Positions 1 to 48,423 of a DNA stretch of 48,423 nt are shown here, in pieces (the first letter of the stretch is position 1; every line of letters begins with the position of its first letter). Below the pieces are notes generated by a model, which was not told where the DNA came from, searched no databases, and was given only the letters and a program-made list of their open reading frames with translations. Source of the stretch: an uncultured Alphaproteobacteria bacterium. Its GTDB lineage: Bacteria; Pseudomonadota; Alphaproteobacteria; HIMB59. The position numbers and the translations under genes were made by a program. The stretch covers positions 1 to 48,423 of the forward strand of contig CABYRQ010000009.1 in assembly GCA_902521485.1 (NCBI GenBank). The letters are read 5' to 3'.

Positions 1-55
1 TATACTCAATAAAATTTCAATATACCTAAAAACGCAAAAAAATTGAAAATAGACA

Positions 56-649
56 TTATTTAGAAAGCCATTTTATGGCATCTTCACATCTGTCATCGCC
101 CCAAAAAACCTCATTTTCAACGATAAATGTGGGACTTCCAAAAATGCCTTTATTTTTAGCCATTTCTGTGTTTTTTAAATATTTTTGTTCAATTTCGTCT
201 GTTTGAGCTTGTTTAATTAAACTATCTGAATCAAGTCCAATTTCTTTAAGAGTAGAACTCAGATTTGGTTCTGATCCAGGCTCCAAATGCTCTAAAAACC
301 ACTTTTTATAGGTTAAAATAGTATATTCTTTGATCCACCCTTGATCTTTTCCCAAAATTGCAACTTTGTTAGCTAAATCGAACTCTTTAAGTGGGTAGGG
401 AGCAGGAACTTTTGCATTAAATCCATAGAAGTTAGCTCTTCTTTGAACATCCCGCCACATATAGTCAATCTTATCTCTTTTTTTTTCAGCCATAAAAGGG
501 ACATTCTCCATTTCAATCATTCTTGATCTTACACTGAAAGGAGACCATTCAAATACAACATCATATTCAGTCTCTATCTGCGCTAATCTTTGCGTGGAGA
601 GGTAAGTATATGTACTTCCAATTGAGTACCAGAATTCAATTTTTTTCAT
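56..649 (-). CDS. DsbA-family 2-hydroxychromene-2-carboxylate isomerase-like protein
   Basis: A 197-residue protein with the thioredoxin-like fold of the DsbA/HCCA-isomerase family. The N-terminus (FWYSIGSTYTYLS) matches the family pattern in which a Ser replaces the CxxC motif, so it is not a disulfide oxidase. The C-terminus carries the cis-Pro loop GIFGSPTFIV followed by the FWGDDR end typical of HCCA isomerases. Known members are glutathione-dependent isomerases in aromatic degradation, but most homologues in marine bacteria have no known substrate, and no aromatic pathway genes are nearby. It is transcribed divergently from the small membrane protein at 731. There is no signal peptide, so it should be cytoplasmic. 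Family call firm, substrate unknown. Confidence 0.85.
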   Translation of the reverse strand: MKKIEFWYSIGSTYTYLSTQRLAQIETEYDVVFEWSPFSVRSRMIEMENVPFMAEKKRDKIDYMWRDVQRRANFYGFNAKVPAPYPLKEFDLANKVAILGKDQGWIKEYTILTYKKWFLEHLEPGSEPNLSSTLKEIGLDSDSLIKQAQTDEIEQKYLKNTEMAKNKGIFGSPTFIVENEVFWGDDRCEDAIKWLSK

Positions 650-693
650 AGGTTCAACCTTAACTTAAATAATTGAAATTATTATTAAAAATA

Positions 694-708
694 TGTGATC
701 TGGTCACA
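694..708. promoter_or_regulatory. CRP/FNR-like palindrome in divergent intergenic region
   Basis: TGTGATCTGGTCACA is a perfect inverted repeat (TGTGA-N5-TCACA), extended by one A/T pair on each side. It sits in the 81-bp divergent space between the isomerase start at 649 and the membrane-protein start at 731. The arms equal the Crp-type half-site, but the spacer is 5 rather than the usual 6, so the cognate regulator is uncertain. Confidence 0.35.
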
Positions 709-730
709 TCTGTCGCATGTATAAAAGGCC

Positions 731-1003
731 ATGAAAAACATGTTTATGCAAATTTACAGTGGAGTCATGGACGCTGACTGGAATCCTCTAAGAAAAATAC
801 CTAGTGTGGCCCTTAGACACCTCATTATGCAACTTTTAGCATGGATGTGGTGTATAATTTTTTCACTATATTTCGGCTCTTTTTTGATTTTTGGTATCAC
901 AGCTAGCGCACATTTTCTTCTTATTTTTGGAACTTTTATGACAGCGGCTACTTTTGCAACTGCTCCAAAAATTGTAAAATCTAAGTATAATAACACTAAA
1001 TAA
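731..1003 (+). CDS. small two-helix membrane protein, unknown function
   Basis: Ninety residues with two hydrophobic segments (about 31–50 and 53–75), a basic C-terminal tail, and an N-terminal section without signal-peptide character. I do not recognise the family. No clear Shine-Dalgarno precedes the ATG; a TATAAA-like box lies about 6 bases upstream, so a very short leader is possible. It is divergent from the DsbA-fold isomerase and convergent with the YbaK-like gene. The antisense frame over the same span is a shadow. Confidence 0.65.
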   Translation: MKNMFMQIYSGVMDADWNPLRKIPSVALRHLIMQLLAWMWCIIFSLYFGSFLIFGITASAHFLLIFGTFMTAATFATAPKIVKSKYNNTK

Positions 1004-1017
1004 TATACTGTTTTTAC

Positions 1018-1476
1018 TTACTTTTTACATACATCAACTTCAAAAGCACTAGTTAATTCTATAAGCCTTTTTTTCTGAACTTTTACAGAACTATTGGTAG
1101 ATCCTGCTGCTGGTATAACGATGTCAAAATTATTTAAGGACTTATCGTAATATATATCTAATTTATTTGGCAATCCAAAGGGACAAACCCCGCCAATAGG
1201 GTGGGAAGTGATTAGCAATGTCTCATCGGCAGTCAGCATTTTTGCCTTTTTTTTGAAGAAAATCTTATATTTTTTATTATCGATTTTTACATCTCCAGAA
1301 GTCATTAATAAAATTGGTTTTTCTATAGTTAAAGCAATTGTTTTAACTATTTGTCCTTTCTCAACATTATGAGCATTTGCAGCTTGTTCAACAGTTGCTG
1401 TAGACTCTTTAAATTCCGATATCACTAGGTCAGGGGCTATAATATTAAGATGTTCTTTGACTGATTTTATTGACAT
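1018..1476 (-). CDS. YbaK/EbsC-family aminoacyl-tRNA deacylase
   Basis: A 152-residue stand-alone YbaK/aaRS-associated editing domain. Family members hydrolyse mischarged tRNAs (Cys-tRNAPro, Ala-tRNAPro and others) in trans in the cytoplasm. Visible signatures are the HNVEKGQIVKT region, the central GGVCPFGL loop (about 92–99) and the AAGSTNSSVKV segment lining the active site. Length is standard. It starts with ATG, divergent from the small secreted protein at 1579. Which mischarged tRNA it edits cannot be told from the sequence. Confidence 0.85.
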   Translation of the reverse strand: MSIKSVKEHLNIIAPDLVISEFKESTATVEQAANAHNVEKGQIVKTIALTIEKPILLMTSGDVKIDNKKYKIFFKKKAKMLTADETLLITSHPIGGVCPFGLPNKLDIYYDKSLNNFDIVIPAAGSTNSSVKVQKKRLIELTSAFEVDVCKK

Positions 1477-1578
1477 TTACACATCTATTTGTTGCATAAT
1501 ATATATTATAAGAATCTAGAATAAGAATTTAAATGAAATGTTAATCTAAATCTCAACAAAAATTATAAAATATTATAT

Positions 1579-1800
1579 ATGAAAAAAATAAGAATATTAT
1601 TGATTACTATATTATCTTTTGCGTCTATCAACTCATATGCAAGTATGTGTACAGCTCATTCTTCAAATGACGAAGATAAAACCTCAAGTAAGATGTCTTA
1701 TAGTACTCCATGTGAAATAAGTGATACTGTTTTAATGGCTTCTTCGGAGGATGTTTGCTTAGCTTTAAAAGAAAAAATTTCTAATCATGACCACGATTAA
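1579..1800 (+). CDS. small secreted protein, unknown function
   Basis: Seventy-three residues with a classic signal peptide: MKK, a hydrophobic core, then SYAS before the predicted cleavage near residue 22. The mature part is about 50 residues, acidic and Ser-rich, with three cysteines (about 23, 45, 60) and a His/Asp C-terminus (NHDHD) that could bind metal. I know no family for it. The preceding 100 bases are very AT-rich and contain no obvious SD. Confidence 0.55.
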   Translation: MKKIRILLITILSFASINSYASMCTAHSSNDEDKTSSKMSYSTPCEISDTVLMASSEDVCLALKEKISNHDHD

Positions 1801-1813
1801 AAGATAAATTTTA

Positions 1814-2596
1814 CTACACTTCCAGTTTAAGGCCATCATATGCAGGAAATACATTACTTCCTGATAGTTTTTTGTACTCTGTATCGTAATCAATATGAGC
1901 CGTCATATGGCTTAAAAACGTTTTATTTGCATTAACTTTTTGGGCCCAATCAATAACCTCTTTATAGGAGGCATGCGAAGGATGCTCGTCATATCTTAAA
2001 CAACCAACAAACCAGCACTCAATCCCTTTTATTTTATCCAGATAGTTCTCATCATAAAAAAACTTTATATCTAAATTATAAGCTATTTTATTATCAAAAA
2101 TGAAGCCATAGGAGTCAATATTTCCATGATTTTGTCTGATAACCTCTATTTTAAAACCCTCTATTTCAACACTATTCCCATCAAGAATGTTACCGTTCAA
2201 AATTGGTTCATATCCATGAGTAGATGACTTTGTAAATAAATAAGAAAAGCTAGTTTGAAGGGTTTCTAAAGTTAATTTATCGGCATAAATAGGTATTTTT
2301 TTTCTATTTATCAGTGAAATAGTCCTTAAATCATTAATCCCATGTATATGATCAGCATGGGAGTGCGTGTATAGCACTGAACCCACATTATCAATTTTAT
2401 TATCGATTAATTGTTTTCTTAAATCTGGACTTGTATCAATTAGTATTGATTTTCCTGCTTTTTTTAAAAATATGGAAGGTCTCGTTCTTTGGTTTTTAGG
2501 ATTTGATTTATCACAATTACCCCATATATCATGAGATAAAGGAACTCCAAAACTTGAGCCACATCCAAATACATTTATTTCAGTTTTTTCAGTCAT
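1814..2596 (-). CDS. MBL-fold metal-dependent hydrolase (PhnP-like)
   Basis: A 260-residue metallo-beta-lactamase-fold protein. The metal-binding motif THSHADHIHGINDLR (about 77–91) is the HxHxDH signature. Further ligands appear in RQNHGNIDSYGF and in LSHMTAHI near the C-terminus. The N-terminal FGCGSSFGVP is typical of the PhnP/RNase Z-like branch, where PhnP is a cyclic phosphodiesterase. It is the last gene of the mltB-to-MBL operon and overlaps tatD by 8 bases. The tatD–MBL pairing behind metG is common in alphaproteobacteria, but its substrate there is not established. Confidence 0.88.
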   Translation of the reverse strand: MTEKTEINVFGCGSSFGVPLSHDIWGNCDKSNPKNQRTRPSIFLKKAGKSILIDTSPDLRKQLIDNKIDNVGSVLYTHSHADHIHGINDLRTISLINRKKIPIYADKLTLETLQTSFSYLFTKSSTHGYEPILNGNILDGNSVEIEGFKIEVIRQNHGNIDSYGFIFDNKIAYNLDIKFFYDENYLDKIKGIECWFVGCLRYDEHPSHASYKEVIDWAQKVNANKTFLSHMTAHIDYDTEYKKLSGSNVFPAYDGLKLEV

Positions 2597-3371
2597 TTAA
2601 TTTAAAAAGCTTTTTGTAATTATAAGTACTGATTTCGCACGTATTAATGTAGTCGTTTCCAGTAATTTCACAATATTTTTCAACTATAATTTTTAAATAG
2701 CTTGGTTTATTAATTTTACCTCTTAAAGGGTCAGGCGTAAGATAAGGACTATCAGTTTCAAAAATAATTTTGTTAATTGGTAGAATTTTAATTGTATCTC
2801 TTAATTTATTTGCGTTTTTGAACGTAATAATGCCTGACAAAGAGAAAAAACAACCTAAATCAATACATTTTTTTGCAAATTCTTCACTTCCAGTGAAACA
2901 ATGTATTAGAATATCACTTATTTTTTTTGAGTAATTAGTTAAAATTTTAATCATATCCTCTTCAGCATCTCTCATATGAATTATACACGGTAAATTATAA
3001 ACACTAGCTGCATCTAAATGTATCTCTAAGCTTTCTATTTGCTTATTTTTAGGAATATCATAATGATAATCCAAGCCTGTTTCCCCTATTCCAACAATTC
3101 TATCTTTAAATTTTTTAATATTTTCATTTAAAAGAGTCTTTATATCCAAAGGTTTGATATCAAGAGTATTATTTGGGTGATGGCCTAAAGTGATATCGAC
3201 AAAATTAAAATCTTTAATTAAATTAATATCTTTCTGAAACTCGTATATGTTAGAATTTATGCTTAAAATTCGCTCTATGTTATTTTCTCGAGCATCTTTA
3301 CAGATATCTGATACTGAATTTTTTAGTAATTCATGACCAAAATTTACATGACTGTCTATTAAATTACTCAA
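2589..3371 (-). CDS. tatD: TatD-family metal-dependent deoxyribonuclease
   Basis: A 260-residue TIM-barrel amidohydrolase. The metal-ligand sites read IDSHVNF (family usually DxHxH, here the second His is Asn), GIGETGLDYH, IIHMRDAE, ILIHCFTG and FETDSPYLTP. TatD enzymes are 3'-5' exonucleases acting on DNA or RNA. The start is TTG: no ATG precedes the essential IDSH strand, and the TTG lies inside the metG stop region (8-bp overlap), which suggests translational coupling. The Asn in the first motif may alter metal binding. Confidence 0.88.
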   Translation of the reverse strand: MSNLIDSHVNFGHELLKNSVSDICKDARENNIERILSINSNIYEFQKDINLIKDFNFVDITLGHHPNNTLDIKPLDIKTLLNENIKKFKDRIVGIGETGLDYHYDIPKNKQIESLEIHLDAASVYNLPCIIHMRDAEEDMIKILTNYSKKISDILIHCFTGSEEFAKKCIDLGCFFSLSGIITFKNANKLRDTIKILPINKIIFETDSPYLTPDPLRGKINKPSYLKIIVEKYCEITGNDYINTCEISTYNYKKLFKLND

Positions 3372-4884
3372 TTTTAGTAAATAGAGGTTCAGGTTGTCGT
3401 ATTTTTAGAAATTTTAAGTTAATCACCTCTTTAAAATTATCAAAAATATCTAATTTAATATTATTCGTATTTTCAAATAAATTGAATACTTCTGAGGTTT
3501 TTGAAGGCATAAAAGGAACTAAATATTGACTAACCCTGATAATACATAGGCAAATATTAGCCAAAACTTTTTTCATTTGTTCAGGATCTGTTTTTATTAA
3601 TACCCAGGGAGCAGATTTATCTACATAATTATTTAAATCATTCATAAATAAAAATAATTTTTTAAGGTATTCGTCATATTTGTAATTTTCCATATACTCA
3701 AACAATTCTTTTTCAGAGTCATTAATTTGTTTTAAAATTTCAAAATTAAAATTATCTTCAGTTAAATTAATATTTTGTTCTAAATTTTTATAAATAAAGC
3801 TAAGAATTCTTTGTATTAAATTTCCGTAGTTATTTGCCAATTCACCATTAATTCTATTTTTGATAGCCACCTTTGAAAAATCACCGTCATTACCAAATGG
3901 AACCTCTCTAAAAAGAAAATATCTTACTGAGTCTAGACCGTATTCATCAATCAATTCTTTAGGGTCAATTACATTACCAAGACTTTTACTAATTTTTTGA
4001 CCCTCATTTGTCCACCAACCATGCGCTACGATCTGTTTTGGTGGATCTAACTCTGCAGCCATTAAAAAAGCAGGCCAGAAAATAGCATGAAATCTGATTA
4101 TATCCTTACCTACTACATGTATCCCTGGCCAATATTTTTGATATAAATCAGATTTTTTATTGGGATAATCTAAAGCTGAAATATAGTTAGTTAGTGCATC
4201 TAACCAAACATAAACAATATGTTTTTCATCTGTAGGAACATCAATTCCCCATTTAAATGTTGTTCTGGAAACGGATAGATCTTTCAACCCTGACTCAACA
4301 AATTTAATAACTTCATTAGATCTAGATTTTGGGACTATGAAATTTGGATTATTTTTATAAAAATCTAACAGTTTGTCTTGCCATTTAGAAAGTCTGAAAA
4401 AATATGACGCTTCTTCAACCCAAGATAATTCAGATCCAAAACTGTTAAATTTTTTACCATTTTTTTCAACTATTTCATTATCAGCTACAAAAGCTTCATC
4501 TCTTACAGAATACCATCCGCTATATTTGGACAAATAAATTTCATCTTTTTCCAACAGAACTCTCCATAGATTTTGAACAGACTTTTTATGTCTTTCTTCT
4601 GTTGTTCTTATAAAATCATCATTAGATAAATTTAATAAATTACTTAAATCTTTAAAATTTTCTGAAACCATATCCGTAAATTTTTGAGGATCAATATTTT
4701 TTTCTTGAGCAGCTCTTTCAACTTTTTGCCCATGCTCGTCTGTTCCTGTTAGAAAATAAGAATTGAGACCTCTACAATCATAAAATCTTTTTAATATATC
4801 AACAGCAATTGAGGTGTAAGCATGTCCAATATGAGGTTTATCGTTCACATAATAAATCGGAGTTGTAAAATAATTATTAGACAT
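3364..4884 (-). CDS. metG: methionyl-tRNA synthetase
   Basis: A 506-residue class I synthetase that charges tRNAMet. The nucleotide-binding HIGH motif is residues 18–21, and the KMSKS loop appears as KISKS followed by LGNVIDP near residue 300. The connecting domain (GWYSVRDEAF) lacks the four zinc cysteines, as in the zinc-free bacterial form. The C-terminal anticodon-binding helical domain is present, but the extra EMAP/Trbp111-like tail is absent. It overlaps holB upstream and tatD downstream by 8 bp each, inside the long operon. Confidence 0.97.
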   Translation of the reverse strand: MSNNYFTTPIYYVNDKPHIGHAYTSIAVDILKRFYDCRGLNSYFLTGTDEHGQKVERAAQEKNIDPQKFTDMVSENFKDLSNLLNLSNDDFIRTTEERHKKSVQNLWRVLLEKDEIYLSKYSGWYSVRDEAFVADNEIVEKNGKKFNSFGSELSWVEEASYFFRLSKWQDKLLDFYKNNPNFIVPKSRSNEVIKFVESGLKDLSVSRTTFKWGIDVPTDEKHIVYVWLDALTNYISALDYPNKKSDLYQKYWPGIHVVGKDIIRFHAIFWPAFLMAAELDPPKQIVAHGWWTNEGQKISKSLGNVIDPKELIDEYGLDSVRYFLFREVPFGNDGDFSKVAIKNRINGELANNYGNLIQRILSFIYKNLEQNINLTEDNFNFEILKQINDSEKELFEYMENYKYDEYLKKLFLFMNDLNNYVDKSAPWVLIKTDPEQMKKVLANICLCIIRVSQYLVPFMPSKTSEVFNLFENTNNIKLDIFDNFKEVINLKFLKIRQPEPLFTKIE

Positions 4885-5665
4885 GCTTAATAAGATTAGA
4901 ATTTAATCTAGTAAAATAGATTGAAATTAGGTCATTTGTTAATGTATTGAATTTTAAACTTTCATCTACATCAGTTAAATAATCTGAATGAAGTTTTAAT
5001 AGGTACTTGTAAAGTTTTTTATTATTTAAATTAGTTCTTAAATAGTAATTGAGTATTTTTAAAAATATTAATGAACATACGCTTATTTGATCTTTGTTAA
5101 ATAGTTTAATCTTTTCAAAAAAATCAGTACTTTTTAAATCAATGAAGGGGTTAATAAGAGAGTGTATTAATTCCTCTGAAATATTTTGATTTTGTCTTAC
5201 TATGTCTTCTTTCATTGAATTGAAATCACTAAAATTTATCTTTGAATTCAAATCTCTGATAACCCTAGCCCTTGAAATTATTGTTTCAGGTAAACTTATT
5301 AAGTTTTTGGAACAAAAAATAAAATAGGTTTTTGATGGTATTTCTTCAATGATTTTTAAAAGTCCATTTAAAGCATTAATATTTATATAATTTAACTCTC
5401 TGACAAATATTACTTTGCTAAGATTTAATACGTTTGTATGTAGAAACTCTTTTTTCATTTTTCTTACTTGATCAATTGTTATAAATTTTGATTTTTCTTC
5501 GGGCTCTAGAATAATAAAACTTGTATCGATTTCATATTGTTTCTCATAGAAACTATTTAAAATTTGTTCCTCTAAATATGAAATACTCTCACTATTAGTA
5601 GTCTCTAATAAGTAAAAGCCACTACTCTCAGATTTTATAATATTTACTACTTTATCAATTTGCAT
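4877..5665 (-). CDS. holB: DNA polymerase III delta prime subunit (divergent)
   Basis: A 262-residue AAA+ clamp-loader-type protein between tmk and metG, the standard position of holB in alphaproteobacteria. The recognisable core is ITIDQVRKMKKEF, then NALNGLLKIIEEIPSKTYFI, then LPETIISRARVI. The sensor-1 SRC motif reads SRA, and neither the zinc-binding cysteine cluster nor a P-loop is visible, which fits the non-ATPase delta prime role. The N-terminal region is shortened. It overlaps tmk by 19 bases. Identification rests on core motif plus context. Confidence 0.85.
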   Translation of the reverse strand: MQIDKVVNIIKSESSGFYLLETTNSESISYLEEQILNSFYEKQYEIDTSFIILEPEEKSKFITIDQVRKMKKEFLHTNVLNLSKVIFVRELNYININALNGLLKIIEEIPSKTYFIFCSKNLISLPETIISRARVIRDLNSKINFSDFNSMKEDIVRQNQNISEELIHSLINPFIDLKSTDFFEKIKLFNKDQISVCSLIFLKILNYYLRTNLNNKKLYKYLLKLHSDYLTDVDESLKFNTLTNDLISIYFTRLNSNLIKHV

Positions 5666-6246
5666 TTTTTTAGATTTAATATGATTTTGTCATGTACTTC
5701 ATTAGCAGATAATGATGCATCAATAGCAACAAACTTACGTTCACCTATTTTTATTTTAGATATTTCTTCATAATTTTTTTGAATTCTTGAGAATTGTCCA
5801 AAATATTTTTTATCAAATTTATTTGAATATAATCTTTTATTTTTCCTTCTTATTAAATTTTTTTTATCTAACTTCAAATAAAAAGTTATCTTTGGGATAA
5901 ATTTCTTATCAATTAACTTAATTAAACTGATTATAAGTTTTTTTTCTTTAGAATTATATTTTTGATAAGCATAAGTAGAGTCAAAAAATCTATCAAATAC
6001 AATAAAATCATTCTTTTTAATTGAAGATAATAATGCAAATCTAGATGCAAAGAAAAACATTATTAAACTTAAATTATCGAAATTAGATTTTAAAATCACA
6101 TTTCTTATCTTTTCTAGATCTTTATTACCTCCAGGTTCTCTAGTAAAAGTAGATTTAATATTATTTTTTATGAAATATTTTTTTAAAAGTTTTATCTGTG
6201 TCGATTTTCCAGAATATTCAAAACCTTCAAAACTTATTACTTTCAT
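5647..6246 (-). CDS. tmk: thymidylate kinase
   Basis: A 199-residue P-loop kinase converting dTMP to dTDP. The P-loop is FEGFEYSGKST (about 6–16), followed by TREPGG, DRFFDSTYAYQ (the DRY/H motif appears as DRF) and a Lys/Arg-rich lid near 130–145. It lies between dacC (15-bp gap) and holB (19-bp overlap), as in most alphaproteobacteria. Codon use is strongly A/T-ending with many lysines, like its neighbours. Confidence 0.95.
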   Translation of the reverse strand: MKVISFEGFEYSGKSTQIKLLKKYFIKNNIKSTFTREPGGNKDLEKIRNVILKSNFDNLSLIMFFFASRFALLSSIKKNDFIVFDRFFDSTYAYQKYNSKEKKLIISLIKLIDKKFIPKITFYLKLDKKNLIRRKNKRLYSNKFDKKYFGQFSRIQKNYEEISKIKIGERKFVAIDASLSANEVHDKIILNLKKCKLIK

Positions 6247-6261
6247 TCTATATGATATTAT

Positions 6262-7389
6262 TTAGTTAGATCCAAGAATGATATAATAAATAGCTGAAAA
6301 TATTCTTGAAAAGAAATTCTTTTGCTCTATGTCCTCACCTGAAAATAAAGGAAATTCAGTATTCTTATCAGCAAACGATATTTGAAGTTTGGCTATTTGG
6401 TCGCCTTTTTGAATAGGAGTTGCAATAGGCTCCTCTACTATCACATTAACTCTAGCAGAAGATAATTGTGCTTTTGGAATGCTGACACTTATATCGCTTA
6501 AGGCAACTAGGTCTACTTTGTCGTCTTTGCCTAGCCAAGTATCAGCTTCTTGAATAACCTCATTTTTTTTAAAAAAATCTACTAATTGAAAATTGTTGAA
6601 ACCCCAATCCATCAATCTTAGTGACTCCTGTGCCCTTAATTTGGAAGAGTCTAATCCATTTAGAACAAGAATCAGGCGTCTGTCCCCTCTTTCGGCAGAT
6701 CCAACCAAACCGTAGCCAGCTGCTTCTGTATAACCTGTTTTAAAGCCATCAGACCCCTCAAATGTATATAGGAGTGGATTTCTGTTATCTTGTTTGATCC
6801 CACTGTATGTAAAATCACTTAATTTGTACATTTGATATAATTCATAATGATTTTCAATCGTGTACTGAGCTATTTTAGCAAGGTCTTCAGCTGTGGTATA
6901 ATGATTGTCATCAGGCCAGCCACTGCTATTTGTAAAATTAGTCTCTGTGAGTCCTATTTTTTTGCCTAAATTATTCATTTCAATAGCAAAAATTTCCTCA
7001 GAGCCAGATATACCTTCTGCTAAAGCAATCGAGGCATCATTTCCGCTCTGAACAATAATTCCCAACAATAAATCATAAACTTTTACTTTCTTGTCTACCT
7101 CTATAAACATCTTTGATCCACCCATTTTCCATGCCTTTTTACTTACTAAAAACTCTTGATCTAATGATAAAGTACCATTTTTGATTTTTTCAAAGGCTAC
7201 AAGAGCGGTCATCATCTTGGTCATACTTGACGGATATGTTTTGACTTTAGAATTTTTTTCCAAAAGAACTTCGTTTGTTGATAAATCAATTACAAGCGCT
7301 GTTTTTGCCAAACTTTCAATAGCAAGAGATTGTTTGGTAAATAGAAAAATAATTACTATAAATAATAAATTAAGGGGTTTTTTTTGCAT
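6262..7389 (-). CDS. dacC: D-alanyl-D-alanine carboxypeptidase (DacA/DacC type)
   Basis: A 375-residue low-molecular-weight penicillin-binding protein that trims pentapeptide stems in the periplasm. It has an N-terminal signal peptide (to about residue 23), the active-site SxxK tetrad SMTK near residue 54, the SGN motif in VQSGNDAS and the KTG motif in GFKTGYTEA. The C-terminal PBP5-type beta domain and a final amphipathic anchor segment follow. It overlaps the RlpA-like lipoprotein by 20 bases, in line with the alphaproteobacterial rlpA–dac–tmk order. Confidence 0.95.
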   Translation of the reverse strand: MQKKPLNLLFIVIIFLFTKQSLAIESLAKTALVIDLSTNEVLLEKNSKVKTYPSSMTKMMTALVAFEKIKNGTLSLDQEFLVSKKAWKMGGSKMFIEVDKKVKVYDLLLGIIVQSGNDASIALAEGISGSEEIFAIEMNNLGKKIGLTETNFTNSSGWPDDNHYTTAEDLAKIAQYTIENHYELYQMYKLSDFTYSGIKQDNRNPLLYTFEGSDGFKTGYTEAAGYGLVGSAERGDRRLILVLNGLDSSKLRAQESLRLMDWGFNNFQLVDFFKKNEVIQEADTWLGKDDKVDLVALSDISVSIPKAQLSSARVNVIVEEPIATPIQKGDQIAKLQISFADKNTEFPLFSGEDIEQKNFFSRIFSAIYYIILGSN

Positions 7390-8143
7390 TCAAATATCCA
7401 TTTTTAATCAGAAAATCTAACTTAAGATTTATATCACTCTTTAGAAATGGGCCAGCAAAAACCTTAACCCCTTCGTCATTTTCTTCATAAAACAATCCTA
7501 AATTTTTGATTTTATTAGTTTTAAGCTTCGCTAGATTTATATCTTTATAGATTTCAACCAATATAGTGTTTTGTCTCTTAGAATTTTTGATATCTAGGGT
7601 TTTAATTTTCTCATAATCAAGTTTTTCACTGATTTCAGTTTGATCTTGATCTAACTGTTCAAATGAAATTTCTGTGTCATCCATCTTTATTTTACTCTCT
7701 TCTTTTGAGTCGACAACATTTCTAAGAATTATTGATTCATCTTTTAAATATTCTAAATATACTTTTGTATCTAGTGATATTTTATCAATTATCTCTTGAC
7801 TTAATGAAAGCCTATTTTCAGTATTTAACTTAATGTTTCTGACAATAATATTGTTATCTAGGTTACTGGGATCTGACAGTTTTACCACGCTTGGTATAGG
7901 CAAATTAGAATGATGGATATTATTGCCTTTAATTCTTTCATCTGTAACAAACTTTTCCAAAACACTTAACTTAATATTATAGTCATCAAGTGGTGATACA
8001 ATAACTTCTGATTTTTTAAAGTATTCTTGAGTTGCGACTTCTTCTTCAATTTTTTTATCATCTACAGTATCAATAGACGTCATTGTACATGATGATAAAA
8101 TTAGTAAAAACAGTATTTTATTAAAATTACTTAAATTTATCAC
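7370..8143 (-). CDS. RlpA-like lipoprotein with degenerate DPBB and SPOR domains
   Basis: A 257-residue lipoprotein: GTG start, short hydrophobic signal and lipobox LSSC with Cys19. The C-terminal part (about 193–255) looks like a SPOR peptidoglycan-binding domain, with the VKVFAGPF core. Residues 70–133 line up with the RlpA double-psi beta barrel (HHSNLPIPSVVKL, then NNIIVRN, then LSLSQEIIDKI). However, the RlpA catalytic GE..D segment and the NDRGP loop are lost. It occupies the rlpA position between mltB and dacC. I infer a catalytically dead RlpA descendant that may still bind septal peptidoglycan. Overlaps mltB by 17 bases. Confidence 0.7.
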   Translation of the reverse strand: MINLSNFNKILFLLILSSCTMTSIDTVDDKKIEEEVATQEYFKKSEVIVSPLDDYNIKLSVLEKFVTDERIKGNNIHHSNLPIPSVVKLSDPSNLDNNIIVRNIKLNTENRLSLSQEIIDKISLDTKVYLEYLKDESIILRNVVDSKEESKIKMDDTEISFEQLDQDQTEISEKLDYEKIKTLDIKNSKRQNTILVEIYKDINLAKLKTNKIKNLGLFYEENDEGVKVFAGPFLKSDINLKLDFLIKNGYLNAKKTP

Positions 8144-9182
8144 TTAACAATCCAACAGAAAGACCATAATAGTTAGAGCAGTTGTAAGAGAGAATATTTA
8201 AATAATTATCATAAACAATAAAATATCTGTAATCACCCTCTTGCCTACCCATCTTTAATAGATAGCTATTAATATCTAAATTATCTAGAGAATTACCATT
8301 AATCTTTTTAAAATTCATTAGTCTAAATTCATTTAAAGGTAATTTTTTTGATAATTTTTTTACTGCCAAACAACCTTTTTCTCTTTTTACGAACAATTTA
8401 GGTTCTAAAGATTTTATATTTTCTGGGGGGATAACTTCTCTACCCCAAGTGTAATTTGGATCCCATTTGTTTGAACCTACTCCTTGTAAATACCTTGCAA
8501 TTGAAGCGAGTGAGTCTTCAGTGTCAGTCCATATATTCTTCTTACCATCGTTATTAAAATCTTGAGCATAATTTAGAAAACTAGAGGGCATGAATTGATT
8601 TTGACCCATTGCTCCTGCCCAAGAACCTTTGAAATTAGCAACATTAATGTGTCCTTGCTCAAGAATTTTTAGTGCATTATATAATTCTTTCGTAAAGTAT
8701 CGTCTTCTTCTTTCGTCATATGACATGGTTAACAGGCTTTCTAATACAGGATAATTGCCTGTAATTTTTCCGTAAGCAGTTTCTAAACCCCATATAGATA
8801 AAATAAATCTTGATTGAACATTATAATAGTTATCAATTTTATTTAATAAATTACTGTATTTACTTTTATTATTAAGTCCATTTTGAATCCTTGTTTCCGA
8901 ATTTCTTTTTTCAATATATTCCGAAAAAGTTAAAGTAAATTCTGGCTGGCACTTATCATTTTCAATAACTCTTTTATTTACCTCATATGGCGCAATTAAT
9001 TTTGATACAAAATCCTCATCTAGCCCAAATTCGTTCGATCTATTTACAACTTCAATTTTCCAGCTTTCAAAACCTGAAAAATCATAGTTTTGAAGCACGT
9101 CACAATTTTTTGGATCATGTGCATGCAAATTCAAAGTAAATAAATATATAAATACTGATTTTAATAATAATTTGATGAGCAT
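8127..9182 (-). CDS. mltB: lytic murein transglycosylase, MltB family
   Basis: A 351-residue transglycosylase of the SLT_2/MltB family that cleaves glycan strands to 1,6-anhydro-muropeptides. It has a signal peptide (to about residue 20) and no lipobox, so it should be soluble in the periplasm. The catalytic Glu is in WGLETAYG (about residue 131), followed by AGAMGQNQFMPSSF and an FNNDGKKNIW loop. It is the first gene of the operon, and grouping with the RlpA-like lipoprotein and dacC makes a wall-remodelling module. Confidence 0.95.
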   Translation of the reverse strand: MLIKLLLKSVFIYLFTLNLHAHDPKNCDVLQNYDFSGFESWKIEVVNRSNEFGLDEDFVSKLIAPYEVNKRVIENDKCQPEFTLTFSEYIEKRNSETRIQNGLNNKSKYSNLLNKIDNYYNVQSRFILSIWGLETAYGKITGNYPVLESLLTMSYDERRRRYFTKELYNALKILEQGHINVANFKGSWAGAMGQNQFMPSSFLNYAQDFNNDGKKNIWTDTEDSLASIARYLQGVGSNKWDPNYTWGREVIPPENIKSLEPKLFVKREKGCLAVKKLSKKLPLNEFRLMNFKKINGNSLDNLDINSYLLKMGRQEGDYRYFIVYDNYLNILSYNCSNYYGLSVGLLSDKFK

Positions 9183-9204
9183 ACGATTCTATTAAACAGT
9201 TTAT

Positions 9205-9232
9205 ATTATAAAATCTTTAAGATTAGTGACAA
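9205..9232 (-). promoter_or_regulatory. sigma-70 promoter of the mltB operon
   Basis: Read on the minus strand: TTGTCA (9232–9227), a 16-bp spacer, then TATAAT (9210–9205). Transcription would start near 9198, giving a leader of about 16 bases before the mltB ATG at 9182. It lies in the only gap (71 bp) upstream of the eight-gene operon. Confidence 0.7.
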
Positions 9233-9253
9233 CGAGAGTAACTATAATTTAAT

Positions 9254-10402
9254 TTAATTAAATTTAATATTATTGGAAGAAAGGTCAGATATTTTATTAC
9301 AGCCCATCAATTTCATATCTCGTTCCAACTCTGTTTTATAAATACTTAAAGCTTTTTCTACACCTACTTGTCCAGCAGCTGCCAATGCATATAAATAAAG
9401 TCTTCCTCCAGCACAAGCTTTAGCTCCCAATGACAAAGCTTTAAGCATATGAGTACCTCTTTGAATACCCCCTTCGCAAATTACATCCACTCTATCACCT
9501 ACTGCCTCTGCTATATCAGCCAACTGATCAAAAGGTGAGCTCGCCCCATCTAATTGCCTACCTCCGTGGTTAGAAACGACAATTCCAGTACATCCGATAT
9601 CCACTGCTCTTTTTGCATCTTCAACACTCAGTATTCCTTTTAATGCAAAATGACCACCCCAGTCAGAACATAATTTTTCAGCATCTTTCCAATTCATATC
9701 TTGATCGAGCATACTAGAAAAGTAATTACCAATGGAGATAGCAGTATTAGTACCCTCTTTTACATAATCTTGAAGGTGTGGAAGTTCAAATTTACCTTTA
9801 GTTAAATAATTAATTGCCCATGTTGGTTTAGTAACATAACTGAACATGCTTGATAAAGTAAATTTAGGAGGTGATGTAAATCCAGTTCTTATATCTCTTT
9901 CTCTATTGCCACCTGTTATAGTATCAACAGTCAAAGCCATAACATCAAAATTGGCATCTTTTGCTCTTTGTAGAATTGAATTGTTTAATCCCTTATCTTT
10001 GTGATAATAAAATTGAAACATCTTTGGCGTATCCACTAAATTCGATATCTCCTCAACACTAACCGTAGCCAAAGAAGAAACACCAAACATAGTATTAAAT
10101 TTTTGAGCTGCCTTAGCTACAGCTCTCTCTCCCTCATAATGAAATATCCTCTGAAGAGCTGTTGGTGAACAATAAAAAGGTAAATCTATTTTTTTTCCAA
10201 AAATAGTCGTAGATAAATCAACATCTTTTACACCTCTTAATACGTTTGGTATTAAATCAACATCATCAAAGGCAGATGTATTTCTTCTATATGTTACTTC
10301 ATCATCTGCAGCACCATCGATATAATGGAATACGGGAGATGGAAGTTTTTTTTTGGCTAACTTCCTGAAATCTTTGAAATTTAAGCAGTTATCTAATCTC
10401 AT
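9254..10402 (-). CDS. lldD: FMN-dependent alpha-hydroxy-acid dehydrogenase (LldD-like)
   Basis: A 382-residue FMN enzyme of the L-lactate dehydrogenase/glycolate oxidase family, oxidising a 2-hydroxy acid to the keto acid. Motifs: HYIDGAADDEVTYRRN (N-terminal FMN/substrate site), GVSSLATVSVEEI, the catalytic-His segment SNHGGRQLDGA, and the phosphate-binding GGIQRG...GRLYLY region. An upstream in-frame TTG at 10456 would extend it, but the ATG at 10402 (MRLDNCLNFKDF) matches the usual family start and avoids overlapping the divergent gene at 10444. Lactate is the likeliest substrate; other 2-hydroxy acids are possible. Confidence 0.88.
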   Translation of the reverse strand: MRLDNCLNFKDFRKLAKKKLPSPVFHYIDGAADDEVTYRRNTSAFDDVDLIPNVLRGVKDVDLSTTIFGKKIDLPFYCSPTALQRIFHYEGERAVAKAAQKFNTMFGVSSLATVSVEEISNLVDTPKMFQFYYHKDKGLNNSILQRAKDANFDVMALTVDTITGGNRERDIRTGFTSPPKFTLSSMFSYVTKPTWAINYLTKGKFELPHLQDYVKEGTNTAISIGNYFSSMLDQDMNWKDAEKLCSDWGGHFALKGILSVEDAKRAVDIGCTGIVVSNHGGRQLDGASSPFDQLADIAEAVGDRVDVICEGGIQRGTHMLKALSLGAKACAGGRLYLYALAAAGQVGVEKALSIYKTELERDMKLMGCNKISDLSSNNIKFN

Positions 10403-10443
10403 AATAATTTTGCTAAAAAGCCTGTATTTGTTATAAATAACAC

Positions 10444-10830
10444 ATGATTTTGACAAATACAGGCAAAAAATTTGTTTATTCGGCTATTATTATGATGTTC
10501 CTATCCATGGTCCTGCCTTGGGAGTCTCTAGAGGAATATACATATTCCGAGTCAATGGGCTTAACGTTAAATGTTATCCCAGCAATAATTTTTGTTTGTG
10601 CGGCAGTCATAGTTGTATTAAAACCCTTAGCTGTACTTTTAAGTAAAATTGGAACCAATTACATATTTTTATTACTTTGCCTACTCCAAGCAATAATTCT
10701 GTACATAGGTATGCAGTATTATCCAGATACATACACGATTGGATATCTTTTATTTCCCGCTTCAGTTGTTGTATTTATGTTAGGTGCTATTTTCAGCACT
10801 AATAGAATAGACGGAACCACTGGTAATTAG
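10444..10830 (+). CDS. four-helix membrane protein, unknown function
   Basis: A 128-residue hydrophobic protein with about four membrane segments (roughly 10–25, 40–62, 68–90, 95–115). It starts with ATG 41 bases from the divergent lldD start. No family recognised and no catalytic motifs. The C-terminus is short, polar and probably cytoplasmic. It converges with the TauE/SafE permease gene. Confidence 0.65.
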   Translation: MILTNTGKKFVYSAIIMMFLSMVLPWESLEEYTYSESMGLTLNVIPAIIFVCAAVIVVLKPLAVLLSKIGTNYIFLLLCLLQAIILYIGMQYYPDTYTIGYLLFPASVVVFMLGAIFSTNRIDGTTGN

Positions 10831-10840
10831 TTAATTTCAA

Positions 10841-11596
10841 TTACAAAACACCATTAATTAAAATTATCCCACTCATCAATAGTAACATAATATAAAATAA
10901 CTTTTTAAATAATATTTCTGAAACGTATCTTCTAATTATTTTTCCTAAGAAAAAACCTATTACAACTGGTATGGATACAATTAATGAAGGAATTATTGTG
11001 TTTATATCAATTAGCTTTAAAAATATAAAAGAAAAAAATTGCATTAAACTATAAAGTAAAAAAGCCAATCCCATAAATTGAACAGTTTTTTCTTTATCAT
11101 ATTTAAGTGATTGTAATAAAAATACAAAAGGCATGGTATAAATACTTGTAAGACCAATAATAAATCCATTAAAAGACCCTGCTATCGATTGAATTAATGA
11201 ACTTTTATGATTAGGTATTGAAATAATTCTATTTGATAAAAAAAGAGTAGAATTAATAAATAGTAAAATAGCTATAAATATTAAAATTAAATCCGATTGC
11301 AGTGTTTTAAGTAAAATTACTCCTGGAATGATGATTAGAGTTGAAAAGATTAAAAAAAATTTCGTATCAATAGAAATTTTCCTCAAATTATTTCCATTTA
11401 TCATCTGAAAAAAACTAGTAATAATTGTTGGTATTATAACAAGAGCTATTGTTTCTTTAACATCCACGACAAATGAGAGTAAAGAAATTACAACTGTGAT
11501 TAGTCCAACACCAAGTATACCTTGGGTAATGCCACCAATAAAATATGCTAATAAAATATAAAAAAAAGTTAATGTTGGAAGATTACTTAAAATCAC
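10841..11596 (-). CDS. TauE/SafE-family membrane permease
   Basis: A 251-residue membrane protein with about eight helices and the family's two-half architecture. Each half carries a Gly-rich opening: YFIGGITQGILGVG near the N-terminus, and AGSFNGFIIGLTSI in the middle. Members export sulfite, sulfoacetate or other small anions, but the specificity here is unknown. The start codon is GTG. The left edge of the tRNA-associated insertion lies about 60–100 bp upstream of it. Confidence 0.85.
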   Translation of the reverse strand: MILSNLPTLTFFYILLAYFIGGITQGILGVGLITVVISLLSFVVDVKETIALVIIPTIITSFFQMINGNNLRKISIDTKFFLIFSTLIIIPGVILLKTLQSDLILIFIAILLFINSTLFLSNRIISIPNHKSSLIQSIAGSFNGFIIGLTSIYTMPFVFLLQSLKYDKEKTVQFMGLAFLLYSLMQFFSFIFLKLIDINTIIPSLIVSIPVVIGFFLGKIIRRYVSEILFKKLFYIMLLLMSGIILINGVL

Positions 11597-11653
11597 TTAA
11601 AAACATAACATGAGTGGCAGAAGAATATATCAACTAAAAATATAAAATTACGA

Positions 11654-11681
11654 TTGATTTAAAAATAACGTAATATATACA
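11654..11681 (+). promoter_or_regulatory. duplicated tRNA-Ser promoter upstream of tRNA fragment
   Basis: TTGATT, 16-bp spacer, TATACA. It matches the promoter of the intact tRNA at 13619–13646 in boxes and spacing, and both share the 17-mer GTAATATATACATTCTA (11670–11686 and 13635–13651). If active, it would transcribe a tRNA-half-like RNA. Confidence 0.55.
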
Positions 11682-11701
11682 TTCTAGACGTTTATGACAT
11701 C

Positions 11702-11741
11702 GGAAGGATGGCTGAGCGGTTGAAAGCACCGGTCTTGAAAA
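11702..11741 (+). pseudogene. tRNA-Ser(TGA) 5'-half remnant
   Basis: Forty bases identical to the first 40 of the intact tRNA-Ser at 13668 except one C/T difference in the D-arm (ctgagCggtt versus ctgagTggtt). Similarity stops immediately after the anticodon loop (cttgaaa plus one base), so the variable arm, T-arm and acceptor 3' strand are missing. The breakpoint at the anticodon loop is the classic crossover point for tRNA-targeting tyrosine recombinases, though no recombinase gene is seen here. Confidence 0.85.
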
Positions 11742-11845
11742 TCTTCTACAATTAAATATATCAACAAATATTATTGATAAATTTGAAGTTTTTATGTTTG
11801 TTCTCTAATCATAAACATCTGTTTTATACCTATAATGTCACAAAA

Positions 11846-11862
11846 ATGGTTCTGAGAACCAT
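11846..11862. repeat. 17-bp palindrome with GGTTCT/AGAACC half-sites (left)
   Basis: ATGGTTCTGAGAACCAT is a perfect palindrome with 8-bp arms around a central G. The same ATGGTTCT word recurs twice near the right end of the insertion (13567–13574 and 13578–13585). An inverted AGAACC lies at 13530–13535. Half-sites at both ends of a tRNA-flanked segment look like recombinase arm sites or an operator family. Confidence 0.5.
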
Positions 11863-11941
11863 AAAATACTTAGTATCAAAAAAAATAATATTTCAATGTT
11901 TTTAAAATTCCTTGATTACGAGAATAGGAATATGAATTTTT

Positions 11942-12346
11942 TCAATTTTTAATTTTGTGTAACTTGTATGAAATAAATACACTTATTAGAGCTAAATAAA
12001 TTGAATATAAAGGCAAATCAAAGCCAGAGTTCAATTTTAAGCTCGAATTAATGTAATGAAATGTAAGAGCTACATAAACGAGGCTCATTAAAATATTAAA
12101 AACTAGAATCGGTGTTCTAAAAATAATTTTATTTTTGATTAACAAGTAGGCAGAAAGAAGAAAAGCTATTGGACTATAAAGAACTGCAAAAGCAAATAAA
12201 TTAGATATAAGTTGATAAACATCAGGGCTACTAGTTAAAAAACTCCCCACTCTAAATCTGACGTAATCAATACTCAAAAATGCCCAAGCAGCAAATAAAC
12301 CAAAAACTGTATGAATTACTGCTAGAGGTATTTTTATTTTTTTCAA
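11942..12346 (-). CDS. four-helix membrane protein, insertion cargo
   Basis: A 134-residue hydrophobic protein with about four membrane helices (roughly 7–27, 42–68, 75–97, 108–128) and a basic C-terminus. No family recognised. Its stop is at 11942, and its ATG lies directly against the stop of the coiled-coil gene upstream (zero-base gap), so the two are co-transcribed. It lies between the two tRNA-Ser copies and is therefore probably accessory. Confidence 0.6.
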   Translation of the reverse strand: MKKIKIPLAVIHTVFGLFAAWAFLSIDYVRFRVGSFLTSSPDVYQLISNLFAFAVLYSPIAFLLSAYLLIKNKIIFRTPILVFNILMSLVYVALTFHYINSSLKLNSGFDLPLYSIYLALISVFISYKLHKIKN

Positions 12347-12559
12347 TTATTTATCTAGTTTGCTTTTAATTTCTTCCAAATCTTTTTCTATACCGCCTAA
12401 TCTAGCATGAATTGCATCTATTTTTTGTTTTTTCTCAATAGATGAGTGTTCATATTTTTCCCACAAATAATTTATAAAGTAACATACAATACCCACACCA
12501 ATTAAGATTAAGATGCCAAGCAAAATTTCAAAAGATATGTCCAAATAATTATCTTTCAT
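12347..12559 (-). CDS. single-pass membrane protein with coiled coil, insertion cargo
   Basis: Seventy residues from the ATG at 12559. A longer reading from 12586 adds nine residues, but an AAAGGATT ribosome-binding site precedes 12559. It has one transmembrane helix (about 8–31) followed by a charged heptad-like region (38–70, ending GIEKDLEEIKSKLDK). The architecture recalls PspB-type regulators, but I see no sequence basis for that name. It sits between the secreted protein gene (16-bp gap) and the four-helix protein. Confidence 0.6.
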   Translation of the reverse strand: MKDNYLDISFEILLGILILIGVGIVCYFINYLWEKYEHSSIEKKQKIDAIHARLGGIEKDLEEIKSKLDK

Positions 12560-12575
12560 ATTTTTTAATCCTTTT

Positions 12576-13514
12576 TCATTTTGCAACTAGATTTTTGGAA
12601 ATATATTCATAAATTTTAACTTCTACTTCATCAAACTTATCATTTAATTCAACGCCGTATTTCTCAATCAGCCTATCTGTAAATAAAAAGATTTTCTCTT
12701 TTTGTTCTATCTTCAAACTATTTAAATGTTGTAATTGTAGATTGAATATAACTACATCATCGTCTAATTCTTCCTCATTAATTTGCACTGGCTGACCACT
12801 TTCATCTTTTTTATCCCAATTCAAATAATAAGTATTTCCATTTGTTTTATAAACACCATGCCCAAAAAAATTCATATCACTTGTATTGTTCATTTTGGCA
12901 AAGTGTGTTGTTGTCTCTAGAGGCTGCATATTATTTGCTCTATCAAGTTTAGTGTCACTTTCATAATAGAATGTATTGGGAATGAATTCTCCGTTTTCAT
13001 CAGCTAAATAAGCCCAATAACTTGAGAGAACAAAATCGTTATCAATATCATTTATTTGTTTTATTTCTATTGGTGTTGTTTCACTAATTTTGTCTTCCCA
13101 ATATTCTCTAATCCTTGTTAACTCTAATTCATAATTATGTGTGGTCTCTAATCCATGTTTTTTTCCATCAAGAAATTCTTTTAACCATATGTTAGAGTTT
13201 TTCAGAATACCAAATTGCATCCCATTATTGATTTCATCTTTGTATTCTGAAAAAATTATGGAGGATCTGTCCTCAGGAATTTGAATAATTATGTCATCTT
13301 TAATAGAACCATCATCATTATATTCCCAATAGTAATGCCAATTACTTTGTTTATTAATGCAATGTGCAAAACCATTAAACTGTCCTATTCCAAGAATGTC
13401 TTGTCCTAAGCACTTCAAGCTTTCATCTTCCGTTTTCAATAACTCTGGATATAAGTTTAGTGGGATTAGTAAAAACAATGATAAAAATATTTTCATTATA
13501 TAAAATTTTATCAT
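12576..13514 (-). CDS. secreted MORN-like protein, insertion cargo
   Basis: A 312-residue protein with an N-terminal signal peptide; a second ATG at 13496 (MKIFLSLFLL) gives a cleaner signal and may be the true start. The body has degenerate MORN/YwqK-like stretches: WEYNDDGSIKDD, LKEFLDGKKHGLETTHNYE and GHGVYKTNGNTYYLNW. The C-terminal 60 residues are helical and charged. Two Cys (about 35 and 52) could form a disulfide. MORN-like repeats often bind membranes or act as surface scaffolds, but the role here is unknown. First gene of the three-gene cargo unit. Confidence 0.55.
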   Translation of the reverse strand: MIKFYIMKIFLSLFLLIPLNLYPELLKTEDESLKCLGQDILGIGQFNGFAHCINKQSNWHYYWEYNDDGSIKDDIIIQIPEDRSSIIFSEYKDEINNGMQFGILKNSNIWLKEFLDGKKHGLETTHNYELELTRIREYWEDKISETTPIEIKQINDIDNDFVLSSYWAYLADENGEFIPNTFYYESDTKLDRANNMQPLETTTHFAKMNNTSDMNFFGHGVYKTNGNTYYLNWDKKDESGQPVQINEEELDDDVVIFNLQLQHLNSLKIEQKEKIFLFTDRLIEKYGVELNDKFDEVEVKIYEYISKNLVAK

Positions 13515-13519
13515 AGCAT

Positions 13520-13551
13520 AGCGGTAGTTAGAACCGGCACAATAAACCGCT
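13520..13551. repeat. inverted repeat upstream of cargo operon
   Basis: AGCGGT (13520–13525) and ACCGCT (13546–13551) flank a 20-nt interior that holds an AGAACC half-site. It lies 6 bases upstream of the cargo gene start, where a repressor could act on the minus-strand promoter. Confidence 0.3.
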
Positions 13552-13566
13552 CATATTTTTATAAAA

Positions 13567-13585
13567 ATGGTTCTGAAATGGTTCT
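13567..13585. repeat. tandem ATGGTTCT repeats (right end of insertion)
   Basis: ATGGTTCT occurs at 13567–13574 and again at 13578–13585, spaced 11 bp (about one helical turn). The word equals one arm of the left-end palindrome at 11846–11862. Confidence 0.5.
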
Positions 13586-13618
13586 TAAAATTATCTTAAT
13601 TTCACTCTAAAAAAATAA

Positions 13619-13646
13619 TTGCTTTAAAAGTATTGTAATATATACA
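13619..13646 (+). promoter_or_regulatory. promoter of tRNA-Ser
   Basis: TTGCTT, 16-bp spacer, TATACA, 21 bases before the tRNA 5' end. The same arrangement is duplicated upstream of the tRNA fragment at 11702, which supports its being functional. Confidence 0.6.
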
Positions 13647-13667
13647 TTCTACACACTTTGAAATCTT

Positions 13668-13757
13668 GGAAGGATGGCTGAGTGGTTGAAAGCACCGGTC
13701 TTGAAAACCGGCAAAGGGGCAACTCTTTCCTGGGTTCGAATCCCAGTCCTTCCGCCA
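13668..13757 (+). tRNA. tRNA-Ser (anticodon TGA)
   Basis: A 90-nt class II tRNA. The acceptor stem GGAAGGA pairs with TCCTTCC (13747–13753), then discriminator G and an encoded CCA. Anticodon stem CCGGT/ACCGG encloses loop CTTGAAA with anticodon TGA at 13702–13704. A long variable arm follows, and the T-arm CTGGGTTCGAATCCCAG is complete. It reads UCA-type serine codons. A T-rich tract downstream (about 13792–13808) may end the transcript. Confidence 0.97.
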
Positions 13758-13821
13758 TTTGATCTAACTTCAATTTTCAAAATGTATAATTATTATTATT
13801 TTTTATTTAAAAGGAGAAAAA

Positions 13822-14184
13822 ATGACTGATCGTGTATGTATAAATCTTTCCTATGCTGTACCAAATGATAAAGCTGCTGAAGTTGAAAATATTTTTAGCA
13901 CCCATGGAAAATGGATGACTGAATTTTATTCTGATGGGACAGATCATTTATTAAATGCTTACTTTACTAAAGCACCGGAGTTTAAAGACCCTACCGATCC
14001 TAGTAAGGGCGAGACTGGAAACACATTATTTACAATAAATGAACAATTTGCATCTATGGAGAGTGTTCAAAGACATGTCGAAAATGCCAGTAAAAATGAT
14101 TATTTCCCAGATTTTGCAAAGTTACTAGAGGATTACGGTAAAGTTTTAAGTATGGGTGGTAGTGTATATGTTTCGATAAGATAA
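13822..14184 (+). CDS. hypothetical 120-residue cytoplasmic protein
   Basis: A soluble protein without signal peptide or membrane segment, preceded by a strong SD (AAAGGAG, 6 bases before ATG). Alternating beta and amphipathic stretches (VCINLSYAVP, then HLLNAYFTKAPEF, then SVYVSIR) suggest an alpha+beta, possibly dimeric alpha-beta barrel, fold. I cannot place it in a named family. It lies immediately downstream of tRNA-Ser and converges with the DUF2721 gene. Confidence 0.65.
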   Translation: MTDRVCINLSYAVPNDKAAEVENIFSTHGKWMTEFYSDGTDHLLNAYFTKAPEFKDPTDPSKGETGNTLFTINEQFASMESVQRHVENASKNDYFPDFAKLLEDYGKVLSMGGSVYVSIR

Positions 14185-14248
14185 AAAGGGAAGAAATAAA
14201 AAAAAGACAGAAATTAAATAGTCGATCAGCTTGAATATTATTTATATT

Positions 14249-14689
14249 CTAAAATTTATCTTTTAAAGTTCTCATTATGTCTAAATGCTCAGTTAAAGCC
14301 TCAAAAGATACAGCTAGTTCATATACAAGAGTGACTAATGCCAATAATACTAATAAAAGATGAATACCAAAACTTATAGCAGAGATGAAGCTGTAATTTA
14401 ATAACAAAAATAATAAGCTTGTGCACAATGCTATACCTCCAAAAAGAGATAAGTAAAGTGTGTAACGTAATAATTTAAGTCTTTTTTCATAATGCAAGAT
14501 ATGAAAAGAATATTCACTTTGACTTTTAAATCTTAATTTATTTGTTTCAATATTAGATCGAGAGTCTCTAATTAATTTTGCAAGAGTTGCATACCTAGCT
14601 ATAACCAATGTTATATAAATAGTGCAAGCAAAGAACATTGTCCCTAACATATTACTACTTAATAATATCTCGTGATTTACTATGTCCAT
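14249..14689 (-). CDS. DUF2721-family membrane protein
   Basis: A 146-residue protein with an N-terminal helix (about 10–28), a cytoplasmic basic section with the ARYATLAKLIRD pattern and RLKLLRYTLYLS, and two C-terminal helices (about 77–98 and 100–125). This is the DUF2721 layout. Function unknown. A hairpin of GAATAT/ATATTC (14233–14249) right at its stop may contribute to 3'-end formation. Confidence 0.75.
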   Translation of the reverse strand: MDIVNHEILLSSNMLGTMFFACTIYITLVIARYATLAKLIRDSRSNIETNKLRFKSQSEYSFHILHYEKRLKLLRYTLYLSLFGGIALCTSLLFLLLNYSFISAISFGIHLLLVLLALVTLVYELAVSFEALTEHLDIMRTLKDKF

Positions 14690-14713
14690 TGATAAAAAAT
14701 AGGTGATATTTAC

Positions 14714-15016
14714 TTAAATTACTACCTCAAAACCTTCAAACTGTGGGTGATCCAAATATACTGTTTTATGTTCACCAGCATTTTTATGAGCCATCCTAAA
14801 AGCTTCTGATTTAGTCCAATTAATAAAATCTTGCTTTGACTCCCATTCACTGTGAGATGCATAGAGTGTATATTCTTCATTAGACTCACTTTTTATTAAG
14901 TTAAATTTTTTGAAACCAGGAACTTCATTTAAGTGTGTATCTCTATTTTTCCATATTTCTTCAAAATAAGTCTCTTCACCTAATTTTACTTTAAATCGAT
15001 TCATTGCAATAAACAT
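14714..15016 (-). CDS. antibiotic-biosynthesis-monooxygenase (ABM) fold protein, HmoA-like
   Basis: A 100-residue ferredoxin-like dimeric alpha-beta barrel protein. The N-terminal FIAMNRFKVKLG, the ETYFEEIWKNRDTHL helix, VPGFKKFNLI and YASHSEWESKQDFINW follow the ABM/HmoA pattern. Family members bind and degrade heme or oxidise small aromatics. The conserved Asn6 and the C-terminal SEAFRMAH segment are compatible with heme binding, but no iron-related neighbour is present. Function is inferred from family only. Confidence 0.8.
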   Translation of the reverse strand: MFIAMNRFKVKLGEETYFEEIWKNRDTHLNEVPGFKKFNLIKSESNEEYTLYASHSEWESKQDFINWTKSEAFRMAHKNAGEHKTVYLDHPQFEGFEVVI

Positions 15017-15029
15017 GATTTATTTATGT

Positions 15030-15488
15030 CTATTCAGATATGATAATTCTAGTATTAGTACCAATAGCGATAGTTACTCTGGAACCAATTGGAATTTGTT
15101 CTGTGCCAGACTGAACTATTGAAATGTCATCATCTGTGTCATCAACGTCTACAACATATTGAAATCCTGTATGATCTCCTAATGATGAGCCAGCAACATA
15201 ACCTACTATTGCTCCACCAATGGTTCCAACCACAGCAGCAGCATCTCTACAATCATCATCAAAAATACCCTCTCCACATCCTACAACAAAACCTACTAAG
15301 CCTCCTGTAAGAGCGCCTAAACCAGAGCTTTCACCAGTAATTTTGACAGGCTCAGCTGCAACGAGAGTTCCATATTTAACTGTGTTAACTTTTTGGGTAT
15401 CAGATTTTTTTACCCCAGTATTAAAACCACCACATGCTGTTATCAATGTAAATAAAAATAAAAAAGATAATTTATGCAGGCCTATCAT
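15030..15488 (-). CDS. glycine-zipper outer-membrane lipoprotein (SlyB/Pcp-like)
   Basis: A 152-residue lipoprotein from the ATG at 15488. A longer in-frame reading from 15560 starts inside the upstream oxygenase gene and is unlikely. Signal peptide with lipobox LITAC (Cys19). The middle carries two Gly-rich hairpin helices, GLGALTGGLVGFVVGCGEGI and VVGTIGGAIVGYVAGSSLG, the glycine-zipper 2TM hallmark. A beta-rich C-terminal domain follows. SlyB-type proteins stabilise the outer membrane. Its first 17 bases overlap the oxygenase stop. Confidence 0.82.
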   Translation of the reverse strand: MIGLHKLSFLFLFTLITACGGFNTGVKKSDTQKVNTVKYGTLVAAEPVKITGESSGLGALTGGLVGFVVGCGEGIFDDDCRDAAAVVGTIGGAIVGYVAGSSLGDHTGFQYVVDVDDTDDDISIVQSGTEQIPIGSRVTIAIGTNTRIIISE

Positions 15489-16449
15489 ATTCAACGAATT
15501 TTTTAAGCGAATTGGTGAGAAAATTTTCATAATTATCAATATTATAATTGATATTTTCATAAATATCCAAATGTTTTGGGTCTAGAATGAAATCATAAGA
15601 GGGTTCAAAAAAGAAAGGTATTGAAATACGCTCCTCCTGATTAAAAAGAACTCTGTGATTAGTTGCTTTCATTTGACCATTTGTTAAACACTCTAAAGCT
15701 AAACCTGTATTAATTACAAAAGCATTTGGATCATGAGGAACATCGTACCAATCCAATGAATGTCTATTTTGAACTTGTAAACCACCTTTTTTATCTTGAT
15801 ATAAAATAGTCATTATTCCACTATCTACATGGGTTTCACAACCTAAAGCAACACCGTCTTGTGAAGAGACTTCAACAGGTTTATCTTGCTTGGGATAGTA
15901 ATTGAATCTTAGAGTTGATAATGTTTTGGGTCTTTGAAAAGCCTTTTCCGCTAATGATAAATCTGAGGAAAATGAGGATATGATAGATTTAAATATTGTT
16001 ATTCCTAAATTATGAAGGTCATCAAAATAATTATTTATCGTAATTTGCCAGTCTGGATCTAGAAAAGACATATCATGATTAACTTCAAATTTTTCCTTTT
16101 TTAACAATTCAACCATATTTTGCTTTAAAAGTGGATCTCCTATGTCTAAACCCTCCTTACCATTTACAGAACTAGGAAAATAACCCCTGTAAACTGTGTT
16201 TGTATTAGGATTCCATTTTTTTGGTGCTATTTTAAGTTTCTCTTCCTCATTTAAGTAAAAAAATTTTTTACAAGTCTTTAAAAGATTATCAATTTTTGAA
16301 ATTGGAATACCATGATTTGTTACTGTAAAAAAACCAATCTCTTCAGATGCTTTTTTAATATTATTTGATACTTGTACAGCAGCATCACTATTAAGATCTT
16401 TATTTATAATATCCGCTAGATCTATATTTGGAATATAATTACTCTGCAT
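15472..16449 (-). CDS. 2-oxoglutarate/Fe(II)-dependent oxygenase, isopenicillin-N-synthase family
   Basis: A 325-residue non-heme iron oxygenase. The DIOX_N domain (IPNIDLADI..., EIGFFTVTNHGIP) precedes the 2OG-FeII domain, whose metal ligands are His and Asp in CETHVDSGIMTIL and the distal His in KATNHRVLF. The 2-oxoglutarate-binding RxS is in ERISIPFFFEP. The ATG at 16449 is preferred to an upstream TTG/GTG reading to 16455. Bacterial members act on diverse small molecules; substrate unknown. It overlaps its neighbours on both sides, forming a unit with mfd and the 64-residue protein. Confidence 0.85.
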   Translation of the reverse strand: MQSNYIPNIDLADIINKDLNSDAAVQVSNNIKKASEEIGFFTVTNHGIPISKIDNLLKTCKKFFYLNEEEKLKIAPKKWNPNTNTVYRGYFPSSVNGKEGLDIGDPLLKQNMVELLKKEKFEVNHDMSFLDPDWQITINNYFDDLHNLGITIFKSIISSFSSDLSLAEKAFQRPKTLSTLRFNYYPKQDKPVEVSSQDGVALGCETHVDSGIMTILYQDKKGGLQVQNRHSLDWYDVPHDPNAFVINTGLALECLTNGQMKATNHRVLFNQEERISIPFFFEPSYDFILDPKHLDIYENINYNIDNYENFLTNSLKKFVEYDRPA

Positions 16450-16633
16450 CACCAATTTTAAAATATAGTTTTTTGATATATTTCTGTTTCCTTTTTATAG
16501 GAAGTTCATAAAATTCATCTATTGAAATAGGTTCACCTATTTTTTTTTGATTTTCAGTAAGTTCGGCTATTATAGATTCATAATAATTTGCCCACTCTGC
16601 ATTAGTTTTTGGGAGTTGTTGATCTTCCATCAT
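16439..16633 (-). CDS. small 64-residue protein downstream of mfd
   Basis: A charged, helical cytoplasmic protein (TNAEWANYYESIIAELTENQ, then SIDEFYELPIKRKQKYIKKL). Its ATG overlaps the mfd stop (ATGA), and its end overlaps the oxygenase start, so translation is probably coupled along mfd–this gene–oxygenase. I do not recognise it. The position inside a tight overlap chain is the main evidence that it is real. Confidence 0.6.
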   Translation of the reverse strand: MMEDQQLPKTNAEWANYYESIIAELTENQKKIGEPISIDEFYELPIKRKQKYIKKLYFKIGDAE

Positions 16634-19600
16634 TTTAATCCTAACTTTTTATAGAATAGATTTATAGTGTAAAATAAGTCCTTACTGTCATTATTTTTGA
16701 TCTGAATAGAACTAGAACTTTGCATTTTTATAATATTTTCTTGTGCCATTTGAATTAAATCATCTAGTATTTTTTGACTTGCTTTTTTAAAAGTAATATC
16801 AATAAAATTTCTCTTTATATTTATTTTTGAAATACCAAGGGCAAGAGATTTAATTTTAATAGTTAGTAAATTAAATAAATTAGTTACTTCAACTGGGTAA
16901 TTACCATATCGATCATATATCTCATTTAAAACATTCTTAAGCTCTTGAATATTCTTTGAATTAGTAAATTTACGATAAATAATCAACCTGGAAATATCAT
17001 CAGATATGTAATTCTTTGGAATGTAATACTCAAAAAATGCATCGAATTCAAATTCATCATAATCATCTTCAATTTCTGCATTATTATTTTTTTGTCTTTC
17101 CACCTCATCTTTTAACATACTTTGGTAAAGCTCTATTCCAATATCTTTCACATGACCACTTTGCTCATCACCAAGTAAATTACCTGCGCCTCTTATTTCC
17201 AAATCCTCATTAGCTAACTGAAAATTTGATCCTAGATTTTCATAATTAGCTAAAACTTGAAGTTTCTTTAGAGCTGTTTTATTGATTAATTTTTCACTGT
17301 CATGAAATAAATAGGCATATGCTCTTTTATTTGAACGACCTACCCTACCTCGCAATTGATATAATTGAGATAAACCAAATAAATTAGAATTAAATATTAT
17401 TAGTGTGTTTGCATTTTTTATATCTATTCCAGACTCAATAATATTTGTAGAAATAAGGCACTTTATCTCACCTTTTGTAAAAGATATGAACACATCCTCA
17501 ATATCTTTTTCTCTCATTTTACTGTGACCTACTCCGTAAGAAAGATCTATATTTAATTTTTTAATTTCATTTTCTACAAAAGGAATATGGCTTATTCTTG
17601 GTACAACAATAAAAATTTGTCCATTCCTTTCTAATTCATTCTTTATTGCTGAAATAAGGGCAACAGACTCATATTTTTGAACATAAGTTCTTATACTAAT
17701 TCTATTTGATGGAGGTGTTCCAATAATACTTAAATCTTTTAAGCCCAATAAAGACATCTGAAGTGTTCTAGGAATAGGTGTGGCAGACAATGAAAATAAA
17801 TGAATAGTTGGGTATTTGTTAATTAAATATTCCTTTTGATCGACACCAAATTTTTGTTCTTCATCAATTACCAGTGTGCCTAAATTATTAAATTCTATGT
17901 CTTTTTTAAAAAGACTATGTGTTGCAATAAGAATTTGAATATCACCAGACTTCAATGAAATTAAAATTTCTTTTTTTTCTTTTGACGAAGTAAATCTAGA
18001 TAGACATGCAACCTTAATGTTAAAAACTGAAAATCTCTCACTAAATGTATTAGTGTGTTGCATTGCTAATAAAGTGGTGGGAACGACTATTACAAATTGA
18101 AAACCTGATAAATATGTTGCACATGCAATTCTTAAAGCCACTTCAGTTTTGCCAAATCCTACATCGCCGCATATAAGACGATTAGATGGTTTATCTTGTT
18201 TTAAATCATTTAAAGATTGCTTAATTGAGTTTAATTGGTCCTCAGTTTCAACAAATGGAAATTGTTGATTAAATTTCTCAAGATCAGAATTATTATATTG
18301 AAACTCTTTGATGTTTATAGTTGATCTCTTTGCTGCATTTTTTAAAAGTTTATTAGCTAGAAAACGAATTTTCTTCTTAACTGAAGATTTTCTTAAAATC
18401 CAATCATTCGTGCCTAATTTATCAAGAAGTAGATTATTATCATCAAACCCATATCTTGAAATATAGTTTAAATTTTCAATTGGTATTAAAAGCTTATCGT
18501 TGCCGCGGTAAATTAATCTAATAAACTCCCTAATTCGATTATTAATTTCAATATTATCAATGGATATAAATCTACCAATACCATGCTTTTGATGAACAAC
18601 CGCATCTCCTAATGAAAGATCATTAAAATTGATTATAGTGTCTAAATTCGTTTTTTTTGTAGTATAGGTGTTTTTATTGAGGTGTACGATTCCATCAAAT
18701 AGATAGTCTTTTGAGATCAAAGATTCATAGAAATATAAATTATTACCATAATTTGGTTCAATATTTTTCTTTTGAAGAAATTCGTTTTCTATAAATGAGG
18801 AATTTTTTCCACTATGAAAATATATTTTATTACTCATTTTGGAAAATTCATCTAAAGAGGTATTTGATGTAATTTTTAGTGATTTAGGTGAGCTAGATAA
18901 TATATTTGTAAATTTAAAATTTTCTATTTTGTTATCATCTAAATAATAATTTGAAAAAGGGATCTCAGGTTGGACTTGATCAAAAATTGTTTTAAGAAAA
19001 TTTAGCTTTTCTTTTAATATTATGTCACTTCTATTAATTGTATAAATGGAATATCGCATAACGATATCCTCAAAATAACTATCTTTATTACTTGGCTCTA
19101 ATAACTCAATATTAGGGTTAAATATATCAATCCTCTCTATCTCATCTTTAAAAGTAAGTTGTGTTTGAGGATTGAATTCTTTTATTGTTTCAATCACATT
19201 ATCAAAGAATGAAATTCTATAAGGATTATTATTACTGTTATAAATATCTAAAATATCCCCTCTTAGTGAAAATTCAAGTTTATTATAAGCATTTGCTTGG
19301 CTTGAATGATTAAATTCAGCTAATTTTTCTAAAATTGTATTAGCTTCAATAGTTTGATTTTTAGTTAATGTTAAAAAATGATTAGCATCTTTGTTTATTT
19401 GAAATTTTTTTAAAAGATTATTGCAAGTTATTATTATTATATCATTATTAGTTAATGTCTGTAATTTTTCTGACCTATCAAGTAAGATATCAGATGATGA
19501 ACTTTCAGAACTGAATGGTAAAGAGTCATGTGCTGGAAAATAACATATTTTCTTATGGGGATAATGTATATTTAGAATATTTTCATAGTCTAGAGCTATC

Positions 19601-19659
19601 TTATCATCTTCACATAATAAAATTGATTTATTGCCAAATTTAGAAATAGGATTTTCCAA
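16630..19659 (-). CDS. mfd: transcription-repair coupling factor
   Basis: A 1009-residue Mfd, which removes stalled RNA polymerase and recruits UvrA. The N-terminal UvrB-like module is present but starts late, lacking the first roughly 30 residues of usual homologues. The CarD-like polymerase-interacting domain begins at GDAVVHQKHGIGRF. The RecG-like translocase has Walker A GDVGFGKTE, the DEEQ box in VIDEEQKFG, SATPIPRT and RGRVGRS. A C-terminal TRCF domain follows. Shorter than the usual about 1150 residues, consistent with genome streamlining. It follows sdhE by 2 bases, the conserved alphaproteobacterial order. Confidence 0.97.
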   Translation of the reverse strand: MENPISKFGNKSILLCEDDKIALDYENILNIHYPHKKICYFPAHDSLPFSSESSSSDILLDRSEKLQTLTNNDIIIITCNNLLKKFQINKDANHFLTLTKNQTIEANTILEKLAEFNHSSQANAYNKLEFSLRGDILDIYNSNNNPYRISFFDNVIETIKEFNPQTQLTFKDEIERIDIFNPNIELLEPSNKDSYFEDIVMRYSIYTINRSDIILKEKLNFLKTIFDQVQPEIPFSNYYLDDNKIENFKFTNILSSSPKSLKITSNTSLDEFSKMSNKIYFHSGKNSSFIENEFLQKKNIEPNYGNNLYFYESLISKDYLFDGIVHLNKNTYTTKKTNLDTIINFNDLSLGDAVVHQKHGIGRFISIDNIEINNRIREFIRLIYRGNDKLLIPIENLNYISRYGFDDNNLLLDKLGTNDWILRKSSVKKKIRFLANKLLKNAAKRSTINIKEFQYNNSDLEKFNQQFPFVETEDQLNSIKQSLNDLKQDKPSNRLICGDVGFGKTEVALRIACATYLSGFQFVIVVPTTLLAMQHTNTFSERFSVFNIKVACLSRFTSSKEKKEILISLKSGDIQILIATHSLFKKDIEFNNLGTLVIDEEQKFGVDQKEYLINKYPTIHLFSLSATPIPRTLQMSLLGLKDLSIIGTPPSNRISIRTYVQKYESVALISAIKNELERNGQIFIVVPRISHIPFVENEIKKLNIDLSYGVGHSKMREKDIEDVFISFTKGEIKCLISTNIIESGIDIKNANTLIIFNSNLFGLSQLYQLRGRVGRSNKRAYAYLFHDSEKLINKTALKKLQVLANYENLGSNFQLANEDLEIRGAGNLLGDEQSGHVKDIGIELYQSMLKDEVERQKNNNAEIEDDYDEFEFDAFFEYYIPKNYISDDISRLIIYRKFTNSKNIQELKNVLNEIYDRYGNYPVEVTNLFNLLTIKIKSLALGISKINIKRNFIDITFKKASQKILDDLIQMAQENIIKMQSSSSIQIKNNDSKDLFYTINLFYKKLGLK

Positions 19660-19661
19660 TA

Positions 19662-19910
19662 TTATTTTGATAAATTTACAATTTTAAGGTACTTAATTCT
19701 ATCTTCTTTGAAAGACTCATTAAAAAATACGTCAAATATGTATTGGGTTTCATTTTTTAATAAATCATCTAATTGATCAATTAGAGCCTCATCATTAGTG
19801 TTTTCAAGTTTTGAATAAATTCTCTCAAAAATTACATCTAATTCTTTTATACCTAATGTTTGGCATCGATATTTTATTTTTTTTAATTTATCTTTGTAGT
19901 AATTATTCAT
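19662..19910 (-). CDS. sdhE: FAD assembly factor SdhE (DUF339)
   Basis: An 82-residue small helical protein from the ATG at 19910; an upstream TTG reading to 19919 is less likely. The family signature RRGxKELD appears here as YRCQTLGIKELD. SdhE promotes covalent FAD attachment to succinate dehydrogenase SdhA. Its place between recG and mfd is the canonical alphaproteobacterial arrangement, which strengthens the call. Its start codon overlaps that of the divergent recG by 2 bases, and no SD is visible on either side. Confidence 0.85.
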   Translation of the reverse strand: MNNYYKDKLKKIKYRCQTLGIKELDVIFERIYSKLENTNDEALIDQLDDLLKNETQYIFDVFFNESFKEDRIKYLKIVNLSK

Positions 19911-21978
19911 GAACGACAATAGTTTCGATTTTTTATATCAGAATGTAGAAAAACTTAAAGGAATAGGTCCAAAGAAAGCGTCCTATTTTAAAAATCTAAA
20001 TATAAACACAGTTATTGATATATTTTATAATTTACCGACTAGATCAATAGATCGTACTCAGGATATTGACTTTAAAAATCTTGAAAAAGGACAAACTATC
20101 ACCACTCTCGTTAAGGTAAAAAAACATCATTTTCCTTTCAATCCTAAACTACCCTACGTGATTGAATGTGAAAAAGGATCTTTAATTATAAACATAATTT
20201 ATTTTTCAATAAGAGGTAATTTTCTTAGAAAAAAATATCCTGAAAAAAAAGAATTAATTATTAGTGGAAAAGTATCATTTTATAAAAGCAATCTTAGTGT
20301 AGCACACCCTGATTACATAGAAGAGATAGAAAATGAGGATAAGTTAAGAACTTTTGAAAATATTTATCCTTTAACAAGGGGTATCACATTAAAAGATATC
20401 AGAATAGTTTTAAATGACGCAAAAAATCATTTAAATAAATTTGATGAATGGTTGAACGAAAATATTGTTAAAAAATATAATTTTTCAAGTTTCAATGAAT
20501 CATTAATAAAAATGCATTTTCCCTCTGTAAAAGGAGATATTGAAAATAGAGAGAATTTTAGAAAAAGGTTGGCAGTTGATGAATTAGTATCAAATTATTT
20601 TGCTATTAGATACTTAAAAGAAAAAACAAAAAGAAAAAATGAAAGTTTAAATCTTAAATTTAATTTACAAGAAAAATTGATAAATGAGCTACCATTTGAG
20701 TTGACAAAAAATCAATATAAAATCATAAACGATATAAATAATTATAATAATACTCAATATCGAGAAACAGTACTATTACAAGGTGATGTAGGTTCAGGTA
20801 AAACTATTGTATCCTTACTAACAGCAATCCCTTTTATTCAAAAACATAAACAAGTTGCCTACATGGCTCCTACAGAAATATTAGCTAATCAAATTTACAG
20901 TAATGTATTAAATCACTTAGATAGTGAAGAAGTTAAGCCTATATTGCTCACAGGAAGTAGTAAAAATAAAAGTAAAATTTATGAAAAAATAGAAAAAGGT
21001 ATTTTTAATTTTATTATTGGTACTCATGCTATATTTCAAGAAAATTTAAATTTCTCATCCTTGGCATATGTAATAATCGATGAACAACATCGATTTGGTG
21101 TTCAACAAAGACTGTATTTAGCTGAAAAAGGAGTAAATACAAATATTCTATTAATGTCTGCCACACCTATTCCAAGAACACTTGCATTAGCTCAATATGG
21201 TGAAATAGAACAGGTAATACTAAAAGAAAAGCCAGCTTTTCAAAAACCGATAATAACTAAAGTATCGAACATTGACAAAATTAAAGATATAGAAATTTTG
21301 TTAAAGAAAAAAATTTCAAATATGTCTCAAGTTTACTGGATTTGTCCTTTAGTTGAAGCATCAGAGACTCAAAAGTATAAAGATGTAGAAACACGATTTA
21401 AGTCTTTGAAGAATATATTTGGTTCAGAAGTTGAAATGTTACATGGTAAAATTAAGAGTGATCAAAAAGAAAGAATTATTCAAAATTTTCAAAAAGGAAA
21501 TATAAAAATATTAGTTGCTACTACTGTAGTAGAGGTAGGTATAGATAATAAAAATGCAGATTATATTGTAATTGAAAATGCAGAAAAATTTGGTTTATCT
21601 CAATTACATCAGTTAAGAGGAAGAGTAGGAAGAGGTAACAATCAAGGCTATTGTTTTGCATTATATGGCAAGGATTTACCTGACAATACAATAAATCGAC
21701 TAAAAATATTCAAAGAAAACTTAGATGGTTTTAAATTATCCGAAAAAGATCTCGAAATAAGAGGTACTGGTGACATATTAGGATATCGTCAAAGTGGTGA
21801 CTCATTATTCAAGTTTGTAAATGTTTATCATGATCAAGAACTAATAATAGATGCACTTCAATATGTAAAAAAATTGATTGAAAAAAAAGAGTATGAAAAT
21901 GAAAAATTTAAAAAAGATATATATAAGTTACTTATGTTTTTTAAGCAGCAAGAAGCAATAAAACTATTATTTAGTTAA
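19909..21978 (+). CDS. recG: ATP-dependent DNA helicase RecG
   Basis: A 689-residue branched-DNA translocase that regresses stalled forks. The N-terminal wedge/OB region begins LKGIGPKKASYFKNL. The helicase core has Walker A GDVGSGKTI, the DEQH box in IIDEQHRFG, motif III SATPIPRT, and motif VI within HQLRGRVGRGNNQG. The C-terminal RecG extension (EKDLEIRGTGDILG) is complete. The ATG lies against the opposing sdhE ATG, implying leaderless or overlapping-promoter expression. Its 3' end overlaps the DUF502 gene by 12 bases. Confidence 0.97.
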   Translation: MNDNSFDFLYQNVEKLKGIGPKKASYFKNLNINTVIDIFYNLPTRSIDRTQDIDFKNLEKGQTITTLVKVKKHHFPFNPKLPYVIECEKGSLIINIIYFSIRGNFLRKKYPEKKELIISGKVSFYKSNLSVAHPDYIEEIENEDKLRTFENIYPLTRGITLKDIRIVLNDAKNHLNKFDEWLNENIVKKYNFSSFNESLIKMHFPSVKGDIENRENFRKRLAVDELVSNYFAIRYLKEKTKRKNESLNLKFNLQEKLINELPFELTKNQYKIINDINNYNNTQYRETVLLQGDVGSGKTIVSLLTAIPFIQKHKQVAYMAPTEILANQIYSNVLNHLDSEEVKPILLTGSSKNKSKIYEKIEKGIFNFIIGTHAIFQENLNFSSLAYVIIDEQHRFGVQQRLYLAEKGVNTNILLMSATPIPRTLALAQYGEIEQVILKEKPAFQKPIITKVSNIDKIKDIEILLKKKISNMSQVYWICPLVEASETQKYKDVETRFKSLKNIFGSEVEMLHGKIKSDQKERIIQNFQKGNIKILVATTVVEVGIDNKNADYIVIENAEKFGLSQLHQLRGRVGRGNNQGYCFALYGKDLPDNTINRLKIFKENLDGFKLSEKDLEIRGTGDILGYRQSGDSLFKFVNVYHDQELIIDALQYVKKLIEKKEYENEKFKKDIYKLLMFFKQQEAIKLLFS

Positions 21979-22614
21979 CTTTTTAATTTTTTTCTTTTTA
22001 GGAAGAGCTTTTTTAATTTCCGGTGCTTTGGGTGTAACTAGTCCTGCAGAAATGATGTATTTGATTGCTTGATCGACAGACATATTGAGTTTGGTACATT
22101 TTGATAATGGAACAAACATTAAAAAACCTGTAGTTGGATTAGGAGTAGATGGCATGAAAACATTTATCATTTTTCGATTTTTTCTTTTTGCTATTTCCCC
22201 TTTTGTTTCACTTGTTAAAAATGCAAGAGCAAAAATATCTTTTTGAGGATATTCAATAAGAACTACCTCTTTAAAAGCATTAGACTGTGTCGTAGCAAAT
22301 GTATCAATAATCTGTTTTACTGTGTTATAGATTGAGTTTAAGCCAGGTATTTTAGATAAAACAGCATCAACTACTCGATGATAAAGTTTTCCAAAAAAAC
22401 TTCCAGCAATGGCTCCTAAAATTGTAAAAAATAAAAAAGCAACTATTAAACCAACACCAGGTATTTCAGATGGAATACCAAATTTATTTAGAGGTATGAA
22501 AGGTCTAAATATTTTATCTGCAATACCAACTACTACCCATGCAACGTAAATAGATAAAGCTAATGGTGCAACAATTAATATGCCACTAATAAAATGATTT
22601 TGAATTTTTTTCAT
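21967..22614 (-). CDS. DUF502-family membrane protein
   Basis: A 215-residue protein with two N-terminal helices (about 10–32 and 50–75). The family core is KIPGLNSIYNTVKQIIDTF, then VVLIEYPQKDIFALAFLT and INVFMPSTPNPTTGFLMFVP. The C-terminal tail is Lys-rich. DUF502 proteins are widespread in bacteria and plants (COV family); molecular function unknown. It converges with recG. Confidence 0.88.
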   Translation of the reverse strand: MKKIQNHFISGILIVAPLALSIYVAWVVVGIADKIFRPFIPLNKFGIPSEIPGVGLIVAFLFFTILGAIAGSFFGKLYHRVVDAVLSKIPGLNSIYNTVKQIIDTFATTQSNAFKEVVLIEYPQKDIFALAFLTSETKGEIAKRKNRKMINVFMPSTPNPTTGFLMFVPLSKCTKLNMSVDQAIKYIISAGLVTPKAPEIKKALPKKKKIKKLTK

Positions 22615-22619
22615 TTATA

Positions 22620-22799
22620 TTAATTATTTATTTTATCTTCAAACTCAAAAACATTCTTATTATTAATTTCAAAAGATACTTTTATCGATAGATCCTTTAC
22701 ATCAGGGTTATTTTCAATGAATTGATTAAGTTCTTGTTGTGAGCTAATCCCTAACCTTTTGAGAAATTTTCTAACTTTTAATTGTGTTTCATCATCCAT
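22620..22799 (-). CDS. DUF6494-like small protein
   Basis: A 59-residue gene in an otherwise blank 230-bp gap. It starts ATG at 22799 and ends TAA at 22620, with N-terminal MDDETQLKVRKFLKRLGISS, followed by QQELNQFIENN and an acidic C-terminus. The pattern of an acidic start, a (V/I)RKFLKxxG(I/V)(T/S)SQ helix and a short beta-rich end matches the DUF6494 family found in alphaproteobacteria. Function unknown. It lies 5 bases upstream of the DUF502 gene on the same strand, so the two are likely co-transcribed. No clear SD. Confidence 0.7.
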   Translation of the reverse strand: MDDETQLKVRKFLKRLGISSQQELNQFIENNPDVKDLSIKVSFEINNKNVFEFEDKINN

Positions 22800-22847
22800 G
22801 AAATTGATAATATGGATTTTTTTTCATATTTGAAGGCTTTTAAATAA

Positions 22848-23195
22848 TCAAAAACTATAAATGATAGTTAGGATAGTTTTCAATTCTAAGATAGTTGTAG
22901 ATATGCCTATTACTACGATTAATCTAGCTAAAAAAGATAGTATTTTATTGCCTTTATATTTTTGAGAACTTCTCCAAACACCAATGCAAGATGTAAAGTA
23001 ATAGATTAGATTTAATACAAGATATAATGAAAATGTATAAATAAAATTTTGTATATGTATTTTTGTGACGAGCAATAGAGGTGCCGAAATAAGGAAATTA
23101 ACAAGAACGTAATAAATCCAATAACTTTTGTATAAAGGTAAATTGCCTTTAAAAAGCTCCATAAGGTTATTTTCAATTTTAAATATGAAATTCAT
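22848..23195 (-). CDS. three-helix membrane protein, unknown function
   Basis: A 115-residue protein with about three hydrophobic segments (25–45, 50–70, 88–112) and a loop reading GVWRSSQKYKGNK that recurs in small uncharacterised proteobacterial membrane proteins. Its ATG overlaps the upstream DUF2061 gene's stop (ATGA), suggesting coupling. No function can be assigned. Confidence 0.65.
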   Translation of the reverse strand: MNFIFKIENNLMELFKGNLPLYKSYWIYYVLVNFLISAPLLLVTKIHIQNFIYTFSLYLVLNLIYYFTSCIGVWRSSQKYKGNKILSFLARLIVVIGISTTILELKTILTIIYSF

Positions 23196-23623
23196 ATTTT
23201 AATTCTTCCCCATTGAATTTTATTCCAGACTCTCTCATGAATATAATAAATTAATATACCGTTCATTATTTCATAAATGACAATGGATTTTGTCCAATCT
23301 AAGTTTGATGTAATAAACATAGCAGAAATAAATGTTATTGTAGATGCGGCTAATCTCCATGTGAGTGCCTTGAAAAATGATCTGAGTCTAATTACTTTTA
23401 GATTAAATCTGCCATATTTGTATAAATTCCATACTCTTTCATGAAAATAGTATGTAATCATTTTTAAAATGAAAACAATTAAAGCTACATAGAAAGGAGA
23501 AGTTGCATCAAAGTTTTCTGAACCATAAGAAATAACAAAAAAACTTATCAGAAAAGTATTTATAAAACCAACTATTCTATAACTTATAGTTTTTAAGATT
23601 GATCTATTTTTTGTTACTTTCAT
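23192..23623 (-). CDS. tandem DUF2061 membrane protein
   Basis: A 143-residue protein made of two DUF2061 units. Each has the pattern (I/L)(S/T)(Y/W)R at the start of a two-helix hairpin and ends with HERVWN..(K/Q)(Y/W)GR: KTISYRIVGFINTF ending FHERVWNLYKYGR, and KALTWRLAASTITF ending IHERVWNKIQWGR. Four helices in total. The family is unannotated in function. It overlaps the DUF3108 gene by one base and the three-helix gene by three. Confidence 0.85.
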   Translation of the reverse strand: MKVTKNRSILKTISYRIVGFINTFLISFFVISYGSENFDATSPFYVALIVFILKMITYYFHERVWNLYKYGRFNLKVIRLRSFFKALTWRLAASTITFISAMFITSNLDWTKSIVIYEIMNGILIYYIHERVWNKIQWGRIKI

Positions 23624-24372
23624 TATTGAAGAATTTCATATTCTTTCAAATGAAGATTAGCTATAAATTTTTTTGAATTAATTCTAAATTTAGCAGGAAT
23701 TTTAATTATTTCTTTTTCAAATGAATAAACCGTTATAACTTCTAAATTATTTTTTTTATTCTCTTTATAAAGACCTTTAAAAAAAGGAAATACTAAATCT
23801 ATAACTTCAGCGTTTCCCTTGTATATTGAAGGATTATTAGATTTTAAGTTTTCAGTATTTTTTGTAATGGATGATAATTCATAAATGTTAATTCCATCAA
23901 TAATTAACCTTTTTGAATCTGTTTGGAAAATAAAATATTGAACTAATTGTGATATCGGATCAGTAAAAAATTTATAATCATTAATTAAAGTATTTTGCAA
24001 ATTAATTTGATCACTGGAGAGTTCTTTTGAAATTTCAATATTTGATATAGTACCATTCTTGTTAAAAATAATATTTTCAAATCTATCCTGTTTAGAGCTT
24101 TTTGTTTTACTTTTGTAAATTATGGGATTGAAGCTATCATCTTTAATTTCTCCACTAACTTTTGTAATAGACTCATACCCATAAATTTTGTCAGTCACAC
24201 CATAACTTTTAATTGTGAAATCAATTTCATATAAATTATCTTCAATTTTAATTTTCCAGAATAAGTCTGCTAGGTGAATTGATTTCCAATCAATTTCATA
24301 TTTTAGATTTATTACTTTAGAGTTCAGGTAATATGGATATATTATTAAAAAAATTATGAAAAATATGCGCAT
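23623..24372 (-). CDS. DUF3108-family secreted protein
   Basis: A 249-residue protein from the ATG at 24372; the preceding TTG reading is not needed. It has an N-terminal signal peptide (to about 18) and then the DUF3108 beta-rich domain: YEIDWKSIHLADLFWKI, later KYKSKT-like and YKGNAEVIDLVFPFFKG segments. Members are periplasmic proteins of unknown role, often clustered with outer-membrane functions. Its start codon forms the palindrome ATGCGCAT with the second possible start of mnmH on the other strand. Confidence 0.75.
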   Translation of the reverse strand: MRIFFIIFLIIYPYYLNSKVINLKYEIDWKSIHLADLFWKIKIEDNLYEIDFTIKSYGVTDKIYGYESITKVSGEIKDDSFNPIIYKSKTKSSKQDRFENIIFNKNGTISNIEISKELSSDQINLQNTLINDYKFFTDPISQLVQYFIFQTDSKRLIIDGINIYELSSITKNTENLKSNNPSIYKGNAEVIDLVFPFFKGLYKENKKNNLEVITVYSFEKEIIKIPAKFRINSKKFIANLHLKEYEILQ

Positions 24373-25396
24373 CAATAAAACATCGTATAAAAGTACTACT
24401 ATCGATGATTATAATACTATAATTGATGTAAGAACCCCATTAGAGTTTGTTGAAGACCATATCCCAAGATCAGTAAATTATCCCGTATTAACAAATAAAC
24501 AACGTCATGAAATAGGATTAAAATATAAAGAGAATTCTTTTTTAGCTAAAAAAGAAGGAGCTAGTATTATTAGTGCAAATATTTCCAAAATTATTAATAA
24601 AATAAAATTTGATAAAAAAAATAAAACATTAATTTATTGTTGGAGAGGTGGTCTTAGATCACTTAGTTTATATTTAGTTCTTAAACAAATCGGTTACGAC
24701 GTAACGTTATTAGAGGGTGGATATAAGACTTACAGAGGTTATGTAGTAGATTTTTTTGAAAATAATACTGATAAATTTAAATTTAACCAAATTATGGGTG
24801 TAACGGGTGTAGGGAAAACACTTTTTATTAAAGAATTATCAAAAAAATATCAAGTGATCGATTTTGAAGGTTTGGCCAAACATAAAGGCTCTATTTTGGG
24901 AAATATACCAAATACTGTTCAACCATCACAAAAATTATTTGAAACATTAATTTATGAAAAACTTCACTCTTTCAATTCAAGAAAAAATATATGGGTTGAA
25001 GCAGAAAGTATTAAAGTGGGTAAGTTAAGTATTCCAAGTAAAATTTGGAAAAATATGCCTTTGGGTAAAAATGTAAAAATAAAGAGTAATTTAACAGAGA
25101 GGGTGAAATTCATTTTAAAAGATTACAAATATTTTACTAATTCACCAGATTTAATGAAAAATGCGCTTATTGTATTAAAGAAAATTATTCCAAAAGAGGA
25201 ATTTAAACTTATTGAAGTAAATTTAAAAAAAAAAGAGTATTTTCAGTTTGTGAAATCATTAATTGAATATCATTACGATAGAGCTTATAAAAAGACTCGA
25301 GCTGAAAATGACAGTAATATTTATAAAGAGATTTATTTAAATAAAATCAACTTAATAAATATTAAAAGAGTTATTAAAGAGAGTAATTATTTTTAA
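24356..25396 (+). CDS. mnmH: tRNA 2-selenouridine/geranyl-2-thiouridine synthase
   Basis: A 346-residue protein with an N-terminal rhodanese domain (IIDVRTPLEFVEDHIP; active Cys in YCWRGGLRS) and a C-terminal P-loop domain (GVTGVGKT at about 148). That is the SelU/MnmH arrangement. It geranylates and then selenates the 2-thiouridine at tRNA wobble position 34, using selenophosphate from SelD, which is not in this window. Two starts are possible, ATG at 24356 or at 24365; neither has an SD and both overlap the divergent DUF3108 start. It converges with thiL, overlapping 23 bases at the 3' end. Confidence 0.92.
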   Translation: MKNMRINKTSYKSTTIDDYNTIIDVRTPLEFVEDHIPRSVNYPVLTNKQRHEIGLKYKENSFLAKKEGASIISANISKIINKIKFDKKNKTLIYCWRGGLRSLSLYLVLKQIGYDVTLLEGGYKTYRGYVVDFFENNTDKFKFNQIMGVTGVGKTLFIKELSKKYQVIDFEGLAKHKGSILGNIPNTVQPSQKLFETLIYEKLHSFNSRKNIWVEAESIKVGKLSIPSKIWKNMPLGKNVKIKSNLTERVKFILKDYKYFTNSPDLMKNALIVLKKIIPKEEFKLIEVNLKKKEYFQFVKSLIEYHYDRAYKKTRAENDSNIYKEIYLNKINLINIKRVIKESNYF

Positions 25397-26318
25397 AATG
25401 GTCAAATTTTTTTACTTTGGCAAGATTAAATTTTTTTAGATTTACACCCTTTCCTTTTTCTACACTTCCAATACATATAATTCTAATACCCCTTTCAATT
25501 AAAAGTTTTTTTTTATTTAAATATAATAAGTTTTTAGGTGAGGTAAAAACTGGAACATACTCCTCCCCACTGGATAAAATAAGTGAAATATATTTTTCTT
25601 CTTCAAAAAACTTACAAAGCTTAGAATTAACAGAGTTGAGATTATTTAATTTAATTTTTTTTTTGGATTTCAACGAAATAGTTTCTAAAGTTGATAAAAG
25701 ACTATCTGATAAATCCATACAACTTGTAATATTTAGATGCCTAAATATATCTTGATAAATATACATTTTAGGTTTTAAAAATTGTTTTACTGATAAATTT
25801 TTTAAATTATTAGGTAATTTAAACTTACTATATAAACTTAGGTATCCTAGTTTTGAATATCCAATACCTGAAAATGTATAAATTTTATCATCAACCTTAG
25901 CATTAGATCTCTTTGTTATTTTAGTTTTATTAATTTTATCGCTAATAATTGTTAAAGATAAAAATATTTTCTCAGAAGAAGTAGTATCCCCGCCTATTAT
26001 CTCAATCTTATTTCTTAGGCATATTCTATGAAAATTAGTTATTATTTGTTGCACAAAATTATAGTTTTTATTTGGGAAACTAATATTCAGTAGAACATAT
26101 TTAGGTACGCCACCTGAGGATTGAATATCACTATAATTTGAAAGAAAAAGTCTGTGTGCTATGTTTTGAGGAGTAAAATGCTTAAGATCAAAATGCTTAT
26201 TTTCAACTAAAGTATCAGAAGAGATTAATTGTTTTGTTGAGTTTATATAAGCACAATCATCACCTATTTTCTTATAATTCTTTTCAAAATAATTAATAAT
26301 TTTTTGCTCATATGACAT
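25374..26318 (-). CDS. thiL: thiamine-monophosphate kinase
   Basis: A 314-residue PurM-fold kinase phosphorylating thiamine monophosphate to the diphosphate cofactor. Signatures: IGDDCA near the N-terminus, ISSDTLVENKHF, the metal-binding GGDTTSS (about 109–115), MDLSDSLLSTL and SSGEEYVPVF. Length is standard. It overlaps the mnmH 3' end. No thiamine-synthesis genes or TPP riboswitch are near; ThiL alone also serves TMP salvage. Confidence 0.93.
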   Translation of the reverse strand: MSYEQKIINYFEKNYKKIGDDCAYINSTKQLISSDTLVENKHFDLKHFTPQNIAHRLFLSNYSDIQSSGGVPKYVLLNISFPNKNYNFVQQIITNFHRICLRNKIEIIGGDTTSSEKIFLSLTIISDKINKTKITKRSNAKVDDKIYTFSGIGYSKLGYLSLYSKFKLPNNLKNLSVKQFLKPKMYIYQDIFRHLNITSCMDLSDSLLSTLETISLKSKKKIKLNNLNSVNSKLCKFFEEEKYISLILSSGEEYVPVFTSPKNLLYLNKKKLLIERGIRIICIGSVEKGKGVNLKKFNLAKVKKFDHFKNNYSL

Positions 26319-26359
26319 TAAGTAAATATAATTGAATATGAATTCAAAAACAGAGATAT

Positions 26360-27547
26360 TTAACTAATTTTTTTTCTTACCAAAGGAAATGAGTCTCTTT
26401 TTTTAGTTAAAACTAGTTGGAAAATCACATTATCACCTTTAGTAAAAGATAATTCACTTAAATTTAAATAAGCTTCCCACATTCTTATAAATCTATCATC
26501 ATATAATTTGAGAACTTCTTTTTCTTCTTTTTTAAAATTTTTAAACCAATGAGAGAGTGTTTTAGCATAATGTAATCTAAGAACCTCTATATCTGAGATT
26601 ATAAGTCCAGATTTTTCTACAGCTGGCATTACCTCAGACAAAGATGGTATATAGCCGCCAGGAAAAATATATTTCCTAATAAATGCAGGAGTCATTTTCG
26701 GAACTCTAATGTTACCAATTGTATGTACTACCGCTATGCCATCATCAGATAATAAATTATATATTTTTTTAAAATATGTTTTGTAGAAGGGTTTTCCTAC
26801 ATGCTCAAACATTCCAACAGAAACTATTTTTGTATAAGAATTCTCTTCATCTCTATAATCTTGTAAAGAATAGGATAAATTTTCTTTTTTATCTGACTTT
26901 TTAAGTTGGTCATTACAGTATTTAATTTGCTCTTCAGATAATGAAACACCCTTTACTTTACAATCATGATGATCTGCAAAGTGTCTACTAAGTGATCCCC
27001 ACCCACACCCTATGTCTAAAACTCTATCATTAGAATTTAATAATAATTTGTCAGCTAATCTGCTCATTTTGTTAGTTTGTGCTTGTGTTAATGAGTCGTT
27101 TTCATTTTCAAAGTATGCGCATGAATATTGCCTAGTTTCATCCAAAAATAAGTCATACAACCTATCAGATAAGTCATAGTGACTTGCGACATTACTTTTT
27201 GAACTCTTTACGAAATTTAACTGAAATAGTGGATTAATAATTAAAATAATTCTGAATATTAGTGTGTTTGATATTTTTTCAAGGTATTTATTATAATTTT
27301 CAATAAGTAATTCAGAAAACTCATAAAAAGTCGAATTGTTTAACTCGTAATCTTTATCCATATACCCTTCTGTGAGTACGAGAGAAGGTGCATAAAAAAT
27401 TTTATTTAAAAATTTCTTATTATTGATCTGTAAAATTAATGGATCTGTGCCGTTGTCAATAAGATGGTCATTTCCCTCAAATTTTATAATAATAGATCTT
27501 GTTTTAATTAAATGTTTAATTAAAAATTTGAGTACCCTAAAAGACAT
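26360..27547 (-). CDS. cfa: cyclopropane-fatty-acyl-phospholipid synthase family methyltransferase
   Basis: A 395-residue SAM-dependent methyltransferase adding a methylene to unsaturated phospholipid acyl chains at the inner membrane. It has an N-terminal lipid-interacting domain (residues 1–115), then NVASHYDLSDRLYDLFLD, the SAM-binding VLDIGCGWGSLSRHF, CKVKGVSLSEEQ, and SVGMFEHVGKPFY with the bicarbonate-ion Glu/His. The C-terminal FPGGYIPSL is present. Single-gene unit with a 125-bp AT-rich gap to the divergent nadE. Confidence 0.92.
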   Translation of the reverse strand: MSFRVLKFLIKHLIKTRSIIIKFEGNDHLIDNGTDPLILQINNKKFLNKIFYAPSLVLTEGYMDKDYELNNSTFYEFSELLIENYNKYLEKISNTLIFRIILIINPLFQLNFVKSSKSNVASHYDLSDRLYDLFLDETRQYSCAYFENENDSLTQAQTNKMSRLADKLLLNSNDRVLDIGCGWGSLSRHFADHHDCKVKGVSLSEEQIKYCNDQLKKSDKKENLSYSLQDYRDEENSYTKIVSVGMFEHVGKPFYKTYFKKIYNLLSDDGIAVVHTIGNIRVPKMTPAFIRKYIFPGGYIPSLSEVMPAVEKSGLIISDIEVLRLHYAKTLSHWFKNFKKEEKEVLKLYDDRFIRMWEAYLNLSELSFTKGDNVIFQLVLTKKRDSFPLVRKKIS

Positions 27548-27672
27548 AATTTTCTTATAAATATCTATATATACAAAATTTATAAAATTTTATCATATAT
27601 TGATTGATAAAATGAATTAAAATATCAATTAAATAGTTGAACTTTTGATATTAAGTTAACGTAATACAAAAT

Positions 27673-28404
27673 ATGCATACCATAGAAAAAATTGAATTTA
27701 TATCAAATTGGATAAAAGATTATGCACATTCAAATAATGTTGATGCGTTAGTTATTGGTATTTCAGGAGGCATTGACTCTGCTGTTACAAGTACGTTGTC
27801 AGCAAAAACAGGCTTGAGAACGTTTGTTGCTAATATGCCAATACTTGATCACAAAACAACTAATGAAAGAGGTATAAATCACATAGACTGGTTAAAAAAG
27901 AATTTTAGTAATGTAATGGACTTTAAAATAGACCTCTCTCTTGTATTTGAAAGTTTTAAATCAGCTCTTGATAAAAATGACTCTGAACACGGTTATGCAA
28001 ATTCACAGGCTCGATTAAGGATGATGACTTTGTATCAAATAGCAGCTAGCAATAACGGAATTGTTGTTGGCACAGGAAATAAAGTTGAAGACTTTGGAAT
28101 TGGTTTTTATACAAAATACGGTGATGGAGGAGTAGATATTTCTCCAATCGCAGATTGCCTAAAAACAGAAGTATGGGATATGGGGAAGGAACTAAATATA
28201 AACCAAGACATAATAGATGCAGCCCCAACAGATGGTTTATGGACTGATGGAAGATCTGATGAAGATCAAGTTGGTTTAAGTTACTCTGAAATTGAAGAGG
28301 CAATGCTTAATGAAAATTCATCAAATAGACAAAAGTATCTTGAGATTAGAAAAAATAACGTTCATAAAATGAACCCAATCCCTGTGTGTATTTTACCAAA
28401 ATAG
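27673..28404 (+). CDS. nadE: NH3-dependent NAD+ synthetase
   Basis: A 243-residue N-type ATP pyrophosphatase that amidates deamido-NAD+. The PP-loop is GISGGIDSAVTST (about 28–40). Further motifs are NSQARLRMMTLY, VVGTGNKVEDFGIGFYTKYGDGG and the C-terminal DGLWTDGRSDEDQVGLSY. It lacks the N-terminal glutaminase domain, so it uses free ammonia. It converges with the ugp operon end at 28417. Confidence 0.92.
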   Translation: MHTIEKIEFISNWIKDYAHSNNVDALVIGISGGIDSAVTSTLSAKTGLRTFVANMPILDHKTTNERGINHIDWLKKNFSNVMDFKIDLSLVFESFKSALDKNDSEHGYANSQARLRMMTLYQIAASNNGIVVGTGNKVEDFGIGFYTKYGDGGVDISPIADCLKTEVWDMGKELNINQDIIDAAPTDGLWTDGRSDEDQVGLSYSEIEEAMLNENSSNRQKYLEIRKNNVHKMNPIPVCILPK

Positions 28405-28416
28405 ACTTTGTAAAAC

Positions 28417-29463
28417 TTATACTCTTGAACCCGTAGTGTTATCAAAAAGGTGCACTGATGTTCCAGATATATCAAATTTAAATGTATCTCCTGAATTTAG
28501 ATTTATCTTCGAAGACAATTTACAACTAAACTCTTGATCACCAATTTTTGAATAAATGATCATATCTGAACCTAAATATTCAACTAAATTTGCTACACAA
28601 GAATGCTTTCCATTATCTGATATTAGGATATCGTCTGGCCTTATACCTAAAGTAGCATCATCTAAGTTTGTAGAATTATTAAGGTTAATTTTCATATCAG
28701 CTATATGAGCTATGCCATTTTCAATTTTGCAATTAAATAAATTCATCTGTGGGGATCCTATAAATTCAGCAACAAATTTAGTATTTGGTTTAGAGTATAT
28801 CTCTTTAGGTGTACCAACTTGTTCAACAACACCATTGTTAATTACTACTATCCTATCCCCTAGTGTCATCGCTTCTGTTTGATCATGGGTAACAAAAATA
28901 CTTGTTACGCCCATTTGTCTTTGAAGACGTTTGATTTCCAAACGCATTTGATTTCTTAATTTTGCATCTAAGTTAGATAATGGTTCATCAAATAAAAATA
29001 TTTTTGGATTTCTAACTATGGCTCTTCCCATTGCAACTCGTTGTCTTTGGCCTCCTGAAAGCATACTTGGTTTTCTTGTAAGTAACTGATCTATTTCCAA
29101 AAGTTTAGCAACATCATTAACTTTGTTATTGATCTCTTCTTTAGATATTCCTCTATTTTTAAGACCATAAGCCATATTATTAAATACTGACATGTGAGGA
29201 TAAAGTGCATAATTTTGAAAAACCATTGCAACATCTCTTTCAGACGGATCGATTTTATTAATAATGTTGCCATCTAGTGATATTTCTCCATTTGTAATAT
29301 CCTCTAGTCCTGCAATCATTCTTAATAATGTTGATTTACCACATCCGCTAGGTCCAACAAATACAACAAATTCTCCATTTTCAATATTTAAAGAAGTCTC
29401 ATTAACAGCTTTAGTGCCATTAGGATATATTTTAGTAATATTTTGTAATTCTAAAAAACTCAT
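28417..29463 (-). CDS. ugpC: sn-glycerol-3-phosphate ABC transporter ATP-binding protein
   Basis: A 348-residue MalK/UgpC-type ATPase energising the importer. Walker A GPSGCGKST (about 36–44), Q-loop VFQNYALYPHMS, signature LSGGQRQRVAMGRA, Walker B IFLFDEPLSNLD and H-loop VTHDQTEAM, followed by the C-terminal OB-type regulatory domain with LGIRPDDI. A longer reading to 29502 runs into the upstream permease gene; the ATG at 29463 fits the family. It is 2 bases past the stop of the upstream permease, the last gene of the operon. Confidence 0.93.
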   Translation of the reverse strand: MSFLELQNITKIYPNGTKAVNETSLNIENGEFVVFVGPSGCGKSTLLRMIAGLEDITNGEISLDGNIINKIDPSERDVAMVFQNYALYPHMSVFNNMAYGLKNRGISKEEINNKVNDVAKLLEIDQLLTRKPSMLSGGQRQRVAMGRAIVRNPKIFLFDEPLSNLDAKLRNQMRLEIKRLQRQMGVTSIFVTHDQTEAMTLGDRIVVINNGVVEQVGTPKEIYSKPNTKFVAEFIGSPQMNLFNCKIENGIAHIADMKINLNNSTNLDDATLGIRPDDILISDNGKHSCVANLVEYLGSDMIIYSKIGDQEFSCKLSSKINLNSGDTFKFDISGTSVHLFDNTTGSRV

Positions 29464-29465
29464 TT

Positions 29466-30317
29466 TTATTTTTCTGTTTGAATCAATCCTTTGATAAACC
29501 ATCTTTGAAGAATTACAACAACTAACACAGGTGGTAGCATTGACAATATAATATAGGCAAATCTCTCGCCTGTTCTAGGTAAAGCAACACCCTCATAATT
29601 TTCTGTAAAAATAATCTTCATTCCCATCACTACTGTCCAATATTTTTCGTCAGTAGTCATTATTAAAGGCCATAAATATTGGCTATATCCATAGACAAAC
29701 ATAAAAATAAACATAGCCGCTAACATTGTTTTTGATAGAGGTAATAAGAAGTCAATAAAAAATCTCCAACTATTTGCACCATCTAATTTTGCAGACTCTA
29801 ACAATTCATCAGGGATTGTTTTATAAAATTGTCTAAAGAAAAATGTTGCAGTAGCAGAAGCTACTAGTGGGAGTATAAGACCTGTATATGTATTTGTAAG
29901 ACCAAGATCAGATACAATTTTATAACTTGGAAAAATTCTTACTTCTAGTGGAACTAATAGAGTAATAAAGATTAGCCAAAATATTGGAACAGCTAATTTA
30001 AATCTAAAATAAACTAATGCGTAAGCTGACATAGCTGAGATGACAACTTTCAATGTTGCGATACCAAGAGCCATAATAAAACTATTTACAAACATTCTTG
30101 CTGCTGTAACTTCCTCAGACCAACCCCCTTTTTCATTTAAAACTTCATTGTAATTTTGAGAAAAACTCTCACCTAAAAAAAATTTCATTCCCTCAGTCAT
30201 TATTGAAACATTATCATGAGTTGAGGTGGCAAAAGAAAACCAAATTGGTAATACCATTAATAAAACACCAAGTATTAGAATAATATGTGTTAATATTTCT
30301 AATGGTTTGAACTTCAT
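29466..30317 (-). CDS. ugpE: UgpE-type permease, second copy
   Basis: A 283-residue inner-membrane permease with six helices. The EAA loop coupling to the ATPase reads ELLESAKLDGANSWRFFIDF (about 186–205). It is a close paralogue of the gene immediately upstream, with shared blocks such as FWLIFITLLVPLE, ATATFFFRQFYKTIPDELLE and QYLWPLIMTTDEKYWTVVMG. It differs by a longer loop near 240 (ENYEGVALPRTGERFA). Overlaps the upstream copy by 4 bases. Confidence 0.92.
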   Translation of the reverse strand: MKFKPLEILTHIILILGVLLMVLPIWFSFATSTHDNVSIMTEGMKFFLGESFSQNYNEVLNEKGGWSEEVTAARMFVNSFIMALGIATLKVVISAMSAYALVYFRFKLAVPIFWLIFITLLVPLEVRIFPSYKIVSDLGLTNTYTGLILPLVASATATFFFRQFYKTIPDELLESAKLDGANSWRFFIDFLLPLSKTMLAAMFIFMFVYGYSQYLWPLIMTTDEKYWTVVMGMKIIFTENYEGVALPRTGERFAYIILSMLPPVLVVVILQRWFIKGLIQTEK

Positions 30318-31135
30318 TTATTTTGAAATATTCCTTGAATAAATAATCTTTGTAAAAAAATAATTATAATTACTGGTGGGATCATTGACATAATTACAAA
30401 AGCAAAACGGTCAGATATAGATCCGTACATTGTCTTAAGACCCATTACCACAGTCCAATATTGCTCACTAGTAGTCATAATTAATGGCCAAAGATATTGA
30501 TTATAGCCAAATACAAACATAAATATAAAAACAGCAGCAATCATCGTTTTAGACAAAGGAATTAAAAAATCTATAAAAAATCTCAAACTATTAGTTCCAT
30601 CTAATTTAGCCGCTTCTAATAGTTCATCAGGAATTGATTTATAAAATTGTCTAAAAAAGAATGTTGCTATTGCAGAGGCAGAAATAGGGAGAATTAAACC
30701 AGCAAATGTATTTACAAGATTTAATTTTGACATGACTATGTATGAGGGCATAATTCTAAGTTCTAAAGGAACCAATAAAGTAATAAAAATTAACCAAAAT
30801 ATAATAGTCGCATATTTGACTTTAAAATAAACTAAACCATAAGCTGCCATAAGTGATGTAATTACAGATAAAGTCGCTATACCTGTTGCCATAACGAAAC
30901 TATTAAAAAACATTTTAAGAGCTGTTATTTCATTAAAAAAACCAGATTGTTTAAATAAAACCCTAGAATAATTTTCAATAAAATTATCTCCTAAAAAAAA
31001 TTGTAAACCGTTAGTATTTATAAATAGGCTTGAATGTGTTGAGCTAGCAAAAATTATCCATATTGGAACAATCATAATAAGTAAACCTATTGAAAGAATA
31101 AAATGATTAATAGTTGAAGATATATATTTTTTCAT
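30314..31135 (-). CDS. ugpE: UgpE-type permease, first copy
   Basis: A 273-residue six-helix permease with EAA loop ELLEAAKLDGTNSLRFFIDF. It is strongly similar over its full length to the next gene downstream, so the pair arose by tandem duplication. The operon normally has a single UgpE alongside UgpA. Its ATG overlaps the ugpA stop by one base (TAATG). Which copy pairs with UgpA, or whether they alternate, cannot be decided from sequence. Confidence 0.92.
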   Translation of the reverse strand: MKKYISSTINHFILSIGLLIMIVPIWIIFASSTHSSLFINTNGLQFFLGDNFIENYSRVLFKQSGFFNEITALKMFFNSFVMATGIATLSVITSLMAAYGLVYFKVKYATIIFWLIFITLLVPLELRIMPSYIVMSKLNLVNTFAGLILPISASAIATFFFRQFYKSIPDELLEAAKLDGTNSLRFFIDFLIPLSKTMIAAVFIFMFVFGYNQYLWPLIMTTSEQYWTVVMGLKTMYGSISDRFAFVIMSMIPPVIIIIFLQRLFIQGIFQNK

Positions 31136-32013
31136 TAATTGTAGTGAATTTTTCCCTCTATGTATCTGAATTGAAAAATTGTGATAACAAGAACTATTAT
31201 CATCATCATAATTGATTGGGCACCAGCACTTCCAAGATCTAAACCTTTGAAGCCATCAATATAGGCTTTATAAACTAAAGTTTTAGTTTCGCTACCAGGA
31301 GCTCCAATTGTAGTTGTATCTATAATTCCAAATGTATCAAAGAAGGCATAAGTTATATTAATAATAATTAAGAAAAAAGTAGTCGGCATTAACAAAGGAA
31401 AAGTAATTGTCCAAAATCTTCGAATGTTGCTTTTACAATCAATAATAGAAGCTTCAATGACTGTTTTTTGAATAGCCTGAAGTCCTGCTAAAAAGAAAAT
31501 AAAATTTGCACTTATTTGTTTCCAGGAACCAGCAATAATTACATAAATATATGCATCAAATACATTTTCATACCAATTAAAACCCCATAAATTATTAAAT
31601 AAATGATGAAGTAAACCATATCTTTCACTGAAGAAATAATTAGCCATAACACCAACAACAGCTGGTGCAATAGCATAAGGCCAAATTAAAAGGGTTTTAT
31701 AAGCACTTTTCCCATGCATTACTTTATTAGCTTGCACAGCAAGCAATAAACCAATTGAACCTGTAATAAGAGTAATTACGAAACTATAGATAATTGTAAA
31801 CTTGAAAGCAGTAAAATAAGAGGGGTCAGAAAAAATAAATAAAAAATTATCAAAACCAGCAAACTGAGAACCAAATCCAAAAGCATCTTGCATAGTAAAG
31901 GCATCTTTAAACGTTTGAATAATTGGCCAATATAAAAAAATTAATAAGATTAATAGCTGAGGAGCTAAGAAAAAATATTGAGAATAATTTGATTTAAATT
32001 GAACTTTTTTCAT
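31135..32013 (-). CDS. ugpA: sn-glycerol-3-phosphate ABC transporter permease UgpA
   Basis: A 292-residue inner-membrane permease with an N-terminal cytoplasmic start, six helices and the EAA-like loop (VIEASIIDCKSNIRRFWTITFP). The region LLIWPYAIAPAVVGVMANYFFSE-type periplasmic segment is typical of UgpA/MalF small forms. It is the first permease downstream of ugpB, separated by a 51-bp gap holding a 14-bp-stem hairpin. Confidence 0.93.
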   Translation of the reverse strand: MKKVQFKSNYSQYFFLAPQLLILLIFLYWPIIQTFKDAFTMQDAFGFGSQFAGFDNFLFIFSDPSYFTAFKFTIIYSFVITLITGSIGLLLAVQANKVMHGKSAYKTLLIWPYAIAPAVVGVMANYFFSERYGLLHHLFNNLWGFNWYENVFDAYIYVIIAGSWKQISANFIFFLAGLQAIQKTVIEASIIDCKSNIRRFWTITFPLLMPTTFFLIIINITYAFFDTFGIIDTTTIGAPGSETKTLVYKAYIDGFKGLDLGSAGAQSIMMMIIVLVITIFQFRYIEGKIHYN

Positions 32014-32019
32014 TAAGTT

Positions 32020-32050
32020 AAAAGGAGGATATTATAAATACCCTCCTTTT
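32020..32050 (-). terminator. ugpB–ugpA intercistronic hairpin (attenuator)
   Basis: On the minus strand, AAAAGGAGGGTATT and AATATCCTCCTTTT form a 14-bp stem (one G·T pair) around a three-base loop, ending in T4. It lies 15 bases after the ugpB stop and 7 bases before the ugpA start. Such hairpins after a binding-protein gene commonly reduce read-through or protect the upstream mRNA, raising binding protein over permease. The stem is unusually strong for this AT-rich region. Confidence 0.7.
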
Positions 32051-32064
32051 TAAAATAATATTAA

Positions 32065-33372
32065 TTATAGGGTTTTAGCAAACTGTTTTAATAGTTTTGC
32101 TGCACCCTTATCCATATTGCTTAGAGCTTTTTCAACAGTGATATCACCATTAAGCATTGGCTCAACATTTTCGTATATTACTTCACGAATTTGAGGCCAG
32201 TTACCTGCTCTATATCCACCAGGGATAGTTGAACCTTCAAGACCTAATTGATCACCAACAGCTTTATGATAAGGAGAAGCTCTATAAAAATTTATAGTTT
32301 CAGCTAATTCGATACCACCTTTTGTTACAGCAGCATAACCTGTCATGTTGTGATAGTATAAATCCATTTCTGGTGAACCCATAAACTCAATAAATTTTGC
32401 AAGTCCTTTATACTCTTCTTCTGTATGACCGTTTAAAATCCAATTAGCAGCACCACCAATAAATGTAGGATACTCTTTTCCGCCTGTTACTGAATCCCAA
32501 TATGGTATTGGGTTAGTTGTAAAGTTTGGAAGTACACCTTTCATACCCCCAAAAGAAGCAGCAGATCCGAACCAAAATGCAGCCTCACCATTAGTAAAAG
32601 GTGCCTGGTTATCTCCCCATGCTCTTCCCTTGTAGCCATAGTAACCCTTTTCGTACCATTCTTTAACTTTAGTCCAGTGATAAACAAAAGCTTCTGTTTC
32701 AGCAAAAAGTGTTTTTGTTGGAACAGCATCATAGCCATTATTGCCATCTGTCATCAATAAATTATGCCTTGAGAAGAAATTTTCAGTCCAAATCCAAGGA
32801 CTGTGACTTTGAAGAAGAGGAATATATCCGGCATCGAGTATCTTTTGAGCCATACCTTCAAATTCTTCGTAAGTTTTTGGAACCTCTTCAATGCCAACTT
32901 CATTTAAGATATCCATATTGGCGTACATGAGACATGTAGAACTATTAAATGGAACACCGATCATTTTTCCATCACCATCAGCATAAAAGTTTTTTATACC
33001 AGGAATGTAATTATCAGCATCAACATCAATACCATATTTTTCAGCCATCTCTTCAAAGCCGATCACAACTCCATTTTTAACTTGTGCTACCATGATAGCT
33101 GCACCTGCATCATAGACTTGTGAATAATGAGGTTGATCACCTGCTCTAAAAGCAGCTATTGTAGCTGCCATATTGTCCTCATAGCTTCCTTTACCAGTAG
33201 GGATAACCATATACTCATCTTGTGATTCATTAAATCGATTAGCTATTTCTATGATTACATCACCTAAAAAACCACTGTTACCATACCACCAATGAATTTC
33301 GGTTTTACTGTAACTGTTTGAAGTAAATGCAAAAGAAACTAAAAGTACAAAAATACTAATTAGTTTTTTCAT
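32065..33372 (-). CDS. ugpB: sn-glycerol-3-phosphate ABC transporter substrate-binding protein
   Basis: A 435-residue periplasmic binding protein with a signal peptide (cleavage near 22, after NSYS). The N-terminal EIHWWYGNSGFLGDVI and the FNESQDEYMVIPTGKGSYEDNMAATIAAFRAG block resemble UgpB, which captures glycerol-3-phosphate or glycerophosphodiesters. A strong SD (AGGAGG) precedes the ATG. First gene of the operon ugpB–ugpA–ugpE–ugpE–ugpC. The ligand may differ from E. coli. Confidence 0.92.
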   Translation of the reverse strand: MKKLISIFVLLVSFAFTSNSYSKTEIHWWYGNSGFLGDVIIEIANRFNESQDEYMVIPTGKGSYEDNMAATIAAFRAGDQPHYSQVYDAGAAIMVAQVKNGVVIGFEEMAEKYGIDVDADNYIPGIKNFYADGDGKMIGVPFNSSTCLMYANMDILNEVGIEEVPKTYEEFEGMAQKILDAGYIPLLQSHSPWIWTENFFSRHNLLMTDGNNGYDAVPTKTLFAETEAFVYHWTKVKEWYEKGYYGYKGRAWGDNQAPFTNGEAAFWFGSAASFGGMKGVLPNFTTNPIPYWDSVTGGKEYPTFIGGAANWILNGHTEEEYKGLAKFIEFMGSPEMDLYYHNMTGYAAVTKGGIELAETINFYRASPYHKAVGDQLGLEGSTIPGGYRAGNWPQIREVIYENVEPMLNGDITVEKALSNMDKGAAKLLKQFAKTL

Positions 33373-33403
33373 TATGTCCTCCTATTAGAACGTTCCTGTT
33401 GCC

Positions 33404-33424
33404 ATTATATAACTATTTAATAGT
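33404..33424 (-). promoter_or_regulatory. candidate ugpB promoter -10 with overlapping palindrome
   Basis: TATAAT on the minus strand is 33409–33404. Just upstream, in the expected spacer, is ACTATTTAATAGT (33412–33424, 6-bp arms around one base), which could be an operator. A second small palindrome, GAACGTTC (33388–33395), lies in the leader. No good -35 box, which would fit an activated promoter. Confidence 0.4.
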
Positions 33425-33499
33425 CTCAGGAATAGATTGGCTGTGTATAACTTAATAAAAAAATATTAAATATTTATGAAATTTAAAAAAAGCTTTAAT

Positions 33500-33934
33500 T
33501 TATATGTTTTTTATTAAATATCTTAATGCGTAAATAAATCCATCTTTACCCATACCTATAATTGAACAATTACAAGCTGGTGCTATGAGAGACTTTCTTC
33601 GAAAGTCCTCTCTAGAGTATATATTGGATAAATGAACTTCTATTTTAAATATTGTTTTAATTTCAAGAGAGTCGTGTAAAGAAACCGAAGTATGAGTCAA
33701 ACCACCGGGATTGATTATGATACCAACGTATGACTCGTCTAAGCCATTTATTTTATTGATGATCTCTCCTTCTATATTACTTTGGAAAAAATCAAGTTTA
33801 CATCCTAATGTTTCAGACTCCTTAAGTAGCTCGTTTTCCAAATCTTTTAATGTGAAATTTCCATAAACACTCTCTTTGCGTTTACCTAACATTTCTAGAT
33901 TAGGGCCATTAATAATTAAAATTTTATTGTCCAT
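33500..33934 (-). CDS. aroQ: 3-dehydroquinate dehydratase type II
   Basis: A 144-residue dodecameric dehydratase of the shikimate pathway. Motifs: INGPNLEMLGKRKESVYG with the active Tyr, QSNIEGEIINKI, INPGGLTHTSVSLHDSL, and EVHLSNIYSREDFRRKS with the catalytic His. Complete length. It stands alone between the ugp promoter region and the divergent 34060 gene. Confidence 0.95.
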   Translation of the reverse strand: MDNKILIINGPNLEMLGKRKESVYGNFTLKDLENELLKESETLGCKLDFFQSNIEGEIINKINGLDESYVGIIINPGGLTHTSVSLHDSLEIKTIFKIEVHLSNIYSREDFRRKSLIAPACNCSIIGMGKDGFIYALRYLIKNI

Positions 33935-34059
33935 ATTTATTGAACTTATATCAAAGATTTTATCATTCCCAATGGGTATAATTTTAAATATTTTTATATT
34001 TTTTTAGTTAAAATCACTATATTTATGATATTTAGTTAATTATTAATAGGAGGTTAGTT

Positions 34060-34272
34060 ATGAGAAAATTCATTATAGATATGACTATGTCGTATGACTT
34101 TCAGGTAACTATAGAGGCTGAGTCGGAGGAAGCAGCAAAAGCAAAGTTTACAAATACACCATTAGAACAACTTGGTAGCTATAAATTTGGCTCATTTTAT
34201 AAGACATTTAGAGGTATAAAATTAGATGAATTTGATCCAAGATTTTATAAGGACGAAGATAAAGTAAGATAA
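34060..34272 (+). CDS. small hypothetical protein upstream of bioY
   Basis: Seventy residues, charged and soluble, with a very good SD (AGGAGG, 7 bases before ATG). It begins with a beta strand (FIIDMTMSYDFQVTIEA), then a helix (SEEAAKAKF), then a short C-terminal part. I do not recognise the family. It is 7 bases upstream of bioY on the same strand, so probably co-transcribed. Confidence 0.65.
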   Translation: MRKFIIDMTMSYDFQVTIEAESEEAAKAKFTNTPLEQLGSYKFGSFYKTFRGIKLDEFDPRFYKDEDKVR

Positions 34273-34279
34273 TCATACG

Positions 34280-34834
34280 ATGAGTAGAACAATTACTGAA
34301 AATCTTTTTGGTACACACTTCTTTAGCAAGTATTACCTAACTATACTAGGAGTGATTTTATTGACTATATCTTCTAAAATTTCTATTCCCTTTTACCCTG
34401 TTCCAATGACATTACAAACTTTGGTGGTTTTCTTTATAGCTGCATCAATGGGCATGATTGGGTTTTATTCAACATTTATTTATGTGGTTTTAGGTGTGCT
34501 AGGACTGCCTTTATTCGCTAATGGTGGAGGAATTGGCTACATTTTTTCTCCAACATTTGGTTTTTTATACGGAATGGTAATTTCTGCGTTCATAATTGCA
34601 TATATTCTCAAATCTGAAGTAAAAACAGGTTTAATCAAGTTATCGGCTACTATTCTTGCAGGTGCATTTATTATATTTTTGTGCGGTATTAGTCACCTTT
34701 CGTTTTTTGTAGGTCTAGAACAAGCAATAAATCTTGGTTTATTGCCATTTTTGTATAGTGAATTTCTAAAGATTGTATTAGCTATAGCTATAATTTTTGG
34801 GTTGATTCAAAGAGTTAATCAAAAAAATTCATAA
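34280..34834 (+). CDS. bioY: biotin transporter BioY
   Basis: A 184-residue S-component membrane protein of biotin ECF transporters with about six helices. Family patterns: KISIPFYPVPMTLQTL, GVLGLPLFANGGGIGYIFSPTFGFLYG and a final helical pair. The EcfA/EcfT partners are not nearby; solitary BioY can act alone or with a shared module. No biotin-synthesis genes in this window, consistent with a biotin auxotroph, but that cannot be judged from one window. Overlaps the next minus-strand gene by 6 bases. Confidence 0.93.
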   Translation: MSRTITENLFGTHFFSKYYLTILGVILLTISSKISIPFYPVPMTLQTLVVFFIAASMGMIGFYSTFIYVVLGVLGLPLFANGGGIGYIFSPTFGFLYGMVISAFIIAYILKSEVKTGLIKLSATILAGAFIIFLCGISHLSFFVGLEQAINLGLLPFLYSEFLKIVLAIAIIFGLIQRVNQKNS

Positions 34835-35737
34835 ATAAGTTTTACTTACAGTTTCGAATATTGAAAAGTGCCGAGATGCCAATTCTTGTCTATTCTTGCT
34901 GTATCCTCCACCTATAACAGTACAAAGAGGTATTTTTTTTTCTTTGAAATACTCACATACAATTTCATCTCTGTTTTTAATGCCATCATCAGTAAGGTTT
35001 AAATTACCTAGATCATCGTTAGAGTGAACATCAACTCCTGCATCATAAAAAACAATATCTGGTGTAAAATGAGACTCAATTTGATCAAGCGTTTTTGTGA
35101 GGATATTTATATATTTAACATCATCTACTTCATCATCTATTGGTACATCTAAATTGCTATTTTTTTTGTCAAATGGAAAATTATTTTTACAATGAATTGA
35201 ACATGTAAAAATATTATCAATATTTTCACAAATAGAAGCAGTTCCATCACCTTGATGAACATCTAAATCTAATATTAAAATTTTATTTATTTTTTTTTGA
35301 TTAAGTAAAGTTATCGAGGCATAGGCTAAATCGTTAAATACACAAAAACCAGATCCACAATCTTTAAATGCATGGTGAGTTCCACCTGCTAAATGACATG
35401 CAATACCATAATCCAACGCCAATTGAGATGTTTGTAGTGTGCCTTGTATAGCTAGGAAAGATCTTTTAGCTAATTTTTCACTCCACGGTAAATTAATTCT
35501 TCTTTCCTGATCTCTTGATAGATTACCTTCTTTAACACTCATAACATAATTACGGTTGTGTACTACTTGTACATCATTTATAGGAGCTGACTTACTTTGA
35601 TGAATTGTTAAATTTTTATATAAATTTGAGTTTTTGATAAAATTATATAAATCAGAAAATTTAGTACCAACAAATCTATGGCCCTCTGGTAGAGGAATGT
35701 CATAGTTATCATTGTAAACAACATTTAGTTTTTTCAT
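34829..35737 (-). CDS. histone-deacetylase-superfamily hydrolase
   Basis: A 302-residue zinc amidohydrolase of the AcuC/HDAC fold. Motifs: LAGGTHHAFKDCGSGFCVFND (catalytic HH pair), ILDLDVHQGDGTASI (zinc ligands Asp/His), YDAGVDVHSNDDLGNLNLTD, and the final IGGGYSKN. Bacterial members deacetylate acetylated small amines such as polyamines, or proteins. The ATG at 35737 is preferred over a TTG reading to 35740. Adjacent to the Rossmann protein on the same strand (15-bp gap). Confidence 0.9.
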   Translation of the reverse strand: MKKLNVVYNDNYDIPLPEGHRFVGTKFSDLYNFIKNSNLYKNLTIHQSKSAPINDVQVVHNRNYVMSVKEGNLSRDQERRINLPWSEKLAKRSFLAIQGTLQTSQLALDYGIACHLAGGTHHAFKDCGSGFCVFNDLAYASITLLNQKKINKILILDLDVHQGDGTASICENIDNIFTCSIHCKNNFPFDKKNSNLDVPIDDEVDDVKYINILTKTLDQIESHFTPDIVFYDAGVDVHSNDDLGNLNLTDDGIKNRDEIVCEYFKEKKIPLCTVIGGGYSKNRQELASRHFSIFETVSKTYL

Positions 35738-35752
35738 CAATATAAATTTTCT

Positions 35753-36409
35753 TTAATATTCGCTAATCGTAACTATTTCATCAGACTCATATGTAGTTTG
35801 ATCTAAGTTTTTCTTTACAATATTTGACATTGCTTTAGCTACTTTTTTTGCATGAATTGGTCTCATTTTTTTAAGCGGGCCTAAAAATAATGGTGTTAAT
35901 AGCTTGAAAATTGGAATTCCAATTTTCTCAGAAAGTCTAAATTGTACTCTTTTACCTAGTAAAAAAGATGGTCTTAAAATACCAAGGTTATCAAAGTTTA
36001 ATCTTTTCAACTCTTCTTCAACTAGGCCCTTAAACCTTAAATATTCACCTTTATTATTAGGATCAGCAAAACCAGATGAGATATAGACGAAGGACTTAAT
36101 TGAGTTAGATTTACATATTTTGGCTATTTCCTTAGGCAAATCTAGCTCTACCCTTTGATATTCACTTTTTTCAGGAGAGTTTTTCTTTGTTGTGCCAATA
36201 CAAAAAAAACAACAATCAGCAATAATCTGATCTTTAATATTCTCAACATTTTTTAAATCTGTATTAATAATTTCTAATTTTGGATGTTTTATATTTACTT
36301 CAGAACGGGTAAAAATTTTAATGCTGGTATAATATTCATCTTTTATTAAGTTTTTTAATAAATAACTGCCAACTAAACCAGTAGCACCAAATATCACTGC
36401 CGAAGACAT
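35753..36409 (-). CDS. NAD(P)-binding Rossmann-fold protein (TIP30/CC3-like)
   Basis: A 218-residue atypical short-chain-type reductase. It begins SSAVIFGATGLVGSYLLKNL with the GATGxxG cofactor loop, then IFTRSEVNIKHPKLEIINTDL and FCIGTTKKNSPEKSEYQRVE. YVYISSGFADPN-like and LGILRPSFLLGKR segments follow, typical of the HTATIP2/YbjT branch. An in-frame ATG at 36424 would add five residues, but the one at 36409 gives the usual family start. Function uncertain: redox or protein-complex assembly roles are known for relatives. Confidence 0.8.
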   Translation of the reverse strand: MSSAVIFGATGLVGSYLLKNLIKDEYYTSIKIFTRSEVNIKHPKLEIINTDLKNVENIKDQIIADCCFFCIGTTKKNSPEKSEYQRVELDLPKEIAKICKSNSIKSFVYISSGFADPNNKGEYLRFKGLVEEELKRLNFDNLGILRPSFLLGKRVQFRLSEKIGIPIFKLLTPLFLGPLKKMRPIHAKKVAKAMSNIVKKNLDQTTYESDEIVTISEY

Positions 36410-36457
36410 ATAAAACTTATACATTAATATTATTAAAAAAAAGAATATTTTTGGGAT

Positions 36458-37954
36458 TTAGGAATATTTTTCTTTTAAAGTATTTTTTTGAACTTTTCCC
36501 ATGACGTTTTTTGGAAGTTCATCCAACAATATATATTTATTTGGAATTTTATATTTCGCTAAGTGTTTTTTTAAAAAATCTTTAAGATCATTTAAATCTG
36601 TAGAATTATTCTTCATAACTATAGCTGCAATAGGTACTTCACCTAAATCGTCATTAGGGATACCAAAAACAGCAGACTCTAAAACTAATTCGTGTTGATT
36701 AATAATATCTTCAATTTCTTTAGGATAAACATTATATCCACCACTTATGATTAAATCTTTATTTCTTCCAGATATGAATAGATATCCATCATTATCAAAA
36801 TATCCAATATCACCGGTTATAAAAAAACCATCTTTAGTAAATGCCTCTTGTGTCTTTTTTGGATTATTTAGATAACCTTTAAATACATTAGGACCATTTA
36901 TTTCTATTGTTCCAATATCATTTTTTGATTTATTATTATCACTTTGAATATTATTTATTCTTATTTTAATATCTTTTAAAGGTTTACCAACTGATCCAGC
37001 CTTTCTTTCCCCATCACAAGGATTAGAGGCATTCATATTAGTTTCAGTCATACCATATCTCTCTAATATTTGATGACCGGTTACTCTATAAAAATTTTTA
37101 AATGTTTGATTTAACAATGGAGCACTTCCAGATATAAATAATCTCATATTTTGTGTTAATTTCTTATCTAGTCTTTTGTCATTCAACAATCTCGTATAAA
37201 AAGTTGGAACACCCATCATCAGAGTTGAATAATTAAATGCTTCAATAATTGAGTCTATATTAAAATTTTTTATAAATCTAATAGTAGCCCCACTTATCAT
37301 GGAGGTATTAATAGCAACAAACAATCCATGAGTATGATAAATTGGGAGTGAATGGATTAAAGTATCATTGCGATTTATATTCCATAAATTTATTAGTTCT
37401 TGAGCATTTGAAACTAAATTTTGTTCAGTTAACATAGCACCTTTAGGTTTTCCTGTAGTCCCAGAGGTATATAAAAGTGCTGCTAAATCATTATATGTTC
37501 TTTTTGATGGTTCAAAAAAACTATCAAGGTTTTCTAAACCATCAGTAATCTCTCCAACTCCGTTTGCATTTAAAGATAAAATTCTACAGCCAATTTCATC
37601 GCAAAATGGTTTTAAACTATCTATTTCTGATTTATCACAGATAAGAAAAGATGGTTTTGAGTCCTTTATAAAATAAATTGTTTCATTAACTGTATAGCTT
37701 GTATTAAGTGGAAAAAAAACTGACCCAGTAAGAATAGATGATAAATAAAGAGCTAAAGTCTCTTTACATTTGGCGGACTTTACAAGAATATGACTTCCTG
37801 ATTTTAACCCTAACTTTGATAATTTGTGAGAAATTTTTGATGCAAGAATTATGAAATTTTTATAAGTAATCTCGGATCCATCATCTAATATTAAAAAAGT
37901 TTTATTATTGTCTAAATTAGTTTCAACAAGATTTGAATAGAGTGAGTCTGTCAA
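36458..37954 (-). CDS. matB: AMP-forming acyl-CoA synthetase, malonyl-CoA synthetase (MatB)-like
   Basis: A 498-residue ANL-superfamily ligase. Core motifs: LLYTSGTTGKPKGAML (P-loop, about 165–180), ISGSAPL, ERYGMTETNM, GDIGYFDNDGYLFISGRNKDLIISGGYNVYPKEIE and the C-terminal Lys in PKNVMGKVQK. The N-terminal TGSVFFPLNTSYTVNE and the tolerance for a short acid point to MatB, which makes malonyl-CoA. The start is TTG (in-frame stop just upstream). No malonate decarboxylase is nearby, so other short-chain dicarboxylates or beta-keto acids remain possible. Confidence 0.78.
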   Translation of the reverse strand: MTDSLYSNLVETNLDNNKTFLILDDGSEITYKNFIILASKISHKLSKLGLKSGSHILVKSAKCKETLALYLSSILTGSVFFPLNTSYTVNETIYFIKDSKPSFLICDKSEIDSLKPFCDEIGCRILSLNANGVGEITDGLENLDSFFEPSKRTYNDLAALLYTSGTTGKPKGAMLTEQNLVSNAQELINLWNINRNDTLIHSLPIYHTHGLFVAINTSMISGATIRFIKNFNIDSIIEAFNYSTLMMGVPTFYTRLLNDKRLDKKLTQNMRLFISGSAPLLNQTFKNFYRVTGHQILERYGMTETNMNASNPCDGERKAGSVGKPLKDIKIRINNIQSDNNKSKNDIGTIEINGPNVFKGYLNNPKKTQEAFTKDGFFITGDIGYFDNDGYLFISGRNKDLIISGGYNVYPKEIEDIINQHELVLESAVFGIPNDDLGEVPIAAIVMKNNSTDLNDLKDFLKKHLAKYKIPNKYILLDELPKNVMGKVQKNTLKEKYS

Positions 37955-37979
37955 AGTATATCAACGGAGTAATTAGGTT

Positions 37980-38002
37980 GGCCCTGCAATATATACAGGG
38001 CC
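37980..38002. terminator. GC-rich stem-loop downstream of the binding-protein gene
   Basis: GGCCCTG and CAGGGCC (7-bp stem, 9-nt loop) lie 37 bases past the stop of the ABC binding-protein gene. It is the strongest GC stem in the region. Neither strand has a proper T-run after it, so it may be an mRNA-protecting hairpin rather than a simple intrinsic terminator. Confidence 0.5.
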
Positions 38003-38038
38003 TTATAAATAAAATAAAAAATCTAGATTATCCTAGGA

Positions 38039-39040
38039 TTATGGTAACCATTTCTCCCAAGTAGATTTATTGTTTGCTTTCCATTCAGCAACAACATCAT
38101 TAAGTTCACCACCTTCACGAACTTTAACGAGCATCGCTGCTTGATCTGCATTTGATAATGCCATTTTACCAAAGAATTCAAGTGCTTTTTGGTTTTCTGG
38201 TTTAGCAAATGTATCAGGATTACCGTAGTTCATTGGATAGTCAACAGCCCAACCTGTTGCTGGCCAATAGTCAGCTCCACAAGTTTCCCAGTTGTTTGCC
38301 TCGGTAAAGGTATCACAAGTTTTATTTGGAGCTAATTTTACACCTACTAATTCGTTAACACCAAAGAACCAATGAGGCTCCCAAAGATACATTAAGAAAG
38401 GTTCACCTCTATCGTACATACCTTGCGCTTCAGCAAGAGCAGCTGTTTCAGTTCCTAATTCATCAGCAACAAAGTCTAAACCAAGTAGGTCTAATCTTTT
38501 TTGATCATGACAGTTCCAACCAGCAACTGGACAACCAATTAATCGACCTTTACCACCAGACTCCATAGTCGCAAAATCTTCTTTGAATTTATTTAAATCA
38601 GCATAGCTAGAAAAATCTGGATTTGCATCAGCCCAATATTTTGGAACATAATAATCTGACATACCAGTAATACCAACAGTTCCAAGTAATTTTACACTTC
38701 CATCACCAGAGTAAGTCATTTTAACTTCCCCACCATGAATTAAGTCGCCATTTAACATAACATCATCAGCTTCAGCGTAACTAGGCCATGACTCACATGC
38801 AAAATCAATATCACCTGCAGCAATAGCTTCCCACAAGCCAGTTCCTGAGGCAAATACGATTCTATCAATTTCGTATCCTAACTCATCTTCAAGTATGCTT
38901 ACAGCTACTTGACATGAAATCTCTCCACCTGTCCAGTCAGCGATGGCTGCTAATAATTTTTCGGCATTAGCTTTACTGAATGTTGCGGTAAAAAGAATAG
39001 AGGATAGAATAAAAGTAATAATTGTTTTAGATATTCTCAT
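38039..39040 (-). CDS. glycine-betaine/carnitine-type ABC transporter substrate-binding protein
   Basis: A 333-residue periplasmic protein of the OpuAC/ProX family with a signal peptide (cleaved near SKANA, about 26). Tryptophans that can build an aromatic cage for a methylated cation are prominent: ADWTGGE, GTGLWEAIAAGD, ESWPSY, CPVAGWNCH, YLWEPHWFFGV and ATGWAVD. A good SD (GGGAGGGA) precedes the ATG. It stands 5 kb from the matching permease. The ligand could be glycine betaine, carnitine, trimethylamine oxide or a sulfonium analogue; sequence alone does not decide. Confidence 0.88.
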   Translation of the reverse strand: MRISKTIITFILSSILFTATFSKANAEKLLAAIADWTGGEISCQVAVSILEDELGYEIDRIVFASGTGLWEAIAAGDIDFACESWPSYAEADDVMLNGDLIHGGEVKMTYSGDGSVKLLGTVGITGMSDYYVPKYWADANPDFSSYADLNKFKEDFATMESGGKGRLIGCPVAGWNCHDQKRLDLLGLDFVADELGTETAALAEAQGMYDRGEPFLMYLWEPHWFFGVNELVGVKLAPNKTCDTFTEANNWETCGADYWPATGWAVDYPMNYGNPDTFAKPENQKALEFFGKMALSNADQAAMLVKVREGGELNDVVAEWKANNKSTWEKWLP

Positions 39041-39173
39041 AGATTATCCCTCCCATTAAAAGTTTATATTAGCAAAAAATAGTCAAAGTACATATGCAAT
39101 TTATTCATCAATAGGTAACAAAACCCTATGAAATATGTTTTTTTATATTTAATTAAGTGTAATACTATCAAAA

Positions 39174-40061
39174 ATGATGAAAACTAAAGTATTTCTTACA
39201 TGTGCTGTTAATGGATCCGGTGACACTGCATCAAAACATCCTGATCTTCCAAAGACTCCAAAACAAATAGCAAAATCCGCAATAGAGTCCGCTCAAGCAG
39301 GTGCATCTATAGTTCATATTCATGTCAGAGAGGAAGATGGAACACCTAGTCGAAAATTTGAATTTTACAAGGAAGTAGTTGAAATAATTAGATCGAGTGA
39401 CACTGATGTAATTATTAATTTAACAACCGGTATGGGAGGTGATTTAGATATAGGTGAAGGAGATAACCCAATGGATTTTGGTCCATATACTGATATGGCT
39501 AATATTATGGAAAGAATATCTCATGTAGAGGAATTACTACCAGAAATATGTACACTTGATGCTGGAACTTTAAATTTTGGTGATAGTTCTGTATTGGCGG
39601 TCAATACACCAAATGATTTAAGAAAAGCAGCAAAACGATTAAAAGAAATTGGAGTTAAACCTGAAGTTGAAGCTTTTGATTTAGGTAACATGTGGTTTGG
39701 TGCACAACTTTATGAAGAAGGACTACTAAGCGACCCACCCTTATATCAAATGTGTTTAGGAATTCCCTGGGGAGCTCCTGCAAAAACTACAGCTATGATT
39801 GCAATGTTAGATGTCATGCCTAAAAAAGCTATTTGGTCAGGCTTTGCAATTTCAAGAAATGAAATGCCCTTTGTTGCACAAACAGTTTTACTTGGTGGTA
39901 ATCCCAGAGTTGGGCTTGAAGATAATTTATATTTATCAAAGGGAAAACTTGCAACTAATCCACAATTAGTTGAAAAGGCAATAAAAATAGTTCATGAGTT
40001 AGGCTCCTCTATTATGAGTCCCCAAGAGACAAGAGATTATTTAAAGCTAAAAAAAACCTAA
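39174..40061 (+). CDS. beta-keto acid cleavage enzyme (BKACE, DUF849)
   Basis: A 295-residue TIM-barrel zinc enzyme of the BKACE family. These enzymes condense a beta-keto acid with acetyl-CoA, giving acetoacetate and a new acyl-CoA. Zinc ligands are the H-x-H in IVHIHVREEDG (His48 and His50) and Glu in SRNEMPFV. The GMGGDLDIGEGDNPMDFGP loop and VLLGGNPRVGLEDNLYLSKG are family hallmarks. One known branch acts on 3-dehydrocarnitine. It is divergent from the binding-protein gene, and its stop overlaps that of the SDR. No SD is visible; it may be leaderless. Confidence 0.92.
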   Translation: MMKTKVFLTCAVNGSGDTASKHPDLPKTPKQIAKSAIESAQAGASIVHIHVREEDGTPSRKFEFYKEVVEIIRSSDTDVIINLTTGMGGDLDIGEGDNPMDFGPYTDMANIMERISHVEELLPEICTLDAGTLNFGDSSVLAVNTPNDLRKAAKRLKEIGVKPEVEAFDLGNMWFGAQLYEEGLLSDPPLYQMCLGIPWGAPAKTTAMIAMLDVMPKKAIWSGFAISRNEMPFVAQTVLLGGNPRVGLEDNLYLSKGKLATNPQLVEKAIKIVHELGSSIMSPQETRDYLKLKKT

Positions 40062-40846
40062 TCCATTCTCTCAGTATTTCCATCAATAGAAATTACTTGA
40101 CCTGAAACTCTAAGGGAGTCTTGAGAAATTAAAAAGGAACACATTTTTGCTATATCATCTTCATAAACCCATTGTTTTAAAGAACTCATAGAAACAAAAT
40201 CTTTTTCAATGGATCTTACAGATCGCTTTAGCATTTTTGCTTTTGCTTTTATGACTCTCATCATTCTCGCACCTTTAACAGAACCAGGGCATATTGCATT
40301 TACTCGTATATTAAATTTTCCTAATTCCATTGCTAAAGTTTTAGTAATACCAACTAAGGCCCATTTGCTTGCCGCATAAGGAGATCTATTAGGAAAACCA
40401 TCAATACCAGCTGTAGAGGAAATATTGATTATTGACCCATTTTTAGATTTCTTAATCATGGGTATCGCATATTTGGTAAAATAAAAGTGACTATTTACAT
40501 TTACATGTATAGTTTTTTCCCAATCATCAGATTTAATTTTCTCTAAAGGAGATGTGGGTCCAGCTATTCCAATATTATTTATAAGTCCATCTATTTTTTT
40601 AGTTTTGTATAATATTTGTTTATAAAATTTCTTTACATCATCTTCTTTTGAAGCATCGCATTCAGATATAAAGAGTTTCTTATTAAAGTATGAATTTTTT
40701 TTTAATTTATTAATGTTTTTTTTATCAATATCACAAGTATATACAAAAGCACCTTGTGATAGTAATAATTTTACAGTAGCTAGACCTATTCCAGAAGCAC
40801 CAGCAGATAAAATAATTTTTTTATTTTTAAGGAAATTATTTTGCAT
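40058..40846 (-). CDS. short-chain dehydrogenase/reductase
   Basis: A 262-residue classical SDR from the ATG at 40846. The cofactor loop GASGIG is residues 16–21, the acidic CDI after strand beta-2 suggests NAD(H), NNIG follows, and the catalytic Ser near 143–144 and Tyr157-x-x-x-Lys161 (YAASK) are intact. In this context it is the obvious candidate to oxidise a 3-hydroxy group and supply the beta-keto acid for BKACE, in place of the usual carnitine dehydrogenase family. Last gene of the permease–molybdoenzyme–GcvT operon. Substrate is inferred. Confidence 0.88.
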   Translation of the reverse strand: MQNNFLKNKKIILSAGASGIGLATVKLLLSQGAFVYTCDIDKKNINKLKKNSYFNKKLFISECDASKEDDVKKFYKQILYKTKKIDGLINNIGIAGPTSPLEKIKSDDWEKTIHVNVNSHFYFTKYAIPMIKKSKNGSIINISSTAGIDGFPNRSPYAASKWALVGITKTLAMELGKFNIRVNAICPGSVKGARMMRVIKAKAKMLKRSVRSIEKDFVSMSSLKQWVYEDDIAKMCSFLISQDSLRVSGQVISIDGNTERMD

Positions 40847-42032
40847 CAAAAGAATTACTATCAGGTTTAATGGGAATAGATCTATCTATACCCTTTACAA
40901 TTTTTTTTTCTTTATCGTAAAAAGGTAAATCCACAACAACTCCGGTGTGTGAAGAATTATCTGGGAGAATTATTTCTATCTCTTTATTTATATAATCATT
41001 TGGTTCATAAAATCTTACATAACCAATTCCTTGTTGGAGAGTTGGAGACGGTACACCTGCTGTTATGTAACCGACTTGTTTATCATTAATTTTTATTTTA
41101 CTTCCTGCTTTAGGAACTGTTGTTTTACATGTTATTCCAAATAAACAAGTCCTTTTATCTTTTTTAATTAACGCATCTTTACCAATAAAATCTTTATCCA
41201 TATTCACAAAATACCCAAGTCCAGCTTCGAAAGGAGTAATTGTTGTATCAATATCAGTTAAATTTCCAAAAATACCACCCTCAATTCTTCTAATGGTCAT
41301 GGCTCTAGAGGCAGAAAATTGCATACCATATGGTTTACCACATTCGATAAGATAGTCCCACAGAGCCAAATGGTCTGTGTTAAAACCATCACAAAAAATT
41401 TCAAATCCTAATTCATTTGTAAAACCTGTTCTTGAGACATATAAAGTTTGCCCTCCTAGATCAAAAAAATTGGATGTAAAATAAGGCATATTTTCATCAA
41501 TCTTTCCATTGGAAGCTAACTTCATGATATCGATTGATGCCGGACCTTGAATTTGAAGAACTCTAGATTTAGGGTCTTTTATTTGCACATCATAATTTGA
41601 ACTATGAGCAATAAGCCAATCTTCAAATGGGCCATCCGCTTGAACGTACCAAAACTTTTCTTCATCAAATCTAAATAAAACTCCATCCATGAAAATTCCA
41701 CCTTTTGGTGTACAGGCAAGAGCATAATAACCTCTGCAAATTTTTGTTTTTGAAATTTCTCTTGTCAGCACTTTATTCAAAAAAGAAACTGAGTCTTTTC
41801 CTGATATTTCTATTGGTTTTTCTGGGACATCAAATAAAAGAGCTTTTTGTCTTAAAAGCCAATATTTTTCTGAAGGATCTTCATCAATTTTCATAGGAAA
41901 GTATCTTCCTGCATAGACGCCTCTAACCATATTAGAAGTATTAGTACGCTGAATGAATGGAGACTCTTCAAATCTACGAGCACTAATTTTAATTGTTTGA
42001 TTTAGATCAGCTTCTTCTTGTAAATTTCCCAT
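40836..42032 (-). CDS. GcvT/DmdA-superfamily folate-dependent demethylase
   Basis: A 398-residue tetrahydrofolate-binding aminomethyltransferase-fold protein. The N-terminal RRFEESPFIQRT, the EISGKDSVSFLNKVLTRE block, CTPKGGIFMDGVLF, VLQIQGPASIDIM, VSRTGFTNELGFEIF and the C-terminal GCV_T_C domain are visible. The usual T-protein catalytic Asp in GGxLDD reads GGIFMD here, so this is not glycine-cleavage T-protein. The opening and the FWYVQAD stretch resemble dimethylsulfoniopropionate demethylase (DmdA). Probable role: methyl transfer from a methylated N or S substrate to folate. It starts exactly at the molybdoenzyme stop. Confidence 0.8.
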   Translation of the reverse strand: MGNLQEEADLNQTIKISARRFEESPFIQRTNTSNMVRGVYAGRYFPMKIDEDPSEKYWLLRQKALLFDVPEKPIEISGKDSVSFLNKVLTREISKTKICRGYYALACTPKGGIFMDGVLFRFDEEKFWYVQADGPFEDWLIAHSSNYDVQIKDPKSRVLQIQGPASIDIMKLASNGKIDENMPYFTSNFFDLGGQTLYVSRTGFTNELGFEIFCDGFNTDHLALWDYLIECGKPYGMQFSASRAMTIRRIEGGIFGNLTDIDTTITPFEAGLGYFVNMDKDFIGKDALIKKDKRTCLFGITCKTTVPKAGSKIKINDKQVGYITAGVPSPTLQQGIGYVRFYEPNDYINKEIEIILPDNSSHTGVVVDLPFYDKEKKIVKGIDRSIPIKPDSNSFDAK

Positions 42033-44378
42033 TTATTTATCAATGACTCTATTAGATTTATAATCACGAATAATAACAGGAGGGTCAAATGCTGTCACAG
42101 GTGAAATTTTATCTTTAACTAATTCTACTTCGATGAGACATGAATGTGCTATAGGACCTTGACCTAATTTTGAAGTTCCTTTGTCTTTTGTAAGGACATT
42201 AGGATTGCCATGTTTACAAATAGTTTTTAAATTTTTAGTGTCCTCAGGATCGTACCATGCACCAGTACTAATTTGAACAACTCCAGGGCGGATATTATCA
42301 TTAATGTTTACACCAGCTAAACAGGCACCTCTATCATTAAAAAGTTTTACTATATCTCCCTTACTTATTCCACGACTGCTCGCATCAACACTATTCATTT
42401 CAATTGGTTCACGATCTTTAATTTTAAAAGATTTACTATAACCTCCGTGATCCATTTGACTATGTAATTTATTTTTTGGTTGATTAGATATTAAATGCAA
42501 AGGATAGTTTTTATTTTTACTTCCAAGCCATTCACAGGGTTCTAACCAGGTTGGATGACCAGGACAATCATCATAATTAAAACTATCTACTGTTTTAGAA
42601 TATATTTCTATTTTTCCACTTGGAGTGGAGAGCGGGAATTTAGTAGGATCTTCTCTGAAATCTTTTAACATTATTGTATTTTCTTTTGGTGGTGGAACTT
42701 TAAACCAACCTATTTTTCTAAACTCCTGATAGCTAGGAAAATCAATATTTTTTAATGACTTTGATTTGACTGATGTTTCTTGATAAATCCATTTTTGCCA
42801 ATCTTCTTCATCTCTTCCTTCAGTAAAAAGATTTTCGACATCCATTTTTTTTGCAATTCCTTTAAAAATATCAAAATCACTTTTAGCCTCTTTAAAAGGT
42901 TCAACTAATTTTGACATTGAAATTACATAAGGATCTCTTGGGGTAAGCATTATATCTTGTCTTTCAAGTGGAGTGGTACAAGGTAAGATAATATCTGAAT
43001 ATTTAGCTAAAGAATTCCAGCACCATTCATTAGAAATGATAGTTTCAGGTTTTTGCCAAGCTAGCAAAAGTTTATTAATATCTTGATGATGATGAAATGG
43101 ATTTCCACCTGCCCAATAAATTAATTTAATATCAGGATATTCATACTCCTTGCCATCAAAATGAAAAGTTTCACCCGGATTTAAAAGTAAATCACTAATC
43201 CTTGCAACTGGGATAAAATTATCAATTTTATTGTCAGATTGTGGAAAAGCAGCGCCAGGAATAATAGAAAACTGCCCACCAATGTGATTTGTTGCACTAT
43301 AACCAAATCCAAAACCACCACCTGGTAAACCTATTTGACCCAACATTGATGCCAACATAATTGCTGCCCAAAAAGGCTGTTCACCATGATCTTGGCGAGT
43401 TAAAGACCAACTAACAGATATCATAGTTCGCTTTGAGGACATGTCTCTTGCCAAAGAAATAATTTCATCTGATGAGATTTCACTTATTTCTGAAGCCCAA
43501 TTAGCATCTTTTACAACTCCATCTAAATCTCCTAAAAGATATGGTAGGAAATTATCAAAACCTTCTGTGTATTTTTTAATAAATATTTCACTATATAAAT
43601 TTTCTTTGTATAGAGTGTGCGCTAGACCGAGCATAATTGCTACATCAGTATTAGGTCTTAAAGGTAACCACTTTCCTTTAACCTCATCTAACAAGTCGCT
43701 TTTTAATGGACTCAAATTTACAAATCTTATGCCAGCTTTAGCAGAACTAATTAGTTTTTCTTTTTGATTATGACTCCCTGTTCCACCTTGAGCTATTTGA
43801 CCATTTTTTAAAGGAACTCCTCCAAAACATACAAATAGTTCTGTGTTTTCTTCGATTGAGTCCCAACTAGTGCAGGTATCAAGATAGGCTCTATAACTTC
43901 CAAGTATATGGGGAACCATTGCTTCTGCCGCTGCAAAACTATAAGTAAACTTTGATTTTGTGTAGCCACCAATGCAATTTAAAAAACGATGTAGTTGGCT
44001 TTGAGCGTGGTGAAATCTTCCAGCACTAGCCCAGCCGTAAGATCCACCAAATATTGAGGAATTACCAAAGTTCTCTCTTACTCTATTCAATTCTTTGGCT
44101 ACTATATTTTCAGCATCATCCCAAGATACAGCCACAAAAGGATCTATCCCTCTTAAGTTATTATCCGTTCCTGGTCCATTATCAATCCAACTTTTTCTTA
44201 TCATAGGCTTATCAATACGCGTTTGATTATCGTGGATGTCTACAATACCTGGACCTATTGGTGATGGATCTTTATCATTTTCCCATCCAATTAATTCTGT
44301 AACTTTCCCATTATTTACTTTTGCTCTATAAGTTCCCCAATGCGAACTAGTTAAGGGAAGATCTTTCTTAAAACCCAT
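42033..44378 (-). CDS. molybdopterin oxidoreductase, BisC/TorA-type
   Basis: A 781-residue bis-MGD enzyme of the DMSO-reductase family, S/N-oxide reductase branch. It begins SSHWGTYRAKV, then GPGTDNNLRG and SWDDAENIVAKELNRVRENF. The Mo-ligand Ser lies within GGSYGWASAGRFHHAQSQLH. The molydopterin-binding C-terminal domain (NRGACLAGVNINDNIRPG-like, ISTGAWYDPED) is complete. There is no twin-arginine signal and no N-terminal [4Fe-4S] cysteine cluster, so it should be cytoplasmic like BisC. Candidate activities are methionine-, biotin- or other S-/N-oxide reduction. Its start overlaps the permease stop by one base, linking it to uptake. Confidence 0.88.
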   Translation of the reverse strand: MGFKKDLPLTSSHWGTYRAKVNNGKVTELIGWENDKDPSPIGPGIVDIHDNQTRIDKPMIRKSWIDNGPGTDNNLRGIDPFVAVSWDDAENIVAKELNRVRENFGNSSIFGGSYGWASAGRFHHAQSQLHRFLNCIGGYTKSKFTYSFAAAEAMVPHILGSYRAYLDTCTSWDSIEENTELFVCFGGVPLKNGQIAQGGTGSHNQKEKLISSAKAGIRFVNLSPLKSDLLDEVKGKWLPLRPNTDVAIMLGLAHTLYKENLYSEIFIKKYTEGFDNFLPYLLGDLDGVVKDANWASEISEISSDEIISLARDMSSKRTMISVSWSLTRQDHGEQPFWAAIMLASMLGQIGLPGGGFGFGYSATNHIGGQFSIIPGAAFPQSDNKIDNFIPVARISDLLLNPGETFHFDGKEYEYPDIKLIYWAGGNPFHHHQDINKLLLAWQKPETIISNEWCWNSLAKYSDIILPCTTPLERQDIMLTPRDPYVISMSKLVEPFKEAKSDFDIFKGIAKKMDVENLFTEGRDEEDWQKWIYQETSVKSKSLKNIDFPSYQEFRKIGWFKVPPPKENTIMLKDFREDPTKFPLSTPSGKIEIYSKTVDSFNYDDCPGHPTWLEPCEWLGSKNKNYPLHLISNQPKNKLHSQMDHGGYSKSFKIKDREPIEMNSVDASSRGISKGDIVKLFNDRGACLAGVNINDNIRPGVVQISTGAWYDPEDTKNLKTICKHGNPNVLTKDKGTSKLGQGPIAHSCLIEVELVKDKISPVTAFDPPVIIRDYKSNRVIDK

Positions 44379-46501
44379 TAGGACTTATCTAATCCAAGGG
44401 CTTGTCTTTGCTTCTTAGTCCAGGCATGGGTTATCCTATCTATGATAATAGCAAGAAGAACGATAGCCAAACCGGCTGATAGACCTCTACCTGTATCTGA
44501 TCTTTGAAGTGCATTAAATACTTGGAGTCCTAGACCTTTTCCTCCAATCAATGGTGTAACAATTTGCATTGCAAAAGCCATAATTACAGTTTGATTAAAA
44601 CCCATAACGAGACTTGGTACAGCTAATGGAAATTTTACTTTATTTAAAGTTTGAATTCCTGTTCCTCCAAAAGATTTGGATACCTCTGAATAGCTTCCTG
44701 ACACTTGTGACAAACCAAGAGCTGTTAATCTTATTATTGGTGGTACAGAATATATAACAGTTGCAATAACTGCAGATACTATATTTCCACCAAAAAACAT
44801 TAAAACAGGAATTAAATAGCAAAAATAAGGCAAAGTTTGCATTGCATCTAAAACAACATTTTGGATATCTCTGTACCATTTATTGTAGGATGCTATTACT
44901 CCAAGCGGTACACCTATAACAAAGCAAATTAAAACTGAAACCAATACTGAAGATAGCGTAATCATTGAATGCACCCACATACCTGTAGCTCCAATAAAGG
45001 CTAATAATATCGCAGTAATTGTGGCAAACTTTATTCCTACAGTCACATATCCAATAAGTATGAAAACAATCATTGTATACCACCAAGGTATCTGAGTTAG
45101 AAATAAATTTAATGGGTTTAGTAAATACAAGTAAACAAAATACTTCATACCTTTCGCAAATGATATAAAACCAGGATCAAGAGTCATTGCCTTAACAGTA
45201 TCTTCTATTGGTTTTTGGATATCAATTGTCCATGTTTCTGGGAAAGTTCCTATACTATAAATGTATGCATCAAAAATAAAAATGAATATAAAAATTAAAA
45301 ATGATGAGAATAAAAAATATCGTTGATTAATAAAATTTTTAATTGAATTATTATTAGATTTATTAAAAAGAGAAATTAAGCTAGCAATTATATTAGCAAA
45401 AACATTAATAGTAGTTCTAAAAAATATATTTATAAGCTTTACAGATATTCTCAAGGGTAATTCAATTAAGTTTGCGATGGGGTTTCTGTGTAAATTTTGC
45501 GGTAATAAGTAAAATTTTTTTACATCATCTGGTAAGGTTTCTTTTTCTTTACTAATAGCACTACTTATTCTGTCAAACATTATTGCCATAAATAAAATAC
45601 ACAAGCCCCCTTCCATTGCCCAACCAACATCTAATTTTCTAATTGCTTGCCATACTTGACCGCCTAAACCTTCAGCACCAATAAAAGTTGCAAGAACAAC
45701 TAATGCTAATGCCATCATAATTGTTTGATTAACACCCATCATAATACTTGGTAAGGCCATTGGAATTTTAATTTTAAATAAAAGCTGAAATTTATTAGAT
45801 CCAAAAGACTCAGCTGACTCTATTGTTTCTTTAGATACTTGTCTTATTCCTAAATTTGTTAACCTAATAATTGGAGGCATAGCATAAATTAATGTAGCAA
45901 GTATTGCTGGAGCACCACCAATTCCAAAAAAGAACATAGCGGGAAATAAATATACAAAGGCTGGCATTACTTGCATGGTGTCTAAAATAGGTTTTAGAAA
46001 ATTTTCAAATCTATCACTTTGAGAACTGAGTACTCCTAGGATAACTCCAAAAATTACAGATAAAATTACTGATAAGCCCATTAATGCTAATGTTTGCATT
46101 GAGACTTCCCACATATCCACAGCTCCCCAAAAATAAACTGTAAACATACAAAATAAGGCTAGTTTTATACCTCCATATGCTAGAGCTGGAAGAGCCATTA
46201 AAGACATTATTAAAATCCATGGAGACTCAACAAAGAAATTTTCCAAGGCCATGTAACCAGCTTGTAAAAAAGATGCAAATAATCTCGTTATCCATCTATA
46301 GTTATCTTTTAAATAATCCTCTCCGGCATTTATCCATGCAGTAAATTTAAATTCATCAGTAATAGATTTAGGAAATACTGTAGGGTCTTCATTAATAATC
46401 GACAGATAATATGCTACTGCCCCAATAATAAAAATACTTATGTAAAAGATTATATTTTTATTTAATTTATTTTTAATGGCTATATTTTGATCTAAAGACA
46501 T
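44378..46501 (-). CDS. double-length glycine-betaine-type ABC permease
   Basis: A 707-residue permease fusing two ProW-type units. Each half has an EAA loop: KETIESAESFGSNKFQLLFKI in the first half and GSYSEVSKSFGGTGIQTLNKV in the second, with nearly matching flanks (PAFVYLFPAMFFFGIGGAPA and LPYFCYLIPVLMFFGGNIVS). The N-terminus has one extra helix and about 60 polar residues. A linker with helices around 340–420 joins the halves. A fused permease of this size is known for marine quaternary-amine and TMAO importers. First gene of the operon that continues into the molybdoenzyme, GcvT-like and SDR genes. Confidence 0.92.
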   Translation of the reverse strand: MSLDQNIAIKNKLNKNIIFYISIFIIGAVAYYLSIINEDPTVFPKSITDEFKFTAWINAGEDYLKDNYRWITRLFASFLQAGYMALENFFVESPWILIMSLMALPALAYGGIKLALFCMFTVYFWGAVDMWEVSMQTLALMGLSVILSVIFGVILGVLSSQSDRFENFLKPILDTMQVMPAFVYLFPAMFFFGIGGAPAILATLIYAMPPIIRLTNLGIRQVSKETIESAESFGSNKFQLLFKIKIPMALPSIMMGVNQTIMMALALVVLATFIGAEGLGGQVWQAIRKLDVGWAMEGGLCILFMAIMFDRISSAISKEKETLPDDVKKFYLLPQNLHRNPIANLIELPLRISVKLINIFFRTTINVFANIIASLISLFNKSNNNSIKNFINQRYFLFSSFLIFIFIFIFDAYIYSIGTFPETWTIDIQKPIEDTVKAMTLDPGFISFAKGMKYFVYLYLLNPLNLFLTQIPWWYTMIVFILIGYVTVGIKFATITAILLAFIGATGMWVHSMITLSSVLVSVLICFVIGVPLGVIASYNKWYRDIQNVVLDAMQTLPYFCYLIPVLMFFGGNIVSAVIATVIYSVPPIIRLTALGLSQVSGSYSEVSKSFGGTGIQTLNKVKFPLAVPSLVMGFNQTVIMAFAMQIVTPLIGGKGLGLQVFNALQRSDTGRGLSAGLAIVLLAIIIDRITHAWTKKQRQALGLDKS

Positions 46502-46598
46502 ATTAATTTATATTTAATCAACTATATACGAATTTATAAAAATAATTTTATTTTAATAGTATTAATTCACAATTATAATAGCCTTAAACCTGAATAAT

Positions 46599-47633
46599 AT
46601 GGATAAAATTATTTGCTCAAATATATGGAAAATTTTTGGCAATGATGAAAAAAGAATTTTAGACAATTTAGATCCAAATTTAAGTAGAGACGAAGTCCAA
46701 GAAAAAACTGGACATGTAGTAGCTGTAAAAGATGTCAGCTTTTCCATTCAAAAAGGTGAAACCTTTGTTGTAATGGGATTATCAGGTAGTGGAAAATCAA
46801 CTTTAGTAAGATGTTTAACTAGATTAATTGAACCTACATCTGGATCGGTAATTATTGATGATACTGACATTACAAAAATAAGTAGAAATAGCCTCCTTGA
46901 TCTTAGAAGAAATAAAATGAGTATGGTATTTCAACACTTTGGTCTTTTTCCACATCGGACAGTTCTTGAAAACATTTCTTATGGTTTAGAAATTAGAGGA
47001 GAAAAGAAACAAGATAGATTAGACAAGGCTACAGAGTCTTTAAATCTTGTTGGTTTAAAAGGTTGGCATAATAATTATCCAAGAGAACTCTCGGGAGGAA
47101 TGCAACAAAGAGTTGGTTTAGCACGAGCGATGGCAGTTGAACCAGAAATCTTAATATTTGATGAGCCATTTTCTGCTTTAGACCCATTAATTAGACGAGA
47201 AATGCAAGACGAGCTATTAGACATTCAAAAAAAATTGCAACGCACTATGGTATTTATTACTCATGATTTTTTAGAGGCAATAAAAATGGGCGATCATATT
47301 GCTATCATGAAAGATGGAGAGATTTCTCAAGTTGGAACACCTGAAGAAATTGTGGCAAATCCAGTTGACAAATACGTTAAAGATTTTTGTGAAGATGTTC
47401 CAAAATATAAAGTATTAAGTGCTGGAAAAGTTATGCGTAAGGAATGTTCTGATGAGTCAAAGAAATTATTTTTAGATAAAACTAAATGCATAGATGAAAA
47501 TGCTAAAATTGAAACATTAATTGACCAGATATGTGAGGATGATACAGCCTACCCTATAATAAATGCACAATCTGGTGAGTTAGTTGGAGAAATTGATCGA
47601 ACCATAGTCATGAAGTCTATGAAATCTAAATGA
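46599..47633 (+). CDS. glycine-betaine/proline-type ABC transporter ATP-binding protein
   Basis: A 344-residue ProV/OpuAA-type ATPase. Walker A MGLSGSGKST (about 59–68), Q-loop MVFQHFGLFPHRT, signature ELSGGMQQRVGLARA, Walker B LIFDEPFSALD, H-loop FITHDFLEA. A partial C-terminal CBS-like region follows (DTAYPIINAQSGELVGEI). The N-terminal helix KIICSNIWKIFGN is standard. It is divergent from the permease across 97 bp; a TATAAT box at 46574–46579 could serve it. Matches the fused permease and binding protein in family. Confidence 0.93.
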   Translation: MDKIICSNIWKIFGNDEKRILDNLDPNLSRDEVQEKTGHVVAVKDVSFSIQKGETFVVMGLSGSGKSTLVRCLTRLIEPTSGSVIIDDTDITKISRNSLLDLRRNKMSMVFQHFGLFPHRTVLENISYGLEIRGEKKQDRLDKATESLNLVGLKGWHNNYPRELSGGMQQRVGLARAMAVEPEILIFDEPFSALDPLIRREMQDELLDIQKKLQRTMVFITHDFLEAIKMGDHIAIMKDGEISQVGTPEEIVANPVDKYVKDFCEDVPKYKVLSAGKVMRKECSDESKKLFLDKTKCIDENAKIETLIDQICEDDTAYPIINAQSGELVGEIDRTIVMKSMKSK

Positions 47634-47642
47634 TATAAACAT

Positions 47643-48423
47643 TTAGTTTGGTTTATTAATTTTCTTATTTTTATCTCTCCAAATAATAATCATTCCAGCG
47701 AAAACTATTAATAAAACTCCAGGGAAGAGTTGATCAAAAGGTGCTTCACCAAAAAATATCCATGCTAGAATAAAAGATGAGGGTATTGCTAAATATTCAA
47801 AAACTGCGATTTTACTAGCTGCTATTAACCTATAAGAGTAAATAAATAGAATTGCAGCTGTTCCTCCAAAAATACCAATTAATGATAAAATTAAAAAGTC
47901 AGTATTGCTCTCAATATATGTATGACCAGTTGTAAAAAAAATAAATATTAATGAACCAAGAAAAGATGAAAAGAGAGAATAGAATTGAATTTTTCCTGTA
48001 GAAAAATTATCTGGTATAAATTTTAGTACTATCACTTGGACAGCCCATAAGAAAGCAACTAGTATTGGTAAAATAGAATAATAAGAAAAAATACTACTAT
48101 TAGGTTTCATAATCATTACAACTCCAACAAAGCCAATTATAACAGCTGACCATCTATATATACCCACTCTGTCTCCTAAAAAGAGGATTGATAAAATTAC
48201 TATAAAAAATGTAGAGGAAAAAGTTAGTGTAGATGCTGTAGCAAATTCCATATTATTTATTGCAATGTAATACAAGATATTAATAGCCAAAAAACAAGAA
48301 CCTCTGATAAAACAAAATAAAATAAATTTTTTATTTAAATTTTTAAAAAGGTCTGAGCTTTCCTTATTATAAATTAGTAAAAGTATTAGGGGGATTATCG
48401 CAAAAGTATTTCTAAAAAGAGCT
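47643..48423 (-). CDS. EamA/DMT-family transporter (5' end outside window)
   Basis: The frame stays open from the stop at 47643 to the window edge. The apparent start at 48290 is only a TTG, and upstream codons (RNTFAIIPLILLL..., IRGSCFLAINI) clearly continue the EamA fold, so the gene is truncated by the window. Visible are about eight helices, with the family features ASTLTFSSTFFIVILS and GDRVGIYRWSAVIIGFVGV in the first repeat and a second repeat ending FFGEAPFDQLFPG. Members export amino acids or other metabolites. Substrate unknown. Converges with the ATPase gene. Confidence 0.88.
   Translation of the reverse strand, partial: ALFRNTFAIIPLILLLIYNKESSDLFKNLNKKFILFCFIRGSCFLAINILYYIAINNMEFATASTLTFSSTFFIVILSILFLGDRVGIYRWSAVIIGFVGVVMIMKPNSSIFSYYSILPILVAFLWAVQVIVLKFIPDNFSTGKIQFYSLFSSFLGSLIFIFFTTGHTYIESNTDFLILSLIGIFGGTAAILFIYSYRLIAASKIAVFEYLAIPSSFILAWIFFGEAPFDQLFPGVLLIVFAGMIIIWRDKNKKINKPN

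What the first reader, a model, noticed from the sequence alone, without database searches (positions are those of the whole stretch)
11654..13757. 2-kb segment bounded by a tRNA-Ser 5'-half duplication that includes the promoter
The promoter and first 40 bases of tRNA-Ser(TGA) are repeated 1966 bp upstream of the intact tRNA, and the copy breaks exactly after the anticodon loop. Between them are three orphan genes on the opposite strand. The polarity is unusual: most tRNA-targeting elements leave a 3' remnant and rebuild the 3' end, whereas here a 5' half with its promoter is left and the intact tRNA is on the far side. That fits an element that replaces the 5' half, or a decayed tRNA-carrying element. 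No recombinase is present, so it may be a mobilised-in-trans cargo cassette.
Basis: partly seen in the sequence, partly recalled or inferred. Interest (0 to 1): 0.62.

Follow-up and report, generated by a model that had tools for sequence, protein, structure and literature searches.

The report
Integrase-less cassette in a tRNA-Ser gene
A 2-kb mobile cassette sits in the anticodon loop of an essential tRNA gene and rebuilds the gene's front half and promoter; it carries no integration enzyme, and similar enzyme-less cassettes with different cargo occur at the same tRNA in dozens of SAR11 ocean bacteria, which suggests cassettes that borrow an enzyme from elsewhere.

Summary
In 21 of 51 congeners the same locus holds one tRNA-Ser(TGA) and no cargo, with identical spacing (105 bp) to TauE. 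The window's fragment (11702-11741) keeps the ancestral host promoter (102/105 identical to an empty site); the intact tRNA has a foreign, element-borne promoter (34/105). So a 1,966-bp element recombined in the 7-nt anticodon loop and replaced promoter plus 5' half. Congeners G038 and G012 carry other cargo at the same breakpoint. The element has no recombinase, but both arms hold short repeats (TGGTTCT) placed like integrase arm-binding sites. A GTDB scan found the same architecture in about 42 Pelagibacteraceae (SAR11) stretches: integrase-less, 0.25-3.7 kb, cargo antisense to the tRNA, arm words matching between the two ends of one element but differing between elements (0 of 100,000 permutations). 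Integrase-bearing elements with the same polarity occur at other tRNAs; an integrase-bearing tRNA-Gly element shares two cargo genes (74%) with this cassette. Best reading: a non-autonomous, site-specific integrative cassette mobilised by an integrase in trans. Helper not found; mobility inferred; cargo function unknown.

The parts
11643..11701 (+). Ancestral host promoter/leader of tRNA-Ser, stranded with the displaced 5' half (candidate -35 TTGATT 11654-11659, -10 TATACA 11676-11681)
   Evidence: 102 of 105 upstream bases identical to empty site of G028; same sequence before the single tRNA-Ser in most congeners; -35/-10 read by eye
11702..11741 (+). Displaced host 5' half of tRNA-Ser(TGA) (left junction, attL-like); crossover region = anticodon loop CTTGAAA 11734-11740
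11846..11862 (.). Left-arm repeat ATGGTTCTGAGAACCAT (one word and its inverted copy), about 107 bp from the crossover
11942..12346 (-). Cargo C, 134 aa, multi-span membrane-like (by eye); 74% identical to a protein of the integrase-bearing tRNA-Gly element of G003
   Evidence: no Pfam hit
12347..12586 (-). Cargo B, 79 aa, hydrophobic segment plus coiled-coil-like tail (by eye)
   Evidence: no Pfam hit above cut-off
12576..13514 (-). Cargo A, 312 aa, putative secreted protein (signal-like N terminus by eye); 74% identical to a 397-aa protein of the integrase-bearing tRNA-Gly element of G003
   Evidence: no Pfam, PADLOC or PHROG hit
13565..13585 (+). Right-arm repeat AAATGGTTCTG|AAATGGTTCT (11-bp period), about 83-103 bp before the tRNA; doublet found elsewhere in the genus only at the same place in G004
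13608..13667 (+). Element-borne promoter that now drives the intact tRNA-Ser (candidate -35 TTGCTT 13619-13624, -10 TATACA 13641-13646)
   Evidence: 34/105 identity to empty site; similar to promoters before the intact copies of G004 and G012; -35/-10 read by eye
13668..13757 (+). Intact chimeric tRNA-Ser(TGA): element 5' half (13668-13706) + host 3' half; right junction (attR-like)
11741..13706 (+). The integrated element, 1,966 bp, between the two copies of the anticodon-loop crossover

Best explanation
The segment is a 1,966-bp site-specifically integrated element without its own recombinase. In its circular form it carries an attP made of its own tRNA-Ser promoter and tRNA 5' half, ending in the anticodon loop CTTGAAA, flanked by arm sites (TGGTTCT words). 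Recombination with the host tRNA-Ser(TGA) in the 7-nt anticodon loop left the host promoter and 5' half stranded on the TauE side and joined the element's promoter and 5' half to the host 3' half, so the essential tRNA stays intact but under an element promoter. Shown by sequence: empty sites, promoter swap, exact breakpoint, other cargo at the same breakpoint, matching arm words, no recombinase. Inferred: a tyrosine integrase with an arm-binding N-terminal domain, supplied in trans by a temperate phage or larger element, recognises the arm words and moves the cassette, as an IS transposase moves MITEs. The cargo is probably expressed leftwards from the right arm; a protective role is a guess from the defence-like cargo of related cassettes.
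For: Empty sites with conserved 105-bp and ~64-bp spacing to TauE and the downstream gene in 21 congeners. Fragment upstream 102/105 identical to the empty site, intact-copy upstream 34/105; downstream of the loop, intact 111/150 and fragment 44/150. Same-breakpoint elements: G038, McrBC-like genes; G012, HTH-like plus endonuclease-like genes; G004, right end only. Arm words shared by left and right arms in G000 (14 nt; 11 of 5,000 shuffles reach it) and G012 (22 nt). SAR11: 46 stretches in the GTDB scan, 29 complete intervals of 251-3,682 bp, no integrase inside; own-pair arm match 17.3 nt vs 8.0 cross-pair, 0 of 100,000 permutations; 52 of 55 cargo ORFs antisense to the tRNA. Nearly all SAR11 carriers encode only one PF00589 protein, a core Xer-like gene. 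Integrase-bearing 5'-type elements have pairs of repeats in both arms. A phage type in three contigs has an attP of upstream sequence plus tRNA-Ser 5' half beside a tyrosine recombinase. Cargo A and C are shared with an integrase-bearing element in G003.
Against: No helper integrase with matching arm words or tRNA-Ser(TGA) specificity was found in the genus, SAR11 carriers, IMG/VR or INPHARED. No circular form or movement was observed. The left-arm words of G000 are one direct and one inverted copy, not the tandem pair seen on the right, so the site may be decaying. The arm-site role is by analogy only. Cassettes could also spread with flanking DNA by homologous recombination. G000 is 78% complete, so an integrase elsewhere in it could be missing.
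Confidence: 0.68

Rival explanations
1. A dead remnant: an ordinary integrase-bearing 5'-type element inserted, then lost its integrase by deletion and is now immobile (a CIME-like relic).
For: Integrase-bearing elements with the same polarity exist in the genus, and an integrase-bearing element holds two of the same cargo genes; the left-arm repeat is imperfect.
Against: All three ORFs are open and the right-arm doublet is intact and matched in G004; dozens of integrase-less SAR11 elements with intact, mutually matched arms and varied cargo are hard to explain as independent decay.
Confidence: 0.22
2. Cassettes inserted long ago and now spread mainly by homologous recombination through the flanking chromosome or conserved arms, with no integrase needed today.
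For: Arms of ~145 and ~120 bp are conserved among SAR11 cassettes; a TauE gene 96-98% identical to the window's lies next to the empty tRNA-Ser in many relatives.
Against: Precise junctions at the anticodon loop in separate lineages, and tandem arrays (L125, L169) with each unit bounded by its own tRNA half, point to repeated site-specific integration.
Confidence: 0.2
3. The host's own Xer-like recombinase moves the cassettes (an Xer-exploiting element).
For: In SAR11 carriers one Xer-like protein of ~325 aa is usually the only PF00589 protein, and it lies about 15-32 kb from the cassette locus where both are on one contig.
Against: It aligns to XerD from residue 20 and so lacks room for an arm-binding domain; it is a core gene found in 75 of 99 sampled SAR11 genomes; one enzyme would not explain a dozen different arm words.
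Confidence: 0.05
4. Simple duplication of the tRNA-Ser 5' region followed by decay, with unrelated genes between.
For: Only half of the copy remains.
Against: Promoter swap relative to empty sites, exact break at the anticodon loop in several lineages, no relative with two intact copies.
Confidence: 0.02

Closest known systems
tRNA-targeted genomic islands mapped by Islander (PMC4383910)
   Same: Regenerated tRNA at one end, displaced fragment at the other; Islander's configuration filter accepts a 5' fragment upstream
   Different: Islander requires an integrase gene, so this class would be missed; islands described there carry their own integrase
CIMEs, cis-mobilizable elements (PMC5704250)
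   Same: att sites retained without integration genes; tandem accretion
   Different: CIMEs are described as decay products of ICEs/IMEs moved in cis; here there is no conjugative relic seen and there is a recurrent 0.25-3.7 kb format with matched arms
MITEs and CALINs as 'hitchers' (PMC11389934)
   Same: Non-autonomous units that depend on a recombinase encoded elsewhere
   Different: Depend on IS transposases or integron integrases; here the signature is a tyrosine-integrase-type attP (core plus arm repeats) in a tRNA gene
Tycheposons
   Same: Marine streamlined bacteria, tRNA-associated cargo elements (as summarised in PMC10872708)
   Different: There described as 4-200 kb with a tyrosine recombinase; here 2 kb with none. 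The primary paper could not be read here
5'-type integrase-bearing elements in the same lineages (G031 tRNA-Ala, G037 tRNA-Met, SAR11 tRNA-Gly, tRNA-Met and tRNA-Ser(GGA))
   Same: 5' half stranded, 5' half restored by the element, repeats in both arms
   Different: They encode an integrase of about 314-327 aa; different tRNA targets and arm words

Membership tests
tRNA-targeted tyrosine-recombinase island | Intact tRNA at one end and tRNA fragment at the other in correct configuration | tested here: met
tRNA-targeted tyrosine-recombinase island | Empty sites in relatives | tested here: met
   21 congeners
tRNA-targeted tyrosine-recombinase island | Integrase gene on board | tested here: not met
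   no PF00589 match on contig C9 in the own genome and no such ORF in the insert
tRNA-targeted tyrosine-recombinase island | attP with core and flanking arm-type sites | tested here: inconclusive
   repeats in both arms; binding not testable
Tycheposon | Tyrosine recombinase and 4-200 kb size (as summarised in PMC10872708) | tested here: not met
   1.97 kb, no recombinase
CIME | attL and attR retained, integration and transfer genes lost | tested here: met
   att-like junctions present, no integration or transfer genes seen
CIME | Derived from an ICE/IME and moved in cis after accretion | not testable with these tools
   no conjugative relic seen; tandem units exist in SAR11
Phage satellite (PICI, PLE, VEIME) | Packaging, capsid-interference or replication genes | tested here: not met
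   no Pfam family above its cut-off for the three window cargo proteins; cargo A has no PADLOC or PHROG match
Integron cassette / CALIN | attC sites with an integron integrase platform | tested here: inconclusive
   boundaries are tRNA halves with arm repeats; attC models were not run
IS / MITE | Terminal inverted repeats and short target duplication | tested here: not met
   the junction duplication is a 40-nt tRNA half; no inverted repeat pair joins the two ends

The most novel reading that the evidence does not exclude
SAR11 and related streamlined marine alphaproteobacteria host a modular family of integrase-less cassettes in the anticodon loop of tRNA-Ser(TGA). Each carries its own tRNA promoter and 5' half and is addressed by a private arm word, repeated at both ends, to a cognate helper integrase that arrives transiently (for example with a phage), so defence-like cargo can be exchanged one cassette at a time at a fixed locus.
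Probability: 0.5. Interest if true: 0.85.

Novelty: new variant of a known kind. Interest (0 to 1): 0.7.

Why it matters
SAR11 is among the most abundant bacterial groups in the ocean and is often pictured as poor in mobile elements. A recurrent, minimal, integrase-less cassette format at one essential tRNA would explain how streamlined genomes swap genes, some resembling anti-phage defence, without paying for a recombinase. It would also be the tyrosine-integrase counterpart of MITEs and CALINs. Island finders that demand an integrase gene would miss it, so its extent can be measured at once by searching for stranded tRNA 5' halves. The matched arm words make a testable prediction of helper specificity.

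Tried and rejected
Looked for a helper in IMG/VR with the tRNA-Ser 5' half, with fragments having a non-A after the loop (two contigs, not pursued), with SAR11 left and right ends (none) and with arm words (only chance matches L195, L196, L197, judged by context). INPHARED listed ordinary phage tRNA genes at the top. The DNA search of 197 SAR11 genomes with the left arm scored only 4 candidates per genome, so its low count (4 genomes with arm matches) is not a prevalence estimate. Considered the SAR11 Xer-like protein as helper and rejected it for lack of an arm-binding domain. Considered that Charybdis elements (PMC12324425) might be the same thing; they are 4.6-kb elements linked to Poseidoniales archaea. 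G015 has arm-like repeats upstream of its tRNA-Ser but no 5'-half fragment, so it is not counted as an element. The primary tycheposon paper did not appear in the library search and Williams 2002 was not held.

Full report
THE OBSERVATION. The window holds one tRNA, tRNA-Ser(TGA) at 13668-13757. Its first 40 bases recur at 11702-11741 (98%), and the 47 bases further upstream recur at 81%, 1,966 bp away. Between them lie three minus-strand ORFs with no Pfam family above cut-off. Everything in the finding's description checks out except that the genes are not fully orphan (below).

EMPTY SITES. The window lies in G000 (contig C9), a 1.19-Mb, 78.5%-complete genome with 51 held congeners. In 21 congeners a single tRNA-Ser lies about 105 bp from TauE, the spacing between TauE and the fragment in the window, and in most of these about 64 bp from the 13822 gene, the spacing on the intact side (G041 has an extra gene on that side). 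A pattern search found two copies of the 5' half only in G000, G012 and G038. G003, which carries homologues of the cargo elsewhere, has an empty tRNA-Ser site.

WHICH HALF CAME FROM WHERE. Over 105 bp upstream, the window's fragment matches the empty site of G028 at 102 positions; the intact copy matches at 34. Downstream of the anticodon loop the reverse holds (intact 111/150, fragment 44/150). The host therefore lost its promoter and 5' half to the far side, and the functional tRNA is now element 5' half plus host 3' half under an element promoter. The break follows CTTGAAA, the 7-nt anticodon loop; the next base is A, C and G in G000, G038 and G012, so the crossover lies within or at the edge of the loop.

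OTHER CARGO AT THE SAME BREAKPOINT. G038, split over two contigs, has a McrB-like protein (MrcB_N and AAA_5 domains occur once each among the scanned proteins, which include it) and a McrC-like neighbour read by eye. G012 has a 2-kb element with an HTH-like 95-aa protein (by eye) and a 387-aa endonuclease-like protein. G004's contig begins inside an element with the same right end and a cargo protein sharing only the N-terminal segment MKIFLSLFLLIPL.

ARM SITES. In G000 the right arm reads AAATGGTTCTG AAATGGTTCT (11-bp period) and the left arm ATGGTTCTGAGAACCAT. TGGTTCT occurs 4 times forward in 48 kb, three of them here. The right-arm doublet occurs in the 52 genomes only here and at the same place in G004. 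The longest left/right match is 14 nt; 11 of 5,000 dinucleotide shuffles reach that. G012 shares a 22-nt match, GTGGCACAG repeats in both arms. In G038 the longest match fell outside the repeats, so for that element the word (TTCCGGTA-like) is by eye only.

A WIDER FAMILY. A scan of GTDB genomes for tRNA-Ser 5' halves not followed by A gave 46 stretches, about 42 of them Pelagibacteraceae. The pattern samples exact 5' halves only. There are 29 intervals from a fragment to the next tRNA copy, 251-3,682 bp long (one, L146, is from OCS116); L125 and L169 are tandem arrays. No ORF inside resembles a recombinase (tblastn with ten integrases; the translations; the 25 most-matched of 46 Pfam families). 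The ~145-bp left arm and ~120-bp right arm are conserved, and each contains two 11-to-12-bp-spaced copies of a word that is the same at both ends of an element but differs between elements (CTTGTACCAA, CTTGAAGTAA, CTAGAGACAA, CTATTACGAA and others). For 27 elements the own-pair match averages 17.3 nt against 8.0 for cross pairs; none of 100,000 permutations reaches the observed sum. A few elements are near-identical pairs (L130/L135, L139/L164), so effective numbers are somewhat smaller. One interval, L163, is 251 bp, has arms only and no gene. Of 55 cargo ORFs, 52 are antisense to the tRNA, as in the window. Cargo includes caspase-like, trypsin-like, NB-ARC, HNH and MORN proteins, a glycosyltransferase and others, several of which match PADLOC defence models. 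Those matches are family resemblance, not tested function.

IS AN INTEGRASE PRESENT IN CARRIERS? Of 22 SAR11 carriers first searched, 20 had a PF00589 protein, 19 of them only one; G063 had a second, at tRNA-Gly. A further 20 genomes (one counted before) gave at most one. This protein, ~325 aa, is a core SAR11 gene (75 of 99 sampled genomes have a PF00589 match, nearly all of this size), aligns to XerD from residue 20, and is an unlikely reader of arm words. Carriers are mostly incomplete single-cell genomes, so absence is not proof.

AUTONOMOUS RELATIVES. 5'-restoring elements with an integrase of about 314-327 aa sit at tRNA-Ala (G031) and tRNA-Met (G037) in the genus, and at tRNA-Gly (L171), tRNA-Met (L190) and tRNA-Ser(GGA) (L191) in SAR11. 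Their arms also hold pairs of repeats by eye. Most of these integrases have a weak Int_N match that starts about 55-80 residues in, leaving room for an N-terminal arm-binding domain. G003's tRNA-Gly element has an integrase and proteins 74% identical to the window's cargo A and C, so cargo passes between integrase-bearing and integrase-less elements at different tRNAs. Three viral contigs of one phage type hold a tRNA-Ser(TGA) 5' half with upstream sequence between a repressor-like gene and a 425-aa tyrosine recombinase (the PF00589 score, 26.6, is just below the 27.1 cut-off). That is a natural example of the attP type proposed here, in another host.

MECHANISM. Steps shown by sequence: integration in the anticodon loop, replacement of promoter plus 5' half, lack of a recombinase, matched arms. 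Steps inferred: tyrosine-integrase catalysis, arm words as integrase-binding sites, supply of the integrase in trans, continued mobility. I put site-specific integration of a 5'-replacing element at about 0.93 and present trans-mobility at about 0.65. The cargo's role is unknown; a guess is envelope-related protection, from cargo A's signal-like N terminus, cargo C's membrane character and the company kept by related cassettes.

NOVELTY. Known pieces: tRNA islands including upstream 5' fragments (PMC4383910), CIMEs (PMC5704250), MITEs and CALINs as hitchers (PMC11389934), arm-type sites around tRNA cores in phage attP (PMC10865867). I found no description of integrase-less 5'-restoring tRNA-Ser cassettes in SAR11 in the searches made, but the library is partial and the tycheposon paper was not held. 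I therefore call it a new variant of a known kind.

Noticed in passing
L105:7344-13563 (G003) and L106:2115-8278 (G051): 6.1-kb tRNA-Gly(GCC) elements with an integrase have an intact tRNA-Gly at both ends, so their attP may carry a complete tRNA gene; G003 also has a second 1.2-kb interval ending in a 3' half.
   Followed up: partly
L107, L118, L122 (tRNA-Arg TCT); L113, L114 (tRNA-Asp): Classical 3'-restoring elements with 370-488 aa integrases coexist with 5'-restoring ones in the same genus.
   Followed up: partly
L163:7304-7555: A 251-bp SAR11 interval consists of cassette arms only, with one word pair and no gene, MITE-like.
   Followed up: partly
L125, L169, and L127+L144 (one contig): Tandem or multiple tRNA-Ser 5' halves in one SAR11 genome, suggesting repeated insertion at the same site.
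   Followed up: partly
L174:2842-3795 (minus): Core SAR11 Xer-like recombinase lies about 15-32 kb from the tRNA-Ser cassette locus in carriers where both are on one contig.
   Followed up: partly
L111:7042-7111 (G050): A tRNA-Met derivative near an integrase has a CTT anticodon and an altered 5' end, read by ARAGORN as tRNA-Lys.
   Followed up: no
L048:9013-9876 (G041): An extra gene, resembling a phytanoyl-CoA dioxygenase by eye, is inserted downstream of an otherwise empty tRNA-Ser.
   Followed up: no
L125, L148: Caspase-like SAR11 cargo proteins share the N-terminal segment and the C-terminal domain but differ in the middle, hinting at modular diversification.
   Followed up: no
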